NCBI GenBank assembly: GCA_902780235.1
Contig: CACZEL010000013.1
Location: 1-64,000, forward strand
Length of the DNA: 64,000 nucleotides
Direction: 5' to 3'
Origin: an uncultured Bacteroidales bacterium
GTDB taxonomy: Bacteria > Bacteroidota > Bacteroidia > Bacteroidales > Paludibacteraceae
A model generated the notes under the pieces. That model ran no database searches, had not been told where the DNA came from, and saw only the letters and a list, made by a program, of their open reading frames with translations. The translations under genes and the position numbers were made by a program. The stretch's first letter is position 1. Every line of letters starts with the position of its first letter. Shown here piece by piece: positions 1-64,000 of the stretch.

Positions 1-132
1 GCAGATATACGCTCGTGTTTCCGTAGTGCCGTCGGGACGCTGGAAAGTTCTAAACTCCAAACGGCTGCCATCGGCGTTTCTTTTCATTGTGCCGGAGATG
101 CTTTTGATTCCGGGCATAAGTTCGCATTTCAT
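1..132 (-). CDS. Hypothetical protein, N-terminal part (runs off the window)
   Basis: The first 44 residues of a protein begin at an ATG at 132 (MKCELMPGIKSISGTMKRN...) and stay open to the window edge. The segment looks soluble and has no signal peptide. Its start is directly preceded upstream by an AT-rich degenerate tandem repeat. It shares strand with the small genes at 218-580 and 769-1005, so the three may be one accessory cluster. I do not recognise the family, and the partial length prevents a functional call. Confidence 0.45.
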   Translation of the reverse strand, partial: MKCELMPGIKSISGTMKRNADGSRLEFRTFQRPDGTTETRAYIC

Positions 133-168
133 AATGAATGAATAATTAATAATGAATAATGAATATTT
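133..168. repeat. Degenerate heptamer repeat
   Basis: The bases read as imperfect copies of ATAATGA (ATAATGA, ATAATTA, ATAATGA, ATAATGA) with slippage. The repeat abuts the start codon at 132. It belongs to the window-wide class of period-7 arrays described in the findings. A palindrome follows at 184-203 (GGCGATA...TATCGCC). Confidence 0.5.
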
Positions 169-217
169 TTTCTATGCAGCGAGTGGCGATAAAAATATCG
201 CCAAAATGCAAGATGTC

Positions 218-580
218 TTACATATAATGATGTACTTCAAGGGCGAAGGTGTCCGCTTCGGATTTGGTGACAGTACCGAAACGCTGCGTCTGCGGATTAC
301 GGCATACAGCGAGCGGAACACACTGCGCGAGAAGATGCCCTGTTTCTGCGGGACTTAGCCAGTGCGGTTGCGGAGGCTGCCAGTCAATGAGGTAGAAATA
401 GGGGTTCTTAGTGTGAACAGGCGGAGATCGTTCGGACTGCTCGTTTTGCAGTTCGCGAATGATGAGGGAGCGATCTTGTTCGCTCTTCGCAGCCCATAGC
501 CGTTCGCAGGCACGGTAGCGGTTGGAGAACTGCTTGTCCGGGGCATAGAGATGCCAGAAATCAATGAATGGATAGTCCAT
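218..580 (-). CDS. Hypothetical protein with replisome-organiser-like N-terminus
   Basis: This is a 120-residue soluble protein without signal peptide or membrane segment. Its first 45 residues (IDFWHLYAPDKQFSNRYRACERLW) follow the pattern FxxFWxxYxxK...A...W seen in helical domains of phage or plasmid replisome-organiser and DnaT-like proteins. The rest is rich in W, P and H and is not recognised. It is preceded by a leader of about 150 nt containing three tandem hairpins (609-665) and a -7 promoter element at 737-744. The family link is an inference from a short pattern only. Confidence 0.5.
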   Translation of the reverse strand: MDYPFIDFWHLYAPDKQFSNRYRACERLWAAKSEQDRSLIIRELQNEQSERSPPVHTKNPYFYLIDWQPPQPHWLSPAETGHLLAQCVPLAVCRNPQTQRFGTVTKSEADTFALEVHHYM

Positions 581-608
581 AGGTTCTAAATTTTAAGTCC
601 GACCGACC

Positions 609-665
609 ATCGGCTTTGCCGATAGACCACCGTCTTTAAGACGGTAGACTACCGGCTATGCCGGT
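609..665. repeat. Three tandem hairpins joined by AGACC/AGACT spacers
   Basis: Three perfect palindromes follow each other: ATCGGC-ttt-GCCGAT (609-623), ACCGTC-tttaa-GACGGT (629-645) and ACCGGC-tat-GCCGGT (651-665). They are separated by the near-constant five-base spacers AGACC and AGACT. The stems differ in sequence while each keeps perfect pairing. In the minus direction the array lies in the 5' leader of the gene at 218-580. A related pattern recurs inside the gene at 59014-60354. Confidence 0.75.
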
Positions 666-736
666 GGACTCTGCTTCTTTTTGTAATTTTCTTTTGCTTC
701 TTTTCTTTTATCGGCTTTTTCTTTCGAAATCCGCCA

Positions 737-744
737 CAAAGGTA
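737..744 (-). promoter_or_regulatory. Bacteroidota -7 box (TACCTTTG)
   Basis: On the minus strand the bases read TACCTTTG, a match to the TAnnTTTG element. No clear TTTG is found 20 bases upstream, so only the -7 element is supported. It would drive the 218-580 gene with a long structured leader. Confidence 0.4.
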
Positions 745-768
745 GTGCAAATTTTTCACATATGCGTT

Positions 769-1005
769 TCAGAATTTTGAAACGGCATCTCGATGAGGCG
801 ATTGCATGAAGCGAATAGCCCGATAGATGGTTGCGCGCGAAGCCTGAAAAGAAAAGGAGATCTCGGTGTAACTGAGGTTTGGATGGGAGAGATAAAATTC
901 GTAATACTCCATCCATTTGGAATAAGAAGGCAAACCGTACTCAAGGCTGAGCGTTTGCAGTAGGCCTTGTTGTTGCAAGGCGCAAAGAAAATCATATTTT
1001 GTCAT
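769..1005 (-). CDS. Small HTH-like hypothetical protein
   Basis: This 78-residue protein starts at the ATG at 1005 (MTKYDFLCALQQQG). A longer reading from 1065 would pass through the inverted repeat at 1007-1071 and is less likely. Residues 45-70 (LSYTEISFSFQASRATIYRAIRFM) look like a helix-turn-helix in which a recognition helix follows the turn, as in resolvase-type or sigma-type HTH domains. It has no signal peptide. It may be a DNA-binding accessory protein of the small cluster at the window start. The exact family is not recognised. Confidence 0.5.
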   Translation of the reverse strand: MTKYDFLCALQQQGLLQTLSLEYGLPSYSKWMEYYEFYLSHPNLSYTEISFSFQASRATIYRAIRFMQSPHRDAVSKF

Positions 1006-1006
1006 T

Positions 1007-1071
1007 GTAAGTACACCGGAGGCGGAAAGCCCGGGACGACGTGTCCCTGAGTGTGCCTCCGGCATACTTAC
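1007..1071. repeat. Long imperfect inverted repeat with nested hairpin
   Basis: The left arm 1007-1023 (GTAAGTACACCGGAGGC) pairs with the right arm 1055-1071 (GCCTCCGGCATACTTAC), with 15 of 17 bases complementary. A nested GGGAC/GTCCC hairpin lies at 1033-1047. The structure ends just upstream of the start codon at 1005. It could be a recombination or attachment site, a REP-like element, or a regulatory leader structure. The sequence alone does not decide. Confidence 0.65.
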
Positions 1072-1072
1072 G

Positions 1073-1098
1073 AAAAAAACGACCCGCTACGAGAGCGG
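1073..1098 (-). terminator. Rho-independent terminator, minus strand
   Basis: Read on the minus strand, CCGCT-ctcgt-AGCGG is followed within four bases by seven T residues. It would stop transcription coming from the ATPase gene at 1356-2759. Confidence 0.55.
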
Positions 1099-1338
1099 AT
1101 CGGTATCAAAGCATCGGCATGGATAATGGTGAATAGGGCAGAATCAGGTGGACAATTAGAAACTCTGGATGTTCATTACAGCACGTATTTCGTTTCGCCT
1201 ATCACGCGCTTCTTCTGTACGAACATCGTCCGAGATAAGAACTCTCACCGATTGCTCAAGCTAGATGAGCTAATACCCCGATTTATGCACCGTATTCTCT
1301 TCTCTATCCTTGGCGGACTTTAAAGGAAAACTATCGTG
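1099..1338 (-). other. Gene-poor stretch with two short gene remnants
   Basis: No complete gene is supported here. Bases 1108-1154 align with 2936-2982, the 3' end of the beta-barrel gene at 2927-3697, at 37 of 47 positions, but the frame is interrupted by a stop. Bases 1156-1260 (minus) form a 34-codon open stretch with a coding-like sequence (VRVLISDDVRTEEARDRR...) closed by stops at both ends. Both look like decayed gene ends and I do not recognise the second. An inverted TGGCGGA/TCCGCCA pair lies near 1313-1346. Confidence 0.35.
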
Positions 1339-1353
1339 TTCCGCCAAAAATAA
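1339..1353. repeat. 15-bp direct repeat, copy 1 (downstream of ATPase gene)
   Basis: TTCCGCCAAAAATAA occurs here, just beyond the ATPase stop codon, and again at 2807-2821 just upstream of its promoter. The two copies are identical over 15 bases and bracket exactly one gene. Confidence 0.7.
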
Positions 1354-1355
1354 AT

Positions 1356-2759
1356 CTATGCATTTATTAGATCGTCAAGTGTTATATTCTTGTTTATCAA
1401 TCCATTATAATGCATATTCCGTACTGCATTTTGGTTTGATATTAGCACAACTTCGATGGTTCGACGAGATTTGAAACTATGTATTAACACATCTATACGG
1501 TTAGAAAGCAATTCCGCTTCTCGTTTTGAAAGGGTATATGGTCGATCCGTGAATTTGATTTCGCAGAGATTTACTACTTTGTCGCTACGTTCAATCACCA
1601 TATCTATTTGTGCGTTCTCCTTATATAGCGCGTACGTCTGCGTGGAGACTCCGGCTATACCCAAGGCCTGCTTAATCTGCGGTATATGTGCGAAACACAG
1701 CCGCTCAAAAGCAAGTCCGCACCATGTAGTATAACCGGAAGTGAGCATTTGTTCGCGCCAAACAGTCTGTTGTTTCTTCTGTGTCGGCTGAAGGAATTGG
1801 AAATAGAACAGCGAATAGAAATCCACGAGTTGGTATAATGCCTCTACTCGTCCGTGCGCATAGTACTTGTTTACGAATCCACACTCGCACAGGTCTTTCA
1901 AACGTCTTGTCAAACTACCTCCGTCCAGACGTTTTGTTTGGGTTAGAATCTCATCGCGTGTCAGTCCCATTTTCTTTTTGCTGAGAGCTTTGACAATCTC
2001 CACGTACTCGTCTGAATGGGTGAAAAGCGAAGCATATAAGTGTTGGAACTCATCTGCCAACAGGGCATCTTCCTTGCAAAACAGCCTGTCGATATTCTCT
2101 GATAAGCCAATGTTCTTGTCCAGCAGATTGAGGTAATACGGAATTCCGCCCATAGTCATGTAGCATTGTGCTTCTTTCGCAGCATCCCAACGGATACCTT
2201 TGTAGCGCAGGAATAGATGTGTTTCGTGTAACGAGAAAGGCAGGATTCGCATTTTTGCGGTCAATCGGTTATGTAATCCGCCTTTGTTGTCTTCTATATT
2301 CTTTACCAACCAAGATGCAGCACTACCGCAAACAATAAGCATGATATCAGTTCGTGCGCTTGCCCAATCATTCCAGAAATGCTCTAAGGCACTCACAAGA
2401 TTCGATTTGGGCGTGTCCATCCACGGCAGTTCATCCAAGAAAACCACTTTGCGTTTCATCTTAGACTGCTCCAGCAATGTGCGTAGTTGTTCGAATGCCT
2501 CAAACCAGTCTGCCGGTGTGTTTTTTGCAAGACGCTTGCTATAACGCATCAAGGTACGCTGGAAATTGAGCAGTTGCTCCTCTCGTTTCTGCTTAGCGAG
2601 TCCGGTCATGGCAAAGCAAAAGTCCTTGCCTAATGTCTCGCGGACAAGAAAGGTTTTTCCGACACGGCGTCTGCCATAGATCATGACGAACTCTGGGTTG
2701 CTGGAATCAAAAAGCCGTTGCAACTCCATTTGTTCATGTTCTCTACCGATTATTTTCAT
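1356..2759 (-). CDS. AAA ATPase, ATPase_2/DUF234 type
   Basis: This 467-residue cytoplasmic protein starts MKIIGREHEQMELQRLF. The N-terminal P-loop ATPase has Walker A GRRRVGKT near residues 30-37 and Walker B VVFLDELPWMD near 105-115. The C-terminal third carries the DUF234-like region, including the nuclease-like pattern AQIDMVIERSDKVVNLCEIKF (a split D...E-x-K). Members of this family are common in archaea and Bacteroidota and have no agreed function; some may act as mobile or toxin-like genes. It has its own strong promoter and is bracketed by a 15-bp direct repeat. A paralogue with the same architecture lies at 48612-50042. Confidence 0.85.
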   Translation of the reverse strand: MKIIGREHEQMELQRLFDSSNPEFVMIYGRRRVGKTFLVRETLGKDFCFAMTGLAKQKREEQLLNFQRTLMRYSKRLAKNTPADWFEAFEQLRTLLEQSKMKRKVVFLDELPWMDTPKSNLVSALEHFWNDWASARTDIMLIVCGSAASWLVKNIEDNKGGLHNRLTAKMRILPFSLHETHLFLRYKGIRWDAAKEAQCYMTMGGIPYYLNLLDKNIGLSENIDRLFCKEDALLADEFQHLYASLFTHSDEYVEIVKALSKKKMGLTRDEILTQTKRLDGGSLTRRLKDLCECGFVNKYYAHGRVEALYQLVDFYSLFYFQFLQPTQKKQQTVWREQMLTSGYTTWCGLAFERLCFAHIPQIKQALGIAGVSTQTYALYKENAQIDMVIERSDKVVNLCEIKFTDRPYTLSKREAELLSNRIDVLIHSFKSRRTIEVVLISNQNAVRNMHYNGLINKNITLDDLINA

Positions 2760-2784
2760 ACCATCTATGATTTATTTCTGGCGG

Positions 2785-2817
2785 CAAAGGTACAAAAAAT
2801 ATTTGATTCCGCCAAAA
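2785..2817 (-). promoter_or_regulatory. Bacteroidota promoter of the 1356-2759 ATPase
   Basis: Read on the minus strand, the -33 element TTTTG (2813-2817), a 20-base spacer and the -7 element TACCTTTG (2785-2792) match the Bacteroidota consensus. Transcription would begin about 15-20 bases upstream of the ATG at 2759. The -33 element overlaps direct repeat copy 2. Confidence 0.75.
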
Positions 2818-2821
2818 ATAA
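2807..2821. repeat. 15-bp direct repeat, copy 2 (upstream of ATPase gene)
   Basis: This is identical to 1339-1353 over TTCCGCCAAAAATAA. It overlaps the -33 region of the ATPase promoter. Confidence 0.7.
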
Positions 2822-2926
2822 TTCAATAAAAATGCAAAAAATCTTCATAATTCGGCAAGTTGAGAGTGTTTTGTTACGTGTTTTTTGTTGTATTTGTACT
2901 TGCCAATAAAAATCGCCGAGGTACAT

Positions 2927-3697
2927 TCATTTGTTAAAGCATCGGCAGGGATAATGGTGCGGAGGGCGGAGCCAGATGGATAGGCGGATGCCGGCAGAGC
3001 AATGATCGCCGATGAGGAAAGGGGTATTGCGCCATAGGCCTATATTGGCGTACGCAGCGAGGCGGAAATCCATAGCGGGAGATGATGAGAAATAGTAGTC
3101 CCGCGTAGCGAAGATCCATCCGATCTCGAGCGCTGCGTCGATGCCGAAGGTGACCGGAACGGGTGTCCATCGCTCATTGAAATGGGTAGTCTTGAGCCCA
3201 TGATTCGGCATATCGACAAAGGTTTCCATGAGGGCAGAATAGTCGGCTGTAGCCGTTCTGTCATATGATCGTTGTTGCGCCTGCAAGGCAGAGAGCGAGA
3301 AAGCCGGTCCGAGGGTGAAATAGAAGCGCTCCCATTGTCCGCCGAGCCGCAGAGGAAGCGCCAGTTGGAGCGCACGATTCGCGGTGTGGATATGGGTATA
3401 GGCCAAACGGAGCAGATAGGGATCGTTCTGGGCATCCACGGCAAAGAGGGAGTCGGTATAATCGTTTTGAGATCCGATGGTATAACGGAAAGAGGCTTCG
3501 AGCGAGGCATGAAAAAGAAGATGATTCTGCGTCAGTGCATAGCCGACAGCCAGTCCCCCTTCGGGTCCGTACGTCCGTTGTTGTTTGGCCGCACCCACGT
3601 GCGCTCCCACCGTAGCATAATGGGAGGTACGCTCTATTGCCCTCATCGGCCAGAAGAGGAGCAACAGGCATGCTATAGCCAATGCTTTTTTTCTCAC
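2927..3697 (-). CDS. Outer-membrane beta-barrel-like protein
   Basis: This 256-residue protein has a cleavable signal peptide (MRKKALAIACLLLLFWPMRA). It is followed by alternating amphipathic strands rich in aromatic and glycine residues (LRLGGQWERFYFTLGPAFS, LEIGWIFATRDYYF, LAAYANIGLWR), typical of small Bacteroidota outer-membrane barrels of the OMP_b-brl or PorT-like type. It overlaps the stop of the upstream gene (3694) by four bases, so it is the last gene of the operon running from about 11.1 kb. It may be a surface partner of the secreted proteins encoded upstream. A degenerate copy of its last 47 bases occurs at 1108-1154. Function is unknown. Confidence 0.65.
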   Translation of the reverse strand: MRKKALAIACLLLLFWPMRAIERTSHYATVGAHVGAAKQQRTYGPEGGLAVGYALTQNHLLFHASLEASFRYTIGSQNDYTDSLFAVDAQNDPYLLRLAYTHIHTANRALQLALPLRLGGQWERFYFTLGPAFSLSALQAQQRSYDRTATADYSALMETFVDMPNHGLKTTHFNERWTPVPVTFGIDAALEIGWIFATRDYYFSSSPAMDFRLAAYANIGLWRNTPFLIGDHCSAGIRLSIWLRPPHHYPCRCFNK

Positions 3698-5520
3698 CTC
3701 TTACGTCCTAAGACATCATAGACAGTATCTCCAAACCGAATGAACAATTGTCCATTATGGAAGAATTTCTCTGCTCGTGGCCGGTTGTTTATTTCCTCGT
3801 TCATCCATCCTTCGGTAGAAGGTTCCGGTAGTGGCATGGGTTCGATAACGGGTTCTACGACCGGTTCGAGTCCGGGTTGCGGATCGGGTCGTGATTCCCC
3901 TTCATGCGAGAAATAGAGATACTCCATGCTGACCTCAACGCCTGCGGTACCGCCGTTATCGGAATGGAAAGAGAAGATACGTCCGGAATAGTTAATCAGC
4001 GTGGTGCCTGCAGCGAGGAACGATGACATCGGTATATCGTATTCAAACCAGGTACCATTCTGCGCAACGGGGAGCAATGCTTCCGTGAGTTGATAGCGTG
4101 CGAGTTGTGCATTATTCTCCTTATAGAGAATGAGGTTGATCGGACGATAAGCAGAAGTAGTCCGAATGCGGGTATGCATGATCCATGAATCATCCACATT
4201 TGTGAGATCGACCGGCGTTTGCGCCGCTATATCTGCCGACCACCATCCGTTGGTAGGAAGGAGCGTGAGGAAGGAATCGGAGGTCTTGCGCGTTGTGTTA
4301 TTGCCGTACGAAGCGGTCAGGTAAGCCGTCTGATCGAGCCTGTAATCGGTACAGTTCATGTTGGTCGGTAAAGGCGAACCGTCATTGAGCAGGTAGATAC
4401 GTGTCTCTTGTGCCGGATCGCCCGGAATGACCGGAATGGGATCGGATGCGGAAGACTCGTTAGTAAGCATGAGGGACGGCATGGTCCATTCGCCGGCGGA
4501 AGCATCGGATAAAGAGGTGAAGGAGCAGAGCACATCGGTCGGGTCATGATAGACGCCGGGTGTCATGCGATAGAGTGGGAGGCAGAGACGATTCCATGTG
4601 GTGCCATCGCGAACGAGGTCTTCTGCGCGAAGGGTATCCGTATAAGCCAAGGTGTCGTTAGGCATAAAGAGCCGCACGACGAAGTCTCCTTCTATATCCG
4701 TACGGATCTGAGCGATCAAGTACCAATCGTCGTTAACATCCTCCATCGGACAATCGGCAGTACGGAGGATCTGTTGTGCAACGGGCATGTCGGTATCCAT
4801 CGAGAAATAGGGGAAGGGGATATACGACCATTGCATCCATCCCTGCGCACGTACGTCCATACGCGAGGAATAATCGACCACGGTATAAGGCGTACCGCTG
4901 AGGGGAGTACGGCTGTTGGTGATGGCATAATAGCGTTTGGCGGGTTGCACGGTACCGGGATCGACGCCTGCCGCATCGTCGGTAAGGTAACAATAATCGA
5001 TGCCGACAAGATCGCCAGCGTAGCCGAGATCGGAGTGGATCTGGAGCAGTCGTCCGGAATAGTCTGCCGTGAAAGCAGGCATGACCGGGAATTGGGAAAG
5101 GGGGATGGACAGTTCGACCCATTCTCCGTTAGCCGGCACTTTGGATACCGGAAGGGGATAGCCGTTGGCTGTACCGGCACCGGCGAGCACGAGGGTGAGG
5201 GTGTAGTTGACGGTGCGGCGGATCTTGAGTTTGAGTACCCATGACTCATCCACTGCGCTAAGATCCAGCTTTTGCCCTTTATTGGTCTCTACCATCACTT
5301 GCCACCAGCTGTCAGCACGTTTGGTAAAAAGCGCATAGCGCGCTTGTGTATCGGAGTAGATATTATTGAGCGACAGATGCGCGAGACCTTTCTCCGGCCT
5401 TAAGTCGACGGTCCGGACATCGGATGGAAGGTCCTGCGCACGAAAGAAGTATATACGATTTTCAGCGTATAGGGCGAATGTCATGAAGACAGCTATCAAC
5501 AAGCACCAGATGCGTTTCAT
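3694..5520 (-). CDS. Secreted multi-module surface protein with conserved C-terminal tail
   Basis: This 608-residue protein has a signal peptide (MKRIWCLLIAVFMTFALYA) followed by three related beta-rich modules of about 150-180 residues each. Each module begins near RIYFFRA, KRYYAIT or RIYLLND. Modules 1 and 3 carry the pattern LDLSxVDESWxLKLKIR and a closing IDYCYLTDD or MEYLYFSHE. A proline-rich linker (EPVVEPVIEPMPLPEPS) precedes a C-terminal tail, NGQLFIRFGDTVYDVLGRKR, shared in pattern with four other proteins here. The modules resemble carbohydrate-binding beta-sandwiches but I know no named family for them. The tail could be a sorting signal. The gene is in an operon with its neighbours on both sides. 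Confidence 0.7.
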   Translation of the reverse strand: MKRIWCLLIAVFMTFALYAENRIYFFRAQDLPSDVRTVDLRPEKGLAHLSLNNIYSDTQARYALFTKRADSWWQVMVETNKGQKLDLSAVDESWVLKLKIRRTVNYTLTLVLAGAGTANGYPLPVSKVPANGEWVELSIPLSQFPVMPAFTADYSGRLLQIHSDLGYAGDLVGIDYCYLTDDAAGVDPGTVQPAKRYYAITNSRTPLSGTPYTVVDYSSRMDVRAQGWMQWSYIPFPYFSMDTDMPVAQQILRTADCPMEDVNDDWYLIAQIRTDIEGDFVVRLFMPNDTLAYTDTLRAEDLVRDGTTWNRLCLPLYRMTPGVYHDPTDVLCSFTSLSDASAGEWTMPSLMLTNESSASDPIPVIPGDPAQETRIYLLNDGSPLPTNMNCTDYRLDQTAYLTASYGNNTTRKTSDSFLTLLPTNGWWSADIAAQTPVDLTNVDDSWIMHTRIRTTSAYRPINLILYKENNAQLARYQLTEALLPVAQNGTWFEYDIPMSSFLAAGTTLINYSGRIFSFHSDNGGTAGVEVSMEYLYFSHEGESRPDPQPGLEPVVEPVIEPMPLPEPSTEGWMNEEINNRPRAEKFFHNGQLFIRFGDTVYDVLGRKR

Positions 5521-5535
5521 GGGGGCGAATGCAAA

Positions 5536-7917
5536 TTATTGCGTTAAAGTAATATCATCAGGGACATCTAACTCGACCGGTTGGTATTCGCACGAGCGAA
5601 TGACCACTCCGTCATCTCGTGTGAGAAGGACGGAATAGAAAGCGGTATAATCCAATCTTGTGTTCTCTCCGGTATAGTAATAGGAGCCGGTAGCTCCGGG
5701 AATAGGTTGTCCGTTCTTGTACCATTGGAAGGCGGTAAAGCGGTATCCGTCATTGCCTGCGCCTCGATTGTAATGCTCGTTATAGACAGCGAGTACATCA
5801 TTCCATTTCTGCGTAAAGACAGTATGGGGATATCGGACGGTGAACGCAATCGGGAAACGTAGCGTCTCGCAATCAGGCATCGAAGGCGTGAACGTGATGA
5901 CGGCGGTGTATTCGTTGGCATACACGTTCGCGGGCAGCGGTATGACGATATCCGATCCTATTATCGTCAGCGGACCATCCGTAAAGCCGGCTTGGCGTGC
6001 TTTTGCATCGAAGGCGATGGTAGCGGTATAATCGCCATTCCGGGTAATGGTAAGCGGTATATGGAGCGCCGTTTCGTCTCCGCATATATCGGCAGGGCAA
6101 GTCAGGTTGGCTTGTACGCAGGAGCGGACGATGACATGCAGGGCCTGGGCTGTATCGCATCCTGCGACAGGTATGCCTTCATACCGGACAGCCGTCCATA
6201 CGGTATCGCGGGTAGTGGTCGTATAGGTACGTCCGTTGGCAGGCCATGTATAGGACTCTCCTTCTTCGATCGTCACTTCGGTAAGGGGTATGATTGTCTG
6301 CCGGGCTTGGATGACGAAATGGAACTGTTTGTCTTCCACCGTACAGTCTTTACTTTCCCCTTCGACGCGGTATTGCCCGGCTTGGGCAACAGATGCCATA
6401 TTGAGCTTGAGCGTATCGCCGGTATGGATGAGTCGGTCGTTATGATACCATTTGAAATTTCTGACTCCGTCAGGAGCCGTAGCGACCATGGTCACTGTTT
6501 CTCCTTCGCAGAGCACAAAGACGGTATCCAATCGCTCTTCATCGACGAGCACATCGATAGCGGCACCGTTGGCATAGTTGGAGAAAAAGCCGTAGGTGAG
6601 TGTTCCTTGCGGGATAGAAGCATGATCGACGACACCGAGTTGGAACACACCTCGTGTCGATTCCAGTTCGATAGGCATGTCCGCCGGTTTGGAAGTCACA
6701 TTATACGAGATGTATGACCATGCGCCGTCCGTTCCGGGGATGGGTTGAAAAGAGGAAGCTGGAATCTCATTGCCATTCATATAGAAGTAAGCTATATTTG
6801 GCGTTTGCGTAAGGATATTGAGGATGGTATAGTCACTATTGGGAATGCGCTTGTAGGTCACATGGTCCGAACCGGTACAGAGCATCTGCGGTAAGACCGT
6901 TCCTCCGGATTCACCGTTACGGTTGGTGAGTTGGAAGACCTGGATATCGGCATCGGCATGGATATAGGTGACACCGGTTATGATCCGTGAGACGGACTGG
7001 AGCGAATCCAGCATGAGTGTCTCATCCCCTCCGGCATTATGGAGCGTGATGGAGGTAGAAGGATGGAGGGCGAGGATATAGAGGCTCTCGTAGGAAGAAC
7101 CGGCGAGCGGAATGACCGTATAGTCCGTCCCTGCCATATCGACCGGAACGAGTTGTTCGCCTACGGCATCCTGTCCTGAGCCGGCAGCGACAGAGTCATC
7201 GGAGGTAGTGACGGCAATAGGTTTATCGGCTGTCACGCGTGTTCCGATAAGGTGGGCTGCTGCGGCAGTGGTGGACGCTTTGACGGCATAGGTCTCTCCT
7301 TTGTTGAGCACTACGGTGATGGGCGTAGTGGAAGACGATCCATCGTCATGAATAACGGGTTGGGAGGGCGTGATGGTGACGGTTGTGGCATCTTCGGTAG
7401 CTACTATCTGGATGCTGTTGTTATGACTCTTATATCCGCTATAATCCGCCTGATTGGCATAGCGGTTCTGGGACATGATTACAAAGTCCAATCCGAGCGC
7501 ATTCTCCCCCTTGAGGGTATAGGCTTCACCGTTGGCATGGGTGATCTGGTAATAGGCACTGATGAGATGATCGGCTTCGATATACATACCTCGTTGGGAG
7601 ATGACGTTGTAGGGCACCTCTATGTTCGCTTCCGCATAGGATTTATGATCGGTCTTGGGCGCAACGATGATGTCGCAGTAACTATGGGCCATGACGGTGG
7701 TGTCGCATAAGACGCGGGCACCGTTAGCAGGTTGTGACACCACGACATGGGCATCCTCATCGTAGGCAGAGAGGATGAGATGAAAATCCGCCTCTCCGGT
7801 ATGATGGGAGTTCATCCAAGGGGGCGCGAACCAGAAGCGCTGCGACACCTGCCCTTGCACGCATAGAGCGCACAGGAGCAGGGTCAAGCAACTTATCCAA
7901 CGAGGTAGCCGTTTCAT
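5536..7917 (-). CDS. Secreted IgGFN-binding-type adhesin with Ig-like domains
   Basis: This 793-residue protein carries a signal peptide (MKRLPRWISCLTLLLCALCVQG). Residues 25-450 match the layout of the IgGFN-binding N-terminal family found on Bacteroidota surfaces (FWFAPPWMNSHH, VPYNVISQRGMYIEADHLIS, DKPIAVTTSDDSV, YTVIPLAG). After that come Ig/PKD-like repeats (CEGETVTMVATAPDGVRNFKW; YRFTAFQWYKNGQPIPGATGS). It lacks the GQLxI-type tail of its neighbours and ends DVPDDITLTQ. By family it is probably a cell-surface or secreted adhesive protein. The gene lies 15 bases upstream of the 3694-5520 gene, in the same operon. Confidence 0.75.
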   Translation of the reverse strand: MKRLPRWISCLTLLLCALCVQGQVSQRFWFAPPWMNSHHTGEADFHLILSAYDEDAHVVVSQPANGARVLCDTTVMAHSYCDIIVAPKTDHKSYAEANIEVPYNVISQRGMYIEADHLISAYYQITHANGEAYTLKGENALGLDFVIMSQNRYANQADYSGYKSHNNSIQIVATEDATTVTITPSQPVIHDDGSSSTTPITVVLNKGETYAVKASTTAAAAHLIGTRVTADKPIAVTTSDDSVAAGSGQDAVGEQLVPVDMAGTDYTVIPLAGSSYESLYILALHPSTSITLHNAGGDETLMLDSLQSVSRIITGVTYIHADADIQVFQLTNRNGESGGTVLPQMLCTGSDHVTYKRIPNSDYTILNILTQTPNIAYFYMNGNEIPASSFQPIPGTDGAWSYISYNVTSKPADMPIELESTRGVFQLGVVDHASIPQGTLTYGFFSNYANGAAIDVLVDEERLDTVFVLCEGETVTMVATAPDGVRNFKWYHNDRLIHTGDTLKLNMASVAQAGQYRVEGESKDCTVEDKQFHFVIQARQTIIPLTEVTIEEGESYTWPANGRTYTTTTRDTVWTAVRYEGIPVAGCDTAQALHVIVRSCVQANLTCPADICGDETALHIPLTITRNGDYTATIAFDAKARQAGFTDGPLTIIGSDIVIPLPANVYANEYTAVITFTPSMPDCETLRFPIAFTVRYPHTVFTQKWNDVLAVYNEHYNRGAGNDGYRFTAFQWYKNGQPIPGATGSYYYTGENTRLDYTAFYSVLLTRDDGVVIRSCEYQPVELDVPDDITLTQ

Positions 7918-7918
7918 A

Positions 7919-8047
7919 TCAGAAAGCGTCTGTCGGGTCTATACCGCTGGTATTATCATATTGTAAACCGGCGTTGTTGCTCACCATGAGTACCGACATC
8001 AACTCGATGTCAACACTTGTTGTTTGCGGGCTAAAATATGTTTTCAT
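7919..8047 (-). CDS. 42-residue peptide of the Bacteroidales MKxYxxP...LM type
   Basis: The ATG at 8047 opens a 42-codon frame, MKTYFSPQTTSVDIELMSVL..., that ends ...SGIDPTDAF with a TGA at 7919-7921. The stop lies one base from the start codon of the 5536-7917 gene (7917). Short proteins with this layout (MKKY..P.., a central LM, then a polar Asp/Gly-rich tail) are often annotated next to surface-protein genes in Bacteroidales, with no assigned function. It has no signal peptide. Its tight fit between two operon genes supports it being real. Confidence 0.6.
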   Translation of the reverse strand: MKTYFSPQTTSVDIELMSVLMVSNNAGLQYDNTSGIDPTDAF

Positions 8048-8058
8048 ACGTTTTATTT

Positions 8059-8116
8059 ATTTCAGATTTTTGATTTGTGATCTACTGGTCGATTGGTCAA
8101 CCGGTCGACTGGTTTA
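8059..8116. repeat. Degenerate 7-8-base tandem repeat abutting a stop codon
   Basis: GATTTTT-GATTTGT is followed by five TGGTCGAT-like units of period 8 (TGGTCGAT, TGGTCAAC, CGGTCGAC, TGGTTTAC, TGG). The array runs into the stop codon of the gene at 8114-11098. With some flanking bases it fills the spacer between the small peptide gene and that gene. Confidence 0.6.
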
Positions 8117-11098
8117 CTGGATTTTTGCACCCATTACATTGTACTTCACACCGTCACGGATGATATAAAGAACGCCGTTCTCGATAACCTTTGTACATTG
8201 TACATCGTCACTTTGTACATCCTCGATAGCGGTAACGGTCTGCTCGTTCTGGAAGCCGAAGCGTGCACGTTTAGCGACATGAGCGATGGTCGAGGTCGTC
8301 TCGAAATACGCGCGCATACCTTTTATATTCGCGGTGTTGTTCGGCCATGAGAGCGTATTGTCAGCACCCAACAGGAGGATGGAATGGCTCTCCGCAGACT
8401 GCTCGTTGATCAGTTCCGGACTGAAGACACCCTTGAAGACGATAACACCGTCGATGACTGTATTGTTCGGCTCTTTGTTGATCGTCACACCGGCGATGAG
8501 CGGATTCGCTACATTATTAGCGGGTTGGATGATATACGGCACACCGGCTTCGATAGCGTCCACGAACTCAAATCCAAGGTAGAGCTCGTCGCCGTCTTTC
8601 ATATGAGCATTGCCCAACTTACCGATGGTAGTACCGGCACCGAAGATAGCCTCTACTTGCTCCGCGCTCAAATCGAACGGAACACAGAAGGTATTGTAGC
8701 AAGCATTAGTGAGCGAGCGGGTGAGATCGACTTCTACGGTCTGACCGTCGTTGGCCGTCAGGACAGCGGCATTGTCTTCGGTCTCGCTGATCGCAATACG
8801 TTTGCCATACTGCGTACCCGGGTCGATATCCGTGATATCATCCGTGAAGTAGATATAATCAATATCGAGACGTTCACCGGCGACTAGGCTATTGTCGATA
8901 TGGATCTGTGCCGCTATCTGGTTAGCAACCAAGTAGGAAGCCGGAACTGCCGTACCAGATCTGCGTTCACCGATCTTCTTCTTAAGAACGATCCAGTCTC
9001 CATCGTTATAATCACGACCGAAGGGCTTGTCGGAATCACTGTTGTTGATCTGCCAGTTAGCAGCCCCATTACTCAGATTCAAACGGAAGCGGTTGAAGTC
9101 AAACGATAAAGTAAGCGTATTACGCATACGAACTACGATATACCAATCGTCGTTGATCTCATTCGCTACCGTTGCAGCCGGTTTGAAGTCAATAGCCGTC
9201 CAGTTAGCCGGCATGGTTACAGAGAGATAGTCTGCCGCTCTACTATCACGCGAAGCGCCGTTACCATAGGACAGATTACATTCCACCAAGGTACTTGCCA
9301 ACGTAGCGGACGAAGGCATGTCGCTGTTGTCACCACGCATGAGGTAGAAACGATGCTCTACAAAAGCGGGAGTAGTGATATCTAAGACGATAGGATCTGT
9401 TTCATTGCCGTTCGGATCGGAAGCTACTACGGAGAATGTATATGTAGTCTCCGGCTGCAAGCCGCTGAAATGTTTCTCAACAGTTGTTCCTTGCGCAGCG
9501 TTAACCGCTACTTCCTGAGGCGTATCACCACTATTCTTAATAATATAACTGATGGTGTACGTTAGCGGGGTATCTTCATCCTCCGCATAAAGTTGGAGCG
9601 TAGTAGCGTTATGGGTAGTTGCGCCTGCTTTCTCCGTGACACTGAAGTTCACCGGTGCTGTAATGTCCACCATCGCAGGTTTCTCGTCCATCGTAGGATC
9701 ATCGGTCAGATATGCATAGGCGATATCGATATAATCCGATGCTGTAGAACCATTGGCATGCATTTGGAAGATTGTTCCCGTCATCGCAGCCGTAAAGTTC
9801 AGTGTTTTGGATGAAGTAGACAGTGGCAATGCCAACGTTTCCCAAGAACCGTCACAAGCTAATGGTAAGTTAGAACTAGAGATCATCCAGCATTCGCCTG
9901 CATTATTGAGACGGAGATTATAACTGGTTTGAGCCAAATTGGTACGCATCTTGATGCAGAGATACCAAGTACTCTGCTCAACGATGGACATATCGGTGGA
10001 AGCCGAGAGGTTCTGGTTAAACGAGAACCAAGTGCCATTGAGCGCATAGTGGATATAATCCACATTGCTCGTTTTGACCATGTTATTGAGTTGGAAGGAG
10101 GTTCCAACACCTTCGCGAAGATCCACCATATTCACGCCTTCAATCTCTGGAATATCACCTGCACGGAAGAAATAGAAGCGATTTTTGAAAGCAGCCAATG
10201 TTTCAATTCCGCTGATGGTAGTCTCTGCAGGATTAGAACTTGGGTCGGTTGCTACCACTTTGAATGAATAACTCGTCTCAGGAGCAAGACCGGTAACCAC
10301 TTTGACTGCATCTGCACCGGATGCGGCATTAACAGCACCGGAAACCGCTGTATAATCGGCATCACCGGCGGCTTTGTAATAGAACGTATAGCTGATGGGC
10401 GAGTTCTCGTCCGTAGCAGAAGCGGTCAGGGTAACACTCTTATCAAGAATATTGGATGCAGCAAGCGTCAATGACTCCGGTGCGTCGGTATCTCCTGCTA
10501 CGGGAGCTACGGGATCCGGAACGGTCGCATCTGCATCGATGTAAATTTGAGAGATATAGATCACTTCGCCATTAGCAGCCGACATACGGAGCATCTCAGC
10601 CGCAGGGAATGATACACCGCTGGGGTTAATCATTCCGCTTTCTCCGTAACTATTCCAGTTATCCGTTCTGCGGTCTCCGTAAGCGACCGTCACATCTGCG
10701 AAATCATCTGCGGAAATAGATGCGGCAGGTAACTCAAATGCAGCACGGGCTGCGTTCCAACCGTTCTTGCAAAGTACAATCTGCACATTGTTGGCAGATG
10801 TCGCACGCTTCAGCACTACATGGATTGCGTAATTGTCCGTCAATGTCATCGTTACGGCCTCGTTGAAAGCGAAAGAGAAGTAATTGCTTTCGCATAAGCG
10901 CCCGGGAAGTCCGGTTCCGGTGAGGGACAGAATACCGGCATCGACAGATCCTGCTGCCGGCAGAGTCACTTTGCTCGTCAAATCTTCATACCCGTAAGGT
11001 ACATCGCCGTAGATGGCGTAACCCGGGGTTTGAGCCCATAAATTGATGGACATTAGCGTGCTGAGGAGCACTGTCAAAAAGAGAAATTTGTGTTTCAT
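8114..11098 (-). CDS. Large secreted modular protein with FN3 domains and C-terminal tail
   Basis: This 994-residue protein has a signal peptide (MKHKFLFLTVLLSTLMSINLWA). A jelly-roll-like module (residues 25-190) is followed by FN3 domain 1 (about 205-305, LAPETSYSFKVVATDPSSNP). Then come the RFYFFRAGDIP module ending YAYLTDD (about 308-475), FN3 domain 2 (about 480-575) and the RFYLMRGDNSDMP module ending DYIYFTDD (about 578-760). Last are a region with the CYNTFCVPFDLS pattern common in Bacteroidales surface proteins and the tail NGVLYIIRDGVKYNVMGAKI. Codons just before the tail are a degenerate repeat (DVQSDDVQCTK). It is the first gene of the minus operon and is divergent from the AraC gene. 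Likely a surface glycan-binding or scaffold protein. Confidence 0.75.
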   Translation of the reverse strand: MKHKFLFLTVLLSTLMSINLWAQTPGYAIYGDVPYGYEDLTSKVTLPAAGSVDAGILSLTGTGLPGRLCESNYFSFAFNEAVTMTLTDNYAIHVVLKRATSANNVQIVLCKNGWNAARAAFELPAASISADDFADVTVAYGDRRTDNWNSYGESGMINPSGVSFPAAEMLRMSAANGEVIYISQIYIDADATVPDPVAPVAGDTDAPESLTLAASNILDKSVTLTASATDENSPISYTFYYKAAGDADYTAVSGAVNAASGADAVKVVTGLAPETSYSFKVVATDPSSNPAETTISGIETLAAFKNRFYFFRAGDIPEIEGVNMVDLREGVGTSFQLNNMVKTSNVDYIHYALNGTWFSFNQNLSASTDMSIVEQSTWYLCIKMRTNLAQTSYNLRLNNAGECWMISSSNLPLACDGSWETLALPLSTSSKTLNFTAAMTGTIFQMHANGSTASDYIDIAYAYLTDDPTMDEKPAMVDITAPVNFSVTEKAGATTHNATTLQLYAEDEDTPLTYTISYIIKNSGDTPQEVAVNAAQGTTVEKHFSGLQPETTYTFSVVASDPNGNETDPIVLDITTPAFVEHRFYLMRGDNSDMPSSATLASTLVECNLSYGNGASRDSRAADYLSVTMPANWTAIDFKPAATVANEINDDWYIVVRMRNTLTLSFDFNRFRLNLSNGAANWQINNSDSDKPFGRDYNDGDWIVLKKKIGERRSGTAVPASYLVANQIAAQIHIDNSLVAGERLDIDYIYFTDDITDIDPGTQYGKRIAISETEDNAAVLTANDGQTVEVDLTRSLTNACYNTFCVPFDLSAEQVEAIFGAGTTIGKLGNAHMKDGDELYLGFEFVDAIEAGVPYIIQPANNVANPLIAGVTINKEPNNTVIDGVIVFKGVFSPELINEQSAESHSILLLGADNTLSWPNNTANIKGMRAYFETTSTIAHVAKRARFGFQNEQTVTAIEDVQSDDVQCTKVIENGVLYIIRDGVKYNVMGAKIQ

Positions 11099-11158
11099 AA
11101 CGGAGTAAATTTATCAGTTATTAATATGTTGTTTCACATGCATAGTAAAAAGTCGCTG

Positions 11159-11166
11159 CAAAATTA
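11159..11166 (-). promoter_or_regulatory. -7 box (TAATTTTG) of the 11.1-2.9 kb surface operon
   Basis: On the minus strand TAATTTTG lies about 60 bases upstream of the ATG at 11098. No good TTTG is present at the ideal -33 distance, so this promoter may need an activator. The divergently placed AraC gene is an obvious candidate, by inference. Confidence 0.45.
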
Positions 11167-11249
11167 GTACAAAAATACAACATAAATATGCTTTAATTGA
11201 CTAAATACTTATCATTTTTGACACTATTTACAAAAAATGCTATTTTTTC

Positions 11250-11280
11250 TTGCATATTTCAATAAAAAGTACTACCTTTG
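11250..11280 (+). promoter_or_regulatory. Promoter of the AraC-family gene; decides its start codon
   Basis: TTG at 11250-11252, a 20-base spacer and TACCTTTG at 11273-11280 match the Bacteroidota consensus. The -7 box includes a possible TTG start at 11278, so translation must start downstream, at the ATG at 11302. Confidence 0.7.
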
Positions 11281-11301
11281 CAGCCAAAATCCGAACTACT
11301 C

Positions 11302-12183
11302 ATGAAAAAATACACCGATTTGCATTATATGCCCGTTACTCCTCGTGACGAACAATGGGGCATCATCTGCACGACAGCCGGTCATCAAACTATTTCACCG
11401 GGTGACCCTTATCCTCCGACAGAAAAACATCCCAACAACTATGTTTTCAAAAAGGCGGTAGGACGTACTTTAAACGAATATCAATTAGTGTACATTGTGG
11501 AGGGTGCAGGATGGTTTGAATCGACACATTGTGCACGAACGAGTGTACAGGCAGGTACTGTGATGATGCTTTTCCCGGGCGAATGGCACAACTACGCTCC
11601 CGACCAGAAAACGGGTTGGAAGGAATACTGGATTGGTTTTAAGGGCCGCTATATAGACGAGCGTGTAGATAACGGTTTTTTCAGTCCGGAGCATCCGTTG
11701 GTTGTCATCGGAAATGATATACAGGTGGAGGAGTTTTACTTGGAGGTATTACGTGAGGCGCAGTTTGAAAAGAAGAACTTTCAGCTATTGATTTCGAGCG
11801 TCGTTCTGCATTTATTGGGAACGATCGTATTTCGACAGAACATGACGCAATACGAGAGTACCGATATAGCCGATAAGATCGAAGCCTCCAAGCAGTTCAT
11901 GCGCAAGCATACGGGTGAGGAGTATTCTCCGGAGCGTGTGGCTCGCGAGTTGGGATTCGGCTATAGTTGGTTCCGCCGGATGTTCAAAGAGTACGTCGGT
12001 ATCTCGCCTGCGCAGTACCAATTACAATTACGCTACCTCCGAGCGCGTGATCTGCTCAAAGGTAGCGATTTGACGATAACGGAGATTGCTTATGAGTTGG
12101 GATTCAGTTCCGGCAACCAGTTCTCCACTTTCTTCAGCAAGTATTCGGGAATGTCCCCGCGTCAGTTCAGACAGCAGGAATAG
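11302..12183 (+). CDS. AraC-family transcriptional regulator
   Basis: This 293-residue regulator has an N-terminal cupin-like effector-binding domain (about 1-180, with YIVEGAGWFES and VMMLFPGEWHNYAP). A C-terminal double HTH follows (about 190-290), including YSPERVARELGFGYSWFRRMFKEYVG and ITEIAYELGFSSGNQFSTFFSKYSGMSPRQFR, as in AraC/XylS and RhaS-type activators. The ATG at 11302 is chosen because the alternative upstream start lies inside the promoter. The gene runs head-on into the GH78 rhamnosidase gene, overlapping it by 22 bases, and is divergent from the surface operon. By position it is the likely sugar-responsive regulator of the rhamnose locus, with rhamnose or an oligosaccharide as effector; this is inferred. 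Confidence 0.85.
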   Translation: MKKYTDLHYMPVTPRDEQWGIICTTAGHQTISPGDPYPPTEKHPNNYVFKKAVGRTLNEYQLVYIVEGAGWFESTHCARTSVQAGTVMMLFPGEWHNYAPDQKTGWKEYWIGFKGRYIDERVDNGFFSPEHPLVVIGNDIQVEEFYLEVLREAQFEKKNFQLLISSVVLHLLGTIVFRQNMTQYESTDIADKIEASKQFMRKHTGEEYSPERVARELGFGYSWFRRMFKEYVGISPAQYQLQLRYLRARDLLKGSDLTITEIAYELGFSSGNQFSTFFSKYSGMSPRQFRQQE

Positions 12184-14711
12184 GTTCCTGCCTTGTATTC
12201 TTTCGTTTGTCCGTTTGCTATGACGGTAGCGGTTGTGCCTTCGGGGATGGAGAACGTCCATCTGCAGGTATCGCCGTCGTAATGCCATTCGGAGCGGATG
12301 AGTCCGGCAGCAGACTGATAGTCGGCATTGACTGAACCGAGGCGTTTGTCGGGAACGGGCGCGAGGATAATATGTTTGAATCCGGGTTGTGCCGGATCGG
12401 ATTGTATACCGGCCGCAGTCTGCCATAACCATTGGCATACGCATCCGTAGGCATAATGGTTGAAACTGTTCATACCGTTGGGAGCCATTCCTTTTTCTAT
12501 CGTATAACTGTTCCATCGCTCCCAGATGGTGGTTGCTCCATTATCTACCGAATAGATCCAACTGGGATTCCGGCGCTGGAAAAGCAAGTCATAGGCGATA
12601 TCAACCATACCGTTGTCGGTAAGGGTCTGCATGAGGATCGATGTGCCGAGGAATCCCGTTTGCAGGCATTGGTTGTGCGCTTTGAAGTTTTCGCGCAGGC
12701 GTTCAATCATATTTTGTTTTGCCATACCTTCCACCAAGTTATTATGCAGCGTAAAGAGTGCGGGAGTCTGCATGGTATTGAGGATGGGTTGTTTGAACGA
12801 GCCGTCAGGCAAGAGGAAACGCTCTTGCATGTATGCTTTCGCATCTGCTGCCATACGGATATACTTGGCGGTATCCTGTCCGATCGCCCGCGCCATATCC
12901 AGCATCATACGGGCATCGATCATCCAGTACGATCCATAGAGGAAAGACCAGTACTCTGCGGCTTCAGGTCGCAAACCGTTGGCATCCCATGGTTGTCCCG
13001 TGAAGGACTCAAGGGCTTCGTAACTGAGCCAATCGCCCCATTGATAACCGCCGTTGTCTTCAAAGAGGGCATTATGGTCAAAGCGTACGGTAGCACCATG
13101 ATCGATGTACCGCTCCATGGAAGCCCAATGCTCACGGATGAGGGCGGTATCTCCGAACTGCTTATAAATCGTCCACGGCACGATGATACCGGCATCGGAC
13201 CAGCCGACACGCGCCATATCGACATGACTAGAACCATATTGACCGAAAGGCGCTACGCCCGGATACCCGCCGTTCTCTTTCTGCGTGTCTCGCAGGTCGC
13301 GTAACCATTTGCGGAAGAACGCATCGGTATTGGCGAAATAGGTACCTGTCTCACAAAATACTTGGGTATCAGCCGTCCATCCAAGGCGTTCGTTACGTTG
13401 CGGGCAGTCGGTAGGGACAGAGAGGTAGTTGGATCGTTGTCCCCAGACGGTATTTTGGATTAAGCGGTTGATGTCCTCGTTACCGGTAGTGAGTTGACCG
13501 ATCTCCAATTCGGGAGTGATAGAGGATACGGGAATAGAGCGTACGGAACGGATGCGTACCGTGCCAGTAGCGGTGATGCTCATATACCGATAGCCAAAGA
13601 AGGTACACTGCGGATGGTATGTAACCGGTTTGCTGCTCTTGGCAAAGGTATAACGCAGAGTCACACCTGTATCGGGAATACGGAGGTTGGTGCGATGAAC
13701 GGATCCTTCCGGTCCATCCATGCCGCGATGCTTGGCTCCGAGGCTGTCATTGATGAGTTCACCGGGTTCGCACGTGACGGTCACTCCTTCAGCCGCCTCA
13801 AAGACGAATTCCGGTACTGCCGCGCAGTTTTGACCGAAATCCAGCACAAGGGTCTCTTCCGGCAGAAGGGTGATGGTTTGGTTCGCAGTATAGGAACGAT
13901 CGATGATCACTTGTCCGTAATGCAAGGAGTCCGCTTGATCAATCAGATGATAAACATATGCCTGTTGAGGCGCGAGAGCCAAATCACGGCGCAGGTAAAC
14001 CTCCGCTCCGTCGGAAGGCAGGATCTCGCCTTGGAACTCATGATTGAGGACCGGCGTGGCCAGTTTGTCAGGCGTGTCATAACCCATCGGGATACGCGCG
14101 TCGTATTCCTCACCGTCAAAGATAGCAGCATGGATGACGGGTCCGGCTATGCCTGCTTTCCAATGGATGGTGTCGGTACCGAAGCATTGTACCGAACCGT
14201 CTTCATATCGGATTTGGAGCACGGCTCGGAAAGCACATTTCTGTCCGTACATGCCTTTTGTTCCTGCTGGAGTGATGATCTTATCCGCCCACCATCCCGG
14301 TGACACTTGTGCGGCAAGAACGAACTGCTTTTGGTTTTTGACCGCCGGAGTGATGTCATAGGTGAAGGAGCGTTTGGTTTTGGCATAATGCGTAAAACCG
14401 GGTTTCAGCACCTCCTTACCAACCGGGGCTTCATTCACATAAAGCTGATAGACCCCAAGGCCGGTAGTCATCCAGAGAGCCGATTGTATCGGTTTTTCTG
14501 TCATGATGGAAGCAACGAACCAATTGGCACCATCAGCAGCACGACTACCGTCATAGACCGTATCGGTGATGACCGGAGCATTGGCTACAGATATCCATTC
14601 GGACAACTCCCATGCCTCGTCGGGAAGAGCATCCGTGCGTTCGATACGCAACTCTATGCGAGAGCAAGAGAAAGCGATGAATGTCACAAGGGCTAAGAGG
14701 TATTTTTTCAT
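12162..14711 (-). CDS. Alpha-L-rhamnosidase, glycoside hydrolase family 78
   Basis: This 849-residue exported enzyme is a lipoprotein candidate (MKKYLLALVTFIAFSCSR). N-terminal beta domains include the W-x-GLGVYQLYVNE pattern at about 80-95. The (alpha/alpha)6 catalytic domain carries the GH78 signature DCPQRNERLGWTAD at 435-448, with catalytic Glu441 by family analogy, and TIWERW at 728-733 with the second Glu731. The C-terminal beta domain starts near 770. It hydrolyses terminal alpha-L-rhamnose from glycans or glycosides and thereby feeds RhaT and RhaA/B/D. It is the last gene of the long minus-strand locus, one base downstream of the GH128 gene, and overlaps the AraC gene tail to tail. 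Confidence 0.92.
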   Translation of the reverse strand: MKKYLLALVTFIAFSCSRIELRIERTDALPDEAWELSEWISVANAPVITDTVYDGSRAADGANWFVASIMTEKPIQSALWMTTGLGVYQLYVNEAPVGKEVLKPGFTHYAKTKRSFTYDITPAVKNQKQFVLAAQVSPGWWADKIITPAGTKGMYGQKCAFRAVLQIRYEDGSVQCFGTDTIHWKAGIAGPVIHAAIFDGEEYDARIPMGYDTPDKLATPVLNHEFQGEILPSDGAEVYLRRDLALAPQQAYVYHLIDQADSLHYGQVIIDRSYTANQTITLLPEETLVLDFGQNCAAVPEFVFEAAEGVTVTCEPGELINDSLGAKHRGMDGPEGSVHRTNLRIPDTGVTLRYTFAKSSKPVTYHPQCTFFGYRYMSITATGTVRIRSVRSIPVSSITPELEIGQLTTGNEDINRLIQNTVWGQRSNYLSVPTDCPQRNERLGWTADTQVFCETGTYFANTDAFFRKWLRDLRDTQKENGGYPGVAPFGQYGSSHVDMARVGWSDAGIIVPWTIYKQFGDTALIREHWASMERYIDHGATVRFDHNALFEDNGGYQWGDWLSYEALESFTGQPWDANGLRPEAAEYWSFLYGSYWMIDARMMLDMARAIGQDTAKYIRMAADAKAYMQERFLLPDGSFKQPILNTMQTPALFTLHNNLVEGMAKQNMIERLRENFKAHNQCLQTGFLGTSILMQTLTDNGMVDIAYDLLFQRRNPSWIYSVDNGATTIWERWNSYTIEKGMAPNGMNSFNHYAYGCVCQWLWQTAAGIQSDPAQPGFKHIILAPVPDKRLGSVNADYQSAAGLIRSEWHYDGDTCRWTFSIPEGTTATVIANGQTKEYKAGTYSCCLN

Positions 14712-14712
14712 A

Positions 14713-16050
14713 TTACTGGAGTTTTGTACCCATTACGTTGTATTTCACACCGTCACGGATGATGACGAGTTGGCCATCTATGATGGATTTATGATTTATG
14801 ATTTGTGATTTATGATTCTCGAGTGCTTCGGGATTGGTATCGGAAGAAGCGATGAGCCAGTTTAAGTCGCAAGATCCGGCAGTGATGCGGAACTCGACAG
14901 TCTGCTTGCCCTTCGGCAGCGTGACGGAAACCGTATGGTTTTGCCATTGCGTCCAAGCGCCCGTGGAAGGAATCTGGATGGTAGTGAGATAGGTGTCATT
15001 CGAATAGAGGTCGCACCAAGTCGTTTGCTCTCCGGCAGTACGGAGGGTGAGTTGGTACTCGCCGGCATCGGGTACATCGATCTGGTAAGCAAAGCGGCTG
15101 CCTTGTCCCGTATAGCCGACAGACAGATTCCCGTCGATATCGGTAGAAGTAACGAGTGATATATTCTCCATGGAGATATAATGTTCGGCTTCGATGCGGG
15201 TATTGGTAGCATGGAAGAAGGTAGAGTCGTAAGACGACATATTGGCATACACTTGCCCCAGCATGGTAAGTGATTGTTTGTCGGAAGCTACGAGATCCGT
15301 AATGATTCCCCCGCGGCCAAGGAACCACGCGTAGCGATAGACGTGCGGGTCGCGCTCCATCCAGTCAATCATCTTAACCATGAATGCACGTTGCTCATCG
15401 GCCGTACCGTTATCGCCCATGCCGTTCTTATCCATATTAAACTCAGTGAGCCAAACGGGTTTATGGAATTGCTCCCACAGCAGGTCGATACTGCCTTTGA
15501 CGGACTCCATGGCACCCATATAAAAATGGATCCCGATATAGTCCACACGGCAGTCGGTACAGGCAGCCAGGAAATCGCGCAACCAGTCGTATGGTGAGTT
15601 ATAGGTAGTACCTCCCTCTTCGACGCACCATCCGCACCAGTTCGGGGCGGGCGATACGAGTTTGAGGTTGTATTCATCCGCAATGGCCTCCAGCGCCGGC
15701 CAAGCTGCTGCGGCTTGCGAAGGAGTCATGTTCGCCTGATCGCGAAAGTTAGGTTCATTGAACGCAAGCAGGTATTTAACATTCGGATGAGAGGCGAGGA
15801 ATTGACGCAATTGGTTGGCGTTATAGCCGCCATTCCATGTCATAGGAACGAAGTCCACGTTTGCAGATTCAAAATCAAAGTATGTGGAGTGGCTCCAATC
15901 ATAATACCACCCGGCTCCTAAGGATAGGTTCGTAAGGGCTTGATTGGAGAATTTGGATTGATCAACTCCATATCCGCGCTTGTAGCTTTGCGTTTGTGCG
16001 CAAACCAGCAAGGGAAGAAGGACAAGAACAGAGAGCAATAAACGTTTCAT
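14713..16050 (-). CDS. GH128-type endo-beta-1,3-glucanase with CBM and C-terminal tail
   Basis: This 445-residue protein has a signal peptide (MKRLLLSVLVLLPLLVCAQ). The (beta/alpha)8 domain (about 25-275) matches Glyco_hydro_cc/GH128: RGYGVD, the acid/base motif LAFNEPNF with Glu99, and the nucleophile motif VWLTEFN with Glu203. Residues about 288-402 form a CBM6/35-like beta-sandwich (RIEAEHYISMEN, GSRFAYQIDVPDAGEYQLTLRTAG). A repeat-encoded linker (HKSQIINHKSIID) leads to the tail GQLVIIRDGVKYNVMGTKLQ. GH128 enzymes cut beta-1,3-glucan chains. It is a tandem paralogue of the next gene upstream (16054-17427) and lies two bases downstream of it. Confidence 0.82.
   Translation of the reverse strand: MKRLLLSVLVLLPLLVCAQTQSYKRGYGVDQSKFSNQALTNLSLGAGWYYDWSHSTYFDFESANVDFVPMTWNGGYNANQLRQFLASHPNVKYLLAFNEPNFRDQANMTPSQAAAAWPALEAIADEYNLKLVSPAPNWCGWCVEEGGTTYNSPYDWLRDFLAACTDCRVDYIGIHFYMGAMESVKGSIDLLWEQFHKPVWLTEFNMDKNGMGDNGTADEQRAFMVKMIDWMERDPHVYRYAWFLGRGGIITDLVASDKQSLTMLGQVYANMSSYDSTFFHATNTRIEAEHYISMENISLVTSTDIDGNLSVGYTGQGSRFAYQIDVPDAGEYQLTLRTAGEQTTWCDLYSNDTYLTTIQIPSTGAWTQWQNHTVSVTLPKGKQTVEFRITAGSCDLNWLIASSDTNPEALENHKSQIINHKSIIDGQLVIIRDGVKYNVMGTKLQ
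14780..14818. repeat. Heptamer repeat ATGATTT in coding sequence
   Basis: Units read GGATTT, ATGATTT, ATGATTT, GTGATTT, ATGATTC. They encode the linker between the CBM and the C-terminal tail of the GH128 protein, so the array marks a domain junction. Confidence 0.7.
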
Positions 16051-16053
16051 ATA

Positions 16054-17427
16054 TTAATACAATTTGGTTCCGATAGTATTATATGTACCCGTCGGGGTAG
16101 TGATGAAGAGTTGGCCGTCAACGATGGATTTACGATTGGATGATTGACGATTGACGATTTGGTCGATAGAGGTCGGTTGTCCGATGCTGAGCCATTCGTA
16201 ATAATAGAGACGCGCTTTGGACAGGAGTTTGATTCGATGCTGTCCGGCCGTCAGGTTCACGGGGAAAGACTGAGTTTGCCAATGATCAAAATCCTCCGTG
16301 GAAGTAGCTGTCGGTTGAAGTGTAGCAACGAGCACATCGTCCTCATAGACTTCGATCTTAGAACCGGATTTGCATGCTATATGCATACACAGATCGTATT
16401 GTCCGGCAGCAGGTATATCCACGAGGTACTCCGCCCATGACCCTGTGGACATATCCTTGAGCATGAGGGTATTCGTATCATCCGTGGAAGGAAGGATCGT
16501 GAGGGATTTCCCGTTTTGATAATGGGCAGCGGGAATTTTCTCATTGACAGGGTGGTAGTACGTAGAGTCAAAAGAAGACATGCCGACATACACTTTGCCC
16601 AGATCGGAAAGGATTCCTTCCCCGACATCGAGCAGGTTGATTTGCCAAACGCTGCTATAGGTCATGAACCATGCATAGCGGAAAACATGCGGATGCTTCT
16701 CCAGCATCTCAAGTTCGGTAGTAAGGAACTTGATATGGTCTTCGGGAGTGGAAGATCCGCCGGCATTGCGGTTAAACTCGGTAAGCCAAATCGGCCGATG
16801 GTATTTATTCCAGAACTGATCGATGACTCCTTCCAAAGCTCCCGCCGGCATGTAGAGGTGGATCGCGATATGATCTACCCGGCAGTTAGGGCAATAGGAG
16901 AAGAACGTATCATACCAATCATAGGGATCGGTATATTCGTGGTTATCATCCTCATCGCGCACAGAACCTCCCGGAGGGCCGAAATTCAGCGCCGGTCCGA
17001 CGAGTGTAAGATTGAACTCATCGGCGATTTGCTCCAGATACGGCCATTGCGATGCCGCATACTTGGGTGTCATGCGGGATTGAGAGGTGAAGTTAGGTTC
17101 ATTGAACCCGAGGATGTACTTGATGGACGGATGCTGCTGCAGATAAGCGCGAATACGATTGCGCCCGTTTTCATTATCCAGTCCTCCTCCCCATACCATC
17201 GGGATATACTCCATGTTAAGGCTTTCCCAATCATTGGCGATCAGGGCGGGCGCAGATGAACTCCAGTTATAGAACCAACTCATACCCGGAGCGAGTACCT
17301 CGTAGTTGGCGCGATAGCCCATGTTATTGGTACCGGCACCTCTTTTCTCACTGCGCGGTTGTGCGGCAAAAACAGTCGCGACCATGCACAGCGCGCAGAG
17401 GATGAATGAAATTCGTTTTGTATTCAT
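16054..17427 (-). CDS. GH128-type endo-beta-1,3-glucanase with CBM and C-terminal tail
   Basis: This 457-residue protein has a signal peptide (MNTKRISFILCALCMVATVFA). The catalytic barrel has KRGAGTN, acid/base GFNEPNF with Glu110 and nucleophile IWLTEFN with Glu217. A CBM6-like domain at about 310-415 follows (SWAEYLVDIPAAGQYDLCMHI). A repeat-encoded linker (DQIVNRQSSNRKS) leads to the tail VDGQLFITTPTGTYNTIGTKLY. It shares architecture with its neighbour but differs in loops (for example NFGPPGGSVRDEDDNHEY), which suggests different chain-length or branch preferences. It acts outside the cytoplasm on beta-1,3-glucan or a rhamnose-bearing beta-glucan. The locus context supports the latter only weakly. 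Confidence 0.82.
   Translation of the reverse strand: MNTKRISFILCALCMVATVFAAQPRSEKRGAGTNNMGYRANYEVLAPGMSWFYNWSSSAPALIANDWESLNMEYIPMVWGGGLDNENGRNRIRAYLQQHPSIKYILGFNEPNFTSQSRMTPKYAASQWPYLEQIADEFNLTLVGPALNFGPPGGSVRDEDDNHEYTDPYDWYDTFFSYCPNCRVDHIAIHLYMPAGALEGVIDQFWNKYHRPIWLTEFNRNAGGSSTPEDHIKFLTTELEMLEKHPHVFRYAWFMTYSSVWQINLLDVGEGILSDLGKVYVGMSSFDSTYYHPVNEKIPAAHYQNGKSLTILPSTDDTNTLMLKDMSTGSWAEYLVDIPAAGQYDLCMHIACKSGSKIEVYEDDVLVATLQPTATSTEDFDHWQTQSFPVNLTAGQHRIKLLSKARLYYYEWLSIGQPTSIDQIVNRQSSNRKSIVDGQLFITTPTGTYNTIGTKLY
16121..16160. repeat. Heptamer repeat ACGATTG in coding sequence
   Basis: Units ACGATGG, ACGATTG, GATGATTG, ACGATTG and ACGATTT encode the linker before the C-terminal tail of the 16054-17427 protein. 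The placement is the same as in the neighbouring GH128 gene, but the unit differs. Confidence 0.65.
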
Positions 17428-17448
17428 TGTTGTTTCAATTTGAGTAAG

Positions 17449-17473
17449 TATAGGCGGTAATCAGCCGCCTATA
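17449..17473. other. Intra-operon hairpin
   Basis: A perfect nine-base stem, TATAGGCGG/CCGCCTATA, with a seven-base loop lies between the 17481-18203 gene and the GH128 pair. No T-run follows in the minus direction. It is more likely an RNA-stability or partial-attenuation element than a terminator. Confidence 0.55.
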
Positions 17474-17480
17474 CCTGATA

Positions 17481-18203
17481 TTACAGTTGTGCACCAAGCG
17501 CGTTGTATTTCACGCCATTCTTGATGATAACCATTTGACCGTTCTCAATGGTCTTATGTGCTTTTACTTGATCCAAGACGTTTTCAATAGCCTGCTCGTC
17601 GTCATTGCCATCGGTGAAGTACCATGCGTCAATGCAGAGTTGGGTAGTAGCTGTGTTGTCGTTGGTAAGCAAGTTGAACAGATAACCCGTTGTGAGGGGT
17701 TGTGCAAAGGAAACACCCTTGTCGAAGATGTCGTACATAGGCACCTCGATGGTCTGCCAAGTCTGGTTGTCTTTCGGATCTACCATAGCCGCCAAGTCGA
17801 GCGTGCAATCGTCTTTAACAACGGTAAGAGTCCAATAGGGCACATCGGTTTTGCAAACGATGACCATTTTCCAATCCTCGGTGATCGCAGAAAGATCGAG
17901 TGAGGAGTTAACAGCCCATGTTGCTCCGTAGTAACCGGAAGCAGGTGCACCGGTGTTATCCGAGTGGCACATGAAATAGAGGTAGCTGAAGCCCGAAGGA
18001 CCGGCATCGGAGCTGGACTCCAGAGAGCAAGTGAGTGACTGATCACCCCAGTCACGAATCCAAAGCATGAGTTCCGTTTTCTCCATGATGGAGGTGTTGG
18101 CACTTGCCGGAACGGCACGTTCGTCACCCATTACGTAGTAACGTGCTGCGAAGGATGAACCTGCTACGAGAAGCATAAGTCCCAAAAAGATAGATTTTTT
18201 CAT
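17481..18203 (-). CDS. Secreted single-module protein with C-terminal tail
   Basis: This 240-residue protein has a signal peptide (MKKSIFLGLMLLVAGSSFA). It consists of one copy of the beta-rich module seen in the surface operon: it opens RYYVMGDERAVP, continues LDLSAITEDWKMVIVCKT and WQTIEVPMYDIF, and closes LCIDAWYFTDG. The tail IENGQMVIIKNGVKYNALGAQL follows after a short linker. It sits between the GH78-like enzyme and the GH128 genes, so the module is probably a glycan-binding unit for the same substrate. No named family is recognised. Confidence 0.65.
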   Translation of the reverse strand: MKKSIFLGLMLLVAGSSFAARYYVMGDERAVPASANTSIMEKTELMLWIRDWGDQSLTCSLESSSDAGPSGFSYLYFMCHSDNTGAPASGYYGATWAVNSSLDLSAITEDWKMVIVCKTDVPYWTLTVVKDDCTLDLAAMVDPKDNQTWQTIEVPMYDIFDKGVSFAQPLTTGYLFNLLTNDNTATTQLCIDAWYFTDGNDDEQAIENVLDQVKAHKTIENGQMVIIKNGVKYNALGAQL

Positions 18204-18259
18204 ACGTTTAACATTTGTTTGGTTAATAATAGGAGTTTATTATGATCCCCAAGGGATTT

Positions 18260-19855
18260 TTATTTAAACACATTCGGATATCTCTGCATAAAATAGACCG
18301 GCGTACAACTCCATGCATGGCAAGCGGAGTTGGCAGGGAAGAAGTCATAGGGAGAAAGGAAATCATCTTTCGGGTCATAGGCTTCCCAATAGGTGTCGGC
18401 TCCCCGTTTGATCATACCTCCCCAATAATCGACGAGATACGCTTTGGCTTCCGTATTCATGCCGCACATAAGCATTGCTTCGATCAGATAATGCGTACCG
18501 TACGGCGTACCGGGCATAAGGGAATGAGGCATTGCCAAGGCCGTTTCTAGGGCTTTTGCTCCTTGTTTGGCATTCAGTATCCCACTTTTGACGGCCCACG
18601 TTTGTGCGAGAATAGAGACTTGTTTATTCGGTCCACTAACCATCACTCCGCGTTTAGAATCATACATGAATCGGAGGGCTGCAGTGCTCATCTTCCGGGC
18701 AATAAGGGGATAATGCTTCACCTCATTTTCAAGTCCTAACATCTTTGCCAATTCATAGGTCTCTTTTAGCGCAAAGACCGTAGCACATTGCATAGGCGTA
18801 GAGACATCCAGTCCGTCCCGCCAATCGAAGAAAATCCATACTTGCCGTTTATGTATATCAAAGATATAATCGTCATTGAGATAGGATAATGCATCTTCAA
18901 TCTGCCGTTTGGCAACGGGCCACAAGTCGAGTGCTGTCTCTTTGTCCTGCGTATCGATGAGATACTCTTTGAGCGTAGAGTTCCACAACAAGGAGTATGT
19001 GATCATATACGAACTGTCCTGTGCATGCGGGGTAGGACGCTCGAAGATATTACTTACGATAGTACCGTCCTCGGCCACTAAGCCGGCAAAGAGATAGAGA
19101 CAGCGGCGCGTGAGATCAAAATTCCGGAAGCTATACCTGTTTGCCAATGACTCGAGATAAAGGTCTCCAGCCCAAAGGCGTTGATCCCGTTTGGGTCCAT
19201 CTTCATAAACTGTCTGCATGCATTCGCGGAGCGTCTCGATACCCACGCGGTATATGGCATGCTCTTCGTAAGACAGTCCGTCAGGTTCCTCTACTTGTTC
19301 ATCGCCCGCGGAAGAGACGGCATCGAAAGTCACCCTGTTGAGTGCACAGTCAAAATCCATGCTGGCGCCGATCACTTCGATACGCAGATAGCGTCCAGCC
19401 AGACGTCGCGGCAGTGTAATGGATTGGTCCACTTCAAAGATATTGATTATCTCATCCTGCATCCATGCGCGACTGAGCCATGCTGTCCAAGGTTCCAGAG
19501 GAGTATTCATTTCCGCCGGCAGTTCTCCCATCATGAGCCTAAGTCTGATCGGGGCATCCTGGCAACGGCGTAAGGTCTTGGTAGAAAGCGACAGATATCC
19601 TACCATATGCCGTCCGAAATCGAAGGTGAAAGACTGTCCGACAGCTAAGGGACGTTCATAGACGGTTTGAGGCGATAAGGAAGAAACATCATATCGCCAT
19701 CCCTGGAAAGCAGCCGTGTCCTGTACGGGTTCGACCATACGGACGGGTACGCAAAGCGTATGGTGCAATGCGGGTTTTGCTTCTTCTGCCTTACGCAACC
19801 ATTCTTGCTGGGGTGCGAAGAAAGTAGTTGCCAAAAGGATAAACAACGTTTTCAT
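18260..19855 (-). CDS. GH78-like (alpha/alpha)6 glycoside hydrolase
   Basis: This 531-residue exported protein has the N-terminus MKTLFILLATTFFA. An N-terminal jelly-roll (about 50-180) includes TFDFGRHMVGYLSLS. A six-hairpin domain carries the family signature DGPKRDQRLWAGDLYLES at about 232-249, a variant of the rhamnosidase DxxxRxxRxxW motif, and later IFFDWRDGLD and ADTYWEAYDP. It is shorter than typical GH78 enzymes (about 850-1000 residues). It may act on an alpha-rhamnoside different from the substrate of the 12162-14711 enzyme, or on another sugar. It ends before the 17481-18203 gene with a 56-base gap, and starts just after the GH3 gene stop. Confidence 0.75.
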   Translation of the reverse strand: MKTLFILLATTFFAPQQEWLRKAEEAKPALHHTLCVPVRMVEPVQDTAAFQGWRYDVSSLSPQTVYERPLAVGQSFTFDFGRHMVGYLSLSTKTLRRCQDAPIRLRLMMGELPAEMNTPLEPWTAWLSRAWMQDEIINIFEVDQSITLPRRLAGRYLRIEVIGASMDFDCALNRVTFDAVSSAGDEQVEEPDGLSYEEHAIYRVGIETLRECMQTVYEDGPKRDQRLWAGDLYLESLANRYSFRNFDLTRRCLYLFAGLVAEDGTIVSNIFERPTPHAQDSSYMITYSLLWNSTLKEYLIDTQDKETALDLWPVAKRQIEDALSYLNDDYIFDIHKRQVWIFFDWRDGLDVSTPMQCATVFALKETYELAKMLGLENEVKHYPLIARKMSTAALRFMYDSKRGVMVSGPNKQVSILAQTWAVKSGILNAKQGAKALETALAMPHSLMPGTPYGTHYLIEAMLMCGMNTEAKAYLVDYWGGMIKRGADTYWEAYDPKDDFLSPYDFFPANSACHAWSCTPVYFMQRYPNVFK

Positions 19856-19858
19856 ATA

Positions 19859-21730
19859 TCAATATGTTAGTCCAAAACCTATATCAAACAGGGTTCGTGC
19901 GGGTTGTGCAAGACCTTCCCGATAGCATACCTTATTGGGATCACCGTCCGAGGAAGGAAAGTTCGCAGCGCTGGGCACGTCGGCATAACGCTCATAGAAA
20001 GGCATGGGCAGTTTACCGGCGGGAGCCACCGATCCAGTAAGCACATCGGTGATGGCATGTCCTGCTTCCTGACCGGGTAACCACGCCATCAAGATGGCAT
20101 CCACGTAGGGAACGATGTCTGTCAGTTCGATACCGGATCCCATATTCAGCACGAGCACGACCGGTTTTTTCTCTGCATGAAAAGTTTCCGCTGCATCCAT
20201 GACCATGTTGCGCTCAACCGAAGTCAGATAATAATCTCCCTCGACCAGTTGTCGATCCCCTCCTTCTCCTGCCATACGTTGCAAGGTGATGACGCAGATA
20301 TCGTTCTTTTTCGCCATACGACGCAATTCCGTTTTGGTCCATTTCAATTCACTCACGTAAGGCATGAACCATGCGGATTCTTGCGGTTGCACACTTCGTG
20401 AATGTCTGATATGCGACAAGTATCGCTGTTCGGGTATGGTATCGAGCGTGAAGCCTTGCTCTGTAAGCGCTTGGCTGAGCACCACTTTGTATGCTTTGGT
20501 GACCGCTCCGGAACCGGTTCCACCGGTATAGGTATCATACGATCCTTTCCCCAAGAGAGCTATTGAGCGTGGGGCAGGAGCAAGCGGCAGTGCGCGTTCG
20601 TTTTTCAGAAGCACCATTCCTTTTGCAGCCGCTTCGCGCGCCAAAGCCGCATGTGCTGTCAGCATCTGATGTAGATCCGTATTATCCGGATTGGTTTTTC
20701 CCTGATTGATAAAACTCGGACATTTGCGAATGATACGCAGTATATTACGCAGGTTGCGATCGAGTACCGTTTCTTCCAATCGTCCGTCCCGAACCGCAGC
20801 GATGAGGGTATCAATCTGCTCTTGCGTACCGGGCATGAGCATGTCATTCCCGGCTTGTTGCATCCGGATCGGATCTTCTTCCGCCCACCAGTCAGTCATC
20901 ACAAAACCGTCAAAACCCCATTCTCCGCGAAGTATATTGGTAAGCAGATACGTATTCTCCGAGGCATAGACACCATTAATCTTGTTATAAGCCGACATGA
21001 TGGTCCATGGTTGCGCATCGCGTACCACTTGTTCAAAGGGTTTGAGATACAGGTCTCGCAAGACGGTCTCATCTACCTGCACATCAATACCATTGCGGAA
21101 TGTCTCTTGGTTGTTGACCGCAAAATGCTTGACACAAGCGCCTACGCCGACCGATTGCACTCCGCGTACGTAGGCAGCAGCCATTTGACCGGCTACCAGT
21201 GGATCGGAAGACATATATTCATAGTTTCTTCCGCACAGCGGATTGCGCATGATATTGATGCCAGGTGCCAAGAGGATGTCCACACCGTAATAGCGCATCT
21301 CTTTTCCGATAGCCTGTCCAACACGATAGACGAGAGCGGTGTCTCGTGTTGCTGCCAGAAGTGCTGTTGAAGGGAATGCCGTACAAACACTATCAATACG
21401 CAAGCCGACGGGGCCGTCAGCCAGAACAATACTCGGTATGCCCAAGCGCGGAATAGCATAACTGACACCGGCTGCACCGCTCACTTTACCTCGCATTGTT
21501 GCCGTATTGCCTTGATAGGTATCCCAGTAACCTTCGGGAACCGGTTCGCGATGACGCGTAGCAGGAGCTGCCTCGGGAACGAGGTTCCAGTCCTTACATG
21601 TGCCGACGAGTAGCGACACTTTCTCCTCTAATGTCATGGCTGCAATGACACGTTCGTCGGAAGAGCGTCCCAGACGAGGAGTGCAGCCGCATAAGAATGC
21701 CAAAAACACTATGTATATTGATTTTCTCAT
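19859..21730 (-). CDS. GH3 beta-glucosidase, lipoprotein, without the C-terminal FnIII domain
   Basis: This 623-residue protein has a lipoprotein signal (LAFLCGC; Cys16). The N-terminal TIM-like domain carries VKHFAVNNQE (about 200-209) and the nucleophile motif FDGFVMTDWW with Asp280. The C-terminal alpha/beta sandwich includes MAGEGGDRQ (acid/base region) and LPGQEAGHAITDVLTG. The chain stops right after FGLTY, where most GH3 beta-glucosidases continue into an FnIII-like domain of roughly 70-100 residues. The next gene's ATG follows three bases later, so this is the natural end. It probably removes beta-glucosyl units from oligosaccharides made by the GH128 enzymes. Confidence 0.85.
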   Translation of the reverse strand: MRKSIYIVFLAFLCGCTPRLGRSSDERVIAAMTLEEKVSLLVGTCKDWNLVPEAAPATRHREPVPEGYWDTYQGNTATMRGKVSGAAGVSYAIPRLGIPSIVLADGPVGLRIDSVCTAFPSTALLAATRDTALVYRVGQAIGKEMRYYGVDILLAPGINIMRNPLCGRNYEYMSSDPLVAGQMAAAYVRGVQSVGVGACVKHFAVNNQETFRNGIDVQVDETVLRDLYLKPFEQVVRDAQPWTIMSAYNKINGVYASENTYLLTNILRGEWGFDGFVMTDWWAEEDPIRMQQAGNDMLMPGTQEQIDTLIAAVRDGRLEETVLDRNLRNILRIIRKCPSFINQGKTNPDNTDLHQMLTAHAALAREAAAKGMVLLKNERALPLAPAPRSIALLGKGSYDTYTGGTGSGAVTKAYKVVLSQALTEQGFTLDTIPEQRYLSHIRHSRSVQPQESAWFMPYVSELKWTKTELRRMAKKNDICVITLQRMAGEGGDRQLVEGDYYLTSVERNMVMDAAETFHAEKKPVVLVLNMGSGIELTDIVPYVDAILMAWLPGQEAGHAITDVLTGSVAPAGKLPMPFYERYADVPSAANFPSSDGDPNKVCYREGLAQPARTLFDIGFGLTY

Positions 21731-22590
21731 TTAGCAGGAACGAACTTATGTATCCAAGCTTGGTTGCTTCCTTCTTTGTATATCTTAGTCATCAGTACCG
21801 AGTCATTGAGTGTGAGGATGGTGTAATCATGTTGTCCCTGGCACTCGCTCGGTATAGGAGGCAAAAATCCGTCGCCGGTTAAAAGCAGGTGATACCGCCC
21901 GTCTTTGGTATCCATCGGAGTCAAAATCTCCCAACTCTCGGTATAGTCGGCACATTCGAACTCATTACTGTCCAAACCCGAAGTGCCGTTTGTAATATGA
22001 CGATAGGTTTTCTCCGCATTGAGGACAAAAGTAATCCGATCGTCATAGACGCCGTTATGACTTCCGCGTTCGGCTGCCCACCAGTAGTCTGTAGCGTACT
22101 CAATAATCCAAGTCTTGATGTCAATCAGGCCGTAATATCCTGTTTCTTCCGACAACATCCATGTTTTACCTTCGTCCGCATCGCAACCGCCCGTGAGCGC
22201 AGTGTATAACTCGTTTTCACACACCGTTTCGTCCATCGCGTCTATGGTGAAATGCACCTCTACTCCGGGCGCCATTCCGTTTTTGTTATAAGCGGCTGCC
22301 TCTACGGTATAGTTTCCGGCAAACTCAAAGCGTCGATCTACGCATTGCTGTGTATAGCGTTTTGTGCCTATTGTCCAGACGGCCACCCATCCCTCGGCTA
22401 CGTCCATGATAAAATGGACCATATTCGGATCTTCCGCATCAACGACCGCTCTCGGGTTCATTGCCGCTACTACGTCTGCATTGGTATTTGCCTCCAGGGT
22501 CGGAAGATCGTCCATGAAATTCTTGGGCTTACAGCCGATCATGATCAGCAGCACCATCAGTAGGGTATATACAACAGATTTCTTTTTCAT
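21727..22590 (-). CDS. PKD-type surface lipoprotein of the SusCD locus
   Basis: This 287-residue lipoprotein starts at MKKKSVVYTLLMVLLIMIGC (lipobox MIGC); an alternative start lies four codons upstream at 22602. Residues 45-115 form a PKD/Ig-like domain (AEGWVAVWTIGTKRYTQQC, GNYTVEAAAYNKNG). The rest is a beta-rich region with many aromatic residues (TWIIEYATDYWWAAERG, WEILTPMDTKDGRYHLLL), the sort of surface that binds glycans. It follows susD directly and overlaps the GH3 start by four bases. By position it is a SusE/F-like surface glycan-binding protein. Confidence 0.72.
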   Translation of the reverse strand: MKKKSVVYTLLMVLLIMIGCKPKNFMDDLPTLEANTNADVVAAMNPRAVVDAEDPNMVHFIMDVAEGWVAVWTIGTKRYTQQCVDRRFEFAGNYTVEAAAYNKNGMAPGVEVHFTIDAMDETVCENELYTALTGGCDADEGKTWMLSEETGYYGLIDIKTWIIEYATDYWWAAERGSHNGVYDDRITFVLNAEKTYRHITNGTSGLDSNEFECADYTESWEILTPMDTKDGRYHLLLTGDGFLPPIPSECQGQHDYTILTLNDSVLMTKIYKEGSNQAWIHKFVPAK

Positions 22591-22603
22591 ACTATCCATC
22601 ATT

Positions 22604-24232
22604 TTAATATCCGGGGTTTTGTTTCAGTTTATAGCTACCTTCGGTACGGTCAATCTCCAAAGAGGGTATGGGCAGGTATTTCCAATTATCATTCCACACT
22701 CGCGAATAATTGCCAATATCATCCGAACCGCTCAGAATAGCCGATATGTCGCACGGTGTCACATCGGCTGCGTGACTCCAACGAACGAGATCCCAGAAAC
22801 GATGTCCTTCCGCAAGGAATTCCAATCGGCGTTCTTGCATGATGGCTTCCATGGAAACCGTCACGTAGTGCGGACTACCGGATTTGTAATCCTCATCGGG
22901 GAATGCACGTTTGCGAACCAGATTGAGATTGGTTTGCGCTACATTGGTCCATCCTTTTCTCCAACTTACTTCTGCCAGATTCAAAAGGCATTCCGAATAA
23001 CGGAAGACACGAATATTGTTATTGAAATTCAATTCGGGATCGTATGGACAATCGTTATATCCTTTACGCGCCGTATATTTCTTGTTATAGTAACCGGTAT
23101 GGTTGGCCCTTTCTGCCCAAGATATATTTATTCCCAGCGAGTCCTGTAGCATCTGCTTGCGTGCAGCGATATCAATAATTCCGCCATCTCTACGTTGATC
23201 TTTTTCGTCATAGAGAAGCCATGCTTGCTTGCGCACAGGACCGAATCCCCATCCGTCAGCCAACTCAGGGTCACCGTCCAAGCCGTTTATCCCGATGAAT
23301 TTCGGATAGATCGTTCCTTCTCCGCCTTGAGGCCACGACCATGAACCGGATTCAGAGCGGTGATTGATCTCCCAGATACTTTCTGATTTATTCATTGACT
23401 CCGGATTGGTGACAAACTCATATTCACCTAACCATATCCGGTCGAAGTCTTCGCACAACATGAACATTTGGGATTTCTTGATAGCATCCATGTCGTCGTA
23501 AACCTGGTCAAAACGAGTGATGTCATTCTGATACAAAACGACTCTGGCGCGTAGCATTCGTGCTGCAAAGATTGTCACTCTGCCCCAATCGCTCTCAGCC
23601 GGTCGGTCCATTAAACGATAGGTTCCGGTCAGATCACTTTTCTCGCAGCAATAATCCAAATCCGCCATGATATGGGGATATACCTCATCTGCAGTGATTT
23701 GCTGTGCGAAGTAAGGCGCTTCCAACACATGGTCGTAATAAGGGATATTGCCCCAGAATTTCCACAGCCAATGATAGTACCATGCTCTCAAGAAGCGAGC
23801 CTCTGCTTCATATCGTTCTGCAAGAGCAGGATCAATATCGGTCACATTAGGCAGATTATCAATCACTGTGTTGCATCTTTGAACGCCGGTGTACATACAC
23901 TCCCACAGCGACTGAGGGGCATCAATTGCCATCATCTGGAAGCGTTGCATTTGATGGAAAAAGTTGTCGGACCCTTTATCTCCTCCGACATAGATGTCAT
24001 CCGCTCTCAGATCACTGAGGAACATGAATTGGTTATATCCCCCGTAATAGTCCGTCCATTGCAAGGGGTCATACGCACCGACAAGTGCTTTAAATATCTG
24101 TGCTTCGGTTTTGTAATAATCATCCAGCAAGTCAGCCGATGTGGATTTGATATCCAAAAAACTGTCGCCGCACGACGAGAAGCACATCGTTCCGATGAGC
24201 AACCCGATAATATACACATGTTTCGTTTTCAT
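22604..24232 (-). CDS. SusD-family outer-membrane lipoprotein (RagB/SusD)
   Basis: This 542-residue protein starts at MKTKHVYIIGLLIGTMCFSSC (lipobox FSSC); a longer reading to 24295 would overlap susC and lacks a signal peptide at its N-terminus. SusD features include the early FLDIKSTSADLLDDYYKTEAQI helix, TPR-like helices with RYEAEARFLRAWYYHWLWKFWGNIPY, and the C-terminal RRLEFLAEGHRFWDLVRWS and YLPIPSLEID...QNPGY. It caps the SusC barrel and binds the incoming oligosaccharide at the cell surface. It lies 11 bases downstream of susC in the same operon. Confidence 0.93.
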   Translation of the reverse strand: MKTKHVYIIGLLIGTMCFSSCGDSFLDIKSTSADLLDDYYKTEAQIFKALVGAYDPLQWTDYYGGYNQFMFLSDLRADDIYVGGDKGSDNFFHQMQRFQMMAIDAPQSLWECMYTGVQRCNTVIDNLPNVTDIDPALAERYEAEARFLRAWYYHWLWKFWGNIPYYDHVLEAPYFAQQITADEVYPHIMADLDYCCEKSDLTGTYRLMDRPAESDWGRVTIFAARMLRARVVLYQNDITRFDQVYDDMDAIKKSQMFMLCEDFDRIWLGEYEFVTNPESMNKSESIWEINHRSESGSWSWPQGGEGTIYPKFIGINGLDGDPELADGWGFGPVRKQAWLLYDEKDQRRDGGIIDIAARKQMLQDSLGINISWAERANHTGYYNKKYTARKGYNDCPYDPELNFNNNIRVFRYSECLLNLAEVSWRKGWTNVAQTNLNLVRKRAFPDEDYKSGSPHYVTVSMEAIMQERRLEFLAEGHRFWDLVRWSHAADVTPCDISAILSGSDDIGNYSRVWNDNWKYLPIPSLEIDRTEGSYKLKQNPGY

Positions 24233-24243
24233 ATTCTTCCTGG

Positions 24244-27200
24244 TTAGAATACAACATTTGCTCCTACACTGAGTGTTCGACTTTGCGGGTAGCAACCGGC
24301 ATCAATACCGATGCTCGTACCGCCCGAACCGATTTCCGGATCGAAACCGTCATAAGACGTAAAGGTAAGCAAGTTCTCCGCAGAGAAATATACCCTTATT
24401 TTCTGGAAATGAATCGTCTTCATCCATTTCTGCGGCAAAGAATAACCGAATTGGAGAGTTTTCAAACGCAGGTACGATCCGTTTTTGATATACAGGTCAC
24501 TTGAGCGCCAGTTATTATTCGGGTCTTGCTCCGTGACACGCGGAATACGTGTACTGGTATTTGCACCGGTCCAGCGCTCCAGCATCCAAGCTGGCTGGTT
24601 GGAAAGGGAAAGATCGGGACGACGCGTAGCATCAAAAATCTGATTCCCTGCTATTCCTTGGAAGAACAAGCTCAGATCGAGTCCGTTCCAATCAACGCTG
24701 AACGTGAATGCATAGGTAATATCCGGCATACCTTTACCAATTTTTGTACGGTCGTCATCATTGATTTGTCCGTCTCCGTTAAAGTCCACAAACCGTACAT
24801 CACCCGGATGAGCATTCGGTTGGAGTAACTGCCCGTTTGCGTTGACATAACTGTCTATCTCCGCTTGCGTTTGGAACAAACCATCCGTTTTGTATCCGTA
24901 GAAGAAGGGATATACCTCACCGTTCAATGCCCGACTGACAACACCAACGCCTTGTACGTTGTCCAGATTGCTGGATCCTGTTTCATTGCCATAGTCAATC
25001 AGTTTGTTTTTGAGGTATGTGATATTTCCGGAGATGTCAAAATTAACCGGTCCGGCATGGAATTTATAGCGCAAATCGGCTTCTATACCCCAGTTCAGCA
25101 TTTTACCGCCATTCGTCCAAGGTTGCTCAATACCTACATAACTTGGTAGCAGGGCCGGCATCAACATGTCTTCCGTCGTTTTGTAGAACCAATCCAGATT
25201 AAAGGTAAGAGCATTACTCAGGAAGCCAAACTCGATACCGACATCAGTCTGACGGCTTGTTTCCCATTTGAGATTCGGATTGGCGAGACGTCCCTGCCGA
25301 ACACCCGTGATGATGGCTTCTGCTTCTCCACGACCGAAAGTATAATTGCTTCCGCTCACGATGAGAGAGGTATAAGCGAAATCGCTGATGCGGTCATTAC
25401 CGTTCATACCCCATGATGCGCGGATCTTCAGGCCGGAGAAAGCTTCCGGCACTTTCTCCCAAAAATCTTCATGGGCAATATTCCATCCCAAGGAGAAAGA
25501 AGGAAAGAGTCCCCATCGGTTATTTCGACCGAACTTGTCCGAACCGTCGCAACGAAGCGAGCCTTGGAAGATATAGCGTTCCTTATAGTTATAGTTGATT
25601 CGCGCAAAATAGGATGCATTGGCACTATAGCTGCGTCCGCCACTGGTGCGCTGATCGTTTACACTACCTTGCGCATAGTCAATGGTAGCTTTATAGGGGT
25701 CATTGCTAGGGAGGTCATATGCCGTTCCGCTCACATAACTATAACTCGTTTTGGATGCCGACTGACCTAACAAGAAACCTATCTCATGGCCGGAGAACTC
25801 ATGGTCGTAGAACAAGAGATTCTCTACTTGCCAAGTAAAAGTACGGCTTTGGGAAGATGAAACGGAACTATTGATTGAACTTCCCGCTCCTCCTGAACTG
25901 AGATAATACGGATAGCCGTATCCGTCATAGCGTCCGAAATTAAAATCGGTATTAAAGCTGGATTTGAATTTCAAACCGTCGTATATCTCCAATTCGGCAG
26001 TCAAATTACCCGTGAACCGGTCGCTGTAATTCCATCCTCCCGGCAATTCGAGACTGGCAATCGGATTTATGACCTCACTCATGGTGATATTCGGTATGGA
26101 ATACACCCGTCCGTCTTTATCCGTGACGGCCGTCGGATATTTGGTCAACACGGCATCGGGATCGGACGCATAGACAGGTTGTGTCGGATCAATCAGCAAT
26201 GCGGATCCCAAGGGAGAATAGAAAGCGGAGTTTTCCGCAATGCCCGTAGCCGCTACGTTGGAATAGCTGATATTACTGGTAAGTGTTAGATGGTTGAGCC
26301 ATTTGCGTTCGTTGGTGTCAATGATTTTATATACATTATTATCGCGCACACTATAGCGCGTGTAATTACTGCGCTTGAAGTTGCCACCGACGATACCTTG
26401 CTGATCAAAATAACCGAAACTGACGAAATAGGTCACATGCTTGCCACCTCCGTTGACGCTGACCTGATGACTCTGCACCGGTGCATTGTAATTAAAGAGC
26501 TCATCTTGCCAGTTCGTTCCGGGATCGGTAGTGATAACCAGGAAATAGGGCGTTGATCCATCGTTGATACGCGATTCGTTCAAAATGGTCTGATACCAAG
26601 GTCCATTGAGTACGGCTTTCATCTTCCATGGGTTCTGCCATCCGATATTCATATCATAGTTGATACTCACCTTCTGCTCAAACGATCCATTCTTGGTTGT
26701 TACGAGGATGACACCGTTCGCACCTTTGGTACCATAGATAGCTGCCGATGCGGCATCCTTCAGCACCTCAATGGACTCGATATCCGTCGGGTTGAGATAA
26801 TCGATATTCCCCACCGGCATACCGTCCACGACATAGAGCGGGCTGGCATCGTTGATGGTGCCGATACCGCGAATATTGACACGTGTACCGGCTCCCGGTT
26901 GACCGGAGGAAGAAGTGATGGTAACACCGGAAGCTTTGCCTTTGAGCATATTATCCACACGTGTCGGAATCACTTTCTCCAAGTCATCCGCCGTCACTTT
27001 GCTGATAGCCGCCGTGACGACCGATTTCTTTTGGGTACCGTATCCAACGACCACTACCTCTTCCAAGGCTTGCATGTCTTCACTCAAGAGCACCCTCTTC
27101 GCTTTGGAAGCGGGCAACGTCTGACTGACATATCCCATATATGAGAACTCCAGCACGGCCTCTTGAGTCTGAACGGACAATTCATATCGTCCGTCCATAT

Positions 27201-27357
27201 CGGTCACCGTACCCACAGACGTTCCGCGTACCAAGACGGCAGCACCGATGATCGGATCGCCGGTTTTGGCATCTACTACTTCTCCTGACACTTGAACTTG
27301 AGCGAAGATAGGTATCGCCAAGAGTGCCATTCCAAAGATGATGATTAAACGTTTCAT
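24244..27357 (-). CDS. SusC-family TonB-dependent outer-membrane transporter
   Basis: This 1037-residue protein has a signal peptide (MKRLIIIFGMALLAIPIFA), an N-terminal carboxypeptidase-D-like domain (VSGEVVDAKTGDPIIGAAV...), and the TonB-box/plug region (EEVVVVGYGTQKKS, VNIRGIGTINDASPLYVVDG, AAIYGTKGANGVILVTTK). A C-terminal 22-strand barrel ends SVGANVVF. With the SusD protein it imports oligosaccharides using TonB energy. It follows rhaD with a 22-base gap, so transport and rhamnose catabolism appear to be transcribed together. The substrate is inferred to be a rhamnose-containing glycan. Confidence 0.94.
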   Translation of the reverse strand: MKRLIIIFGMALLAIPIFAQVQVSGEVVDAKTGDPIIGAAVLVRGTSVGTVTDMDGRYELSVQTQEAVLEFSYMGYVSQTLPASKAKRVLLSEDMQALEEVVVVGYGTQKKSVVTAAISKVTADDLEKVIPTRVDNMLKGKASGVTITSSSGQPGAGTRVNIRGIGTINDASPLYVVDGMPVGNIDYLNPTDIESIEVLKDAASAAIYGTKGANGVILVTTKNGSFEQKVSINYDMNIGWQNPWKMKAVLNGPWYQTILNESRINDGSTPYFLVITTDPGTNWQDELFNYNAPVQSHQVSVNGGGKHVTYFVSFGYFDQQGIVGGNFKRSNYTRYSVRDNNVYKIIDTNERKWLNHLTLTSNISYSNVAATGIAENSAFYSPLGSALLIDPTQPVYASDPDAVLTKYPTAVTDKDGRVYSIPNITMSEVINPIASLELPGGWNYSDRFTGNLTAELEIYDGLKFKSSFNTDFNFGRYDGYGYPYYLSSGGAGSSINSSVSSSQSRTFTWQVENLLFYDHEFSGHEIGFLLGQSASKTSYSYVSGTAYDLPSNDPYKATIDYAQGSVNDQRTSGGRSYSANASYFARINYNYKERYIFQGSLRCDGSDKFGRNNRWGLFPSFSLGWNIAHEDFWEKVPEAFSGLKIRASWGMNGNDRISDFAYTSLIVSGSNYTFGRGEAEAIITGVRQGRLANPNLKWETSRQTDVGIEFGFLSNALTFNLDWFYKTTEDMLMPALLPSYVGIEQPWTNGGKMLNWGIEADLRYKFHAGPVNFDISGNITYLKNKLIDYGNETGSSNLDNVQGVGVVSRALNGEVYPFFYGYKTDGLFQTQAEIDSYVNANGQLLQPNAHPGDVRFVDFNGDGQINDDDRTKIGKGMPDITYAFTFSVDWNGLDLSLFFQGIAGNQIFDATRRPDLSLSNQPAWMLERWTGANTSTRIPRVTEQDPNNNWRSSDLYIKNGSYLRLKTLQFGYSLPQKWMKTIHFQKIRVYFSAENLLTFTSYDGFDPEIGSGGTSIGIDAGCYPQSRTLSVGANVVF

Positions 27358-27379
27358 ATACTTGTTCGTTATTTATGAT

Positions 27380-28198
27380 TCAACAAGGACGCGATTTGGG
27401 GAGATGGAAAATCTCCTGTACATCTTTCATTGCTTGGTCAGACAAGCCTTCAGGTTCTCCTCCCATCGCGCGGGCAGACATGAAGATGATAGCCGCTTTG
27501 TTCAGTACATCTACCTGGTCAAAGGCATCCATGATATCCTGGCCTACGGCAAAGACACCATGCTTTTCCCACATGGTAACATCGTAATGTTGTATTTGCT
27601 TGAGTGTCGCTTGTGCCAGTTCCATTGAACCCGGTACTTCGTACGGCACCCATCCGATGCCTAAAGGAGCAAAAGCGAGTGTTTCGGGGATCATGGACCA
27701 CAACGTACGCGTCATGCTTTGACTGGCTTTGAATCGAGGTAAATGAGACATGGCCACTAACTCAATCGGGTGGGTGTGCAGAGTTGCCTTATAACAACTA
27801 CCGGACTCCAAAAGATAATTCTGCACCATCAGGTGCGAAGGCAGTTCGGAGGTAGGCATGACGGGATTATCGGCTATGATTTCGTAATGCGCAGCATCGT
27901 CTGTGATACGGATGATAGCGCCGTTGCCCATCGGATCACGCGCTAAATCGCGCATCCGTTTTTGCGTGCCCTTGGCATAGAAATAATGTCCCTTTAACAT
28001 AGGAAGTGTCGTGCCGATAGCGATAGGTTCACTCAGCGCAGGCATAGATGCCCACTGCGGTGTAGCAAACTCCGTGACACGCACCGTAATATTACCGCCA
28101 TTCCTTTCTCCCCAACCTTTTTGCCAGATATATCCCGCTACTTCGGCTACTTGGGCGATAACGTAAGCAAATTCCTTATTTGTATCCAATATACTCAT
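27380..28198 (-). CDS. rhaD: Rhamnulose-1-phosphate aldolase
   Basis: This 272-residue class II aldolase of the AraD/FucA family is close to the 274 residues of the E. coli enzyme. It has the N-terminal KGWGERNGGNITVR, the zinc-binding HTHP (TLHTHPIELVAMSHL) and a third ligand region WEKHGVFAVG. It splits L-rhamnulose 1-phosphate into dihydroxyacetone phosphate and L-lactaldehyde in the cytoplasm. Its start overlaps the rhaT stop by four bases, and susC follows. I see no lactaldehyde-processing gene in the window. Confidence 0.94.
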   Translation of the reverse strand: MSILDTNKEFAYVIAQVAEVAGYIWQKGWGERNGGNITVRVTEFATPQWASMPALSEPIAIGTTLPMLKGHYFYAKGTQKRMRDLARDPMGNGAIIRITDDAAHYEIIADNPVMPTSELPSHLMVQNYLLESGSCYKATLHTHPIELVAMSHLPRFKASQSMTRTLWSMIPETLAFAPLGIGWVPYEVPGSMELAQATLKQIQHYDVTMWEKHGVFAVGQDIMDAFDQVDVLNKAAIIFMSARAMGGEPEGLSDQAMKDVQEIFHLPKSRPC

Positions 28199-29223
28199 AC
28201 CAATTGAGGAATAAAACTACTGATTATTAAGATCACAATACCGATGGAAAGCACTATTATAGTTCGTTTGGAACAGCCTTTCCATTCTTTGAGGAGAATG
28301 CCCCATAGATTGGAGAATACCACGTTCAACGCCATTAAGATACAGAACGAGAGCGTCATGAGTTGCGGGCTCTCCACCAAGAAACCTTTTCCTAATGACA
28401 GACCGAAGAACTGGCTATACCATAGTGCTCCGGCGAGTATGCAGAACAGCAGGTTGTTTGCCCAAACATGTCCCTTACGGTAATCTCCGAAAGTATGATT
28501 CTTTGCATTCTGCCATAAGCAATACACCATATTGGTCACGAATCCGCCCAAGGTCACCAACAATGTAGCCGGCAAGGAACGGAACATGGCATTCGTGCCC
28601 TCGAAGTGAATATCTGCGCCGAAGGTAAGTCCTACATTAAAACATCCGGACATAAAACCTGCGAGGAGAGCAATCACGATACCTTTGCCAAAATTGAACT
28701 CAGTCTTATCGGTCTCTTTGTCGTTGGCTTTTTCATGACTTTTCATCGCACCCGCTACACCAATGACAGCGATTCCGACGAGCGTCACAGCGACACCAAT
28801 CAGGACAGCTGCTGTTAACTGGGACAAAGCATTCATCTCCGGGAAGAATACATGCAACAACACAGGTCCCATGATCGTACCCAAACCGGCGCAGGTGCCC
28901 AAGGCAATACTCTGGCCTAAAGCCACTCCAAGATACCGCATCGACAGGCCGAATGTCAAACCGCCGACTCCCCACAGTACTCCGAAAAGCACCGTCATCC
29001 AAAGTTGGAAAGCAGGAGCACACACCAAAAGGTTCGTCAAACTCTCTCCGGCCGGAACGGCCAATAGGGCTCCGCAAAGAGGGAAGATCACCCACGCAAA
29101 AACACCCTGTACCAACCAATATGACTCCCACGACCACTCGCGGATGCGATTGATCGGCACATAGCAGCTGGATTGGCAGAAAGCGCCGATGGCGATGATC
29201 AAAAGGCCAATAAAGATGTTCAT
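28195..29223 (-). CDS. rhaT: L-rhamnose/proton symporter
   Basis: This 342-residue integral membrane protein has about ten hydrophobic helices and matches RhaT in length (344 in E. coli) and order. Recognisable parts include CYVPINRIREWSWESYWLVQGVFAW near the N-terminus, GLTFGLSMRYLGVALGQSIALG, and GALWYSQFFGLSLGKGFL near the C-terminus. It brings free L-rhamnose across the inner membrane with protons. It sits between rhaA and rhaD, with a three-base gap to rhaA and a four-base overlap with rhaD. Confidence 0.94.
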   Translation of the reverse strand: MNIFIGLLIIAIGAFCQSSCYVPINRIREWSWESYWLVQGVFAWVIFPLCGALLAVPAGESLTNLLVCAPAFQLWMTVLFGVLWGVGGLTFGLSMRYLGVALGQSIALGTCAGLGTIMGPVLLHVFFPEMNALSQLTAAVLIGVAVTLVGIAVIGVAGAMKSHEKANDKETDKTEFNFGKGIVIALLAGFMSGCFNVGLTFGADIHFEGTNAMFRSLPATLLVTLGGFVTNMVYCLWQNAKNHTFGDYRKGHVWANNLLFCILAGALWYSQFFGLSLGKGFLVESPQLMTLSFCILMALNVVFSNLWGILLKEWKGCSKRTIIVLSIGIVILIISSFIPQLV

Positions 29224-29226
29224 GGT

Positions 29227-30483
29227 TTATCCGCGTTTGCTGGTTATTTCTTTTTCGTATTGCTCAATCTCAGCAATGAAATCCAATCCTACAGGCACAT
29301 TGTTGCGAACACAGAACTCATCATATACAGCCTGCCAAGGAAGGCTCTTCTCCTCCTCCATCCATGCCAATTTCTGGAAACCACGTTCAGCTATCTCATG
29401 AGTATGGATTGTTTTAACCGGTTCTAACAAAGCACGAAGCATACACCGCTGGGCGGCGCGTGAACCGATGACGTATGCTCCGATACGGTTGATGCTACCA
29501 TCGAAATAGTCCAAACCGTAATGTACTCTATCTGTTGCACCGGCACGAACAATCTCTTGGAAGAGTTCTAAAGTCGGGTCATCCATGATGGTGACATGAT
29601 CAGAATCCCAACGAACAGGACGGCTGACATGTAACATCAACTCGGGCACAAAAAGCAACATACTCGATACCTTATCTGCCACTGACTCCGTCGGATGGAA
29701 ATGACCGGTATCCAATGTGATCATTACGTTGTTTTTTGATGCGTAAGCCGTATAGAAATCATTGCTTCCCACGGTCATCGTCTCCAGGCCAATACCGAAT
29801 ACTTTACTCTCCAGACTCGGTTTCTCCCATGGGTATTTCTCTTTCAAAATCTCATCCAGACTCTCTTTGAGCAGACTGCGATATAGCAGACGATCCACAG
29901 TCAGATCTTTGGATCCGTCATGTATCCATAGATTGATGATGCACGGATCTTGTTGGGCTTCGCCTATCGCATTGGCAATTGCCCGACAGCGTTTCATATG
30001 CTCAATCCAGAAATCACGGATGTCCTTATCCGGATGGGAGATGGTCAAATTGCCCGACTTGGGGTGGGAGAAATTCGTACTGTTGAAATCCAGTTTGGTA
30101 TCGTGCTCACGAGCCCATTCAATCCATCCGCGGAACATGTTGATATCGCATTCGTTACGGTCAATCATCTTGCCGTTAAATTCTCCATAAATCTCATGCA
30201 GGTTGAGCCGGTGGTTGCCGGGAATCAGACTCTTGGCTTTCAAAATATCCATTCGCAGTTCATCTATGTTTCTCGCCTTGCCGGGATAATTTCCGGTAGA
30301 TTGAATACCGCCGGACATAGCACCTGCTTTTGGTTCAAAACCACACACATCATCTGCCTGCCAACAGTGCATAGACAGATGGAAATCTTGCATTTGACGA
30401 AGCACTTGCTCCGTATCGACACCTAACGCGGCGTAACGCTCTTTGGCAATCTGATATGCCGCATGTACGAGTTGATCTTTCAT
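29227..30483 (-). CDS. rhaA: L-rhamnose isomerase
   Basis: This 418-residue cytoplasmic enzyme matches the 419-residue E. coli RhaA. Family segments include SMHCWQADDVCGFE, GIQSTGNYPGKARN, LDFNSTNFSHPKSG, IWIHDG-type LWIHDGSKD, ITLDTGHFHPTE (metal ligands) and HVSRPVRWDSDHV. It converts L-rhamnose to L-rhamnulose using Mn2+ or similar metals. It overlaps the rhaB stop by four bases. Confidence 0.95.
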   Translation of the reverse strand: MKDQLVHAAYQIAKERYAALGVDTEQVLRQMQDFHLSMHCWQADDVCGFEPKAGAMSGGIQSTGNYPGKARNIDELRMDILKAKSLIPGNHRLNLHEIYGEFNGKMIDRNECDINMFRGWIEWAREHDTKLDFNSTNFSHPKSGNLTISHPDKDIRDFWIEHMKRCRAIANAIGEAQQDPCIINLWIHDGSKDLTVDRLLYRSLLKESLDEILKEKYPWEKPSLESKVFGIGLETMTVGSNDFYTAYASKNNVMITLDTGHFHPTESVADKVSSMLLFVPELMLHVSRPVRWDSDHVTIMDDPTLELFQEIVRAGATDRVHYGLDYFDGSINRIGAYVIGSRAAQRCMLRALLEPVKTIHTHEIAERGFQKLAWMEEEKSLPWQAVYDEFCVRNNVPVGLDFIAEIEQYEKEITSKRG

Positions 30484-31808
30484 ATTGAATATTGTTTGTT
30501 TTTTTGCATTTGTACTTGTATGTTTCCCAGTGCTGTCGCTTCTGCTGCACCGGTAATTACCGGCACACCTACGGCTTTTTCCGTCAATTGATTAAGGTAA
30601 GTGTTCCGTGCGCCTCCGCCGATGATATACAACGATCCAATCTCCCACAGAGCCAATTGTTGTAACATACGGAATACTTCTCCGTAACGATAGGCCAACG
30701 AATGGAATATGCATGCTACGATTTCGGCATCCGTCATGGTATGACCGTTACATACCTCATCCAGCATACTCGAAGGATTAGCAAAACGAGCATCGTCCGG
30801 ATTGAACAAATGCGTAGGTTCAGTTATTGTCTTGGCCATCTCTATCAGTTGTGGATGGGAATAGTCTTTCCCTTGGGCCGCCCATTCCTTGCGGCATTGC
30901 TCAAGGATCCACATGCCGGTGATATTCTTCAGCACCCGAACCGTCCCTTCTATGCCACCTTCGTTGGTAAAATTCATCTGCTCACTCTGTTTGTTGATGA
31001 GAGGATGATCTGATACGATACCCATCAGACTCCATGTTCCACTGGACAGATATGCCGTATGTTTGCCATCATACATACGCGGCACGGTAGCGACTGCACT
31101 TGCCGTATCGTGACCCGCAATAGCTATGACCGGGATGTCGTATCCGAAATCCGCAATCTCAGACTTCAGCACTCCGATGCGTTCTCCCGGCATCACAAGC
31201 TTAGGGAAACAAGACATACGTGCACCGCAAGCTTCTACCAACAGCACATCTAGTTCACGCGTATGAGCATTAAGCAACTGAGAAGTTGAGAGAATGGTAT
31301 ATTCGCATACCATTTTACCTGTCAGCATGTAACTCACATAATCAGGCATGAACAGGTATTTATCCGCTTGCTCAAAGGGTGCATAATGTTGCGTATGGCA
31401 GGCATAGAATTGGAAGATCGTATTGAAGGGCAAAAATTGGATACCTGTTTTTTTGTAGATAAGCTCGCGCGGTACAATTCGGAAGAAATCCTCCATAATT
31501 CCATTTGTATAAGGATCTCTGTATGCTCGCGGGTGTGCAATCGCACGTCCCTCTTTTATATAAACGACATCCACCCCCCAAGTATCCACACCTATTCCTG
31601 ATACATGTAGATCTTTACGATTCGCCAACAAGCGAAGACCCTTTTGAATCTCCTTCATTAGTTTATCGATATCCCAGAAACACATTCCATCCCGCTCATA
31701 CACTTGGTTGGAGAAACGATGGACATCTTCCAGAGTACGGCCGTCAGAAGAAATAATGATACGACCGCTGGTGGCTCCTAAATCTATGGCACAATAGGTA
31801 TTTTCCAT
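30480..31808 (-). CDS. rhaB: Rhamnulokinase
   Basis: This 442-residue FGGY-family kinase is somewhat shorter than E. coli RhaB (489). It has the N-terminal phosphate loop CAIDLGATSGRIII, GVDTWGVDVVYI, SSGTWSLMGIV in the second domain, and IIGGGARNTYLNQLTEKAVGVPV near the end. It phosphorylates L-rhamnulose at O1 with ATP. It is the first gene of the rhaBATD-susCD-hydrolase train and has a -7 promoter box 20 bases upstream of the ATG. Confidence 0.94.
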   Translation of the reverse strand: MENTYCAIDLGATSGRIIISSDGRTLEDVHRFSNQVYERDGMCFWDIDKLMKEIQKGLRLLANRKDLHVSGIGVDTWGVDVVYIKEGRAIAHPRAYRDPYTNGIMEDFFRIVPRELIYKKTGIQFLPFNTIFQFYACHTQHYAPFEQADKYLFMPDYVSYMLTGKMVCEYTILSTSQLLNAHTRELDVLLVEACGARMSCFPKLVMPGERIGVLKSEIADFGYDIPVIAIAGHDTASAVATVPRMYDGKHTAYLSSGTWSLMGIVSDHPLINKQSEQMNFTNEGGIEGTVRVLKNITGMWILEQCRKEWAAQGKDYSHPQLIEMAKTITEPTHLFNPDDARFANPSSMLDEVCNGHTMTDAEIVACIFHSLAYRYGEVFRMLQQLALWEIGSLYIIGGGARNTYLNQLTEKAVGVPVITGAAEATALGNIQVQMQKNKQYSI

Positions 31809-31827
31809 GACTTATCAATTGACGGTG

Positions 31828-31835
31828 CAAAATTA
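31828..31835 (-). promoter_or_regulatory. -7 box (TAATTTTG) of the rhaBATD-sus locus
   Basis: On the minus strand TAATTTTG lies 20 bases upstream of the rhaB ATG. The base triplet at the ideal -33 position is ATG, not TTG. The promoter looks weak without help, which fits activation by an AraC-type regulator. Confidence 0.55.
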
Positions 31836-31968
31836 CAATAAAAATCTGAGATACACATCTTTTTGTTGATAAAAAAGTTTTGCTTTTTGATTTTCTTTCG
31901 TTTTTTGATATTTTTATCTAAAATCGTTTCTATTCCTAATACGTTAAAGAAAAATGCCATCTTTTGCA

Positions 31969-31987
31969 ACGTTTCGGTACGTTTCGA
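31969..31987. promoter_or_regulatory. Direct repeat ACGTTTCG in the divergent rhaB/transporter region
   Basis: ACGTTTCGG and ACGTTTCGA occur one helical turn apart in the 294-base region between two divergent operons. Same-face direct repeats can bind AraC or response-regulator dimers. Which operon they would serve is unknown. Confidence 0.35.
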
Positions 31988-32028
31988 ATCAAAAATACAC
32001 AAAAAATACGAAAAAATGCACTAAACTC

Positions 32029-32059
32029 TTGCGTAATTCAAAAAAATGTTGTAATTTTG
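32029..32059 (+). promoter_or_regulatory. Promoter of the sugar transporter-SusCDE operon
   Basis: TTG at 32029-32031, a 20-base spacer and TAATTTTG at 32052-32059 match the Bacteroidota consensus. Transcription would start near 32066, about 37 bases upstream of the ATG at 32103. Confidence 0.75.
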
Positions 32060-32102
32060 TGCCCGATTTTGTAAAGTACATTTATCAAAACATATACATA
32101 CC

Positions 32103-33455
32103 ATGCAGAAAAGGAATTTATCCTTTACACAACTCTTCAATCTGAGTTTTGGATTTTTCGGAGTTCAAATCGCGTACGCGCTTCAGAGCGCAAACATCTC
32201 CCGCATTTTTGCTACTTTGGGTGCAGACCCTCACACGCTGAGTTTCTTCTGGATTCTTCCGCCGTTGATGGGTATGATCGTGCAGCCCTTGGTAGGTAAG
32301 TATTCGGACAAGACCTGGAATCGTCTGGGGCGTCGTAAACCGTACCTGCTCGTAGGTGCGCTGATCGCCGTTGCCGTGATGCTGCTGCTGCCGAATGCCG
32401 GTAACTTCACCTTCACGCAGTCCCTCTTCCTCGGTCTGAATGCCGCGATGTGGTTCGGCCTGTTCAGCCTGATGTTCCTGGATACCAGTATCAACATTGC
32501 CATGCAGCCGTTCAAGATGATGGTAGGCGACATGGTGAACGAGGAGCAGAAGGGTACGGCGTACGCTATCCAATCGGCGCTGTGTAACGCCGGTTCGGTG
32601 GTAGGTTACCTCTTCCCGATCTTCTTTACATGGATCGGCATTGCGAACACCGCTCCCGAAGGCGTCATACCTGATTCCGTCAAATGGTCGTTCTATGCAG
32701 GCGCAGCGATCCTGATCCTGTGCTCGCTCTATACCTTCGCTACCGTCAAAGAACTCAATCCGCAGGAATACGCGGAGTTCCACGGAATAAGCCAAGAGCC
32801 AAAAGCTAAGAGCCAAGAGCCGGAGAAGGGCTTTATCCAATTGCTCAAGGAAGCGCCGTCCGCATTCTGGACGGTAGGCCTCGTGCAGTTCTTCTGCTGG
32901 GCAGCGTTCATGTATATGTGGACCTATTCGAACGGCGCTATCGCCGCCAACTGCTTCGGTTGGGATGAGATCAAGGCCAATGCGGCCGAAGAGGCATTCC
33001 AGATCGCCGGCAACTGGGTAGGCGTGGTGTTCTGCGTGCAAGCCGTAGGTTCGCTCCTCTGGGCGGCTTTCCTGCCGAAACTCGAGCACTGGTGCGGCAA
33101 CAAGGGCGCTTATGCGATCTCGCTCATCGTAGGTGCGATCGGATTCATCTCCGTCTATTTCGTACATGACCAATACGTCCTCTGGCTCAGCTACGCCCTC
33201 ATCGGTGCCGCTTGGGCTGCAATGTTGGCGCTGCCGTTCACAATCGTCACCAACGCCATCAAGGGAGGAAACATGGGATATTACCTCGGCCTGTTCAACT
33301 GCACCATCTGCGTTCCGCAGATCGTGGCAGCCCTCTGCGGTGGTTTATTCCTTAAATATATATGCGCGCACGTACAAGCCGGCATGCTCGTTGTAGCAGG
33401 ATGCCTCCTGATCTGCGGTGCGGCAGCGGTCTTCGCCATTAAGGAGAAGGAATAA
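32103..33455 (+). CDS. MFS/GPH-type sugar transporter (SLC45-like)
   Basis: This 450-residue protein has about 12 hydrophobic helices. Sequence features of the sucrose/maltose (SLC45, GPH-like) transporters include NLSFGFFGVQIAYALQSANISRIF, PLVGKYSDKTWNRLGRRKPYLLVGA (the loop 2-3 D-x5-GRR motif) and LMFLDTSINIAMQPFKMMVGDMV. The central cytoplasmic loop contains a repeat-derived insert (SQEPKAKSQEPE). It probably imports a disaccharide or short malto-oligosaccharide across the inner membrane after SusCD uptake. It is the first gene of the plus-strand operon. No sugar-cleaving enzyme is encoded beside it. Confidence 0.85.
   Translation: MQKRNLSFTQLFNLSFGFFGVQIAYALQSANISRIFATLGADPHTLSFFWILPPLMGMIVQPLVGKYSDKTWNRLGRRKPYLLVGALIAVAVMLLLPNAGNFTFTQSLFLGLNAAMWFGLFSLMFLDTSINIAMQPFKMMVGDMVNEEQKGTAYAIQSALCNAGSVVGYLFPIFFTWIGIANTAPEGVIPDSVKWSFYAGAAILILCSLYTFATVKELNPQEYAEFHGISQEPKAKSQEPEKGFIQLLKEAPSAFWTVGLVQFFCWAAFMYMWTYSNGAIAANCFGWDEIKANAAEEAFQIAGNWVGVVFCVQAVGSLLWAAFLPKLEHWCGNKGAYAISLIVGAIGFISVYFVHDQYVLWLSYALIGAAWAAMLALPFTIVTNAIKGGNMGYYLGLFNCTICVPQIVAALCGGLFLKYICAHVQAGMLVVAGCLLICGAAAVFAIKEKE
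32791..32821. repeat. Heptamer repeat GCCAAGA inside the transporter gene
   Basis: The units are GCCAAGA, GCCAAAA, GCTAAGA, GCCAAGA and GCC. They encode the central-loop insert of the transporter. The 19-base string GCCAAGAGCCAAAAGCTAA also occurs, on the other strand, at the fusion joint of the gene at 59014-60354. Confidence 0.75.
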
Positions 33456-33500
33456 TCGAGACCTCGAGATCTCGAGATGACGAGACCTCGAAAAGATGAA
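33456..33500. repeat. CTCGAGA-type tandem repeat after the transporter gene
   Basis: Degenerate units TCGAGAC, CTCGAGA, TCTCGAG, CGAGACC and TCGAAAA begin immediately after the stop codon at 33455. They include the perfect palindrome CTCGAGATCTCGAG. The array fills about half of the spacer before susC. Confidence 0.6.
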
Positions 33501-33532
33501 ACTCAACAAACACAAAATAACTAACAATCATT

Positions 33533-36499
33533 ATGAAAAACAAAACACTTTCCCTCAGTCTGATGGCCATCGCGCTGTTGCTCAGCGTAGCCATGCAGGC
33601 GCAGATTACGGGTACCGTTTTGGAGCCGTCGGGCGATCCGGCTATCGGCGCCAGCATCCTTCAGATCGGTACAACCAATGGTGTGATTACAGATTTCGAC
33701 GGTAACTTCGAACTCAACGTTCCGGAAGGTACCGAGCTGCAGATCAGTTACATGGGCTTCCAGACACAGACCGCCGTTGCCAAGAAAGGCATGGTGATCC
33801 GTCTCGTAGAGGACACGCATGTGCTGCAGGAGGTGGTAGCCATTGGTTATGGATCCCAGAAGAAAAAAGAGATCACCGGTTCAGTTGCTTCTGTCAAAGC
33901 AGAGGACTTCAACGCCGGTGCAAAACCGAATGCTGTCGGTTTGATCCAAGGTAAGGTAGCCGGTTTGAACATCAGCCGTACGACCTCTGACCCGACTTCT
34001 ACCGGTTATAACATTCAGATCCGTGGCTTCTCGACCCTGAGCGGTTCGGCTAACAAACCGTTGTACATCGTCGATGGTATCCCGACGGACAATATCGACA
34101 ACGTAGCGCCGGAAGACATCGCTTCGATGGACGTCCTCAAGGACGGTTCGGCAGCTGCTATCTACGGTACGCGTGGTAACAACGGTGTCATCCTGATCAC
34201 GACCAAGCGTGGTGCAGCCGACGGCGGCGACGCTCCGAAGCTGAACGTGGAGTACAGCGGATATGTATCCGTTTCCGCTCCGCGCACCAACACCGGTTTT
34301 GCTACTCCCGAGCAGTATCGTAACCTCGAGACCCTCTCGGGCGGTAAGATCAAACCGGTTATCTACACCGACGCGAACGGCGAGAGCTACAACACCAACT
34401 GGATGCAGGCAGCTATGAAGCCGGCAGCTGTGATCACCAATCATAACGTTGCTCTCTCGGGTGTAGCAAAGAACTTCAGCTACCGCGGTTCGGTGAACTA
34501 CAAGTATGCAGAAGGTCTCGCGCTCAACACCGATCGTAACGAGATCATCGCTAAGTTCGCTGCGGACCAAAAAGCATTGCAAGGTTGGCTCCAACTGCAA
34601 TACGACTTCTCGTACATGCACTACAAGAACAACTACGACTGCGGTGACTTCAAGCAAGCAGCTACCCTCAACCCGACGTATCCTATCTATGATAAGAACA
34701 ATGAATCGGGCTATTTCGAACCGAACGGTTCGGGTCAAGCGAACCCGATCGAGGCTACGAACCTCAAAGAGTCGAACGCATATGGTAACTACTTCCGTGG
34801 TTCGGTTAAGGCTACCGTGAATATCAAGCCGGTTGAAGGTTTGAAAGTCAACGTATTGGCTGCTTTGGAAGAAGGCGACAACGCCAGCATGTGGTACAAC
34901 TCGCAGAAATATCATGACAAAGAGTCTGCCGGTATGGCACACCGCGAGAGCCACAACTCGTTCAAACAGTTGTACGAAGGAACGATCGACTACGTAGGTT
35001 CTTGGAATGGTCATAACCTGACCGCTCTTGCCGGTTTCTCGTATCAGCACGAGCTCTACGACGGTATCAGCGACATCACCAACTCGGGCTTCCCGACGGA
35101 TAACTACAAGTACTATTCCTTGGGTGACGGTCTGACCGACAAATCGAAACTGACCGTTGCTACCTATCGCAACAGCAATACGCTGGCTTCCGCTTTCGGT
35201 CGTATCAACTATAACTACGACGAGCGTTACCTGCTCTCCGTTTCTCTCCGTGCTGAGGGTTCGAGCCGTTTCGGTGACAACCATAAATGGGGATGGTTCC
35301 CTGCTGTCAGCGCCGGTTGGCGTATCTCGGGTGAGAACTTCATGAAGGATCAGGACTGGTGTAATGACCTTAAGCTCCGTGCCGGTTTCGGTATCACGGG
35401 TAACAACGCCGGTGGTAACCTGCTCTCCAAGCAGTTGCTCTCGCAAGGCGGTACGTTCTGGTATAACGGCGCATGGATCGCTACATACGGCGTAAGCCGT
35501 AACGCAAACCCGGATCTGCGCTGGGAGAAGAAATATGAGTACAACGTAGGTATCGACTTCATGTTCCTCGACCAACGCCTCGGCGGTAGCTTGGATCTCT
35601 ACTATCGTGACACGAAAGACCTGCTCTGGGACTACGATGTTCCGACTCCTCCGTTCTTGTTCGGTTCGATGACCGCTAACTGCGGTGAGGTCGTTTCGAA
35701 GGGTCTTGAACTCGCGTTGACCGGTGTTCCCGTTCGCACGAAAGACTGGGAGTGGACCTCTACTTGGACCATGGCGTTCAACAACAACAAGATCAAGAAA
35801 CTCTCCGGTACCGTTATGTGGGAAGGTCATGAATATGAACTCCAATACAGCGAGAAACTCGTCGGTGGTGTAGGTGAGAACGGTTTGATGGGTGTGAATA
35901 CCCAGAAGATCGTTGAGGGCGAGTCCATCGGTACTTTCTACGGCTACCACTGCATCGGTATCTCCGACAAGGGTAACCTCATCTACGAGAAAGACGAGAA
36001 CGGAAAGAACAAACTCCAGAAGATCGGTAACGCACAGCCTATCATGACCTACGGCTGGAACAACACCATCCGCTGGAAATCGCTCGATATCTCGCTCTTC
36101 TTCCGTGGCGTTGTCGGCAACGACGTGCTGAACGTAAAACGTTGGGCGTACGGTCCGCAGAAGTCGCAAGGTCTGAACGTATTCATGAAAGACGTAGAGG
36201 GCTTGGCTAACGGTACCGCTGCTTATCGTCAGGGTGTCTTCTCAGACTACTACCTCGAGGACGGTTCGTACCTCAAGTTGGATAACATCACCGTGGGTTA
36301 TACCTGGCATTTCAAAGACAACAAATACATCCAGTCTTGCCGTCTCTACGGTACGGCCGAGAACGTATTCACCATCACCAAGTACTCGGGTATCGATCCT
36401 GAGGTCAACACGATGAGTGTGGATGCTGCCGGTATCGATAACTCCGGATTCTATCCTTCGGTTACCAATGTGCTGGTTGGTCTTAACCTCACCCTTTAA
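33533..36499 (+). CDS. SusC-family TonB-dependent outer-membrane transporter
   Basis: This 988-residue protein has a signal peptide (MKNKTLSLSLMAIALLLSVAMQA). It then shows the carboxypeptidase-D-like domain (ITGTVLEPSGDPAIGASILQIG), the plug (LQEVVAIGYGSQKKKEIT, IQIRGFSTLSGSANKPLYIVDG, AAIYGTRGNNGVILITTK), and a barrel ending LVGLNLTL. Codon use is strongly biased (CGT, GGT, AAC and CTC preferred), unlike the minus-strand locus next door, which suggests high expression. With the SusD and SusE-like genes downstream it forms a complete outer-membrane glycan importer, probably for an alpha-glucan. Confidence 0.94.
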   Translation: MKNKTLSLSLMAIALLLSVAMQAQITGTVLEPSGDPAIGASILQIGTTNGVITDFDGNFELNVPEGTELQISYMGFQTQTAVAKKGMVIRLVEDTHVLQEVVAIGYGSQKKKEITGSVASVKAEDFNAGAKPNAVGLIQGKVAGLNISRTTSDPTSTGYNIQIRGFSTLSGSANKPLYIVDGIPTDNIDNVAPEDIASMDVLKDGSAAAIYGTRGNNGVILITTKRGAADGGDAPKLNVEYSGYVSVSAPRTNTGFATPEQYRNLETLSGGKIKPVIYTDANGESYNTNWMQAAMKPAAVITNHNVALSGVAKNFSYRGSVNYKYAEGLALNTDRNEIIAKFAADQKALQGWLQLQYDFSYMHYKNNYDCGDFKQAATLNPTYPIYDKNNESGYFEPNGSGQANPIEATNLKESNAYGNYFRGSVKATVNIKPVEGLKVNVLAALEEGDNASMWYNSQKYHDKESAGMAHRESHNSFKQLYEGTIDYVGSWNGHNLTALAGFSYQHELYDGISDITNSGFPTDNYKYYSLGDGLTDKSKLTVATYRNSNTLASAFGRINYNYDERYLLSVSLRAEGSSRFGDNHKWGWFPAVSAGWRISGENFMKDQDWCNDLKLRAGFGITGNNAGGNLLSKQLLSQGGTFWYNGAWIATYGVSRNANPDLRWEKKYEYNVGIDFMFLDQRLGGSLDLYYRDTKDLLWDYDVPTPPFLFGSMTANCGEVVSKGLELALTGVPVRTKDWEWTSTWTMAFNNNKIKKLSGTVMWEGHEYELQYSEKLVGGVGENGLMGVNTQKIVEGESIGTFYGYHCIGISDKGNLIYEKDENGKNKLQKIGNAQPIMTYGWNNTIRWKSLDISLFFRGVVGNDVLNVKRWAYGPQKSQGLNVFMKDVEGLANGTAAYRQGVFSDYYLEDGSYLKLDNITVGYTWHFKDNKYIQSCRLYGTAENVFTITKYSGIDPEVNTMSVDAAGIDNSGFYPSVTNVLVGLNLTL

Positions 36500-36525
36500 T
36501 ACAAACTTAAATGAAGATAACAATT

Positions 36526-38187
36526 ATGAAAAAGTCATTAATACTTGTATTAACCGCAGTTGCTATCTTGGCAAGCGGTTGTCACATGCTCGACGAGGAG
36601 GTTTACGGCCAACCTACGGCTGAAGAACTGCTGGCCAACGAACAGAACGTGGCTAAAGTAGTCGGGCAAGCTTATTCGGAAGTAAAATGGCTCCACGACC
36701 ACTGGGGATACTGGGGCATCAACACGATCTCTTCCGACGAGTGCGTTAACCCCGTTCGTATTCCGGGTAACGACTGGAACGATGATGGCTACTGGAAAGG
36801 CTTCAACGACCATTCCTGGACCGCTAACGACCAGTCTTTCGAGTTCGTATGGCAGTACTCCAACGCCGGAGCCGTGCTCTGTAACAAGATCCTGAGCCAG
36901 CTCGCAGGCATCCAGAACTCCATGGATCCCGCTGTCTATGCCCGCTTCACGGGTGAGCTCAAGGTGCTCCGCTGCTATTACTACTACACCCTCTTCGACG
37001 CTTTCGGACGTATCCCGTATCAGGAGGACTATTCTGCTGACCGCGTTCCGCAGGCTGACACATGGGTCGTATGGAACAAACTCGTGACGACCCTCGAGGC
37101 TGAGGCTGACAATATGCCTAAGATCACCGATGAGAACCGCGCTGAGAACTACGGCCGTTGCTCGCAAGGCTTCGCTTACGCACTGCTCGCTCGTCTCTAT
37201 CTGAACGCGCTTTCCTTCGGCGTTACACCGGAGAACTGCGGCATCGAAGGTATCAGCACCGATAATGATTTCTATCAGAAAGCGCTGGACGCTTGTAAGA
37301 AAGTGATCGACAGCGGTTCGTACACCATCGAGGATGATTTCTTCGCTAACTTCAAGATCAACAACGAGAACTCGCGTGAGAACATCTTCGTCATCGTAGA
37401 GGACGGTAACGCTTCGTTCGACTATCGTGACGTAGCCGGCAAACTGTCCAACAAACTGCGTATCACCATGCTGACCCTCAACTACTGCCACCAGCAGTGC
37501 TGGGGCCTGAAGGAGAAACCGTGGAACGGCTTCTGCGCTCCGACGGACTTCTTGGCTAAGTATGAGTACGGTAAAGACCTCCGCGGTCCTTGCGATAGCC
37601 TCAAGGGTACCCACGGCTGCGACGGTTGGGGTTGGTTCCTTGGCCCGGTTTACAAAGATGAAACGAGCATGGATACCCTCGTCATGACCGATAAGGGTAA
37701 CCTCAAAGCTTGCATGAGCGCACGCGTGACCTCGCTGACCGAGGCAACCCATAATGACGGTGCTCGTCTGCTCAAGTACGAGGTAGCCAAGAACGGCGTG
37801 AACAAATATTGCGACAACGATTTCGTGCTGATGCGTTATGCGGACGTGCTCTACATGGCTTACGAGGCTGCTTATCGTCTGGGCGACAGTTATGCAAACA
37901 CCTTGCTCGCTGATCCGGACTTCATGAAGATCCGTACACGTGTGAACATGCCGGCTTATTCGGCGCTCGACCTCGACGAACTGCTCGATGAGCGTGGCCG
38001 TGAGTTCGCATGGGAGATGGTTCGCCGTCGTGACCTCATCCGCTTCAACAAGTATTCTCAGGGCGAATGGCAATTCAAGAAGAAAGCGGCTGATAACCAC
38101 TGCGACTGGTTCCCGATCCCGCGTAAGATGATCGAGACCTCAGGCGGTATGTGGACCCAGAACCCGGGTTATGAAACCGATAATTAA
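36526..38187 (+). CDS. SusD-family outer-membrane lipoprotein
   Basis: This 553-residue lipoprotein starts at MKKSLILVLTAVAILASGC (lipobox LASGC); a start five codons upstream at 36511 is possible. SusD hallmarks are LKVLRCYYYYTLFDAFGRIPYQ, the TPR-like helical core, and the C-terminal DERGREFAWEMVRRRDLIRFNK and WFPIPRKMIE...QNPGY. It lies 12-27 bases after susC and shares its strong codon bias. It binds the glycan at the mouth of the SusC channel. Confidence 0.93.
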   Translation: MKKSLILVLTAVAILASGCHMLDEEVYGQPTAEELLANEQNVAKVVGQAYSEVKWLHDHWGYWGINTISSDECVNPVRIPGNDWNDDGYWKGFNDHSWTANDQSFEFVWQYSNAGAVLCNKILSQLAGIQNSMDPAVYARFTGELKVLRCYYYYTLFDAFGRIPYQEDYSADRVPQADTWVVWNKLVTTLEAEADNMPKITDENRAENYGRCSQGFAYALLARLYLNALSFGVTPENCGIEGISTDNDFYQKALDACKKVIDSGSYTIEDDFFANFKINNENSRENIFVIVEDGNASFDYRDVAGKLSNKLRITMLTLNYCHQQCWGLKEKPWNGFCAPTDFLAKYEYGKDLRGPCDSLKGTHGCDGWGWFLGPVYKDETSMDTLVMTDKGNLKACMSARVTSLTEATHNDGARLLKYEVAKNGVNKYCDNDFVLMRYADVLYMAYEAAYRLGDSYANTLLADPDFMKIRTRVNMPAYSALDLDELLDERGREFAWEMVRRRDLIRFNKYSQGEWQFKKKAADNHCDWFPIPRKMIETSGGMWTQNPGYETDN

Positions 38188-38254
38188 TCGAATAATTTCA
38201 CGAAAGTGACTTTATACAATCAACATTTTTAATTAACTTAATTTATTAAACATT

Positions 38255-39385
38255 ATGAAATTCAACAAATTGTTTTTCGCAGCTGTTGCTTTTGCAACAC
38301 TGGCAATGGTAGGTTGTAAGAAGAATGGCCAGAACGAGCCGACTCCGGTTCCAGGTCCGGATGAGGAAGAAGTTCCTGAGTGCCCGGCTATCGACGCTCC
38401 GGGTGCAGGTAGCACGACGATCGCTATCTACGCTGAGGTTTGCCCGCGTGGCTGCTACATCGTAGGTAACAGTACTCCTGCAGGTTGGAATGAGAAAGAC
38501 GATCAGTCGCTGCTGACTCCGGTTCAGGGTGCTGACAACTGGTATTCCGTAACCATTCCGTTCTTTGATGACCTTCAGATCAAGGCTATCGCTCGTCCGT
38601 CTGACGAGGATGTAGAGCTCGGTTGGAGCTACCAATGGGGTAAGAACTACGATCCGAATGATCCGGGCGACCTCGACGAGAGCGTTGAGAACACCAAGAT
38701 CCTTGCCGGTACCGGTGAGTTCGAGTATGAGAACCAAGGTCAACCGAAACTGATCCACGTTGCTGATAACGGTGTTATCTACATCTGGGTTAAGAACTGG
38801 GCTGCAAGTCCTGTTATTGAGGCTAAGAAACTAGAGACCGCTTGGGTTAAGAGTAACTTCAACAACGAAGACTGGGCTTGGTACGAGATGACCGCTAAGG
38901 GTGACGGCGTATTCGAGTTCGAAGGTATCTGGGGTGGTAACGGATGTAACATCAACGAGACCGGCACTGACGACGGTGCTCAGTGGTATGCTAATCCGGA
39001 GCTCATCGACGATCCGAAAGCTGGTGACAAAGTATTGGTTACCTTCGTTTCTGAGAAGATGGCTATCGGTCAACTCTCTATCAAACTGTTGGAGAAGGGT
39101 CAACACGATGTTGTTCCTGCTGGTAACGGTACGTTCGTTGTAACGGTTGCTAACCGTGAGTATACGGATGGTGACGTTTGTATCTTCACCGGTAACTTCG
39201 CCGAGAAGAGCTGGGGCGATTCTGACCGCGCTATGACTTACGATGCAGGTACAGGTAAGTGGAGTTGGACCGGTGAGTATCCGGAGGACTTCGAGTACAA
39301 AGTTATCTACAACGGCTCTTGGGCTGGTGGTAACAACGTGAAATTCGACGGCTCGAACTACGAGGCTACGTTCGAAATTCAATAA
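38255..39385 (+). CDS. SusE/SusF-like surface glycan-binding lipoprotein
   Basis: This 376-residue lipoprotein has the signal MKFNKLFFAAVAFATLAMVGC (lipobox MVGC). A Pro/Glu linker (EPTPVPGPDEEEVPE) is followed by starch-binding-like beta domains. The first has CYIVGNSTPAGWNEKDDQS...NWYSVTIPFFDDLQIKAIA; the last has VCIFTGNFAEKSWGDSDRAMTYDAGTGKWSWTGEYPEDFEYKVIYNG. The pattern GNxx..W.....L.......W...I.....F.fK resembles CBM20/SusE-type domains. It ends the plus-strand operon at a clear terminator. By fold and position it holds alpha-glucan at the surface. Confidence 0.8.
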   Translation: MKFNKLFFAAVAFATLAMVGCKKNGQNEPTPVPGPDEEEVPECPAIDAPGAGSTTIAIYAEVCPRGCYIVGNSTPAGWNEKDDQSLLTPVQGADNWYSVTIPFFDDLQIKAIARPSDEDVELGWSYQWGKNYDPNDPGDLDESVENTKILAGTGEFEYENQGQPKLIHVADNGVIYIWVKNWAASPVIEAKKLETAWVKSNFNNEDWAWYEMTAKGDGVFEFEGIWGGNGCNINETGTDDGAQWYANPELIDDPKAGDKVLVTFVSEKMAIGQLSIKLLEKGQHDVVPAGNGTFVVTVANREYTDGDVCIFTGNFAEKSWGDSDRAMTYDAGTGKWSWTGEYPEDFEYKVIYNGSWAGGNNVKFDGSNYEATFEIQ

Positions 39386-39406
39386 TCAACCCGCTTGATT
39401 TACGAA

Positions 39407-39437
39407 ATAGGTGCGCTTCGGTGCACCTATTTTTTTG
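39407..39437 (+). terminator. Rho-independent terminator after the SusCDE operon
   Basis: An eight-base stem ATAGGTGC/GCACCTAT with loop GCTTCGGT is followed by a run of T residues. It closes the operon 22 bases after the SusE-like stop codon. Confidence 0.85.
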
Positions 39438-39474
39438 TATATTTCGTAAAAAACGTAAAAAATAACATTTTTTA

Positions 39475-39506
39475 TTTGCATAATTCAAAAAAATGTTGTA
39501 ACTTTG
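39475..39506 (+). promoter_or_regulatory. Promoter of the 39554 gene
   Basis: TTTG at 39475-39478, a 20-base spacer and TAACTTTG at 39499-39506 form a full match to the Bacteroidota consensus, 47 bases upstream of the ATG. Confidence 0.8.
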
Positions 39507-39553
39507 CGGCATAATTGAAAAACCACGTCGTTTAACCTTTAAAATTCGATGCT

Positions 39554-40303
39554 ATGACACTGGAAGAATTTTTACTCTATTCCCTGATTTTTGTATTGGT
39601 CGGCTTGATGTTGGTGTCCCTCTTTTTGGTTTGGCACTGGTTCGATGCACGCGATCGATTGAAGGTCGTTCGTGAGGCTACGCGTGAGCAGACGATCCAT
39701 GCGATTCATCATGCGCACAACAAATGCCGTATCTTGCTTTACATCAGTTTTGTGCTCGCACTGGCGTACATCCCCGTGCCCTTTATCATGGGTGAGTACT
39801 ACGGTACGGTGGCTTATCCGGGCGTAGTGATTTTAGCAGACTTGCTGATGCTCTTTACCCTGCGTGCGCGTGCGAAAGTGTATCTCGCAAGCATCGATGA
39901 GTATGTGAGTGCGAACGAAGAGCATGTCCGTGAGGCAGCCGCTCTGCGTGAGCAGCAGCGTGAGCAGTGGAGACGCGAAGCGCCGGAACTCAACAAGGAA
40001 GCGCAAGCGCAGATACAAGAACTCTTCGGCGGTGTCTATGATGTCTGGTTCCAACATGATATCCTCCTTGGCCGTTGCGTGCTGGCTAACGCTGAACTCG
40101 GTTTGCTCTATGCGCAAGGCGTTGTGCTGAAGTTCTCGGAGATCATGGAGGTTCGTCCGGGTCGTAAGGACCTCAAGCTCGTGACGAGCAACAGTCTGAG
40201 CCCCTTTGTGACGATTGATTTCGGTGCGCTGCCGATCAATCCTGAGACAGGAAACAAGTACATGGACGAGCTGGCAGAAAAGATCCAAGCTCTCATCCCA
40301 TAA
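39554..40303 (+). CDS. Hypothetical membrane protein, three predicted TM helices
   Basis: This 249-residue protein has hydrophobic segments at about 6-27, 60-78 and 86-102. A charged coiled-coil-like stretch follows (VSANEEHVREAAALREQQREQWRREAPELNKEAQAQ, about 115-155). The soluble C-terminal domain (about 157-249, DVWFQHDILLGRCVLANAELGLLY...LSPFVTIDFGALPI) resembles YcxB- or PH-like cytoplasmic domains only loosely. It is monocistronic, with its own promoter and terminator. Function is unknown. Confidence 0.7.
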   Translation: MTLEEFLLYSLIFVLVGLMLVSLFLVWHWFDARDRLKVVREATREQTIHAIHHAHNKCRILLYISFVLALAYIPVPFIMGEYYGTVAYPGVVILADLLMLFTLRARAKVYLASIDEYVSANEEHVREAAALREQQREQWRREAPELNKEAQAQIQELFGGVYDVWFQHDILLGRCVLANAELGLLYAQGVVLKFSEIMEVRPGRKDLKLVTSNSLSPFVTIDFGALPINPETGNKYMDELAEKIQALIP

Positions 40304-40332
40304 AAAAAAGAGGCGTTTGCCTCTTTTTTTTT
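40302..40332. terminator. Bidirectional terminator between convergent genes
   Basis: AAAAGAGGC-GTTT-GCCTCTTTT has an A-run before and a T-run after the stem. It can stop both the 39554 gene and the minus-strand panB transcript. Confidence 0.85.
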
Positions 40333-40377
40333 ACCTTTCACCTTTCACTTTTCACTTTTCACTTTTCACTTTTCAAT
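40333..40377. repeat. Heptamer repeat TTTCACT abutting the panB stop codon
   Basis: Six units (TTTCACC, four TTTCACT, TTTCAAT) run from the terminator into the panB stop codon at 40373-40375. It is the most regular heptamer array in the window. Confidence 0.8.
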
Positions 40378-41188
40378 AACTCTCTTCGTCGGAAGGGAAG
40401 CTGCTGTCCTTGACGGCATCGATATAGTCGTTGACTGCATCCTTTACCGTTCCGGCTAATTGCGCAAAATGACGTAGGAACTTCGGCTTGAAGCCTTGGT
40501 TCAGACCGAGCATGTCGTGCAGTACCAGCACTTGTCCGTCGCATTTATTGCCGGCTCCGATACCGATCACCGGACAACTGACGGCTTTGGTGACGCGCTC
40601 CGCTAACGCTGCCGGTATCTTCTCCAGTACGATGGAGAAACAGCCTGCCTCGTCCAACAGTTTGGCATCGTGCAGCAGTTTTTCAGCCTCCGCTTCCTCT
40701 TTGGCACGCAAGCCGTAGCCGCCGAACTGATTCACGCTCTGCGGCGTCAGACCGAGATGTCCCATGACGGGTATACCCGCTTGGATCATATGGCGAATGG
40801 CCGGCAGGATCTCTTCGCCGCCTTCTAACTTAACCGCATCGCATCCGCTCTCCTTGAGGATCTTGATCGCATTGCGTACGGCTTCCTCTTCGCTCACCTG
40901 ATAGCTGCCGAACGGCATGTCGCATACCACGAGCGCGTGTTGGGCGGCACGAACGACTCCCTTGGTCAGGAAAATCATCTCCTCTACCGTGATCGGCAGC
41001 GTGTAGTTATTGCCGCAAACGACATTGCTGGCGCTGTCGCCAACGAGCAGTATGTCGATGCCTGCTTCGTCCACCAGACTGGCCAGCGTAAAATCATAAC
41101 TTGTTAACATGGCGATCTTCTCGCCGTTCGCCTTCATCTGACGCAGTTTTGCTGTCGTCATTCGGCTATTTTGTACATGTACAGACAT
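40373..41188 (-). CDS. panB: 3-Methyl-2-oxobutanoate hydroxymethyltransferase
   Basis: This 271-residue cytoplasmic TIM-barrel enzyme matches PanB (264 in E. coli). It contains KIAMLTSYDFTLASLVDEAGIDILLVGDSA, VVCDMPFGSYQ, VKLEGGEE, VMGHLGLTPQSV, GIGAGNKCDGQVLVLHDMLG and GFKPKFLRHFA. It transfers a hydroxymethyl group from 5,10-methylene-THF to 2-oxoisovalerate, the first committed step of pantothenate and CoA synthesis. It is downstream of a FecCD permease gene with a two-base gap, an unusual pairing. Confidence 0.95.
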   Translation of the reverse strand: MSVHVQNSRMTTAKLRQMKANGEKIAMLTSYDFTLASLVDEAGIDILLVGDSASNVVCGNNYTLPITVEEMIFLTKGVVRAAQHALVVCDMPFGSYQVSEEEAVRNAIKILKESGCDAVKLEGGEEILPAIRHMIQAGIPVMGHLGLTPQSVNQFGGYGLRAKEEAEAEKLLHDAKLLDEAGCFSIVLEKIPAALAERVTKAVSCPVIGIGAGNKCDGQVLVLHDMLGLNQGFKPKFLRHFAQLAGTVKDAVNDYIDAVKDSSFPSDEESY

Positions 41189-41190
41189 TA

Positions 41191-42138
41191 TTATTTATGT
41201 TTTAATATGATCCAGATGATTATTGGCGCACCGAAGAGCGCGGAAACCGTGCTTATCGGTAGCGGGTAGATAAAGAGCGAGCAGAGGACATCGCAGACCA
41301 ACAGCAGGCAAGCGCCGATAAGGACGCAGGCAGGGATGGTGATGCGATGATTGGAGGTCTTGAAGATCCCTCGTGCGATATGGGGAACGGCTACGCCGAT
41401 GAAGGCGATCGGACCGCAGAAAGCGGTGACACCTCCGGCGAGCAGACCCGTTGCCAAGACGATGAACAGGCGCGTACGCGACACGTTGATGCCTAAACCT
41501 TTGGCATATTCTTCGCCTAAGAGCAAACCGTTCAGCGGTTTCAATGCCAAGAGAACAAACAGTGCACCGACCAGCAGGATAGGCACCATCAGTTGCATGT
41601 CGCTCCAACCGACGCTGCTGAGCGAACCCAGCGTCCAGACGATAAACAACTTCAGCGCATCGGGGTTGGCGAAGTTCTGCAGCAGACTCACCAAGGCGCC
41701 GGCGATAGACCCGAACATCATACCCACGATCAATAGACTCACATTACTCGTCACGCGTCTGCTGACCGCCAGCACTAACAACAGTACTAATGTTGCTCCT
41801 ATGCAAGCTGCGATCGGAAGCATCAGTACCAGTGAAGCGGAACACATCGTCAGAAAAGCGACTCCGAGGCTGGCACCACTTGATACACCGAGCGTATAAG
41901 GTCCTGCCAAGGGATTTCGGAACAGCGTCTGCATGATCAGACCCGAGACGGACAAAGCGGCACCGGCAAGAACCGCCGTGATCGCTTTTGGGATACGGAT
42001 GGCATGCAGGATATTTTGCTCCATCGGATTCAGATCGCCCCACGGCCAAAGCCATATGCTGCCGCTACATATATCCAGGCAAAAAAAGAGTGCCAAAAGC
42101 ACGCCCAATCCTATAAATATTCCTGCGTTTCTCTTCAT
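41191..42138 (-). CDS. FecCD-family ABC transporter permease (iron-chelate or cobalamin type)
   Basis: This 315-residue protein has about ten TM helices. BtuC/FhuB family motifs are NILHAIRIPKAITAVLAGAALSVSGLIMQTLFRNPLAGPYTLGVSSGASLG, GVTAFCGPIAFIGVAVPHIAR and a C-terminal GAPIIIWIILK. The start at 42138 (MKRNAGIFIG) is chosen because the promoter -7 box lies at 42156-42163; a longer reading to 42186 would start upstream of transcription. No substrate-binding protein or ATPase gene is adjacent. It shares a transcript with panB. Confidence 0.87.
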   Translation of the reverse strand: MKRNAGIFIGLGVLLALFFCLDICSGSIWLWPWGDLNPMEQNILHAIRIPKAITAVLAGAALSVSGLIMQTLFRNPLAGPYTLGVSSGASLGVAFLTMCSASLVLMLPIAACIGATLVLLLVLAVSRRVTSNVSLLIVGMMFGSIAGALVSLLQNFANPDALKLFIVWTLGSLSSVGWSDMQLMVPILLVGALFVLLALKPLNGLLLGEEYAKGLGINVSRTRLFIVLATGLLAGGVTAFCGPIAFIGVAVPHIARGIFKTSNHRITIPACVLIGACLLLVCDVLCSLFIYPLPISTVSALFGAPIIIWIILKHK

Positions 42139-42155
42139 CGTTTGCAAAAACGATG

Positions 42156-42187
42156 CAAAGGTACTGCTTTTTTTTGATATATGCAAA
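42156..42187 (-). promoter_or_regulatory. Promoter of the FecCD-panB operon
   Basis: On the minus strand TTTG (42184-42187), a 20-base spacer and TACCTTTG (42156-42163) match the consensus. The start site would be about 10 bases upstream of the ATG at 42138, giving a very short leader. Confidence 0.8.
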
Positions 42188-42475
42188 TAAATCTGCTATT
42201 TGAGTAGGTATTGTCCCTTATTTGTCTCCTATTAGGGTGCGTAAAGGGTAGTACAATGACTAAGAAATAACTAAGAAATAACTAAGTGACTAAACCTGAA
42301 AAAGGTTTACTGATCAAAAGACGCTGCAAAGGTACGAAAAAATATTGATATATGCAAATAAATGGTCAAAAAAAGGCCAAAATGATCCAAAAAAGAATGA
42401 AAAAAATGCACTGGCGAAAGTGGCGATATTGGCGATATCGCCAAAAACGTCAAGATCGCCATGCAAAAAATGACA
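42188..42475. other. Gene-free stretch with repeat, hairpin, second promoter and palindromes
   Basis: I see no gene here. The stretch holds a tandem repeat at 42255-42293 (AACTAAG units with AAAT spacers), a perfect seven-base hairpin TAAACCT/AGGTTTA near 42291-42309 and a second minus-strand promoter at 42327-42358. A palindromic cluster lies at 42420-42440 (TGGCGATA...TATCGCCA) and resembles 182-204. Confidence 0.5.
42327..42358 (-). promoter_or_regulatory. Second, upstream copy of the FecCD promoter
   Basis: TTTG (42355-42358), 20 bases, TACCTTTG (42327-42334). The flank TTGATATATGCAAATAAAT is identical to the one at the FecCD promoter about 170 bases away, so this looks like a duplicated promoter. 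It would give a leader of about 180 nt, or a small RNA. Confidence 0.65.
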
Positions 42476-42618
42476 TGACACTTTTGACACTTTTGACACT
42501 TTCTATCTTTTTGATAGCTTTGCGTCCTATTGAACGTATCAAAATGTAAACAATCGTCCCCAAAATCGCGCGCATTTTTGACTTTTTGTAAGAAAGTGTC
42601 AAAGTGTCAAAAGTGTCA
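42476..42618. repeat. Inverted arrays of TGACACTTT flanking an 89-base core
   Basis: The left arm 42476-42503 has three TGACACTTT units. The right arm 42592-42618 has the same units inverted (AAAGTGTCA), matching over 27 positions with a one-base gap. The core contains a plus-strand promoter-like pair (TTTTG at 42491-42495, TAGCTTTG at 42515-42522) but no convincing open frame. It could be a small mobile element, an iteron-like site or an operator. Confidence 0.65.
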
Positions 42619-42733
42619 GTGCAAATTTTTATACAAGCGGCAAAATCGGAAGAGGATTTTTTATATCTGTCCAAAATTACCAAAATGAATCAAAAAATAT
42701 TAATCGGCGAATTATGCGAATTATTTCTTCTAG

Positions 42734-42847
42734 TTAGTTGTAGATTTTGGTTACTTCCACATTTTCGTCTGTGGGTGATTGATTTGAGCGCTTTGCACAG
42801 CCTGCAAGGCAAAGAATAGCCAGCAGGAAAAGAATGAATTTTTTCAT
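42734..42847 (-). CDS. Small lipoprotein, 37 residues
   Basis: The frame MKKFILFLLAILCLAGCAKR... begins at 42847 and ends with TAA at 42734-42736. It has a complete lipoprotein signal peptide (KKF, hydrophobic core, lipobox LAGC), leaving a mature peptide of only 21 residues (CAKRSNQSPTDENVEVTKIY plus N). It could be a genuine small lipoprotein or the surviving N-terminus of a truncated one. No clear promoter is seen. A gene fragment lies just upstream. Confidence 0.5.
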   Translation of the reverse strand: MKKFILFLLAILCLAGCAKRSNQSPTDENVEVTKIYN

Positions 42848-42900
42848 AGTTAAGGGTTACAATATTATCTATATCCGTTCTGCTATGTATCGCATAGGCT

Positions 42901-43014
42901 CTACACATTGGAATAAGGCGGAAGAAGGATATGGGACCTTTTCATGAGAACAAGAAGGGTGTATTGCGGATCTTGCTCAGGGAATGCGCCAATGAAAGAA
43001 TTAGATGTTTCATA
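42901..43014 (-). pseudogene. Fragment resembling the C-terminal part of a PBP transpeptidase
   Basis: Between stop codons, the minus frame reads SNSFIGAFPEQDPQYTLLVLMK. This fits the SFxGxFPxxxPxYxxxVxI segment near the end of FtsI/PBP2-type transpeptidase domains. No upstream catalytic part is present in the window. It is a decayed fragment of about 35 codons. Confidence 0.45.
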
Positions 43015-43030
43015 TTAGTTTGTTGTTTTA

Positions 43031-43906
43031 TTATTGAATCAGATGTTTCCATTTAGGATTGAGGAATAACTTGGCTGTCTCAAGAGGAATCTCAACCTCT
43101 TGCTCGCCTTCCACCCAACCACCTAAAGTATAATGGGTATAATGCAATACAAGTGAGGTAGATGTGATGGTAAACGATGCCTGAATCCAATTGTGTAATG
43201 AGATGTTAGGGTATTTGTCCAAGAGTGCCCTATGGACATAATAAGAGATGTCGTAGATCATCTGCCTTTCGGTATCTTCGTAATCTTCACTAAATATATC
43301 CATGAAATGTACCATCTCACCAGTTCGGGTATCGAAGGCGAAGTATTGTGTGTCCGGAAAATGATGAAAACCGCCGCCATACCAAGTGTAGTGGTGTCGC
43401 ATTATGTACAAGCCATTTTGATTGTACGATGTTCTGCCACAAAGATGCTCAAATTGCCTACTCTGTACTCCGCCGTAATTAAAATACTCATCCGAATCAT
43501 TGGGAACAATTAGCGGATATACCGACTTGAGTTCAATATCATTCGGCTCGATACGCCAGTATTTTGCCATCGCTTCATCCAATTGCGTAATTTGATAGTG
43601 CGCGTGCAGTATGGTGTCTATCAGTTGTTCCTGAATCTTTTCCAGTACTTTTTTATCCTTCATGCCTGTCGGGAACTCTATATCTAACTGTTGCAGAATC
43701 CCAATCGTATCCGAGAATGTAAAGACATGAAAATCATTATAGACATAATCTGTGAACGCTGTTATTTGCGGGAACGCAGATTTTTCAGAGCTGCTTTTTG
43801 CCTCTTTTTCAGTTACTATCGCAATACTATCTGCCTCATCGGGATTACTTTTTAACTTCGGTTTGCCGCATGAAGCTTTATATATTTTAATCAGGGATGA
43901 TTGCAC
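43031..43906 (-). CDS. DUF3298/RsiV-like protein lacking its signal peptide
   Basis: The 291-codon frame has its best start at a GTG at 43906, inside the 3' end of the upstream gene. The C-terminal half (about 110-285) fits DUF3298-type domains (YGGGFHHFPDTQYFAFDTRTGEMVHFMDIF, LVLHYTHYTLGGWVEGEQEVEIPLE), which are normally exported. The N-terminus reads KIYKASCGKPKLKS, where ASC-GK looks like a lipobox without the preceding hydrophobic stretch. The signal peptide therefore seems to have been lost, perhaps by a deletion that joined it to the upstream gene. The product may be cytoplasmic or non-functional. Confidence 0.6.
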   Translation of the reverse strand: MQSSLIKIYKASCGKPKLKSNPDEADSIAIVTEKEAKSSSEKSAFPQITAFTDYVYNDFHVFTFSDTIGILQQLDIEFPTGMKDKKVLEKIQEQLIDTILHAHYQITQLDEAMAKYWRIEPNDIELKSVYPLIVPNDSDEYFNYGGVQSRQFEHLCGRTSYNQNGLYIMRHHYTWYGGGFHHFPDTQYFAFDTRTGEMVHFMDIFSEDYEDTERQMIYDISYYVHRALLDKYPNISLHNWIQASFTITSTSLVLHYTHYTLGGWVEGEQEVEIPLETAKLFLNPKWKHLIQ

Positions 43907-44996
43907 CCTCTTTTAATTCTATGCCTTTTAGTTTATCAGCATTTTGAGTGATTATCTCGCTAATGTTAGCTGATGGAACAGAACTCGTCTCACGTTCAAT
44001 TGGAGTGTCGGATTTTAGAGGACGGTCTATAATTTCCCTCCTTCGTGGTTGCGTATCTGTGGACGCTCCATCAATAATGGGCCATCCTGTAGTATAAATA
44101 CCAGAGACAAATTGATATTTGTTTATAATGACATCATAGACTCTACGAAGGACATCGCCAGCAAAAACAAGTATAATACCACAGAATACAGGGATGGAGA
44201 AAAATGAAATAAGAAGAGCGTCTTCTATACGAGGAAAAGCACCTAAGGGTATAATAAAAAGAGCACCTATGAAACTTACCAGATAAATTATTAATAGAAT
44301 CTTCCCGAAACGGATACCCCACATCACTTGATTTTTAATGGTCGCTAAACTTTCCGGAGATTTTTCCTCGTTTCCTGTGTGGATAAGAATAGTTATTAGC
44401 ACAGCTATAGCACTGGCAAAGGCGAGCATAAAGAAGAAGTTATTGAATTCCGGCATTGCGTCTATATGTGTTATAATGTTAAAATACCAACAAATGCAGA
44501 GACTTGCATAGTACAACAAATACGTCATAAAAATCACAGACGCAGCTAAAGCGAAATATCGTACAACCATTCCGGAAGTGGAGTTTTCGGATTTAGCATA
44601 GCAAAACCATAATGCGCCGGCTACAACAACAGGCACCATAAATTTATACCAAAAATAGTAAACCGGACGTTCAAAGGATAACAGATTTAATTCTCCAATA
44701 ACACAGACTAATTCGCTGCATAGCATAAATAATGTCATCAATAGAACAAGTATTGACCAGCCATTTCGTTTCGGCATCTGATTAGGGAAGCGATATGCTT
44801 CGAAGAAAAAGATAGCCGCACTTAGAAGTTGGATGGCGAAGAACACATGACGCGCAATTCGTACAGGCATTGAAAAGATTGTGAGGTATGCCATACCAAT
44901 TGTACGCCCCATGGCAAATTCAGCCAAGAAGAAGATAGCTGCGATACTCATGCCGATTGCGGCAATGAGGGTGGTTGTTTTGAAAGATGGTTTCAT
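43887..44996 (-). CDS. Hypothetical multi-pass membrane protein
   Basis: This 369-residue protein has about eight hydrophobic helices between residues 8 and 290 (for example TTLIAAIGMSIAAIFFLAEFA, FFMLAFASAIAVLITILIH, ISFFSIPVFCGIILVFAGDV). A polar cytoplasmic tail follows (about 310-369, RRREIIDRPLKSDTPIERE). No family is recognised. Its stop codon lies 20 bases inside the following signal-less DUF3298 frame. Confidence 0.65.
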   Translation of the reverse strand: MKPSFKTTTLIAAIGMSIAAIFFLAEFAMGRTIGMAYLTIFSMPVRIARHVFFAIQLLSAAIFFFEAYRFPNQMPKRNGWSILVLLMTLFMLCSELVCVIGELNLLSFERPVYYFWYKFMVPVVVAGALWFCYAKSENSTSGMVVRYFALAASVIFMTYLLYYASLCICWYFNIITHIDAMPEFNNFFFMLAFASAIAVLITILIHTGNEEKSPESLATIKNQVMWGIRFGKILLIIYLVSFIGALFIIPLGAFPRIEDALLISFFSIPVFCGIILVFAGDVLRRVYDVIINKYQFVSGIYTTGWPIIDGASTDTQPRRREIIDRPLKSDTPIERETSSVPSANISEIITQNADKLKGIELKEGAIIPD

Positions 44997-45007
44997 AATG
45001 TTATTTA

Positions 45008-45082
45008 TTATTTGGTTAGCGAATCAATGACTTTCATAATGATGGTGCCACAGACGATGAAGATAAACATTGCAAGTAACAT
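45008..45082 (-). CDS. Tiny single-TM peptide (24 residues)
   Basis: MLLAMFIFIVCGTIIMKVID plus SLTK starts at 45082, one base after the stop of the preceding tiny gene (TAG-T-ATG). It is almost entirely one membrane helix with a short polar C-terminus. The coupled arrangement with the next entry supports translation, but length makes certainty impossible. Confidence 0.4.
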   Translation of the reverse strand: MLLAMFIFIVCGTIIMKVIDSLTK

Positions 45083-45083
45083 A

Positions 45084-45155
45084 CTATCCCCCCTTTCTTC
45101 CCCAAATGAAATACCACAATGCGAAAGCGATAAGTCCGGTAATTAAAGATGACAT
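45084..45155 (-). CDS. Tiny single-TM peptide (23 residues)
   Basis: MSSLITGLIAFALWYFIWGR plus KGG starts at 45155 and ends at 45084. It is a hydrophobic helix with an aromatic belt and a basic C-terminus, similar in style to small membrane peptides such as KdpF-like subunits. It lies upstream of and next to the 24-residue peptide and the multi-pass protein, on the same strand. Confidence 0.4.
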   Translation of the reverse strand: MSSLITGLIAFALWYFIWGRKGG

Positions 45156-45226
45156 AATTTCAAGCACTGGTTCGTGTCGGCGTAACTTTTAAATAATTAT
45201 TATTCTGTCTTACACCTATTAATGCA

Positions 45227-45256
45227 TAAAAAGAGCGAAAGGTAACCCTTCCGCTC
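45227..45256 (-). terminator. Rho-independent terminator of the exonuclease gene
   Basis: On the minus strand, GAGCGGAAGG-gtt-ACCTTTCGCTC pairs with one mismatch or bulge and is followed by five T residues. It stands 23 bases after the stop codon of the 45279 gene. Confidence 0.75.
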
Positions 45257-45278
45257 AAAAAAGTTTCAAATTTGTGAA

Positions 45279-46721
45279 TTATTCTTTAATAATCCCTCTC
45301 CGTTTGAGTTCAAAGTAACATTCTTTTGTAGCCATGATGTCAGCAAGGGCATCGTGGGCATTAGAGAACTCATGACCAAAGAGTTTGTAATAGAGTTCTT
45401 GTAATGATGGCCATTTATATCCTCCGAAATACGGATTTGGATTCGGGATTGCGCAAAAATCGGTTGACGATTTCATCGTGCAAATGCATGGCTTATCCAT
45501 GAGAGTGACACTATCCATCCCTAAACGATATAATTCTGCTCCAACGATGTGTTGGTCAAAGTCGATATTGTGCCCGACTATTTGTTCTGCGAATGATAGA
45601 TCCGTATCAAACTCGTCTAACACATCGTGCAATAAAACTCCTTCTCGTTCTGCTTTTTCGGTTGTTATACCATGCACAGCGGCTGCATCATCTGGAATAC
45701 TAAATCCACCAGGTCGGATAATAAGTGATTTTTTCTTAAGTACATTACCATTCTTGTCTGTCATTATCCATGCTAATTGCACTAATCGTGGCCAATTATA
45801 AGAATCTGATATAGGAGCTTTATAGTTTCGCGGTGTACCAGTTGTCTCAGTATCAAAGAACAAGATAGAACCTTGCAACATTTCCTGCATCTGCTGTTCC
45901 ATCAAACGTTGTTGCTCTTGAAATGCATGTGATGTTTTTATACTGCACGGCTTCGATTCTTGTATAAAATGTTTTGTCATTTTTTTCAAAGTATTAAGAC
46001 TTTCTCCTTGAAGTTTTCTCACGACCGCTTCTTTTACTATTGAATCAGAGTCGTTCAAAAGCGATTTTAAAGATTCTGTGCTTTCAAGATACATTATAGC
46101 TTTACTTCTTGCGTAAGACGAAAAATAGAAAGAATCCTCCTTACAATAGATATTAACGTCCACTATAGACATATGAACAAAATTCCACAACTCTAAATAA
46201 TCTTCTTCCTTAATTATATAATCTCGGAAAGAAGGTACTGATAATCCAAGATCAGTACAAGGGCGATAAGGAGGAAAATCGCCTCCAAATATAGTCCCTC
46301 CCGGAAGTGGTTTATAAACATCAAAATTTTTACGATTATGCGTTGATCGAACTCCTCCCATACCAACAACAGGGACGACTCTTTCATTGGGGAATAATTC
46401 TATAAATTTTTTATATTCAGCCTGTCCCAAAAAGTCTACAACATCTATACATTGCATACGAATTGAAGTCGGCGAGGATGAATAGTTAGGATAAAAAGCA
46501 ACGTGTTTAATCGCCCATTGCTTGTCCCTTGCATTTTCTTGGGTAATGGTATCAATCCACATGTCTACAAAATCTTTATTCATGCAATGCATATCCCATA
46601 AAGCACGTTGTACATTTCTCGAATCAATTGATAGTAGAATCTTCAATTCTTCAAAAGTATTATTTGGGACAATAGTACTAATAATCTGCTCTTCTTCTGG
46701 CGTATAATAAACTTCTCTCAT
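45279..46721 (-). CDS. DEDDh exonuclease (DnaQ-like) with long unknown N-terminal region
   Basis: This is a 480-residue protein. The C-terminal domain (about 285-478) is a DnaQ/RNase T-type 3'-5' exonuclease: Exo I FFDTETTG (about 290-297), Exo II VGHNIDFDQHI and Exo III HDALADIMATKECY. Residues 1-280 are unlike standard DnaQ or PolC; they include helical HEAT-like stretches (STESLKSLLNDSDSIVKEAVVRKL) and a Gly/Pro-rich segment (GGTIFGGDFPPYRP). The region is AT-rich compared with the housekeeping genes. The N-terminal part may supply targeting. Whether it works with the three upstream genes or alone is unknown. Confidence 0.75.
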   Translation of the reverse strand: MREVYYTPEEEQIISTIVPNNTFEELKILLSIDSRNVQRALWDMHCMNKDFVDMWIDTITQENARDKQWAIKHVAFYPNYSSSPTSIRMQCIDVVDFLGQAEYKKFIELFPNERVVPVVGMGGVRSTHNRKNFDVYKPLPGGTIFGGDFPPYRPCTDLGLSVPSFRDYIIKEEDYLELWNFVHMSIVDVNIYCKEDSFYFSSYARSKAIMYLESTESLKSLLNDSDSIVKEAVVRKLQGESLNTLKKMTKHFIQESKPCSIKTSHAFQEQQRLMEQQMQEMLQGSILFFDTETTGTPRNYKAPISDSYNWPRLVQLAWIMTDKNGNVLKKKSLIIRPGGFSIPDDAAAVHGITTEKAEREGVLLHDVLDEFDTDLSFAEQIVGHNIDFDQHIVGAELYRLGMDSVTLMDKPCICTMKSSTDFCAIPNPNPYFGGYKWPSLQELYYKLFGHEFSNAHDALADIMATKECYFELKRRGIIKE

Positions 46722-46760
46722 AGTGATATTATTTAGTGTGAGTTGAAATACTACAAAATA

Positions 46761-47243
46761 TCAAGCTAAATTTACAACAGTTTGCATAAATTCTAATATC
46801 TTGTCGCATATTTTTTCTTGTTCTTGCCTAGTAGGATACTTATTCGCGACATGCAAATATTCATTTCTTTTATCTACTATTTCTTTATTTGCTGCTTGAG
46901 CAATATGTGATGCAAGGGTATTAAATAGGCGTCCTCCTTTTTTTAATGCATTTATATAACCGCCCAATGATGGCGGATTTGTTCCACATGGCCATGCATT
47001 ATGAATATCCAGGAAAGTTCTTAATGCAGTATCTAATGCTTTAGTTGAAAATAGCACCTTATACAAATATCTTTTCTTTGGTTCGCGACATTCTTTATCT
47101 ATATCTAACATTGTAACTAATTCTTTTTGCACATCGTCTATTTTGTGCTCTGCATCAATTGGAGACAGCGTTGGCGACGAACAAGAAGAACATAAGGTAT
47201 AATACTGTGCAAGCAATGTTTCTATTTGTTTGTTTTTAGCCAT
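46761..47243 (-). CDS. Hypothetical protein with HEPN-like motif
   Basis: This 160-residue helical protein is not recognised as a whole. Near its C-terminus, KRNEYLHVANKYP contains R-x4-H (R-NEYL-H), the catalytic pattern of many HEPN ribonucleases, and the preceding helices (about 65-125) would fit a four-helix bundle. It is part of an AT-rich three-gene run with almost no gaps (47243 to 47245). By inference it could be the toxin or effector of a small defence or toxin-antitoxin module. Confidence 0.5.
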   Translation of the reverse strand: MAKNKQIETLLAQYYTLCSSCSSPTLSPIDAEHKIDDVQKELVTMLDIDKECREPKKRYLYKVLFSTKALDTALRTFLDIHNAWPCGTNPPSLGGYINALKKGGRLFNTLASHIAQAANKEIVDKRNEYLHVANKYPTRQEQEKICDKILEFMQTVVNLA

Positions 47244-47244
47244 A

Positions 47245-48096
47245 TTACCTCTTTCTGTGTTTTGTTAAACTATAATCTGAATATGTATATGCTATTTTTT
47301 TCAAATTACTTATGCTATCTACTTCTATTGGTAATAATCCCATAAACGCAAGAGTGTTGTAGTATAGATTATTGCCATTTGGTGTAAAATCCCAATTGGT
47401 ATTCAAAAATTTGTTATATTTATTGTTTTTATTTTCCACTAGGAACCCATTATCCAATAACTGATAATTATATTTTAAAGTATATGTTAGGATGTTTTCA
47501 AATGTATCAACGAATCCACTTCGGCATTCTCTTTCAATCAAAACATCATCTCCTATATTATAAATATTCTTAATAGAATGCATTTTCGAAGGCCAAGAAG
47601 GGATCAAAATATTAGACTGCGATGATGGAGAATAAATTTCTTTATATTGATTTGTTTTAATAGCTTCAATGTTTTCTTCTGAAAATAGTTTTATATGCCA
47701 CATACGTTGAATGGCTCTATTTTGAATCCGTCTATCATAATAATCCATACTACATTCGTCAAAAAGTTTGCTAAACGATGGTAAGGCTGTTGAATCGTTG
47801 TATTCATAAATGAAACGGAAATGACTTAAAATATCTACATTATGAATATCATTAATCGTTTTCTTGTCAATAAATACAATGGGGACCATTTTTGAAAAAT
47901 ATGCTAGTTTAGATATGTATATACGACGAAGTAACAAATCTAATCTTTCTATTTCTTTTTTCTTCAAAAAGTACAAGCCGAAAATATTACCATTTGCAGG
48001 TATCAATATATCAGGATTGTCAATTGTAAACATATTTTGAGGCTTTACAATTGACTTTGGATTGTCGTTGACTATTTTTTCAAAAAGTGATAGCAT
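47245..48096 (-). CDS. Hypothetical protein of an AT-rich three-gene cluster
   Basis: This 283-residue soluble protein is rich in Asn, Ile, Tyr and Lys and has no signal peptide. Visible segments include DILIPANGNIFGLYFLKKKEIE near the N-terminus and a mixed alpha/beta middle (MVPIVFIDKKTINDIHNVDILSHFRFIY). I do not recognise a family and see no clear catalytic motif. It starts four bases downstream of the 48101-48427 gene and ends next to the HEPN-like gene, so the three are likely co-transcribed. Confidence 0.5.
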   Translation of the reverse strand: MLSLFEKIVNDNPKSIVKPQNMFTIDNPDILIPANGNIFGLYFLKKKEIERLDLLLRRIYISKLAYFSKMVPIVFIDKKTINDIHNVDILSHFRFIYEYNDSTALPSFSKLFDECSMDYYDRRIQNRAIQRMWHIKLFSEENIEAIKTNQYKEIYSPSSQSNILIPSWPSKMHSIKNIYNIGDDVLIERECRSGFVDTFENILTYTLKYNYQLLDNGFLVENKNNKYNKFLNTNWDFTPNGNNLYYNTLAFMGLLPIEVDSISNLKKIAYTYSDYSLTKHRKR

Positions 48097-48100
48097 ATTT

Positions 48101-48427
48101 TTATTCTCCTAATATTCCGTGAGCATTGATTGTTTCTTTAGCATATAACAATCTACTCTCTGTGTCTACATCTATTGCATTTTTCAGTATCCTTTTTTGT
48201 TCTGGTAAGAGGTATGTATCTCGTTCTACCTTTTCCTTTCTAATACGAGCGACGCAATCAAAAGCATCTTTCAAATGCTTTGCGGAAATGAGTGTTGGTA
48301 TTCCCTTATCATTTGCACTCGCTTGTTCCAAAATTATCTGAAGAGATGGTATTTTAAGAACCAGTTCTGCAAGTCCGGCTCTGTCATATATCTCATTTAA
48401 TAATAAATTTAAAATTGTATCTTTCAT
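48101..48427 (-). CDS. Small hypothetical helical protein, first gene of the AT-rich cluster
   Basis: This 108-residue protein is predicted mostly helical (MKDTILNLLLNEIYDRAGLAEL, KHLKDAFDCVARIRKEKVERD). It has no signal peptide and no recognised domain. Size and position at the head of the cluster would suit a regulatory or antitoxin-like partner, but that is only a guess. A 16-base direct repeat (one mismatch) stands in its upstream region. Confidence 0.5.
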   Translation of the reverse strand: MKDTILNLLLNEIYDRAGLAELVLKIPSLQIILEQASANDKGIPTLISAKHLKDAFDCVARIRKEKVERDTYLLPEQKRILKNAIDVDTESRLLYAKETINAHGILGE

Positions 48428-48611
48428 TTTCTTTATCGGATTTTCGGCATTCTCCGTATGTAAATATTTTCTTTTTATTTCGGTCTTCTCCCGCTCATCT
48501 CCCGCTCATCGGTCGGTGGAAGTTAAGAACAATTCTTTCGGCACTCTCCGTTACTTGTCTCTATTAGTATATGATATTTTTGTGCAAAAAGTAACCGCAG
48601 GGGAGTGATTT
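48428..48611. promoter_or_regulatory. Upstream region with 16-bp direct repeat and an 11-bp tandem repeat
   Basis: TTTCGGCATTCTCCGT (48442-48457) and TTTCGGCACTCTCCGT (48536-48551) match at 15 of 16 bases. Two copies of TCCCGCTCATC (about 48489-48510) lie between them. This could be an operator array for the 48101-48427 operon. No consensus TAnnTTTG box is seen. Confidence 0.45.
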
Positions 48612-50042
48612 TTATTTGAATAAATCATCCAATATCACTTCGCTATTTACTATACTGCGATGCAAGCCATCTGCGACACCGAACGTGGTTACAAATGTAG
48701 TCACGAGTGTTTTGTTTGATTTGGTTTGTGCCTGGAATATGCTCATCCTGTTGCGGAGCGTCTCTTCGTAACTGTCAGTAATACGATACTCGCCAACCGA
48801 AAATTTCATTTCACAGATATTAATAATCCGATCATCGCGCGAAATGATCATATCAATTTGCGCCCCTTTCTCCCCAGAGTTCTTAGGTGGATTGTATCTC
48901 CATGAAGATATTTCGGTCGCAATGCCGGAGATGCCTAATTTCTGTTTTATAGATTCAGTGTGCATCATACACACAAGTTCAAATGTGCGACCTTGCCAAG
49001 ACTCCACACTGTGTGTCATATAATGCTTACTCCACCATTGTTCATCTAAAGAATGGTTTTCGTGCACGTATTGCAGATAGAAGAGAGTATAGAAATCCGA
49101 AAGGCGATAGATGGCATCTTTTACTTTATTCCCAAATTGGTTGTACTTGAGGACAAAATCACATCGCTCAAGATTTTTAAGATATGCGGTTAGAGACTTG
49201 CCTTCCACTTCGATGGCTTCGCCGATTTGTGTGCGCGTCAAACCCTCCTTGTGATCCGCCAACAAGCGAGCTATTTGTATGTATCGCTCGGCGTTCGTAA
49301 ACAAGGCATTGAACAATTCGTCAAATTCAATTTTAAGAATGGCGTTTCGCTGGAAGAAAAGCCGGTCAATATTTTGAACCAGACTTTGTTTAGTGTCTAT
49401 AAGTTTCCAATAGAACGGCACACCGCCAATAATCATGTATGCCTGTGCAATTTGGTACCTATCCCATGCACATTTGCGCGAACGAAGATACACCTCAACT
49501 TCATGCAAAGTGAATGGACGTAAATAGATATTGCAAGTGATACGACAATGCAGTCCGCCTTGGTTCTCTACCAGATAGTCCATCATCCAACTGGTGGCAC
49601 TGCCGCTTGCAATGAGGAGAATATCTCTGCGCCGTGCTGCCCATCCATTCCAAAAGGTCTCGAACTCCTCCACAAAGTCAGATTGCGGAGTATCAATCCA
49701 CGGCATTTCATCGATGAAGATCACTTTCTTGCGGTCTTCGGGTAGTGACTCTATATAGTCCTCCAACGCATCAAATGCCTCTGACCAATCGGCGAATTTC
49801 GGTTGTTTCGCTAAATGTGCGTATTTCTTGACAGCTTTCGCGAAATTGCGCAATTGCTTGGAGAGAGATAAGTTGTGCCCACCAACATAAGAAAAATCAT
49901 ATTTTGCTTGAAAAAATTCATCAATCAGAAACGTCTTTCCCACGCGGCGACGACCATAGACAATCACAAACTCTGATTGATCACTAGCAAGGCATCTCTC
50001 CAAGTCCTTGATCTCTCGTTCTCTTCCTATCAACTTTTCCAT
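48612..50042 (-). CDS. AAA ATPase, ATPase_2/DUF234 type
   Basis: This 476-residue paralogue of the 1356-2759 protein has Walker A GRRRVGKT (about 30-37), Walker B KVIFIDEMPWIDT (about 107-119), the sensor-like LLIASGSATSWM, and a C-terminal DUF234-like part with AQIDMIISRDDRIINICEMKF, the split D...E-x-K of a nuclease-like fold. The two proteins share the N-terminal IGRERE motif and overall order but are clearly diverged. It has its own full promoter. No direct repeat like that at 1339/2807 is obvious here. Confidence 0.85.
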   Translation of the reverse strand: MEKLIGREREIKDLERCLASDQSEFVIVYGRRRVGKTFLIDEFFQAKYDFSYVGGHNLSLSKQLRNFAKAVKKYAHLAKQPKFADWSEAFDALEDYIESLPEDRKKVIFIDEMPWIDTPQSDFVEEFETFWNGWAARRRDILLIASGSATSWMMDYLVENQGGLHCRITCNIYLRPFTLHEVEVYLRSRKCAWDRYQIAQAYMIIGGVPFYWKLIDTKQSLVQNIDRLFFQRNAILKIEFDELFNALFTNAERYIQIARLLADHKEGLTRTQIGEAIEVEGKSLTAYLKNLERCDFVLKYNQFGNKVKDAIYRLSDFYTLFYLQYVHENHSLDEQWWSKHYMTHSVESWQGRTFELVCMMHTESIKQKLGISGIATEISSWRYNPPKNSGEKGAQIDMIISRDDRIINICEMKFSVGEYRITDSYEETLRNRMSIFQAQTKSNKTLVTTFVTTFGVADGLHRSIVNSEVILDDLFK

Positions 50043-50059
50043 ATCTTTGAAATTTTGCG

Positions 50060-50091
50060 CAAAGATACTGCTTTTTGTTCAATTATGCAAA
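50060..50091 (-). promoter_or_regulatory. Promoter of the 48612-50042 ATPase
   Basis: On the minus strand TTTG (50088-50091), a 20-base spacer and TATCTTTG (50060-50067) match the consensus, 18 bases upstream of the ATG. Confidence 0.8.
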
Positions 50092-50152
50092 TTTTTGCGG
50101 GTCTTTTCCCCCCAAAAGTGCATTTTTTTTCGAGATTTGGGGATTTGCGCAC

Positions 50153-51775
50153 TCAATCAATCACTATAAATCCAGCCCAATAGTAGGGCGCAGAGTATTT
50201 GGGATGCTGACGCATACGACGTTGGGCAGTGGCTAAAGCACTATGGGGATAGTCAAAGATATGTTCCGCCATCTCCTCATCTATGGATACTGCCTTTGCT
50301 AATGTTTGTCTTCCTTTTAGGAGTGCTTCATAAAAATACTGCATAAAGACAGCCGTAGCTTCATCATCGACCTGCCATAGTGACATGACTATTGTTTGTG
50401 CCCCTGCTTGTTTGAATGCTCGTTGCAATCCCCATACACCTTCCGTAGTAACCTCACCCAATGCAGTATTACAAGCGGACAACACTACTATATCTGCGCC
50501 TGATAAGTCCAAAGTGGCAATTTCAGCGGCGGTAAGTATTCCATCTTCTGTATCTTTTGGTATAGCCTTGCCCTCCCAGGCGCGCGCTCCATAAGCCATG
50601 ATGAGTCCGCTTCGTTGCATAGCATTGCCTTCAATGGGGCGATTGACAAATCCATGAGTAGAGAGGTGCAATATCGAAGGGCTTTTCCCGCTAAGCGACT
50701 TGAAAGATGCTTCTGTACCTTGTTTTTGCGAAAGAGTCTTTACTTGGTATTGCATGCCCGACAAAAGTAGGCTTATTTCGTTTATCTCCTGTTTGGAATA
50801 AGGCAAAGTACCTACCGAACTACGGGTTGTTGCTTGTTGCATCGTTTCGGCAGATGCCCGATAGAACAAATCACCATACAAGGTCGCAGATTTTGCCGGA
50901 TAATGATTGTGCTTGTTCACTAACTCGCGAGTGCTAGATAGGCGCGTTATATTGTAGTGATAACTAACAGTACTTTCTCGATCATACGGCAAAGCCTCAA
51001 TCGCGATTTGATTTAGCACCCCCCACGGAGCAAAATAAATAGTTGTTATGTCTTGACTTTCCAAATAAAAGAGAATCTTAAACAATATTACTTGGCACAA
51101 AGCCGCGCCGTATTTATCTACCGCATATAGGTCGCTGGGGTGTTTTTGTAGCCAAAGCGTTAGATTTTGTTCAGTTGTGATGGGGATAAAAACCGGAGAT
51201 TGACTATCTTGCGTTATCACCAAAGCAGCATACTTATACAAAGCCTTTATCTTTGCACCTTCAAATACATTGAAACTTACAAATTCTATAGCAGCCTCTC
51301 CGTTGCCTAATTTTTTCTGAACATCCCGCCATGTAACATGATCCGGAGAAAGGGCGTGCTTTCGCTGTTGTGTCGTACGCAACAACAATTGTTTCACAAA
51401 AAGCAGATAGTCATAGACATCCCCCATTACCGAATGATCTTCAAGGTATGCAGAGGAAAGGATATAATGGAATATGAGATCCTTCTCTACCAAAATGGTT
51501 AAATCTGCCCGTTCTTGTTCAGACAAGATTGAAAACATCTGCTCAATCATTCGCGTCCTGCTTTGCAGATACGATTTGGCAAACCTCAACACCTCGGAAT
51601 AATTGCCTTTTGGAAATTGGTCAGCAATGTAATTGTTTGCTCTTTGATTTTCCTCAAAAGTCCGGCCATCCACATATAAAAAGGCATTTACCAATTTATC
51701 CTCAAGCGAGTTTGTTTGAGCACAGACACCGAAGACCGATACTATAAAGAGCAATATGACCAATATTCGTTTCAT
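50153..51775 (-). CDS. Exported CHAT-domain protease
   Basis: This 540-residue protein has a signal peptide (MKRILVILLFIVSVFGVCAQ). Residues 22-150 are helical. The C-terminal CHAT domain (about 245-540) includes IYFAPWGVLNQIAIEALP, the catalytic His motif ILHLSTHGFV (His374), the catalytic Cys motif VVLSACNTALGEV (Cys435), and GVWGLQRAFKQAGAQTIVMSLWQVDDEAT. CHAT proteins are caspase-fold cysteine peptidases, related to separase. Most known ones are cytoplasmic and linked to TPRs, so an exported one beside a caspase is notable. Its start overlaps the stop of the caspase gene by four bases. Confidence 0.88.
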   Translation of the reverse strand: MKRILVILLFIVSVFGVCAQTNSLEDKLVNAFLYVDGRTFEENQRANNYIADQFPKGNYSEVLRFAKSYLQSRTRMIEQMFSILSEQERADLTILVEKDLIFHYILSSAYLEDHSVMGDVYDYLLFVKQLLLRTTQQRKHALSPDHVTWRDVQKKLGNGEAAIEFVSFNVFEGAKIKALYKYAALVITQDSQSPVFIPITTEQNLTLWLQKHPSDLYAVDKYGAALCQVILFKILFYLESQDITTIYFAPWGVLNQIAIEALPYDRESTVSYHYNITRLSSTRELVNKHNHYPAKSATLYGDLFYRASAETMQQATTRSSVGTLPYSKQEINEISLLLSGMQYQVKTLSQKQGTEASFKSLSGKSPSILHLSTHGFVNRPIEGNAMQRSGLIMAYGARAWEGKAIPKDTEDGILTAAEIATLDLSGADIVVLSACNTALGEVTTEGVWGLQRAFKQAGAQTIVMSLWQVDDEATAVFMQYFYEALLKGRQTLAKAVSIDEEMAEHIFDYPHSALATAQRRMRQHPKYSAPYYWAGFIVID

Positions 51776-52623
51776 TCCAATAGGTATTGGTTGTTCTTGT
51801 TCGGAAGTTCTACCAATGGGGTTTGTGGACGTTTGACTAATTCGTTGATAGTCTTATTAAGCAGTGCGGAAAGTTGGTCAGCAACAATAGTTGAAAGATT
51901 GTCACGAAGAAGATAAAGAGCATACGTCAGAGATCCGCATTGTTTGCTATCAGAAAGACGATGCTGGCGATTACATTCATTGTCAGCACATGCGCTAATG
52001 CTTATCCATTCTATTGTGCGTTGTTCTTTGTACGGATGTTTGATGCCGTTTAGTTCAAACTTTGAATGAGCACCGCGTATTTCCGTCGGCTCCGTGATGT
52101 CACGCGTAGATGTTCCACTATGGCAAGCATCGGAAACGACTATTATTATTCCATTGATTCCCACCTTCTGCCGTAATTGCTTCAACCAAGCATTTAACTG
52201 ATCGTCAGTAATATGGTGCTCGCCATGATATTTCGGAGTTGGTTCTTGCAATGCGTCATACGCCACCCAAGCTTCGTCATAGCCATCTTCTTCATCGCCA
52301 TCTAAATCCGTTATCTGCTGACCATGACCGGAGAAATGAATATATACGACATCGTTTGTTTGCGCAGAAGCAATCAATTTTTTGAAAGCCTCGCCAATAG
52401 CGTGACTGGTGGCTTGCTCATTCCGCAAAGTGTCGATATTGCCCGCCTTAAAACCGTTAGCCACAAGCATAGTCTTGGCAAAGACGATATCGCTGTCTCC
52501 ATGAATAACAGGCCAGCCATAGTCCACATCAGGATATGCGCCAATACCTATAATTAGCGCGCGTCGTTCTGCGTTAACATAGAGTGAAAGCAGCAAAAAC
52601 GATATGATTAGTCCGCGTTTCAT
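51772..52623 (-). CDS. Exported caspase-like protease (peptidase C14 type)
   Basis: This 283-residue protein has a signal peptide (MKRGLIISFLLLSLYVNA) followed directly by a caspase-like p20 domain. ALIIGIGAYPDV starts strand 1, the catalytic His is in YIHFSGHGQQ (His100), and the catalytic Cys is in VVSDACHSGTS (Cys167). Acidic residues DLDGDEEDGYDEA follow the His, as in metacaspases, which often need Ca2+ and cleave after Arg or Lys. The C-terminal part (about 205-283) includes ISISACADNECNRQH. It overlaps its neighbours on both sides by four bases, so the operon is translationally coupled. Confidence 0.88.
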   Translation of the reverse strand: MKRGLIISFLLLSLYVNAERRALIIGIGAYPDVDYGWPVIHGDSDIVFAKTMLVANGFKAGNIDTLRNEQATSHAIGEAFKKLIASAQTNDVVYIHFSGHGQQITDLDGDEEDGYDEAWVAYDALQEPTPKYHGEHHITDDQLNAWLKQLRQKVGINGIIIVVSDACHSGTSTRDITEPTEIRGAHSKFELNGIKHPYKEQRTIEWISISACADNECNRQHRLSDSKQCGSLTYALYLLRDNLSTIVADQLSALLNKTINELVKRPQTPLVELPNKNNQYLLE

Positions 52624-53303
52624 TTACCATGTTTGATAGTATTGAGCAAATCTAAAGCCGATTGTTGATGAATACCTTGCATAGAAACTACTCCGTTTAG
52701 CAATCTTCTGGATCGATAGAGCTGATGCTGCTTAATAGCACAAAGAGCTTGCAGATAGAGGATATCTTCTTTTTCCGACCAAGCCTGTCGGTTTTCGGAA
52801 GTAATATCTTTCTTATCTAACAAAACTTTCTCTAATATGGCATCAGCTTGTTTGTAATCCCCTTTTTGCATATATTCATTCGCCTGCAAAATGATTTCTG
52901 CCGATTCCTCACAACCTTTGAGTTGAGAATAAGCATTCATCATCTCTATAGCCGTTTCAGCATATATAGGTGAATCCCCTAATCCGGATAGACGTGACAT
53001 CTGCGGACCAATGACAATCACTCCTACAAAGCACGCTGCGACAGCAATAGAGGCAACACTCCGTAGCGTCCAGCGAACGACACGTTTATGATGGTCTTCT
53101 TTCTCCTTTTGGATACTCTCTTCCTCACCTTGAAGCATCTCCTTCAATGATCGGCGACGAATGGCCAATATGATTTCTTTTTGCAGTTCCATTTCATCTC
53201 TTAATGACGAATCATCTGCAGAAAGTAACCTTTCAAATTGCAATTTTTCATCTTCGGTCATCTGACCTGCAAGATATTTGTCTATTTGCTCTTGATTTGT
53301 CAT
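52620..53303 (-). CDS. Single-TM anti-sigma-factor-like protein with TPR-like tail
   Basis: This 227-residue protein starts at the ATG at 53303, which forms ATGA with the sigma-factor stop. Residues 1-75 are an acidic helical domain (QEQIDKYLAGQMTEDEKLQFERLL), the layout of Bacteroidota anti-sigma or FecR-like N-termini. A single TM helix lies at about 79-100. An extracytoplasmic tail carries TPR-like helices (about 125-220, YSQLKGCEESAEIILQANEYMQKGDYKQADAILEKVL). It probably holds the ECF sigma factor at the membrane. Its outer part could be sensed or cut by the two exported proteases encoded downstream; that link is inferred. Confidence 0.75.
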   Translation of the reverse strand: MTNQEQIDKYLAGQMTEDEKLQFERLLSADDSSLRDEMELQKEIILAIRRRSLKEMLQGEEESIQKEKEDHHKRVVRWTLRSVASIAVAACFVGVIVIGPQMSRLSGLGDSPIYAETAIEMMNAYSQLKGCEESAEIILQANEYMQKGDYKQADAILEKVLLDKKDITSENRQAWSEKEDILYLQALCAIKQHQLYRSRRLLNGVVSMQGIHQQSALDLLNTIKHGK

Positions 53304-53872
53304 GGCTTTTTCAATAAGGTTTTTAGTTTCTGCATACATTTGTACTTCTGCGTTTTAGCACTATCCGCACAACTATAATGGAGATTCCATGCAATTGTTT
53401 CCCAAGAATCCTCGTCCCAATAAAATGCCTTTAATAAAGGCGCACATGGTTTGCCCATTTTGTCCACCACCTCTCGGATGGCATCCCGTCTGTCTTGGCG
53501 GAATTGCATCTTTTCATCGGCATCGGCTCTATCCATTTCATACGCTTCTTGGGCTTTTGCAAAAATTTCTTCGTCATTAGGAATGTCTTCTCCATAACGA
53601 CGATTTGTCTCTAACCAAACGCGTATTCCTATGCTGTTAAGATAAGTTGAAAGAGAGGCTGTTAATGAAGTTTCCGTTAATTTTTCCCGTTCAATATTTT
53701 CCCATACTCGGCTTACGGACTCTTGGAACACCTCTGCTAATAATTGCTGATTGAGAGAATGAAATTTGTTAGCAAGAAATGCCATAAATGACTCCCTATA
53801 TTCGCGATAAAACAAGGAAATTGCCTTATTGTTTCTCGCGCGAAAAGCTTGTATGTATTCGGTATCAGTCAT
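53300..53872 (-). CDS. ECF-type RNA polymerase sigma factor
   Basis: This 190-residue protein starts at MTDTEYIQAFRARNN. The longer reading to 53998 crosses the promoter and is rejected. Region 2 is at about 10-75 (AISLFYREYRESFMAFLANKF...VFQESVSRVWENI) and region 4 is at about 130-188 (LLKAFYWDEDSWETIAWNLHYSCADSAKTQKYKCMQKL). It is the first gene of the sigma/anti-sigma/caspase/CHAT operon. Expression from a normal housekeeping promoter suggests the pair is pre-made and waits for a signal. No second operon with an obviously different promoter type was seen in the window. Confidence 0.82.
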   Translation of the reverse strand: MTDTEYIQAFRARNNKAISLFYREYRESFMAFLANKFHSLNQQLLAEVFQESVSRVWENIEREKLTETSLTASLSTYLNSIGIRVWLETNRRYGEDIPNDEEIFAKAQEAYEMDRADADEKMQFRQDRRDAIREVVDKMGKPCAPLLKAFYWDEDSWETIAWNLHYSCADSAKTQKYKCMQKLKTLLKKP

Positions 53873-53892
53873 TGAGGTATCTTTTGCGAGTG

Positions 53893-53924
53893 CAAAATTA
53901 CAACTTTTTTCTGAATTATGCAAA
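53893..53924 (-). promoter_or_regulatory. Promoter of the sigma/anti-sigma/protease operon
   Basis: On the minus strand TTTG (53921-53924), 20 bases and TAATTTTG (53893-53900) match the consensus. The ATG at 53872 is 21 bases downstream of the -7 box, which fixes the start codon. Confidence 0.82.
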
Positions 53925-53951
53925 TAAATCTCTCTTTTTTCCAACATCCAC

Positions 53952-53980
53952 AAAAAATCTGCATTTGGGATGCAGATTTT
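53952..53980. terminator. Terminator of rhuM, usable in both directions
   Basis: The perfect eight-base stem ATCTGCAT-ttggg-ATGCAGAT has a run of A before it and T after it. On the minus strand it ends with six T residues, eight bases after the rhuM stop. Confidence 0.8.
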
Positions 53981-53987
53981 AAGATTT

Positions 53988-54918
53988 TTATTTGTCACTT
54001 TGTGAATCGTCCTCGCCTAATAAGCTGTTAGTTGAGCCAAAGAGAGATAACTGTCGTATGGCGCGATCATAGTCGGACTCTAATTGGTTCATCTCTCGCT
54101 GACGATAGATGGTGTATTCGTGTTCGGCTTTTTCTTGCGCTTGTTGATGGCTTATAGAACCGCTTCCTTCTAACAACGGGCGACGATTATTACTGAGAAC
54201 CCGATCAAGTTCGTCTATCCACTCTTGCATGGTCATAGGATGTTGCTCCATCGCTTGCAATTCCGCATAGTCGAAGAACTGAGACACCAACAGATTTAGT
54301 CGCTGGTGTATGTTGGTGTGCTGCATAGTGCATCTTGTTTTGCACCGTTGCAAAGAACTGACGTGTAATCTCGGCTTTCGGATCATAATCCACCGCAGTT
54401 GCATAGATGTCGGTCACTTGCTGATAGAGGTTGCGCTCACTACTGCGAATATCACGGATACGCTGGAGTAATTCGCGGAAATAACGTCCTCCGTTACCTT
54501 TTAGCCGTTCGTCATCCAATGTGTAGCCTTTGATAATATATTCATGGATGCGCTGCGTTGCCCACTGACGAAAACGCGTACCTTGCACAGAATGAACACG
54601 ATAACCGACAGAAATGACGACATCAAGGTTGTAGAAAGCAACTTCATGAGATTGCATTTTCCCTTCTATAGCCCCATGTTGAGTGGTTGTTCGGAAAAAC
54701 CGAACTACCACATTGGAGTCCAATTCTCCTTCTTCGAAAATGTGCTTAAGATGTTCACTAATAGTAGATTTTGCCTTACCAAAGAGGGCAACCATCTGCT
54801 CCTGAGTTACCCACACTGTCTCGTCTTGAAGAATGACATCAATAGCGGCTTTGCCTTCTTCGGATTGATAGATAACAATCTCGCCTCTTGTGTCATTTGT
54901 AAGATCTTGTGTTTTCAT
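53988..54918 (-). pseudogene. Broken rhuM-family gene (Fic-like/virulence RhuM)
   Basis: From 54918 the frame encodes a typical RhuM N-terminus (IVIYQSEEGKAAIDVILQDE, VTQEQMVALFGKAKSTISEHL, QGTRFRQWATQRIHEYIIKG, EITRQFFATVQNKMHYA). Near 54300 the frame shifts. The RhuM C-terminus continues in the next frame (LLVSQFFDYAELQAMEQHPM, ISHQQAQEKAEHEYTIYRQRE) to the stop at 53988. Compared with the usual family, about 40-50 residues between HYA and the DYAE helix are missing, so this is a deletion plus frameshift. Its promoter is intact. Confidence 0.82.
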
Positions 54919-54940
54919 AAAAAGAATCTAATTGCGCTTG

Positions 54941-54972
54941 CAAAGGTACACAAAAAAAATGACATACGCAAA
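54941..54972 (-). promoter_or_regulatory. Promoter of rhuM
   Basis: TTTG (54969-54972), a 20-base spacer and TACCTTTG (54941-54948) match the consensus on the minus strand. A CATAC/GTATG inverted repeat overlaps the -33 element and could be an operator. Confidence 0.75.
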
Positions 54973-55005
54973 TTTGTATGCCATTTTTTGAAACTTAGTG
55001 ATTGA

Positions 55006-55028
55006 TTATGGTAAAAAAGCTACCATAA
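55006..55028 (-). terminator. Hairpin after clpB, possible terminator
   Basis: The perfect eight-base stem TTATGGTA/TACCATAA with a seven-base loop lies six bases after the clpB stop. The stem is AT-rich and no clear T-run follows, so termination is uncertain. Confidence 0.4.
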
Positions 55029-55034
55029 CATCCG

Positions 55035-57101
55035 TTAGTTCCGGAAGTGGAGTTCGCCGTCGCGGAGCTCAACGATGACAGGTCGTTTGCTATCTACCTT
55101 ACCGCCGATGATCTGTTTACTCAGCTCGTTAAGGACGAGGCGCTGGAGCGCTCTCTTGACAGGTCGTGCACCAAACTGCGGATCGTAGCCTTCTTTGGCG
55201 ATATAGCGGATCGCGTCGTCCGTGACACGCAGGTCGATACCTTGCTCTTCGAGCATCTTGTGTACGCGGTTGACTTGCAGACCGACCACGGCTTTGATGT
55301 CCTCTTCGCTCAACTCACCGAAATGGATGATCTCGTCGATACGGTTGATGAACTCGGGTCGAACCTGTGCGCGGAGTTGCTCCTCCGTGAGGTTGGAAGT
55401 CATGATGATAAGGGTGTTCTTGAAGTTCACCACGCGTCCTTTGTTATCCGTCAGACGTCCGTCATCGAGCACTTGGAGCAGGACGTTGAACACATCCGGA
55501 TGCGCTTTCTCGATCTCATCGAACAGCACAACGGAGTAGGGTTTGCGTCGGATGGCTTCAGTTAACTGACCGCCTTCATCGTATCCTACGTATCCCGGAG
55601 GCGCACCGATGAGTCGGGTGGCACTGAATTTCTCTTGGTACTCACTCATATCGATACGCGTGATCATGTTCTCGTCGTCGAAGAGGTAGTCCGCCAGTGC
55701 TTTTGCCAACTCGGTCTTACCGACACCGGTCGTACCGAGGAAGATGAAACTACCGATCGGTCGTTTGGGGTCTTGCAGACCTGCACGGCTTCTGCGGATC
55801 GCATCGCTGACAGCTTCGATTGCTTCGTTCTGACCGATGATCCGTTTGTGCAGTTCTTCTTCGAGGTGCAGTAACTTATCGCGCTCCGATTGCATCATTT
55901 TCGCTACCGGAATACCGGTCCAACGCGCTACTACTTCGGCGATATCATCTTCATCGACTTCCTCTTTGATGAGTGCTTCGTTGCTGATGGCATGGAGCGA
56001 GTCCTGTGCCGCTTTGATGTTCGCTTCGGCGGCAGGGATCTGACTGTAGCGTATCTCGGCTACCTTACCGTAGTCGCCTTCGCGTTCCGCTACTTCAGCC
56101 TGATGCTTCAGCGTCTCGATACGTGCTTTCTCATTCTGGATGGTAGCGACATAGCCTTTCTCTTTGTTCCAGCGCGCATTGAGCTCTTCGGATTTGGCTT
56201 TGAGATCCTTGAGTTGTTTCTCTATCTCGCCCAACTTGGCTTCGTTCTTATCGCGTTTGATGGCCTCGCGCTCGATCTCGAGTTGTTTGATCTGCCGGTC
56301 TAAGGTATCGATCTCTTCGGGTTTGGAATCCACTTCGAGACGTAACTTAGCCGCTGCCTCATCGACCAGGTCGATCGCTTTGTCCGGCAAGAACCGGTCG
56401 GTGATATACCGTGCACTCAGCGTCACGGCCGCAATGATCGCGTCATCCTTGATACGCACCTTATGATGGGTCTCATAGCGCTCTTTCAGACCACGTAGGA
56501 TCGATATCGTCGCTGCCTCGTCCGGTTCATCGACCATCACTTTCTGGAAACGACGCTCCAAAGCCTTATCGGTCTCGAAATATTTTTGATATTCGTCGAG
56601 GGTAGTAGCACCGATCGCACGCAGGTCACCACGAGCCAACGCCGGTTTGAGGATGTTGGCTGCGTCCATCGCTCCGCTGGATTTACCGGCTCCTACGAGG
56701 GTATGGATCTCATCGATGAAGAGGATGATCTCGCCGGCAGCGGCCACGACCTCATTAACGACGCCTTTGAGTCGCTCTTCGAACTCACCTTGGTACTTCG
56801 CGCCGGCAATCAACGCACCCATATCCAGGGAGTAGATCTGTTTCTTCTTGAGGTTCTCCGGCACGTCTCCGCGCACGATACGATGCGCCAGACCTTCGGC
56901 GATAGCCGTCTTACCGACACCCGGTTCGCCGATGAGGATAGGATTGTTCTTCGTTCTACGGCTCAGTATCTGTAATACCCGCCGAATCTCGTCATCTCTA
57001 CCGATGACGGGATCTAACTTGCCTTCTTTCGCCCGCTCACAGAGGTTGATGGCGAACTTCTTGAGGTTTTCGTTTTGTGTGTTGGAATTGTTAGGATTCA
57101 T
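55035..57101 (-). CDS. clpB: ClpB-type disaggregase without the N-terminal domain
   Basis: This is a 688-residue AAA+ protein, against about 860 for usual ClpB. It begins at the linker before NBD1 ([22 protein letters not shown]). NBD1 has Walker A GEPGVGKT and Walker [10 protein letters not shown]. The coiled-coil M-domain is present (about 265-385, [24 protein letters not shown]). NBD2 has [21 protein letters not shown] and GARPVKR. The Clp_N repeat domain is absent, and NBD2 is short by about 30 residues between MTSNL and [11 protein letters not shown]. It should still form hexamers that re-solubilise aggregates with DnaK. The upstream region holds a palindrome and a sigma-54-like element. 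Confidence 0.92.
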
Positions 57102-57142
57102 AGTTATGTGTGTTTTAGTTATTAATTTCTACTTCAACACAC

Positions 57143-57184
57143 ACAAACTATGTTCCAAACCTTGCTAAACTGACAAAATGGCAG
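57143..57184 (-). promoter_or_regulatory. Palindrome and sigma-54-like element upstream of clpB
   Basis: CTGACAAAATGGCAG (57170-57184) is a near-perfect palindrome. Downstream on the minus strand, TTGGAACATAGTTTGT (57143-57158) resembles TGGCAC-N5-TTGCW with GG and GT ten bases apart, although a canonical sigma-54 site needs GC at -12. It may be a stress-control region. No TAnnTTTG box was found. Confidence 0.35.
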
Positions 57185-57195
57185 TTCGTTGTCTC

Positions 57196-59001
57196 TTATG
57201 GCAGCGGCGTCAAAGGATAAACCACGTTGACGATTAAGATATTTGCCGCCAAGATGATGAGGTTCATGATCAGACCTATCTTCAGGAAATCGCTGAACCG
57301 GTATCCACCCGGACCATAGACGAGCATGTGGGTCGGTGAACCGATCGGCGTAGCAAAACTGCTGCTGACCGCGATCATCAGTGCGACCAGGAAGGGGAAA
57401 GGATCGTAGCCTAATCTCTCCGCTGCCTCGTACATGATGGGGAAGAACATCGCACCGGCTGCCGTATTCGAGATGAACTCCGTGATGAAGGTGGCGGCAC
57501 AGCAGATAGCGGTCATCACCACGATCGGGTTCGTACCGCATACATCGAGGATCTCGGTTGCCAAGCGTTCGGCGATACCTGTCTTCTGGATCGCGATACC
57601 CAGTACGGCGCTGCAGGCGAAGATCATCATGATATCCCAGTTGACGGACCGCATGGCCTGTTCCGGCGTGCAGCAACGGAAGAGGAACATGGCGAATACC
57701 GCCAGGATTGCGCATTGCAGCAAGGGCATGACGTTGAAAGCCGACAAGGCCACCATGGCGATCATGATCGCACTCGAGACGAATGTACCCCAACCGATAT
57801 TGGCGATCTCTTCCGATTCAAAGAAATGCAGATCCCGACTCATCGCCTTCGTGTCGGTACGCAGCTCCTTCACGCTCTCCAACAGCAGCGTATCACCGGC
57901 TTTCAGTACCACCTCCCTCGGCGACTCTTCAATACGGCTGCCACGACGACTCACCGCCACTAAGGTCACCTGATGCTCTTTCTCAAAACCGTTCGTTCCC
58001 ATCGTCGTATCAATCAAATGACTGCCGAAATTGATATACGCCGTTCGCAGCGTGTGCGTGCTCTTTGGTGCGTCCTCGTAATGGAAAACAGGATGATCGG
58101 CATTGACCAGACCATGCGATTTCTCCAGATCCAGCAGGTCGCCTATCTGACCCGCGTAGATCAGTCGGTCACCTCCCATCAGCGGTTCATCATCCGGTAC
58201 TGGCGACAGGATCTTCTCGTCGTCGAAATGGCGTATCTCGATAAGGCTACCGCCGTTCACTGTGTTCAGCCCCAACTCACCGATCGTCATGCCGATATGT
58301 TTGTTGTCCGAAGGAACGAGCATCTCTACCGTATAATCGCCCGTGCTCTCGAACGTCTCTTCCGGCGACTTGCGGTTCGGCAATAACTTACGCAGCGCGA
58401 TGATACTCAGTACACCGACTGCCAAGCAGAACAAACCCGGTATGGTCGTAGCGAGAATATTCATCGCCTCTCCTGTCTTCTCTTCGTACAGACCGCTGAT
58501 GATCAGGTTCGGCGGCGTACCGATCAAGGTACATACACCGCCCATACCGGACGCGTAACTCAGCGGAATAAGCAGTTTGGACGGAGAGATACCGAGTTTC
58601 TTCGACCACATCTTCACGATGTTCACGAATAGCGCTACCACCGTCGTATTGCTCAAGAACGAACTCAATGCCGCTACCGGCAGCATCAGACGAAGAACCG
58701 ATTTCCAGTAGTTCTTCGGTGTACCCAAGAGGTGTTTCACGATCCATTGTAGCACACCCGTATGCATCAGACCGGCGATCACGACAAACAGTACACCAAT
58801 CACGGCTACCGAGGTCTGACTGATACCCGACAAAGCCTCTTTGGCATCCAACACGCCGGTGACATAGAGGACTCCTACTGCGGCAAGGAACACCACATCC
58901 GAACGGATCTTCGTGAACAGCAGCACGGTGAACATGGCGAACACCGTCACAATGGTGATCCATGCATCTAAGCCAAAACCTAAAAATACAAATGAATCCA
59001 T
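57196..59001 (-). CDS. SLC13/DASS-type anion permease with two RCK_C domains
   Basis: This 601-residue integral membrane protein has an N-terminal half with TM helices and the family loop SSFLSNTTVVALFVNIV and IGTPPNLIISGLYEE. A soluble centre follows (about 225-390) with two TrkA-C/RCK_C-like domains (GMTIGELGLNTVNGGSLIEIRHFDDE, HLIDTTMGTNGFEKEHQVTLVAVSR). The C-terminal half repeats the motif (TEFISNTAAGAMFFPIMYEA, ATPIGSPTHMLVYGPGGY). Such SLC13-RCK proteins are sodium- or proton-coupled transporters of sulfate, dicarboxylates or unknown anions. It lies 12 bases downstream of the YggS-HAD gene. Confidence 0.88.
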   Translation of the reverse strand: MDSFVFLGFGLDAWITIVTVFAMFTVLLFTKIRSDVVFLAAVGVLYVTGVLDAKEALSGISQTSVAVIGVLFVVIAGLMHTGVLQWIVKHLLGTPKNYWKSVLRLMLPVAALSSFLSNTTVVALFVNIVKMWSKKLGISPSKLLIPLSYASGMGGVCTLIGTPPNLIISGLYEEKTGEAMNILATTIPGLFCLAVGVLSIIALRKLLPNRKSPEETFESTGDYTVEMLVPSDNKHIGMTIGELGLNTVNGGSLIEIRHFDDEKILSPVPDDEPLMGGDRLIYAGQIGDLLDLEKSHGLVNADHPVFHYEDAPKSTHTLRTAYINFGSHLIDTTMGTNGFEKEHQVTLVAVSRRGSRIEESPREVVLKAGDTLLLESVKELRTDTKAMSRDLHFFESEEIANIGWGTFVSSAIMIAMVALSAFNVMPLLQCAILAVFAMFLFRCCTPEQAMRSVNWDIMMIFACSAVLGIAIQKTGIAERLATEILDVCGTNPIVVMTAICCAATFITEFISNTAAGAMFFPIMYEAAERLGYDPFPFLVALMIAVSSSFATPIGSPTHMLVYGPGGYRFSDFLKIGLIMNLIILAANILIVNVVYPLTPLP

Positions 59002-59013
59002 ATCATTGATTTT

Positions 59014-60354
59014 CTAAACTATCTTTTGTAACCAATCCAGCAGTTCTGCCATCGAGTGGAAGATCCTGTCTGCACCTTCGGCAGCCAACTCTTCATCGGG
59101 CAAGGGACCCGTATTCACGGCAAAAGTATATAATCCGGCAGCTTTGGCAGCGCGTACACCCAAAGGTGCGTTCTCTACCACCGCACACTCCTCTTTCTTG
59201 AAGCCCGACCGCTCCCATGCTTTGAGGTAGGGTTCGGGATCGGGTTTGCCTTTCACGACATCGAACGAAGAGATGATACCCGTGAACACATTATCGAAGG
59301 TCTCATTGAGGGCGTTGATCAAGTTGCGTTGTCCTGAACCCGTCACCACCCAACACTGGATACCTTGTGCCCGCAGAAAATAGAGCACTTTGTCCACATT
59401 CGGAATGATCCCCGGAAAACCACCGGTCATCTCGGTGAAATGAGCCGACTTGTCGGCATAGATGGCTTCGATCAGTTCGGGCGTAGCATCGGTACCGAAC
59501 ATCTGCTGATGATGCTCCTGGATGACACCCGTACTGGTGCGCCCTTCGTTGCGGTAACACTCCATCGGCGTATAAGGCAGCCCGTGCTTGGTCATCGCCC
59601 AGGCCCACGACTCCGCATGATAGGGCATCGAGTTATAGAGGACACCGTCCTGATCGAAGAATACCGCTTTTAGCTTTTGGCTCTTGGCTGTTTGCCGCTC
59701 CCCAAAGATCGTACTGCCTATGCGTACCATAGTACTTCCACATGCAATAGCTATCTGATAATCATCGCTCATACCCATCGATAAGACCGCTTCGCTGTTA
59801 GATGTTAGACCGCCTTCGGCTGTTAGACCGCGAGCGATGCTCGCTGTTAGACTAAAGCATCTTCTTATCTCCTGCTCATCCTCCGTGTTGGTGGCCATGG
59901 CCATCAGTCCGCAAATACGGACATTGGATAAATTTGAAATTTGAGATTTGAAATTTGAAATCTCCGAAGGAGCAAAGCCTGTCTTGGTTTCCTCTTGAGC
60001 GACATGCACTTCCAATAGTACATCTTGCACGATCCCTTGTTTGGCGGCTTCATCGTTGATGGCTTGCAGCAGATGCACCGAATCGACGGACTGAATGAGG
60101 TACGGACGTAACTTAAGTAGGTCGCGCACCTTATTCGTCTGTAGATGTCCGATGAAATGCCAATGAATATCGGCAGGCAGTTGGGCTTGTTTCTGCTTCA
60201 GTTCTTGCACGCGGCTCTCTCCGAAATGCCGTTCGCCGGCTTCGTACGCTTCGCGTATGGCTTCGACGGGTTGGAACTTGCTCACGCACACGAGCGTTAC
60301 GCCCGCAGGCACATGCGCGCGTACGTTCCTTATGTTATCGCGTATGGAACTCAC
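59014..60354 (-). CDS. Fusion: YggS-type PLP homeostasis protein plus HAD phosphatase
   Basis: This is a 446-residue, two-domain protein. Residues 1-222 are a YggS/PROSC PLP-binding barrel (VTLVCVSKFQPVEAI with the PLP lysine, HFGESRVQEL, WHFIGHLQTNKV, LSMGMSDDYQIAIACGSTMVRIGSTIFG). Residues 230-446 are a HAD beta-phosphoglucomutase-like phosphatase (AVFFDQDGVLYNSMPYH with the DxD motif, VVTGSG, KGKPDPEPYLKA, VVENAPLGVRAAKAAG). The joint (ERQTAKSQKLKA) is encoded by a heptamer repeat. Two further repeat arrays lie inside the YggS part (ISNFKSQISNLS; ARGLTAEGGLTS). YggS balances PLP pools. The HAD could act on a sugar phosphate or on PLP itself, by inference. Confidence 0.88.
   Translation of the reverse strand: MSSIRDNIRNVRAHVPAGVTLVCVSKFQPVEAIREAYEAGERHFGESRVQELKQKQAQLPADIHWHFIGHLQTNKVRDLLKLRPYLIQSVDSVHLLQAINDEAAKQGIVQDVLLEVHVAQEETKTGFAPSEISNFKSQISNLSNVRICGLMAMATNTEDEQEIRRCFSLTASIARGLTAEGGLTSNSEAVLSMGMSDDYQIAIACGSTMVRIGSTIFGERQTAKSQKLKAVFFDQDGVLYNSMPYHAESWAWAMTKHGLPYTPMECYRNEGRTSTGVIQEHHQQMFGTDATPELIEAIYADKSAHFTEMTGGFPGIIPNVDKVLYFLRAQGIQCWVVTGSGQRNLINALNETFDNVFTGIISSFDVVKGKPDPEPYLKAWERSGFKKEECAVVENAPLGVRAAKAAGLYTFAVNTGPLPDEELAAEGADRIFHSMAELLDWLQKIV
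59665..59691. repeat. Heptamer repeat at the YggS-HAD fusion joint
   Basis: On the coding strand the units are GCCAAGA, GCCAAAA, GCTAAAA and GCGG. It shares the 19-base string GCCAAGAGCCAAAAGCTAA with the transporter gene at 32791-32809. Confidence 0.75.
59785..59852. repeat. GTTAGAC repeats interspersed with hairpins, in coding sequence
   Basis: GTTAGAT and three GTTAGAC units are separated by the hairpins GCC-ttc-GGC (59812-59820) and GCGAGC-gat-GCTCGC (59830-59844). The arrangement matches the AGACC-hairpin array at 609-665. The reading frame of the YggS domain is kept. Confidence 0.7.
59928..59964. repeat. Heptamer repeat AAATTTG in coding sequence
   Basis: Units AAATTTG, AAATTTG, AGATTTG, AAATTTG and AAATC encode an insert (SEISNFKSQISNLS) in a loop of the YggS domain. 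Confidence 0.75.
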
Positions 60355-60356
60355 GG

Positions 60357-60773
60357 TTATTGAACAGCGTTCAGAATATCGACTACCGGTGATTTAGCGA
60401 TCGAGATGATCTCGCAGTCGTAGGACTGGAGGGCTTGCTTGAGGGCGAAGACCGCATCGTCCAGCATGTTCGCCTGAACGAGCACCGACACGTTCTTGCG
60501 CGTCTCTTTCTCGCCGTCGATGGTGATCATCTCTACGCGGGCTTTGTACCAGAAAGCGCCGCCTTCGTTGGGGAAGACTTCAAAATACTGGCTGCGTTTG
60601 CAGTTCTGCACCTCGCAGTCCCCGAAGATGAAAGGTTTGATCTCAGTCAGCAAGCAGTTCTCTGCATCTGCAAAACTGACGGCTCCGTGAACCAGATATA
60701 CTTCTTTTACTTTACCCGGGTTATCTTCGCCTGTCTGGCGATCGTAATGTACTTTAATCTCGTGAAAAATCAT
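60357..60773 (-). CDS. DUF4494 domain protein
   Basis: This 138-residue soluble protein matches the DUF4494 family of Bacteroidales: KVHYDRQTGEDNPGKVKEVYLVHGAVSFADAENCLLTE, FWYKARVEMITIDGEKETRK and LVQANMLDDAVFALKQAL. The function is unknown and the family is usually a single-copy cytoplasmic protein. It lies two bases upstream of the YggS-HAD gene, a pairing that suggests linked expression. Confidence 0.8.
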   Translation of the reverse strand: MIFHEIKVHYDRQTGEDNPGKVKEVYLVHGAVSFADAENCLLTEIKPFIFGDCEVQNCKRSQYFEVFPNEGGAFWYKARVEMITIDGEKETRKNVSVLVQANMLDDAVFALKQALQSYDCEIISIAKSPVVDILNAVQ

Positions 60774-60774
60774 A

Positions 60775-60810
60775 TCATTTACTATTTAGTCATTTACCAT
60801 TTTGTTATTT
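60775..60810. repeat. Degenerate ATTTACC/ATTTAGT repeat between genes
   Basis: Units ATTTACT, ATTTAGTC, ATTTACC, ATTTTGTT and ATTTAG fill the whole 35-base spacer between the DUF4494 start and the stop codon of the phosphatase gene. Confidence 0.65.
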
Positions 60811-62269
60811 AGAAGATCAATCCCATCACATCGGTAGCTGTGATTTTGTCCTGCGGCATGGGTCGTAGGGTTCCGCTCCAAAGGAGAAGCGGTGAGACGG
60901 GGTTGTCGTCCACTACCTTATCGATGACGAGGGTCTCGCCGTGCTTGAGTTGCCAGCCGGGTTGGAGCATAAAGACCACATCGCCCGTATGGCGTTTGCT
61001 GAGGCTGCTGTTGAGGATAGGGTACCGCATCGCCTCATAATGCGGCATCGCGATCTGTACGCCCTCGAAGTCCATCAGGAAATCCGCTACTTGCCGTTGG
61101 ATGGTCTCCAGACTCAAGCGTTTCTGCTCGATGAGCGTGCGGTTGAGGTAGATCGATTGACCGTACGCACCGTCTATCCAGCGCTCATGTCCGTAGAGCG
61201 CCATGAGGTAGGTACCGGTGAGTGCGGCAGCTCGGTCGGCATTGAAAGCCTGAACGGGCATGTGCAGATTCGTCAGCGTCTGCAGCGAGGTGCCCAAGAC
61301 CGGACGACCGATGACAAGGACTTGATAGTTCGTGCGTCCGATGCGTTTGTCCAACTGCTCCATGAGAAATCCTAAGTCTTGGTTGAGCCAGAGGTACATG
61401 TCTTCGTGCTCGGCACTGGCAATGCGGTCGGCATCAGCTGCAGGACTGAGTGTGTTGAGTTGCAGCATCAGCAGGTCCGGCGTGGCATCCATACCTAATT
61501 TTTCGCTTTTCTGGATATCCAGTGCCAACTCGATGACCAAGGTATTCGCTTGCGGCGAATGCGTCAGTACTTGACCGACATTATAGCTAAAACCTTTCTT
61601 GCGTTCCTGCTCGGTCGGACAAGTATAAACGGGCATCTCCATGCGTGGCATCCATGTGCGCTCGGCATAAGAGGCAATCTTGCCGTTTTTGTTCTGTTCG
61701 TACGCCGCCGAAGGCAGTCCTTCGGTATAAGAGGCGGTGGCTACCCATGCCTTGCTCTCCGAATCAATCCAGCAGCAGGCATTCGAAGTATGGCCGGCCA
61801 TCGAAACACTGGTATGCGGGTTGATACCGATGGTGTAGATCTTCGCCTGTGGGTACTGCAGACGCATCTTATCGGTCATCGTCTGTGCCAGGATAGCCTT
61901 AGGTGACAGTTGCCGGTCGGTACCGATACCGCGCACCGTTGCATCTTCCAGCATCGGATGGGTCGTACGGTCGCGACGCAGGAAATAGTCGTCCATCGTA
62001 TAACCATGCCGATCGGGTGTCACGCCGGTCATCAGCGTCACTGTGGTCTCGTTCCCGCCATACACCAGATGCGGGTACGAGATCGAGGTTTGGTAAGCTT
62101 CTTCACTCAGCGTTCGCAAACCGCCCTGTTGCCAATAAGGACGTAGAAGGGCGAGGTCTTCCGCGGTCATGCCATCCACTAAGGCTACTACCGTCAGACG
62201 CGGTGCAGCATGCAGACAAACAGCCAAAAGGCTGAGTATTAACGTAGTATATAAATAAGTCTTGCGCAT
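60809..62269 (-). CDS. Exported alkaline-phosphatase-superfamily hydrolase
   Basis: This 486-residue protein starts at MRKTYLYTTLILSLLAVCLHA (signal peptide); the longer reading to 62401 lacks one. The fold is of the type I phosphodiesterase/AlkP superfamily: LTVVALVDGMTAEDLALLRPYW with the first metal-binding Asp, NETTVTLMTGVTPDRHGYTMDD with a Thr nucleophile region, SMAGHTSNACCWID, and DATPDLLMLQLNTL further on. It probably cleaves phosphate esters or diesters in the periplasm. The start overlaps the DUF4105 gene by 31 bases. Confidence 0.8.
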   Translation of the reverse strand: MRKTYLYTTLILSLLAVCLHAAPRLTVVALVDGMTAEDLALLRPYWQQGGLRTLSEEAYQTSISYPHLVYGGNETTVTLMTGVTPDRHGYTMDDYFLRRDRTTHPMLEDATVRGIGTDRQLSPKAILAQTMTDKMRLQYPQAKIYTIGINPHTSVSMAGHTSNACCWIDSESKAWVATASYTEGLPSAAYEQNKNGKIASYAERTWMPRMEMPVYTCPTEQERKKGFSYNVGQVLTHSPQANTLVIELALDIQKSEKLGMDATPDLLMLQLNTLSPAADADRIASAEHEDMYLWLNQDLGFLMEQLDKRIGRTNYQVLVIGRPVLGTSLQTLTNLHMPVQAFNADRAAALTGTYLMALYGHERWIDGAYGQSIYLNRTLIEQKRLSLETIQRQVADFLMDFEGVQIAMPHYEAMRYPILNSSLSKRHTGDVVFMLQPGWQLKHGETLVIDKVVDDNPVSPLLLWSGTLRPMPQDKITATDVMGLIF

Positions 62270-63228
62270 AAATGGGTCAAAGGAATAATAAGTAGTCTCC
62301 AACCGAAGCCGACGAGCGGATGGCAGGAGAAGAAAGTAAGGAAGGTTACAAGGATTAGCAGCAATAGGTATGGGATACCTACCGCTAACTCGACTCCCCA
62401 TGACCAGCGTTGACGTTTGCGGTCATAGAGACTGATCAGACAGATCACGATAAAATAGATCGCCATACCCAAGTACCAGGTCTTGTACCATGGTACGGGT
62501 TGGATCTCAAACGGCGCGATATGTTCGCTGCTTACCATGCGTGCATCGGCCGTGCGGGCTTGACTAAGGTAGAACATCAACTCTTCAGGAAGGAACAAAC
62601 GTTCTTCGCCGTACATCGCTTGATCGGCTTTGGGACCGAAGACCAAGTTGATCCCGAAGTCCGCCCATGAACCTTTGGGAGTGTAGTGTTGGATGAAACG
62701 ACGATAGGTCTCGCCTTCCGCCCCTATGTACTCGGACCACGAGCCCTCGGCGTTATTGCCGCAGAAGATCCGGTCGATCATATGGAACGGGCGGGTGGCG
62801 CAGTTGTCGAAGACGAAGTTATAGAGATAGTTGCGGTTCTCCGGTTGGTAATTCTCCACCAGCGCCTTCCATAACGCTTCGCGCTGCTCGGCATTGAGGT
62901 TCAAGACCTGCTCATACACCGGTCGCTTTTCCTCTTTATACTCGCGCATAAACCACCAATAGGGCGATGCGCCTAACTCATACCAGGTCTCGCCTTTGAC
63001 AAATTTCCAATAGAAATGCTCCGTATTGAAGTCGAAGATCCCGTAGTTGAACACGACATCCAGATCCTGCTCCTCGTCGCAAACACGCAGGGCTGTATGG
63101 CCGTACCGCGCGTAGAGTTCTTCGCCCGGCGTACAGGTGAGCAGCGAGATAAACGCGTTCTCGCTCAGGGTCTGTGCACTGAGGCTCAGACCGATCAGCA
63201 GCAGGTATGTCAGGATTATCTTACGCAT
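62239..63228 (-). CDS. DUF4105 (Lnb N-terminal) membrane protein
   Basis: This 329-residue protein starts at MRKIILTYLLLIGLSLSAQ (signal peptide); the N-terminal extension to 63729 reads in another gene's shadow and is rejected. The DUF4105 domain (about 25-240) contains CTPGEELYARYGHTALRVCD, FNYGIFDF and YNFVFDNCATRPFHMID, with a conserved Cys-His-Asp-like set as in NlpC/P60-related folds. Three TM helices follow near the C-terminus (about 250-325). It lies between the PAP2-like and AlkP genes and overlaps both. A role in envelope lipid or peptidoglycan metabolism is inferred only. Confidence 0.82.
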   Translation of the reverse strand: MRKIILTYLLLIGLSLSAQTLSENAFISLLTCTPGEELYARYGHTALRVCDEEQDLDVVFNYGIFDFNTEHFYWKFVKGETWYELGASPYWWFMREYKEEKRPVYEQVLNLNAEQREALWKALVENYQPENRNYLYNFVFDNCATRPFHMIDRIFCGNNAEGSWSEYIGAEGETYRRFIQHYTPKGSWADFGINLVFGPKADQAMYGEERLFLPEELMFYLSQARTADARMVSSEHIAPFEIQPVPWYKTWYLGMAIYFIVICLISLYDRKRQRWSWGVELAVGIPYLLLLILVTFLTFFSCHPLVGFGWRLLIIPLTHLCARLIYILR

Positions 63229-63857
63229 AAGCAAGTGATACAATAGGGCAGGGCGGTGCAGGTCATTCCCACTAGCCATCCGGCACAAGTTTGCGCCGGC
63301 GTGTGGGCGTTCAAGTGGATACGCGCGATCATCAGTGCCAAGGAGAGTCCGAACCAAAGAATCATCGTCCCTACCGTAGGAAAAGCACCGATGCCGATAC
63401 AATAGACGAATAGTCCGCCTACCAAGCCTCCGAAACCGGCCAAGTGTGCGCTGATCTTCCACCATCGGTTGATGATGGCCACGATACCGATGGCTACCGT
63501 CGCACCGATAGCGATATAGGTGAGAAAAAGAGGGGCATGCAGGATAGCAGCCAACAGGTACGACCAAAAACCGAAACCCATGCAGGCATAGATATACGGC
63601 ATCGTGCGTTCGCGCGGATCGTCGATATATAGGTCCTTGACCTGTCCGTGCCGCATCATGATCCAGATAGCCGTGATCGGCAGCACGCAAGTCAGGATAA
63701 ACGTCCCGAGGATGGCAACTGCTATCCAACTACCGTTCATCGGCGCGACATGCAGACTGTAGGCGTAGCAGAAAAGAGCTATGCTGTAGGTAGGCACAAA
63801 AAGCGGGTAGAGCACCACACTCATCGTCTTGGCAGCTATGTCTAACCAACGACTCAT
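63216..63857 (-). CDS. PAP2-like integral membrane protein
   Basis: This 213-residue protein has about six TM helices. The pattern KISAHLAGFGGLVGG, followed later by ARIHLNAHTPAQTCAGWLVG, corresponds to the motif 2/3 region of PAP2 (lipid phosphate phosphatase-like) proteins with conserved His residues. The N-terminal K-x6-R-P motif is reduced to DDPRERTMPY. It may act on undecaprenyl or phosphatidyl phosphates, or be a non-catalytic relative. Its start forms ATGA with the rpoN stop, and it overlaps the DUF4105 gene by 13 bases. Confidence 0.78.
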   Translation of the reverse strand: MSRWLDIAAKTMSVVLYPLFVPTYSIALFCYAYSLHVAPMNGSWIAVAILGTFILTCVLPITAIWIMMRHGQVKDLYIDDPRERTMPYIYACMGFGFWSYLLAAILHAPLFLTYIAIGATVAIGIVAIINRWWKISAHLAGFGGLVGGLFVYCIGIGAFPTVGTMILWFGLSLALMIARIHLNAHTPAQTCAGWLVGMTCTALPYCITCLCVR

Positions 63858-64000
63858 ATGATCGCTTTGCGTAAACGGGCTACGGGAATACCCAGCAGGT
63901 CGCGGTATTTGGCAACCGTGCGGCGGGCAATCGGATACCCGTATCCTTTGAGAAGCACCACTAACTGTTCGTCTGTCAGCGGGTTGAGTTTATCTTCGTT
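63854..64000 (-). CDS. rpoN: RNA polymerase sigma-54 factor, C-terminal end (runs off the window)
   Basis: The last 48 codons end ...LLKGYGYPIARRTVAKYRD then LLGIPVARLRKAII and a TGA at 63854-63856. ARRTVAKYR is the RpoN box that reads the -24 element. The upstream part lies beyond the window. Sigma-54 needs AAA+ activators, and none is encoded in this window. Confidence 0.93.
   Translation of the reverse strand, partial: NEDKLNPLTDEQLVVLLKGYGYPIARRTVAKYRDLLGIPVARLRKAII

What the first reader, a model, noticed from the sequence alone, without database searches (positions are those of the whole stretch)
50153..53924. Four-gene operon: ECF sigma, membrane anti-sigma, exported caspase and exported CHAT protease
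Seen directly: four genes joined by ATGA-type four-base overlaps behind one strong promoter, with intact catalytic His/Cys pairs in both proteases (His100/Cys167 and His374/Cys435) and signal peptides on both. Known: ECF/anti-sigma pairs transmit envelope signals, often through cleavage of the anti-sigma factor, and caspase-like and CHAT proteases often work in cascades. Inference: two caspase-fold proteases from different clades would act outside the cytoplasm on, or downstream of, the TPR-like outer part of the anti-sigma protein. This would be an envelope-stress, cell-death or phage-defence circuit controlled by proteolysis.
Basis: partly seen in the sequence, partly recalled or inferred. 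Interest (0 to 1): 0.82.

Follow-up and report, generated by a model that had tools for sequence, protein, structure and literature searches.

The report
Sigma-factor operon with two exported proteases
A Bacteroidales bacterium carries a four-gene operon in which a gene switch (a sigma factor and its membrane-bound inhibitor) sits with two caspase-type proteases that look exported, and relatives keep the same partners together, which suggests that proteolysis outside the inner membrane controls the switch.

Summary
On the minus strand lie ECF sigma (53300-53872), one-TM anti-sigma (52620-53303), C14 caspase (51772-52623) and CHAT protease (50153-51775), joined by ATGA overlaps behind a housekeeping promoter; catalytic residues are intact and both proteases have signal-peptide-like N-termini. 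The same four genes stand together in nine loci, in three gene orders, in at least five families. CHAT or caspase lies within 5 kb of 33 of 120 related sigma genes, against 0 of 20 classic ECF controls; 20 lower-ranked loci had none. One side of a sigma-tree branch holds 36 of 43 linked sigmas, window included; a neighbouring group has anti-sigmas fused to trypsin, never CHAT-linked. Linked anti-sigmas often carry Arg-Gly/Ser/Asn (Lys-Gly in the window) outside the TM: 26 of 34, then 5 of 7 in new genomes, though my looser pre-stated pattern was not significant. Best explanation: CHAT and/or caspase cut the anti-sigma, starting sigma release, as DegS does for RseA or Csx29 for Csx30. The cut is inferred. 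Cell death and phage defence lack direct support. CHAT genes beside another ECF group (ECF54) are in print; this is a new variant of a known kind.

The parts
53300..53872 (-). ECF sigma factor, 190 aa
   Evidence: TIGR02937 1.1e-7, below cut-off; relatives' profile matches SigW 3.5e-12; groups with CHAT-linked sigmas
52620..53303 (-). Anti-sigma factor, 227 aa: presumed N-terminal sigma-binding region, one TM (about residues 83-99), outer linker with Lys129-Gly130, TPR-like C-terminus
51772..52623 (-). C14 caspase/metacaspase-like protease with signal-peptide-like N-terminus, 283 aa, His100/Cys167
   Evidence: PF00656 9.9e-16; residues and N-terminus; nearest solved sequences are metacaspases and GSU0716
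50153..51775 (-). CHAT protease with signal-peptide-like N-terminus, 540 aa, His374/Cys435; shorter N-terminal part than most relatives
   Evidence: PF12770 2.9e-58; His374 and Cys435 invariant in 11 aligned sequences including the window
53893..53924 (-). Bacteroidales housekeeping-type promoter, TTTG-N20-TAATTTTG
   Evidence: TTG...TAnnTTTG at the same spacing in L042 and L043, not found at that place in L044
52905..52928 (-). Candidate cleavage region in the anti-sigma's outer linker (SQLKGCEE)
   Evidence: position checked; motif; function inferred
48612..50042 (-). AAA ATPase (PADLOC candidate PDC-S27) with a promoter-like element of its own; probably not part of the system
   Evidence: of 168 loci compared, a close copy only in L042 and a distant one in L083

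Best explanation
This is an envelope-signalling operon. SHOWN: an ECF sigma and a one-TM anti-sigma are co-encoded, with overlapping genes, with two proteases whose N-termini look like signal peptides; the gene set recurs in relatives; the sigma groups with other sigmas that lie beside CHAT or caspase genes. INFERRED: the anti-sigma holds the sigma at the inner membrane. When the periplasmic CHAT and/or caspase is activated by an unknown envelope signal, it cuts the anti-sigma after the Arg (Lys in the window) in the linker between TM and TPR-like part. That exposes the stump to further proteolysis, and the sigma is freed to drive its regulon. CHAT is the likelier main protease because it is the more constant partner; the caspase would activate or assist it. 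In a neighbouring group a trypsin domain fused to the anti-sigma would do the same job in cis.
For: Gene set kept in three orders: sigma>anti>caspase>CHAT (window, L042, L044; L073 with a short anti-sigma the profile missed), caspase>sigma>anti>CHAT (L050 Bacteroides sp. 224, L074, L082, L122) and CHAT>caspase>sigma>anti (L134, L230). CHAT or caspase within 5 kb of the sigma in 14 of 40 order, 12 of 40 phylum and 7 of 40 held-out regions, against 0 of 20 classic ECF regions. On the sigma tree one side of a branch (53 of 127 rows, SH-aLRT 94, quick method) holds 36 of 43 linked sigmas and no trypsin type. Anti-sigmas fused to Trypsin_2: 7 of 7 tested by Pfam; 48 by profile (42, 6), none CHAT- or caspase-linked, as pre-stated. 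Linker motif R[GSN]: 26 of 34 linked in the discovery set (8.3 in shuffles) and 5 of 7 held-out (1.7; 1% of shuffles as high); trypsin type 9/23 vs 7.9 and 5/19 vs 4.6; held-out unlinked 1/12 and 0/12. Among proteins near these sigmas: caspase His and Cys 18 of 18; CHAT Cys 40 of 40, His 37 of 40 with 3 alignment gaps. Asp residues beside the active sites (caspase D45 and D165 18 of 18; CHAT D471 39 of 40) fit the basic S1 preference that I recall for metacaspases and separase. Precedent: Csx29 TPR-CHAT cleaves the sigma inhibitor Csx30 (PMC10028731, passages).
Against: No cleavage was measured and no structure or complex was modelled. The sigma profiles were built from CHAT- or caspase-linked loci, so samples lean towards linked sigmas; lower-ranked loci had no link (0 of 20 within about 2.7 kb). 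87 of 120 sampled regions have neither protease within 5 kb; some are short contigs. The motif pattern that I pre-stated, [RK][GSN], was not significant held-out (5 of 7 vs 3.3; 17.5% of shuffles), and [RK]G was 3 of 7 (7.7%); R[GSN] was picked after the held-out linkers had been seen, and scored at 8-46 rather than the stated 12-45 residues. A second held-out set meant to re-test it had no linked locus. The window has Lys, not Arg. Discovery unlinked anti-sigmas also exceed shuffles (10/24 vs 5.6). Linked rows are related, and trypsin fusion reflects about two changes on the tree, so shuffle and Fisher values overstate independence. In the 12 linked phylum-level loci CHAT is on the opposite strand, not co-transcribed.
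Confidence: 0.45

Rival explanations
1. The proteases are outputs, not activators: sigma and anti-sigma sense envelope stress by other means (for example site-1 and site-2 proteases encoded elsewhere) and the operon supplies caspase and CHAT as periplasmic quality-control or attack proteases.
For: The proteases are downstream genes in the window. Loci L045, L046, L070 and L072 carry related CHAT and caspase genes with no such sigma in the stretch held, three of them with a trypsin-type gene, so the proteases can work without it. The promoter is of the housekeeping type.
Against: The CHAT link persists where CHAT is convergent with sigma/anti-sigma; linker Arg in linked anti-sigmas; trypsin fused directly to anti-sigmas in a neighbouring group.
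Confidence: 0.32
2. A conflict or defence system: the proteases act in response to phage or rival bacteria, ending in self-sacrifice or attack, with the sigma amplifying the response.
For: Caspase and CHAT proteins occur in bacterial conflict systems (PMC10907252, passages), and an EACC2-caspase group with ECF sigma and a TPR protein is described (PMC8195603, passages). Flanking genes match PDC-S05 and PDC-S27 models. The 5.4-kb block shared with L042 has sharp edges.
Against: No PADLOC match beyond a generic caspase model; EACC1-type caspase model far below cut-off (24.4 vs 140 bits); exported proteases would not act in the cytoplasm; no caspase match in 50,697 phage records.
Confidence: 0.17
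3. Secreted digestive proteases placed by chance or loosely beside a sigma/anti-sigma pair.
For: Both proteases look exported, and 87 of 120 related sigma regions lack them nearby.
Against: Recurrence of the four genes in three gene orders and 0 of 20 controls.
Confidence: 0.06

Closest known systems
Type III-E CRISPR CASP module (Csx29 TPR-CHAT, Csx30, CASP-sigma)
   Same: TPR-CHAT protease, anti-sigma and ECF sigma encoded together; cleavage of the inhibitor by CHAT, with a model of sigma release (PMC10028731, passages)
   Different: Csx29 works with RNA-guided Cas7-11; here the proteases look exported, the anti-sigma has a TM, a C14 caspase is added, and no Cas7-11 was seen among the flanking proteins scanned
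ECF54 group
   Same: CHAT, subtilase and carboxypeptidase domains in the conserved gene neighbourhood, with proteolytic control proposed (PMC8999054, passages)
   Different: [quoted passage not shown] here a membrane anti-sigma is present. Whether the window sigma falls in any numbered ECF group was not tested
DegS/RseA/RseP sigma-E pathway of E. coli
   Same: A periplasmic protease cuts a one-TM anti-sigma (described in PMC10028731 passages)
   Different: Clan CD cysteine proteases rather than a serine protease; the trypsin-fused neighbouring group is nearer in chemistry. No sequence relation tested
EACC2-caspase/ECF sigma/TPR conflict systems
   Same: Caspase beside ECF sigma and TPR protein (PMC8195603, passages)
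   Different: Those caspases come with EACC2 and variable C-terminal domains; here a single-domain caspase plus CHAT. EACC2 itself not tested
Dma/Das (ECF21) pairs of Bacteroides
   Same: Bacteroidota sigma/anti-sigma pairs linked to the envelope (PMC13088901, PMC9308784, passages)
   Different: Dma anti-sigmas end in an outer-membrane beta-barrel; no protease partner is mentioned in the passages seen

Membership tests
ECF sigma factor | sigma2 and sigma4 regions matching ECF profiles | tested here: met
   Window protein alone is below the TIGR02937 cut-off; the eight-member profile A2 matches ECF structures (SigW 3.5e-12, SigH, SigE)
Membrane anti-sigma factor | N-terminal cytoplasmic sigma-binding domain, one TM, gene next to sigma | tested here: inconclusive
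   Topology and position fit; NF052375 anti-sigma only 17.5 of 100 bits; binding not tested
Peptidase C14 (caspase/metacaspase) | C14 domain with His/Cys dyad | tested here: met
CHAT protease | PF12770 with His/Cys dyad | tested here: met
Type III-E CASP (Craspase) module | Cas7-11 partner | tested here: not met
   None among the flanking proteins scanned and CHAT has a signal-peptide-like N-terminus; the rest of the genome was not searched
EACC1-type caspase conflict system | NF047832 match over cut-off | tested here: not met
   24.4 vs 140 bits
Dma anti-sigma family | C-terminal outer-membrane beta-barrel | tested here: not met
   Only 227 aa with about 128 residues after the TM, TPR-like
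ECF54 | Sequence membership of group ECF54 | not tested
   The classification paper is not held and I used no ECF group models
[quoted passage not shown]
   Candidate site only

The most novel reading that the evidence does not exclude
A signalling lineage widespread in Bacteroidota in which a separase/caspase-type protease working in the periplasm is the site-1 protease for an ECF anti-sigma factor, cutting at an Arg/Lys in the linker. A neighbouring lineage carries out the same step with a trypsin domain fused to the anti-sigma. The CRISPR Csx29/Csx30/CASP-sigma module would then be a cytoplasmic parallel or descendant of such a CHAT-sigma circuit.
Probability: 0.37. Interest if true: 0.82.

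Novelty: new variant of a known kind. Interest (0 to 1): 0.63.

Why it matters
How most Bacteroidota ECF sigmas are held and released is open: one survey found class I anti-sigma domains beside only 6% of Bacteroidetes ECFs, against 32% on average (PMC7406223, passages). This locus points to a protease-linked branch with a concrete cleavage-site hypothesis. It would give exported bacterial caspase and CHAT proteins a signalling role outside cell death and CRISPR, and it makes the origin of the Csx29 circuit testable.

Tried and rejected
Structure prediction of CHAT and anti-sigma was intended but the tool was off, so no fold search was run. The CHAT alignment searched against solved structures showed only TPR-type or other non-CHAT chains among the 60 of 115 matches listed, because the alignment includes TPR repeats; the single CHAT sequence found none. 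One search used a wrong sigma reading frame and found no sigma; corrected. Autoregulation by the operon's own sigma found no support: the upstream element is the housekeeping type. The AAA ATPase (PDC-S27) was considered a fifth member because it shares the 92% identical block with L042; rejected since, of 168 loci, only L042 has a close copy. A phage origin was not supported. CHAT matches on plasmids are distant (208 records, all under 60% identity, none covering 80%).

My pre-stated motif test used [RK][GSN] and was not significant held-out. R[GSN] was chosen afterwards. I tried to re-test R[GSN] on new loci; the 20 fetched had no CHAT or caspase link within about 2.7 kb, so it could not be re-tested; 0 of 12 unlinked and 3 of 6 trypsin-type anti-sigmas there had it.

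Literature: searches did not turn up a description of this caspase/CHAT/sigma/anti-sigma set in Bacteroidota; I saw listings, and passages of eight papers only. PMC8999054, listed and opened, does report CHAT genes beside ECF54 sigmas. The 2021 ECF classification paper is not held and may hold a group for this sigma.

Rows dropped before counts: the phylum sample took 40 of rows 2-61 (20 skipped by hand, mostly repeat genomes or near relatives); the order sample is rows 4-43 without skips; the held-out sample is the first 40 rows from genomes G782 and up, without skips; the second held-out set is the next 20 such rows (a further 20 were asked for and not obtained); the control is 20 of the first 34 rows (14 skipped by hand, mostly near contig ends). 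L042 and L043 were left out of motif counts as near copies of the window; L043 was left out of the tree, L042 kept. A sigma gene was not recognised in 1 of 40 (order) and 2 of 40 (phylum) regions; these count as unlinked in the totals of 120.
Full report
What is there. The window is part of a 2.28-Mb, 78.6% complete assembly. A 95% identical caspase lies in an uncultured Bacteroidales isolate, and others in Paludibacteraceae MAGs from deer (93%) and cattle (52%), so the source is probably a Bacteroidales of an animal gut. On the minus strand four genes run sigma (53300-53872), anti-sigma (52620-53303), caspase (51772-52623) and CHAT (50153-51775), each junction an ATGA overlap. Only one CHAT match was found in this genome. 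The caspase and CHAT domains exceed Pfam cut-offs. The anti-sigma has a basic stretch, one TM and a TPR-like end. In the wider family the caspase is patchy: 9 of 101 genomes.

Promoter. Directly upstream is TTTG-N20-TAATTTTG. L042 and L043 have TTG...TAnnTTTG at the same spacing; in L044 the scan found no such element at that place. Elements of this type occur 8 times in the window (up to 3 mismatches) against 0.6 expected. Thus the operon has a housekeeping promoter; autoregulation by its own sigma is not indicated, nor excluded.

Conservation of the gene set. With profiles built from the window genes and their first relatives I labelled the neighbourhoods of caspase and CHAT hits and of sigma hits. 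All four genes stand together in nine loci including the window: sigma>anti>caspase>CHAT in the window, L042 and L044; caspase>sigma>anti>CHAT in L050 (Bacteroides sp. 224), L074, L082 and L122; CHAT>caspase>sigma>anti in L134 and L230 (two CHAT genes in L230). L073 has the first order with a 130-aa anti-sigma that the profile missed, L043 is cut by its contig end, and L143 has all four types but not on one strand. By the tools' anonymous family labels these span at least five families of the order. In these nine loci the caspase and CHAT all begin with hydrophobic, signal-peptide-like stretches. Full four-gene clusters on one strand are uncommon among sampled sigma loci: 2 of 40 in the order sample (3 counting L143), 0 of 40 in the phylum sample and 1 of 40 held out.

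Wider association. Of 40 order-level regions, 39 had a recognised sigma gene; 31 had an anti-sigma of this family, 11 a CHAT domain, 6 a caspase-type gene (three of these, L120, L121 and L143, are large multi-domain proteins) and 14 either protease within 5 kb. Of 40 phylum-level regions, 38 had a recognised sigma gene and 12 a CHAT, all 12 on the opposite strand to the sigma; none had a caspase. Of 40 held-out regions, 7 were linked. Twenty lower-ranked regions had no link within about 2.7 kb. Of 20 classic Bacteroidales ECF regions used as control, none had CHAT or caspase (Fisher 0.001 for 14/39 vs 0/20). The sigma profiles came from linked loci, so these rates are not population frequencies.

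A neighbouring group with fused trypsin. Many unlinked sigmas of the family are followed by an anti-sigma of about 350 aa whose outer part is a Trypsin_2 domain (7 of 7 tested by Pfam, E between 1e-21 and 1e-27). By profile there are 42 such genes in the three main samples and 6 in the last, and none is CHAT- or caspase-linked, as pre-stated for new genomes. On the sigma tree (127 rows, quick method because the careful search did not finish; midpoint root), one side of a branch (53 rows, SH-aLRT 94) holds 36 of 43 linked sigmas, 17 unlinked and no trypsin type, while 40 of 42 trypsin types form another group; the window sigma groups with L042, L044 and L082. The exclusivity therefore reflects few evolutionary events. 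L046, L070 and L072 carry CHAT and caspase with a separate trypsin-type gene and no such sigma nearby. The recurring theme is predicted periplasmic endoproteases partnered with this sigma/anti-sigma family.

A candidate cleavage site. In linked anti-sigmas the variable linker outside the TM often has an Arg followed by Gly, Ser or Asn, mostly 24-31 residues from the TM, in many as Y..YF.pYpN.....RG. R[GSN] was found in 26 of 34 discovery linkers (8.3 in shuffles) and 5 of 7 held-out linkers (1.7; 1% of shuffles as high). It was not enriched in trypsin-type linkers (9/23, 5/19, and 3/6) nor in later unlinked ones (1/12; 0/12), but it was in discovery unlinked ones (10/24 vs 5.6). Limits: the pattern I wrote down beforehand was the looser [RK][GSN], which was not significant held-out (5 of 7 vs 3.3); R[GSN] was picked after those linkers had been seen, the scored stretch was 8-46 rather than 12-45 residues, and my attempt at a second independent test found no linked locus. 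The window itself has Lys129-Gly130 (52905-52928 on the minus strand codes SQLKGCEE). Caspase Asp45 and Asp165 are kept in 18 of 18 caspases near these sigmas and CHAT Asp471 in 39 of 40. From memory, equivalent Asp residues give metacaspases and separase their Arg/Lys preference; no call tested this.

Mechanism. I favour release of the sigma by proteolysis of the anti-sigma outside the membrane, with CHAT as main protease since it is the more constant partner, and caspase as an optional activator or second protease. Shown: co-encoding, export-type N-termini, conserved active sites, grouping of linked sigmas. Inferred: cleavage, its place, its trigger and its consequence. The main rival is that the proteases are outputs of the stress response.

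Comparison with known systems. The nearest worked-out case is Csx29/Csx30/CASP-sigma, where a TPR-CHAT protease cleaves a sigma inhibitor (PMC10028731, passages). This locus may work like it; it is not filed as a member, because the proteases look exported and no Cas7-11 was seen among the flanking proteins scanned. A review states that CHAT, subtilase and carboxypeptidase genes are conserved beside ECF54 sigmas and that proteolytic control without an anti-sigma was proposed there (PMC8999054, passages), so an ECF-CHAT neighbourhood as such is not new. A 2012 survey of prokaryotic metacaspases noted possible signal peptides and varied operons (PMC3501461, passages). The EACC2-caspase/ECF sigma systems (PMC8195603, passages) and the Dma/Das pairs (PMC13088901 and PMC9308784, passages) are further parallels. 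I found no description of the caspase/CHAT/sigma/anti-sigma set in searches, but the main ECF classification paper is not held.

Surroundings. A block from 48536 to 53903, the four genes plus an AAA ATPase, is 92% identical in L042 with sharp edges. Upstream of it the two differ as far as L042 reaches; downstream, synteny resumes at window 42994-43778 after a differing stretch of 4-5 kb. It is thus a region of replacement or movement. The ATPase and a RhuM-type gene match PADLOC candidate models. This is weak support for a defence context and says nothing of mechanism.

Noticed in passing
window 53988-54404 and 54205-54918 (-): A RhuM-family gene (PF13310) lies in two overlapping frames, apparently broken, directly upstream of the operon.
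   Followed up: no
window 43779-48535 and upstream of 53903, vs L042: The 5.4-kb operon-plus-ATPase block is shared with L042 at 92% while the DNA on either side differs; synteny resumes downstream at window 42994-43778.
   Followed up: partly
window 55035-57101 (-): ClpB-like protein of 688 aa whose AAA match begins at residue 55, so the usual N-terminal domain seems absent.
   Followed up: no
L070, L046, L072: Clusters of a trypsin-type protease, CHAT and caspase without this sigma nearby, two of them (L070, L072) with a small gene lacking Pfam match; L070 is in the window's own genus.
   Followed up: partly
L140, L144, L148, L149, L150: Anti-sigmas of the same family sit upstream of about 728-aa proteins; the one tested (L140) is a Peptidase_C39 ABC exporter.
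   Followed up: partly
L131, L183, L186, L191, L198, L202 and others: Anti-sigma factors fused to a trypsin-like domain, a large group in Bacteroidota.
   Followed up: yes
L271, L275, L282, L286, L288 and others: A third type of unlinked anti-sigma with a long outer linker rich in Pro, Glu and Asp and no trypsin match.
   Followed up: no
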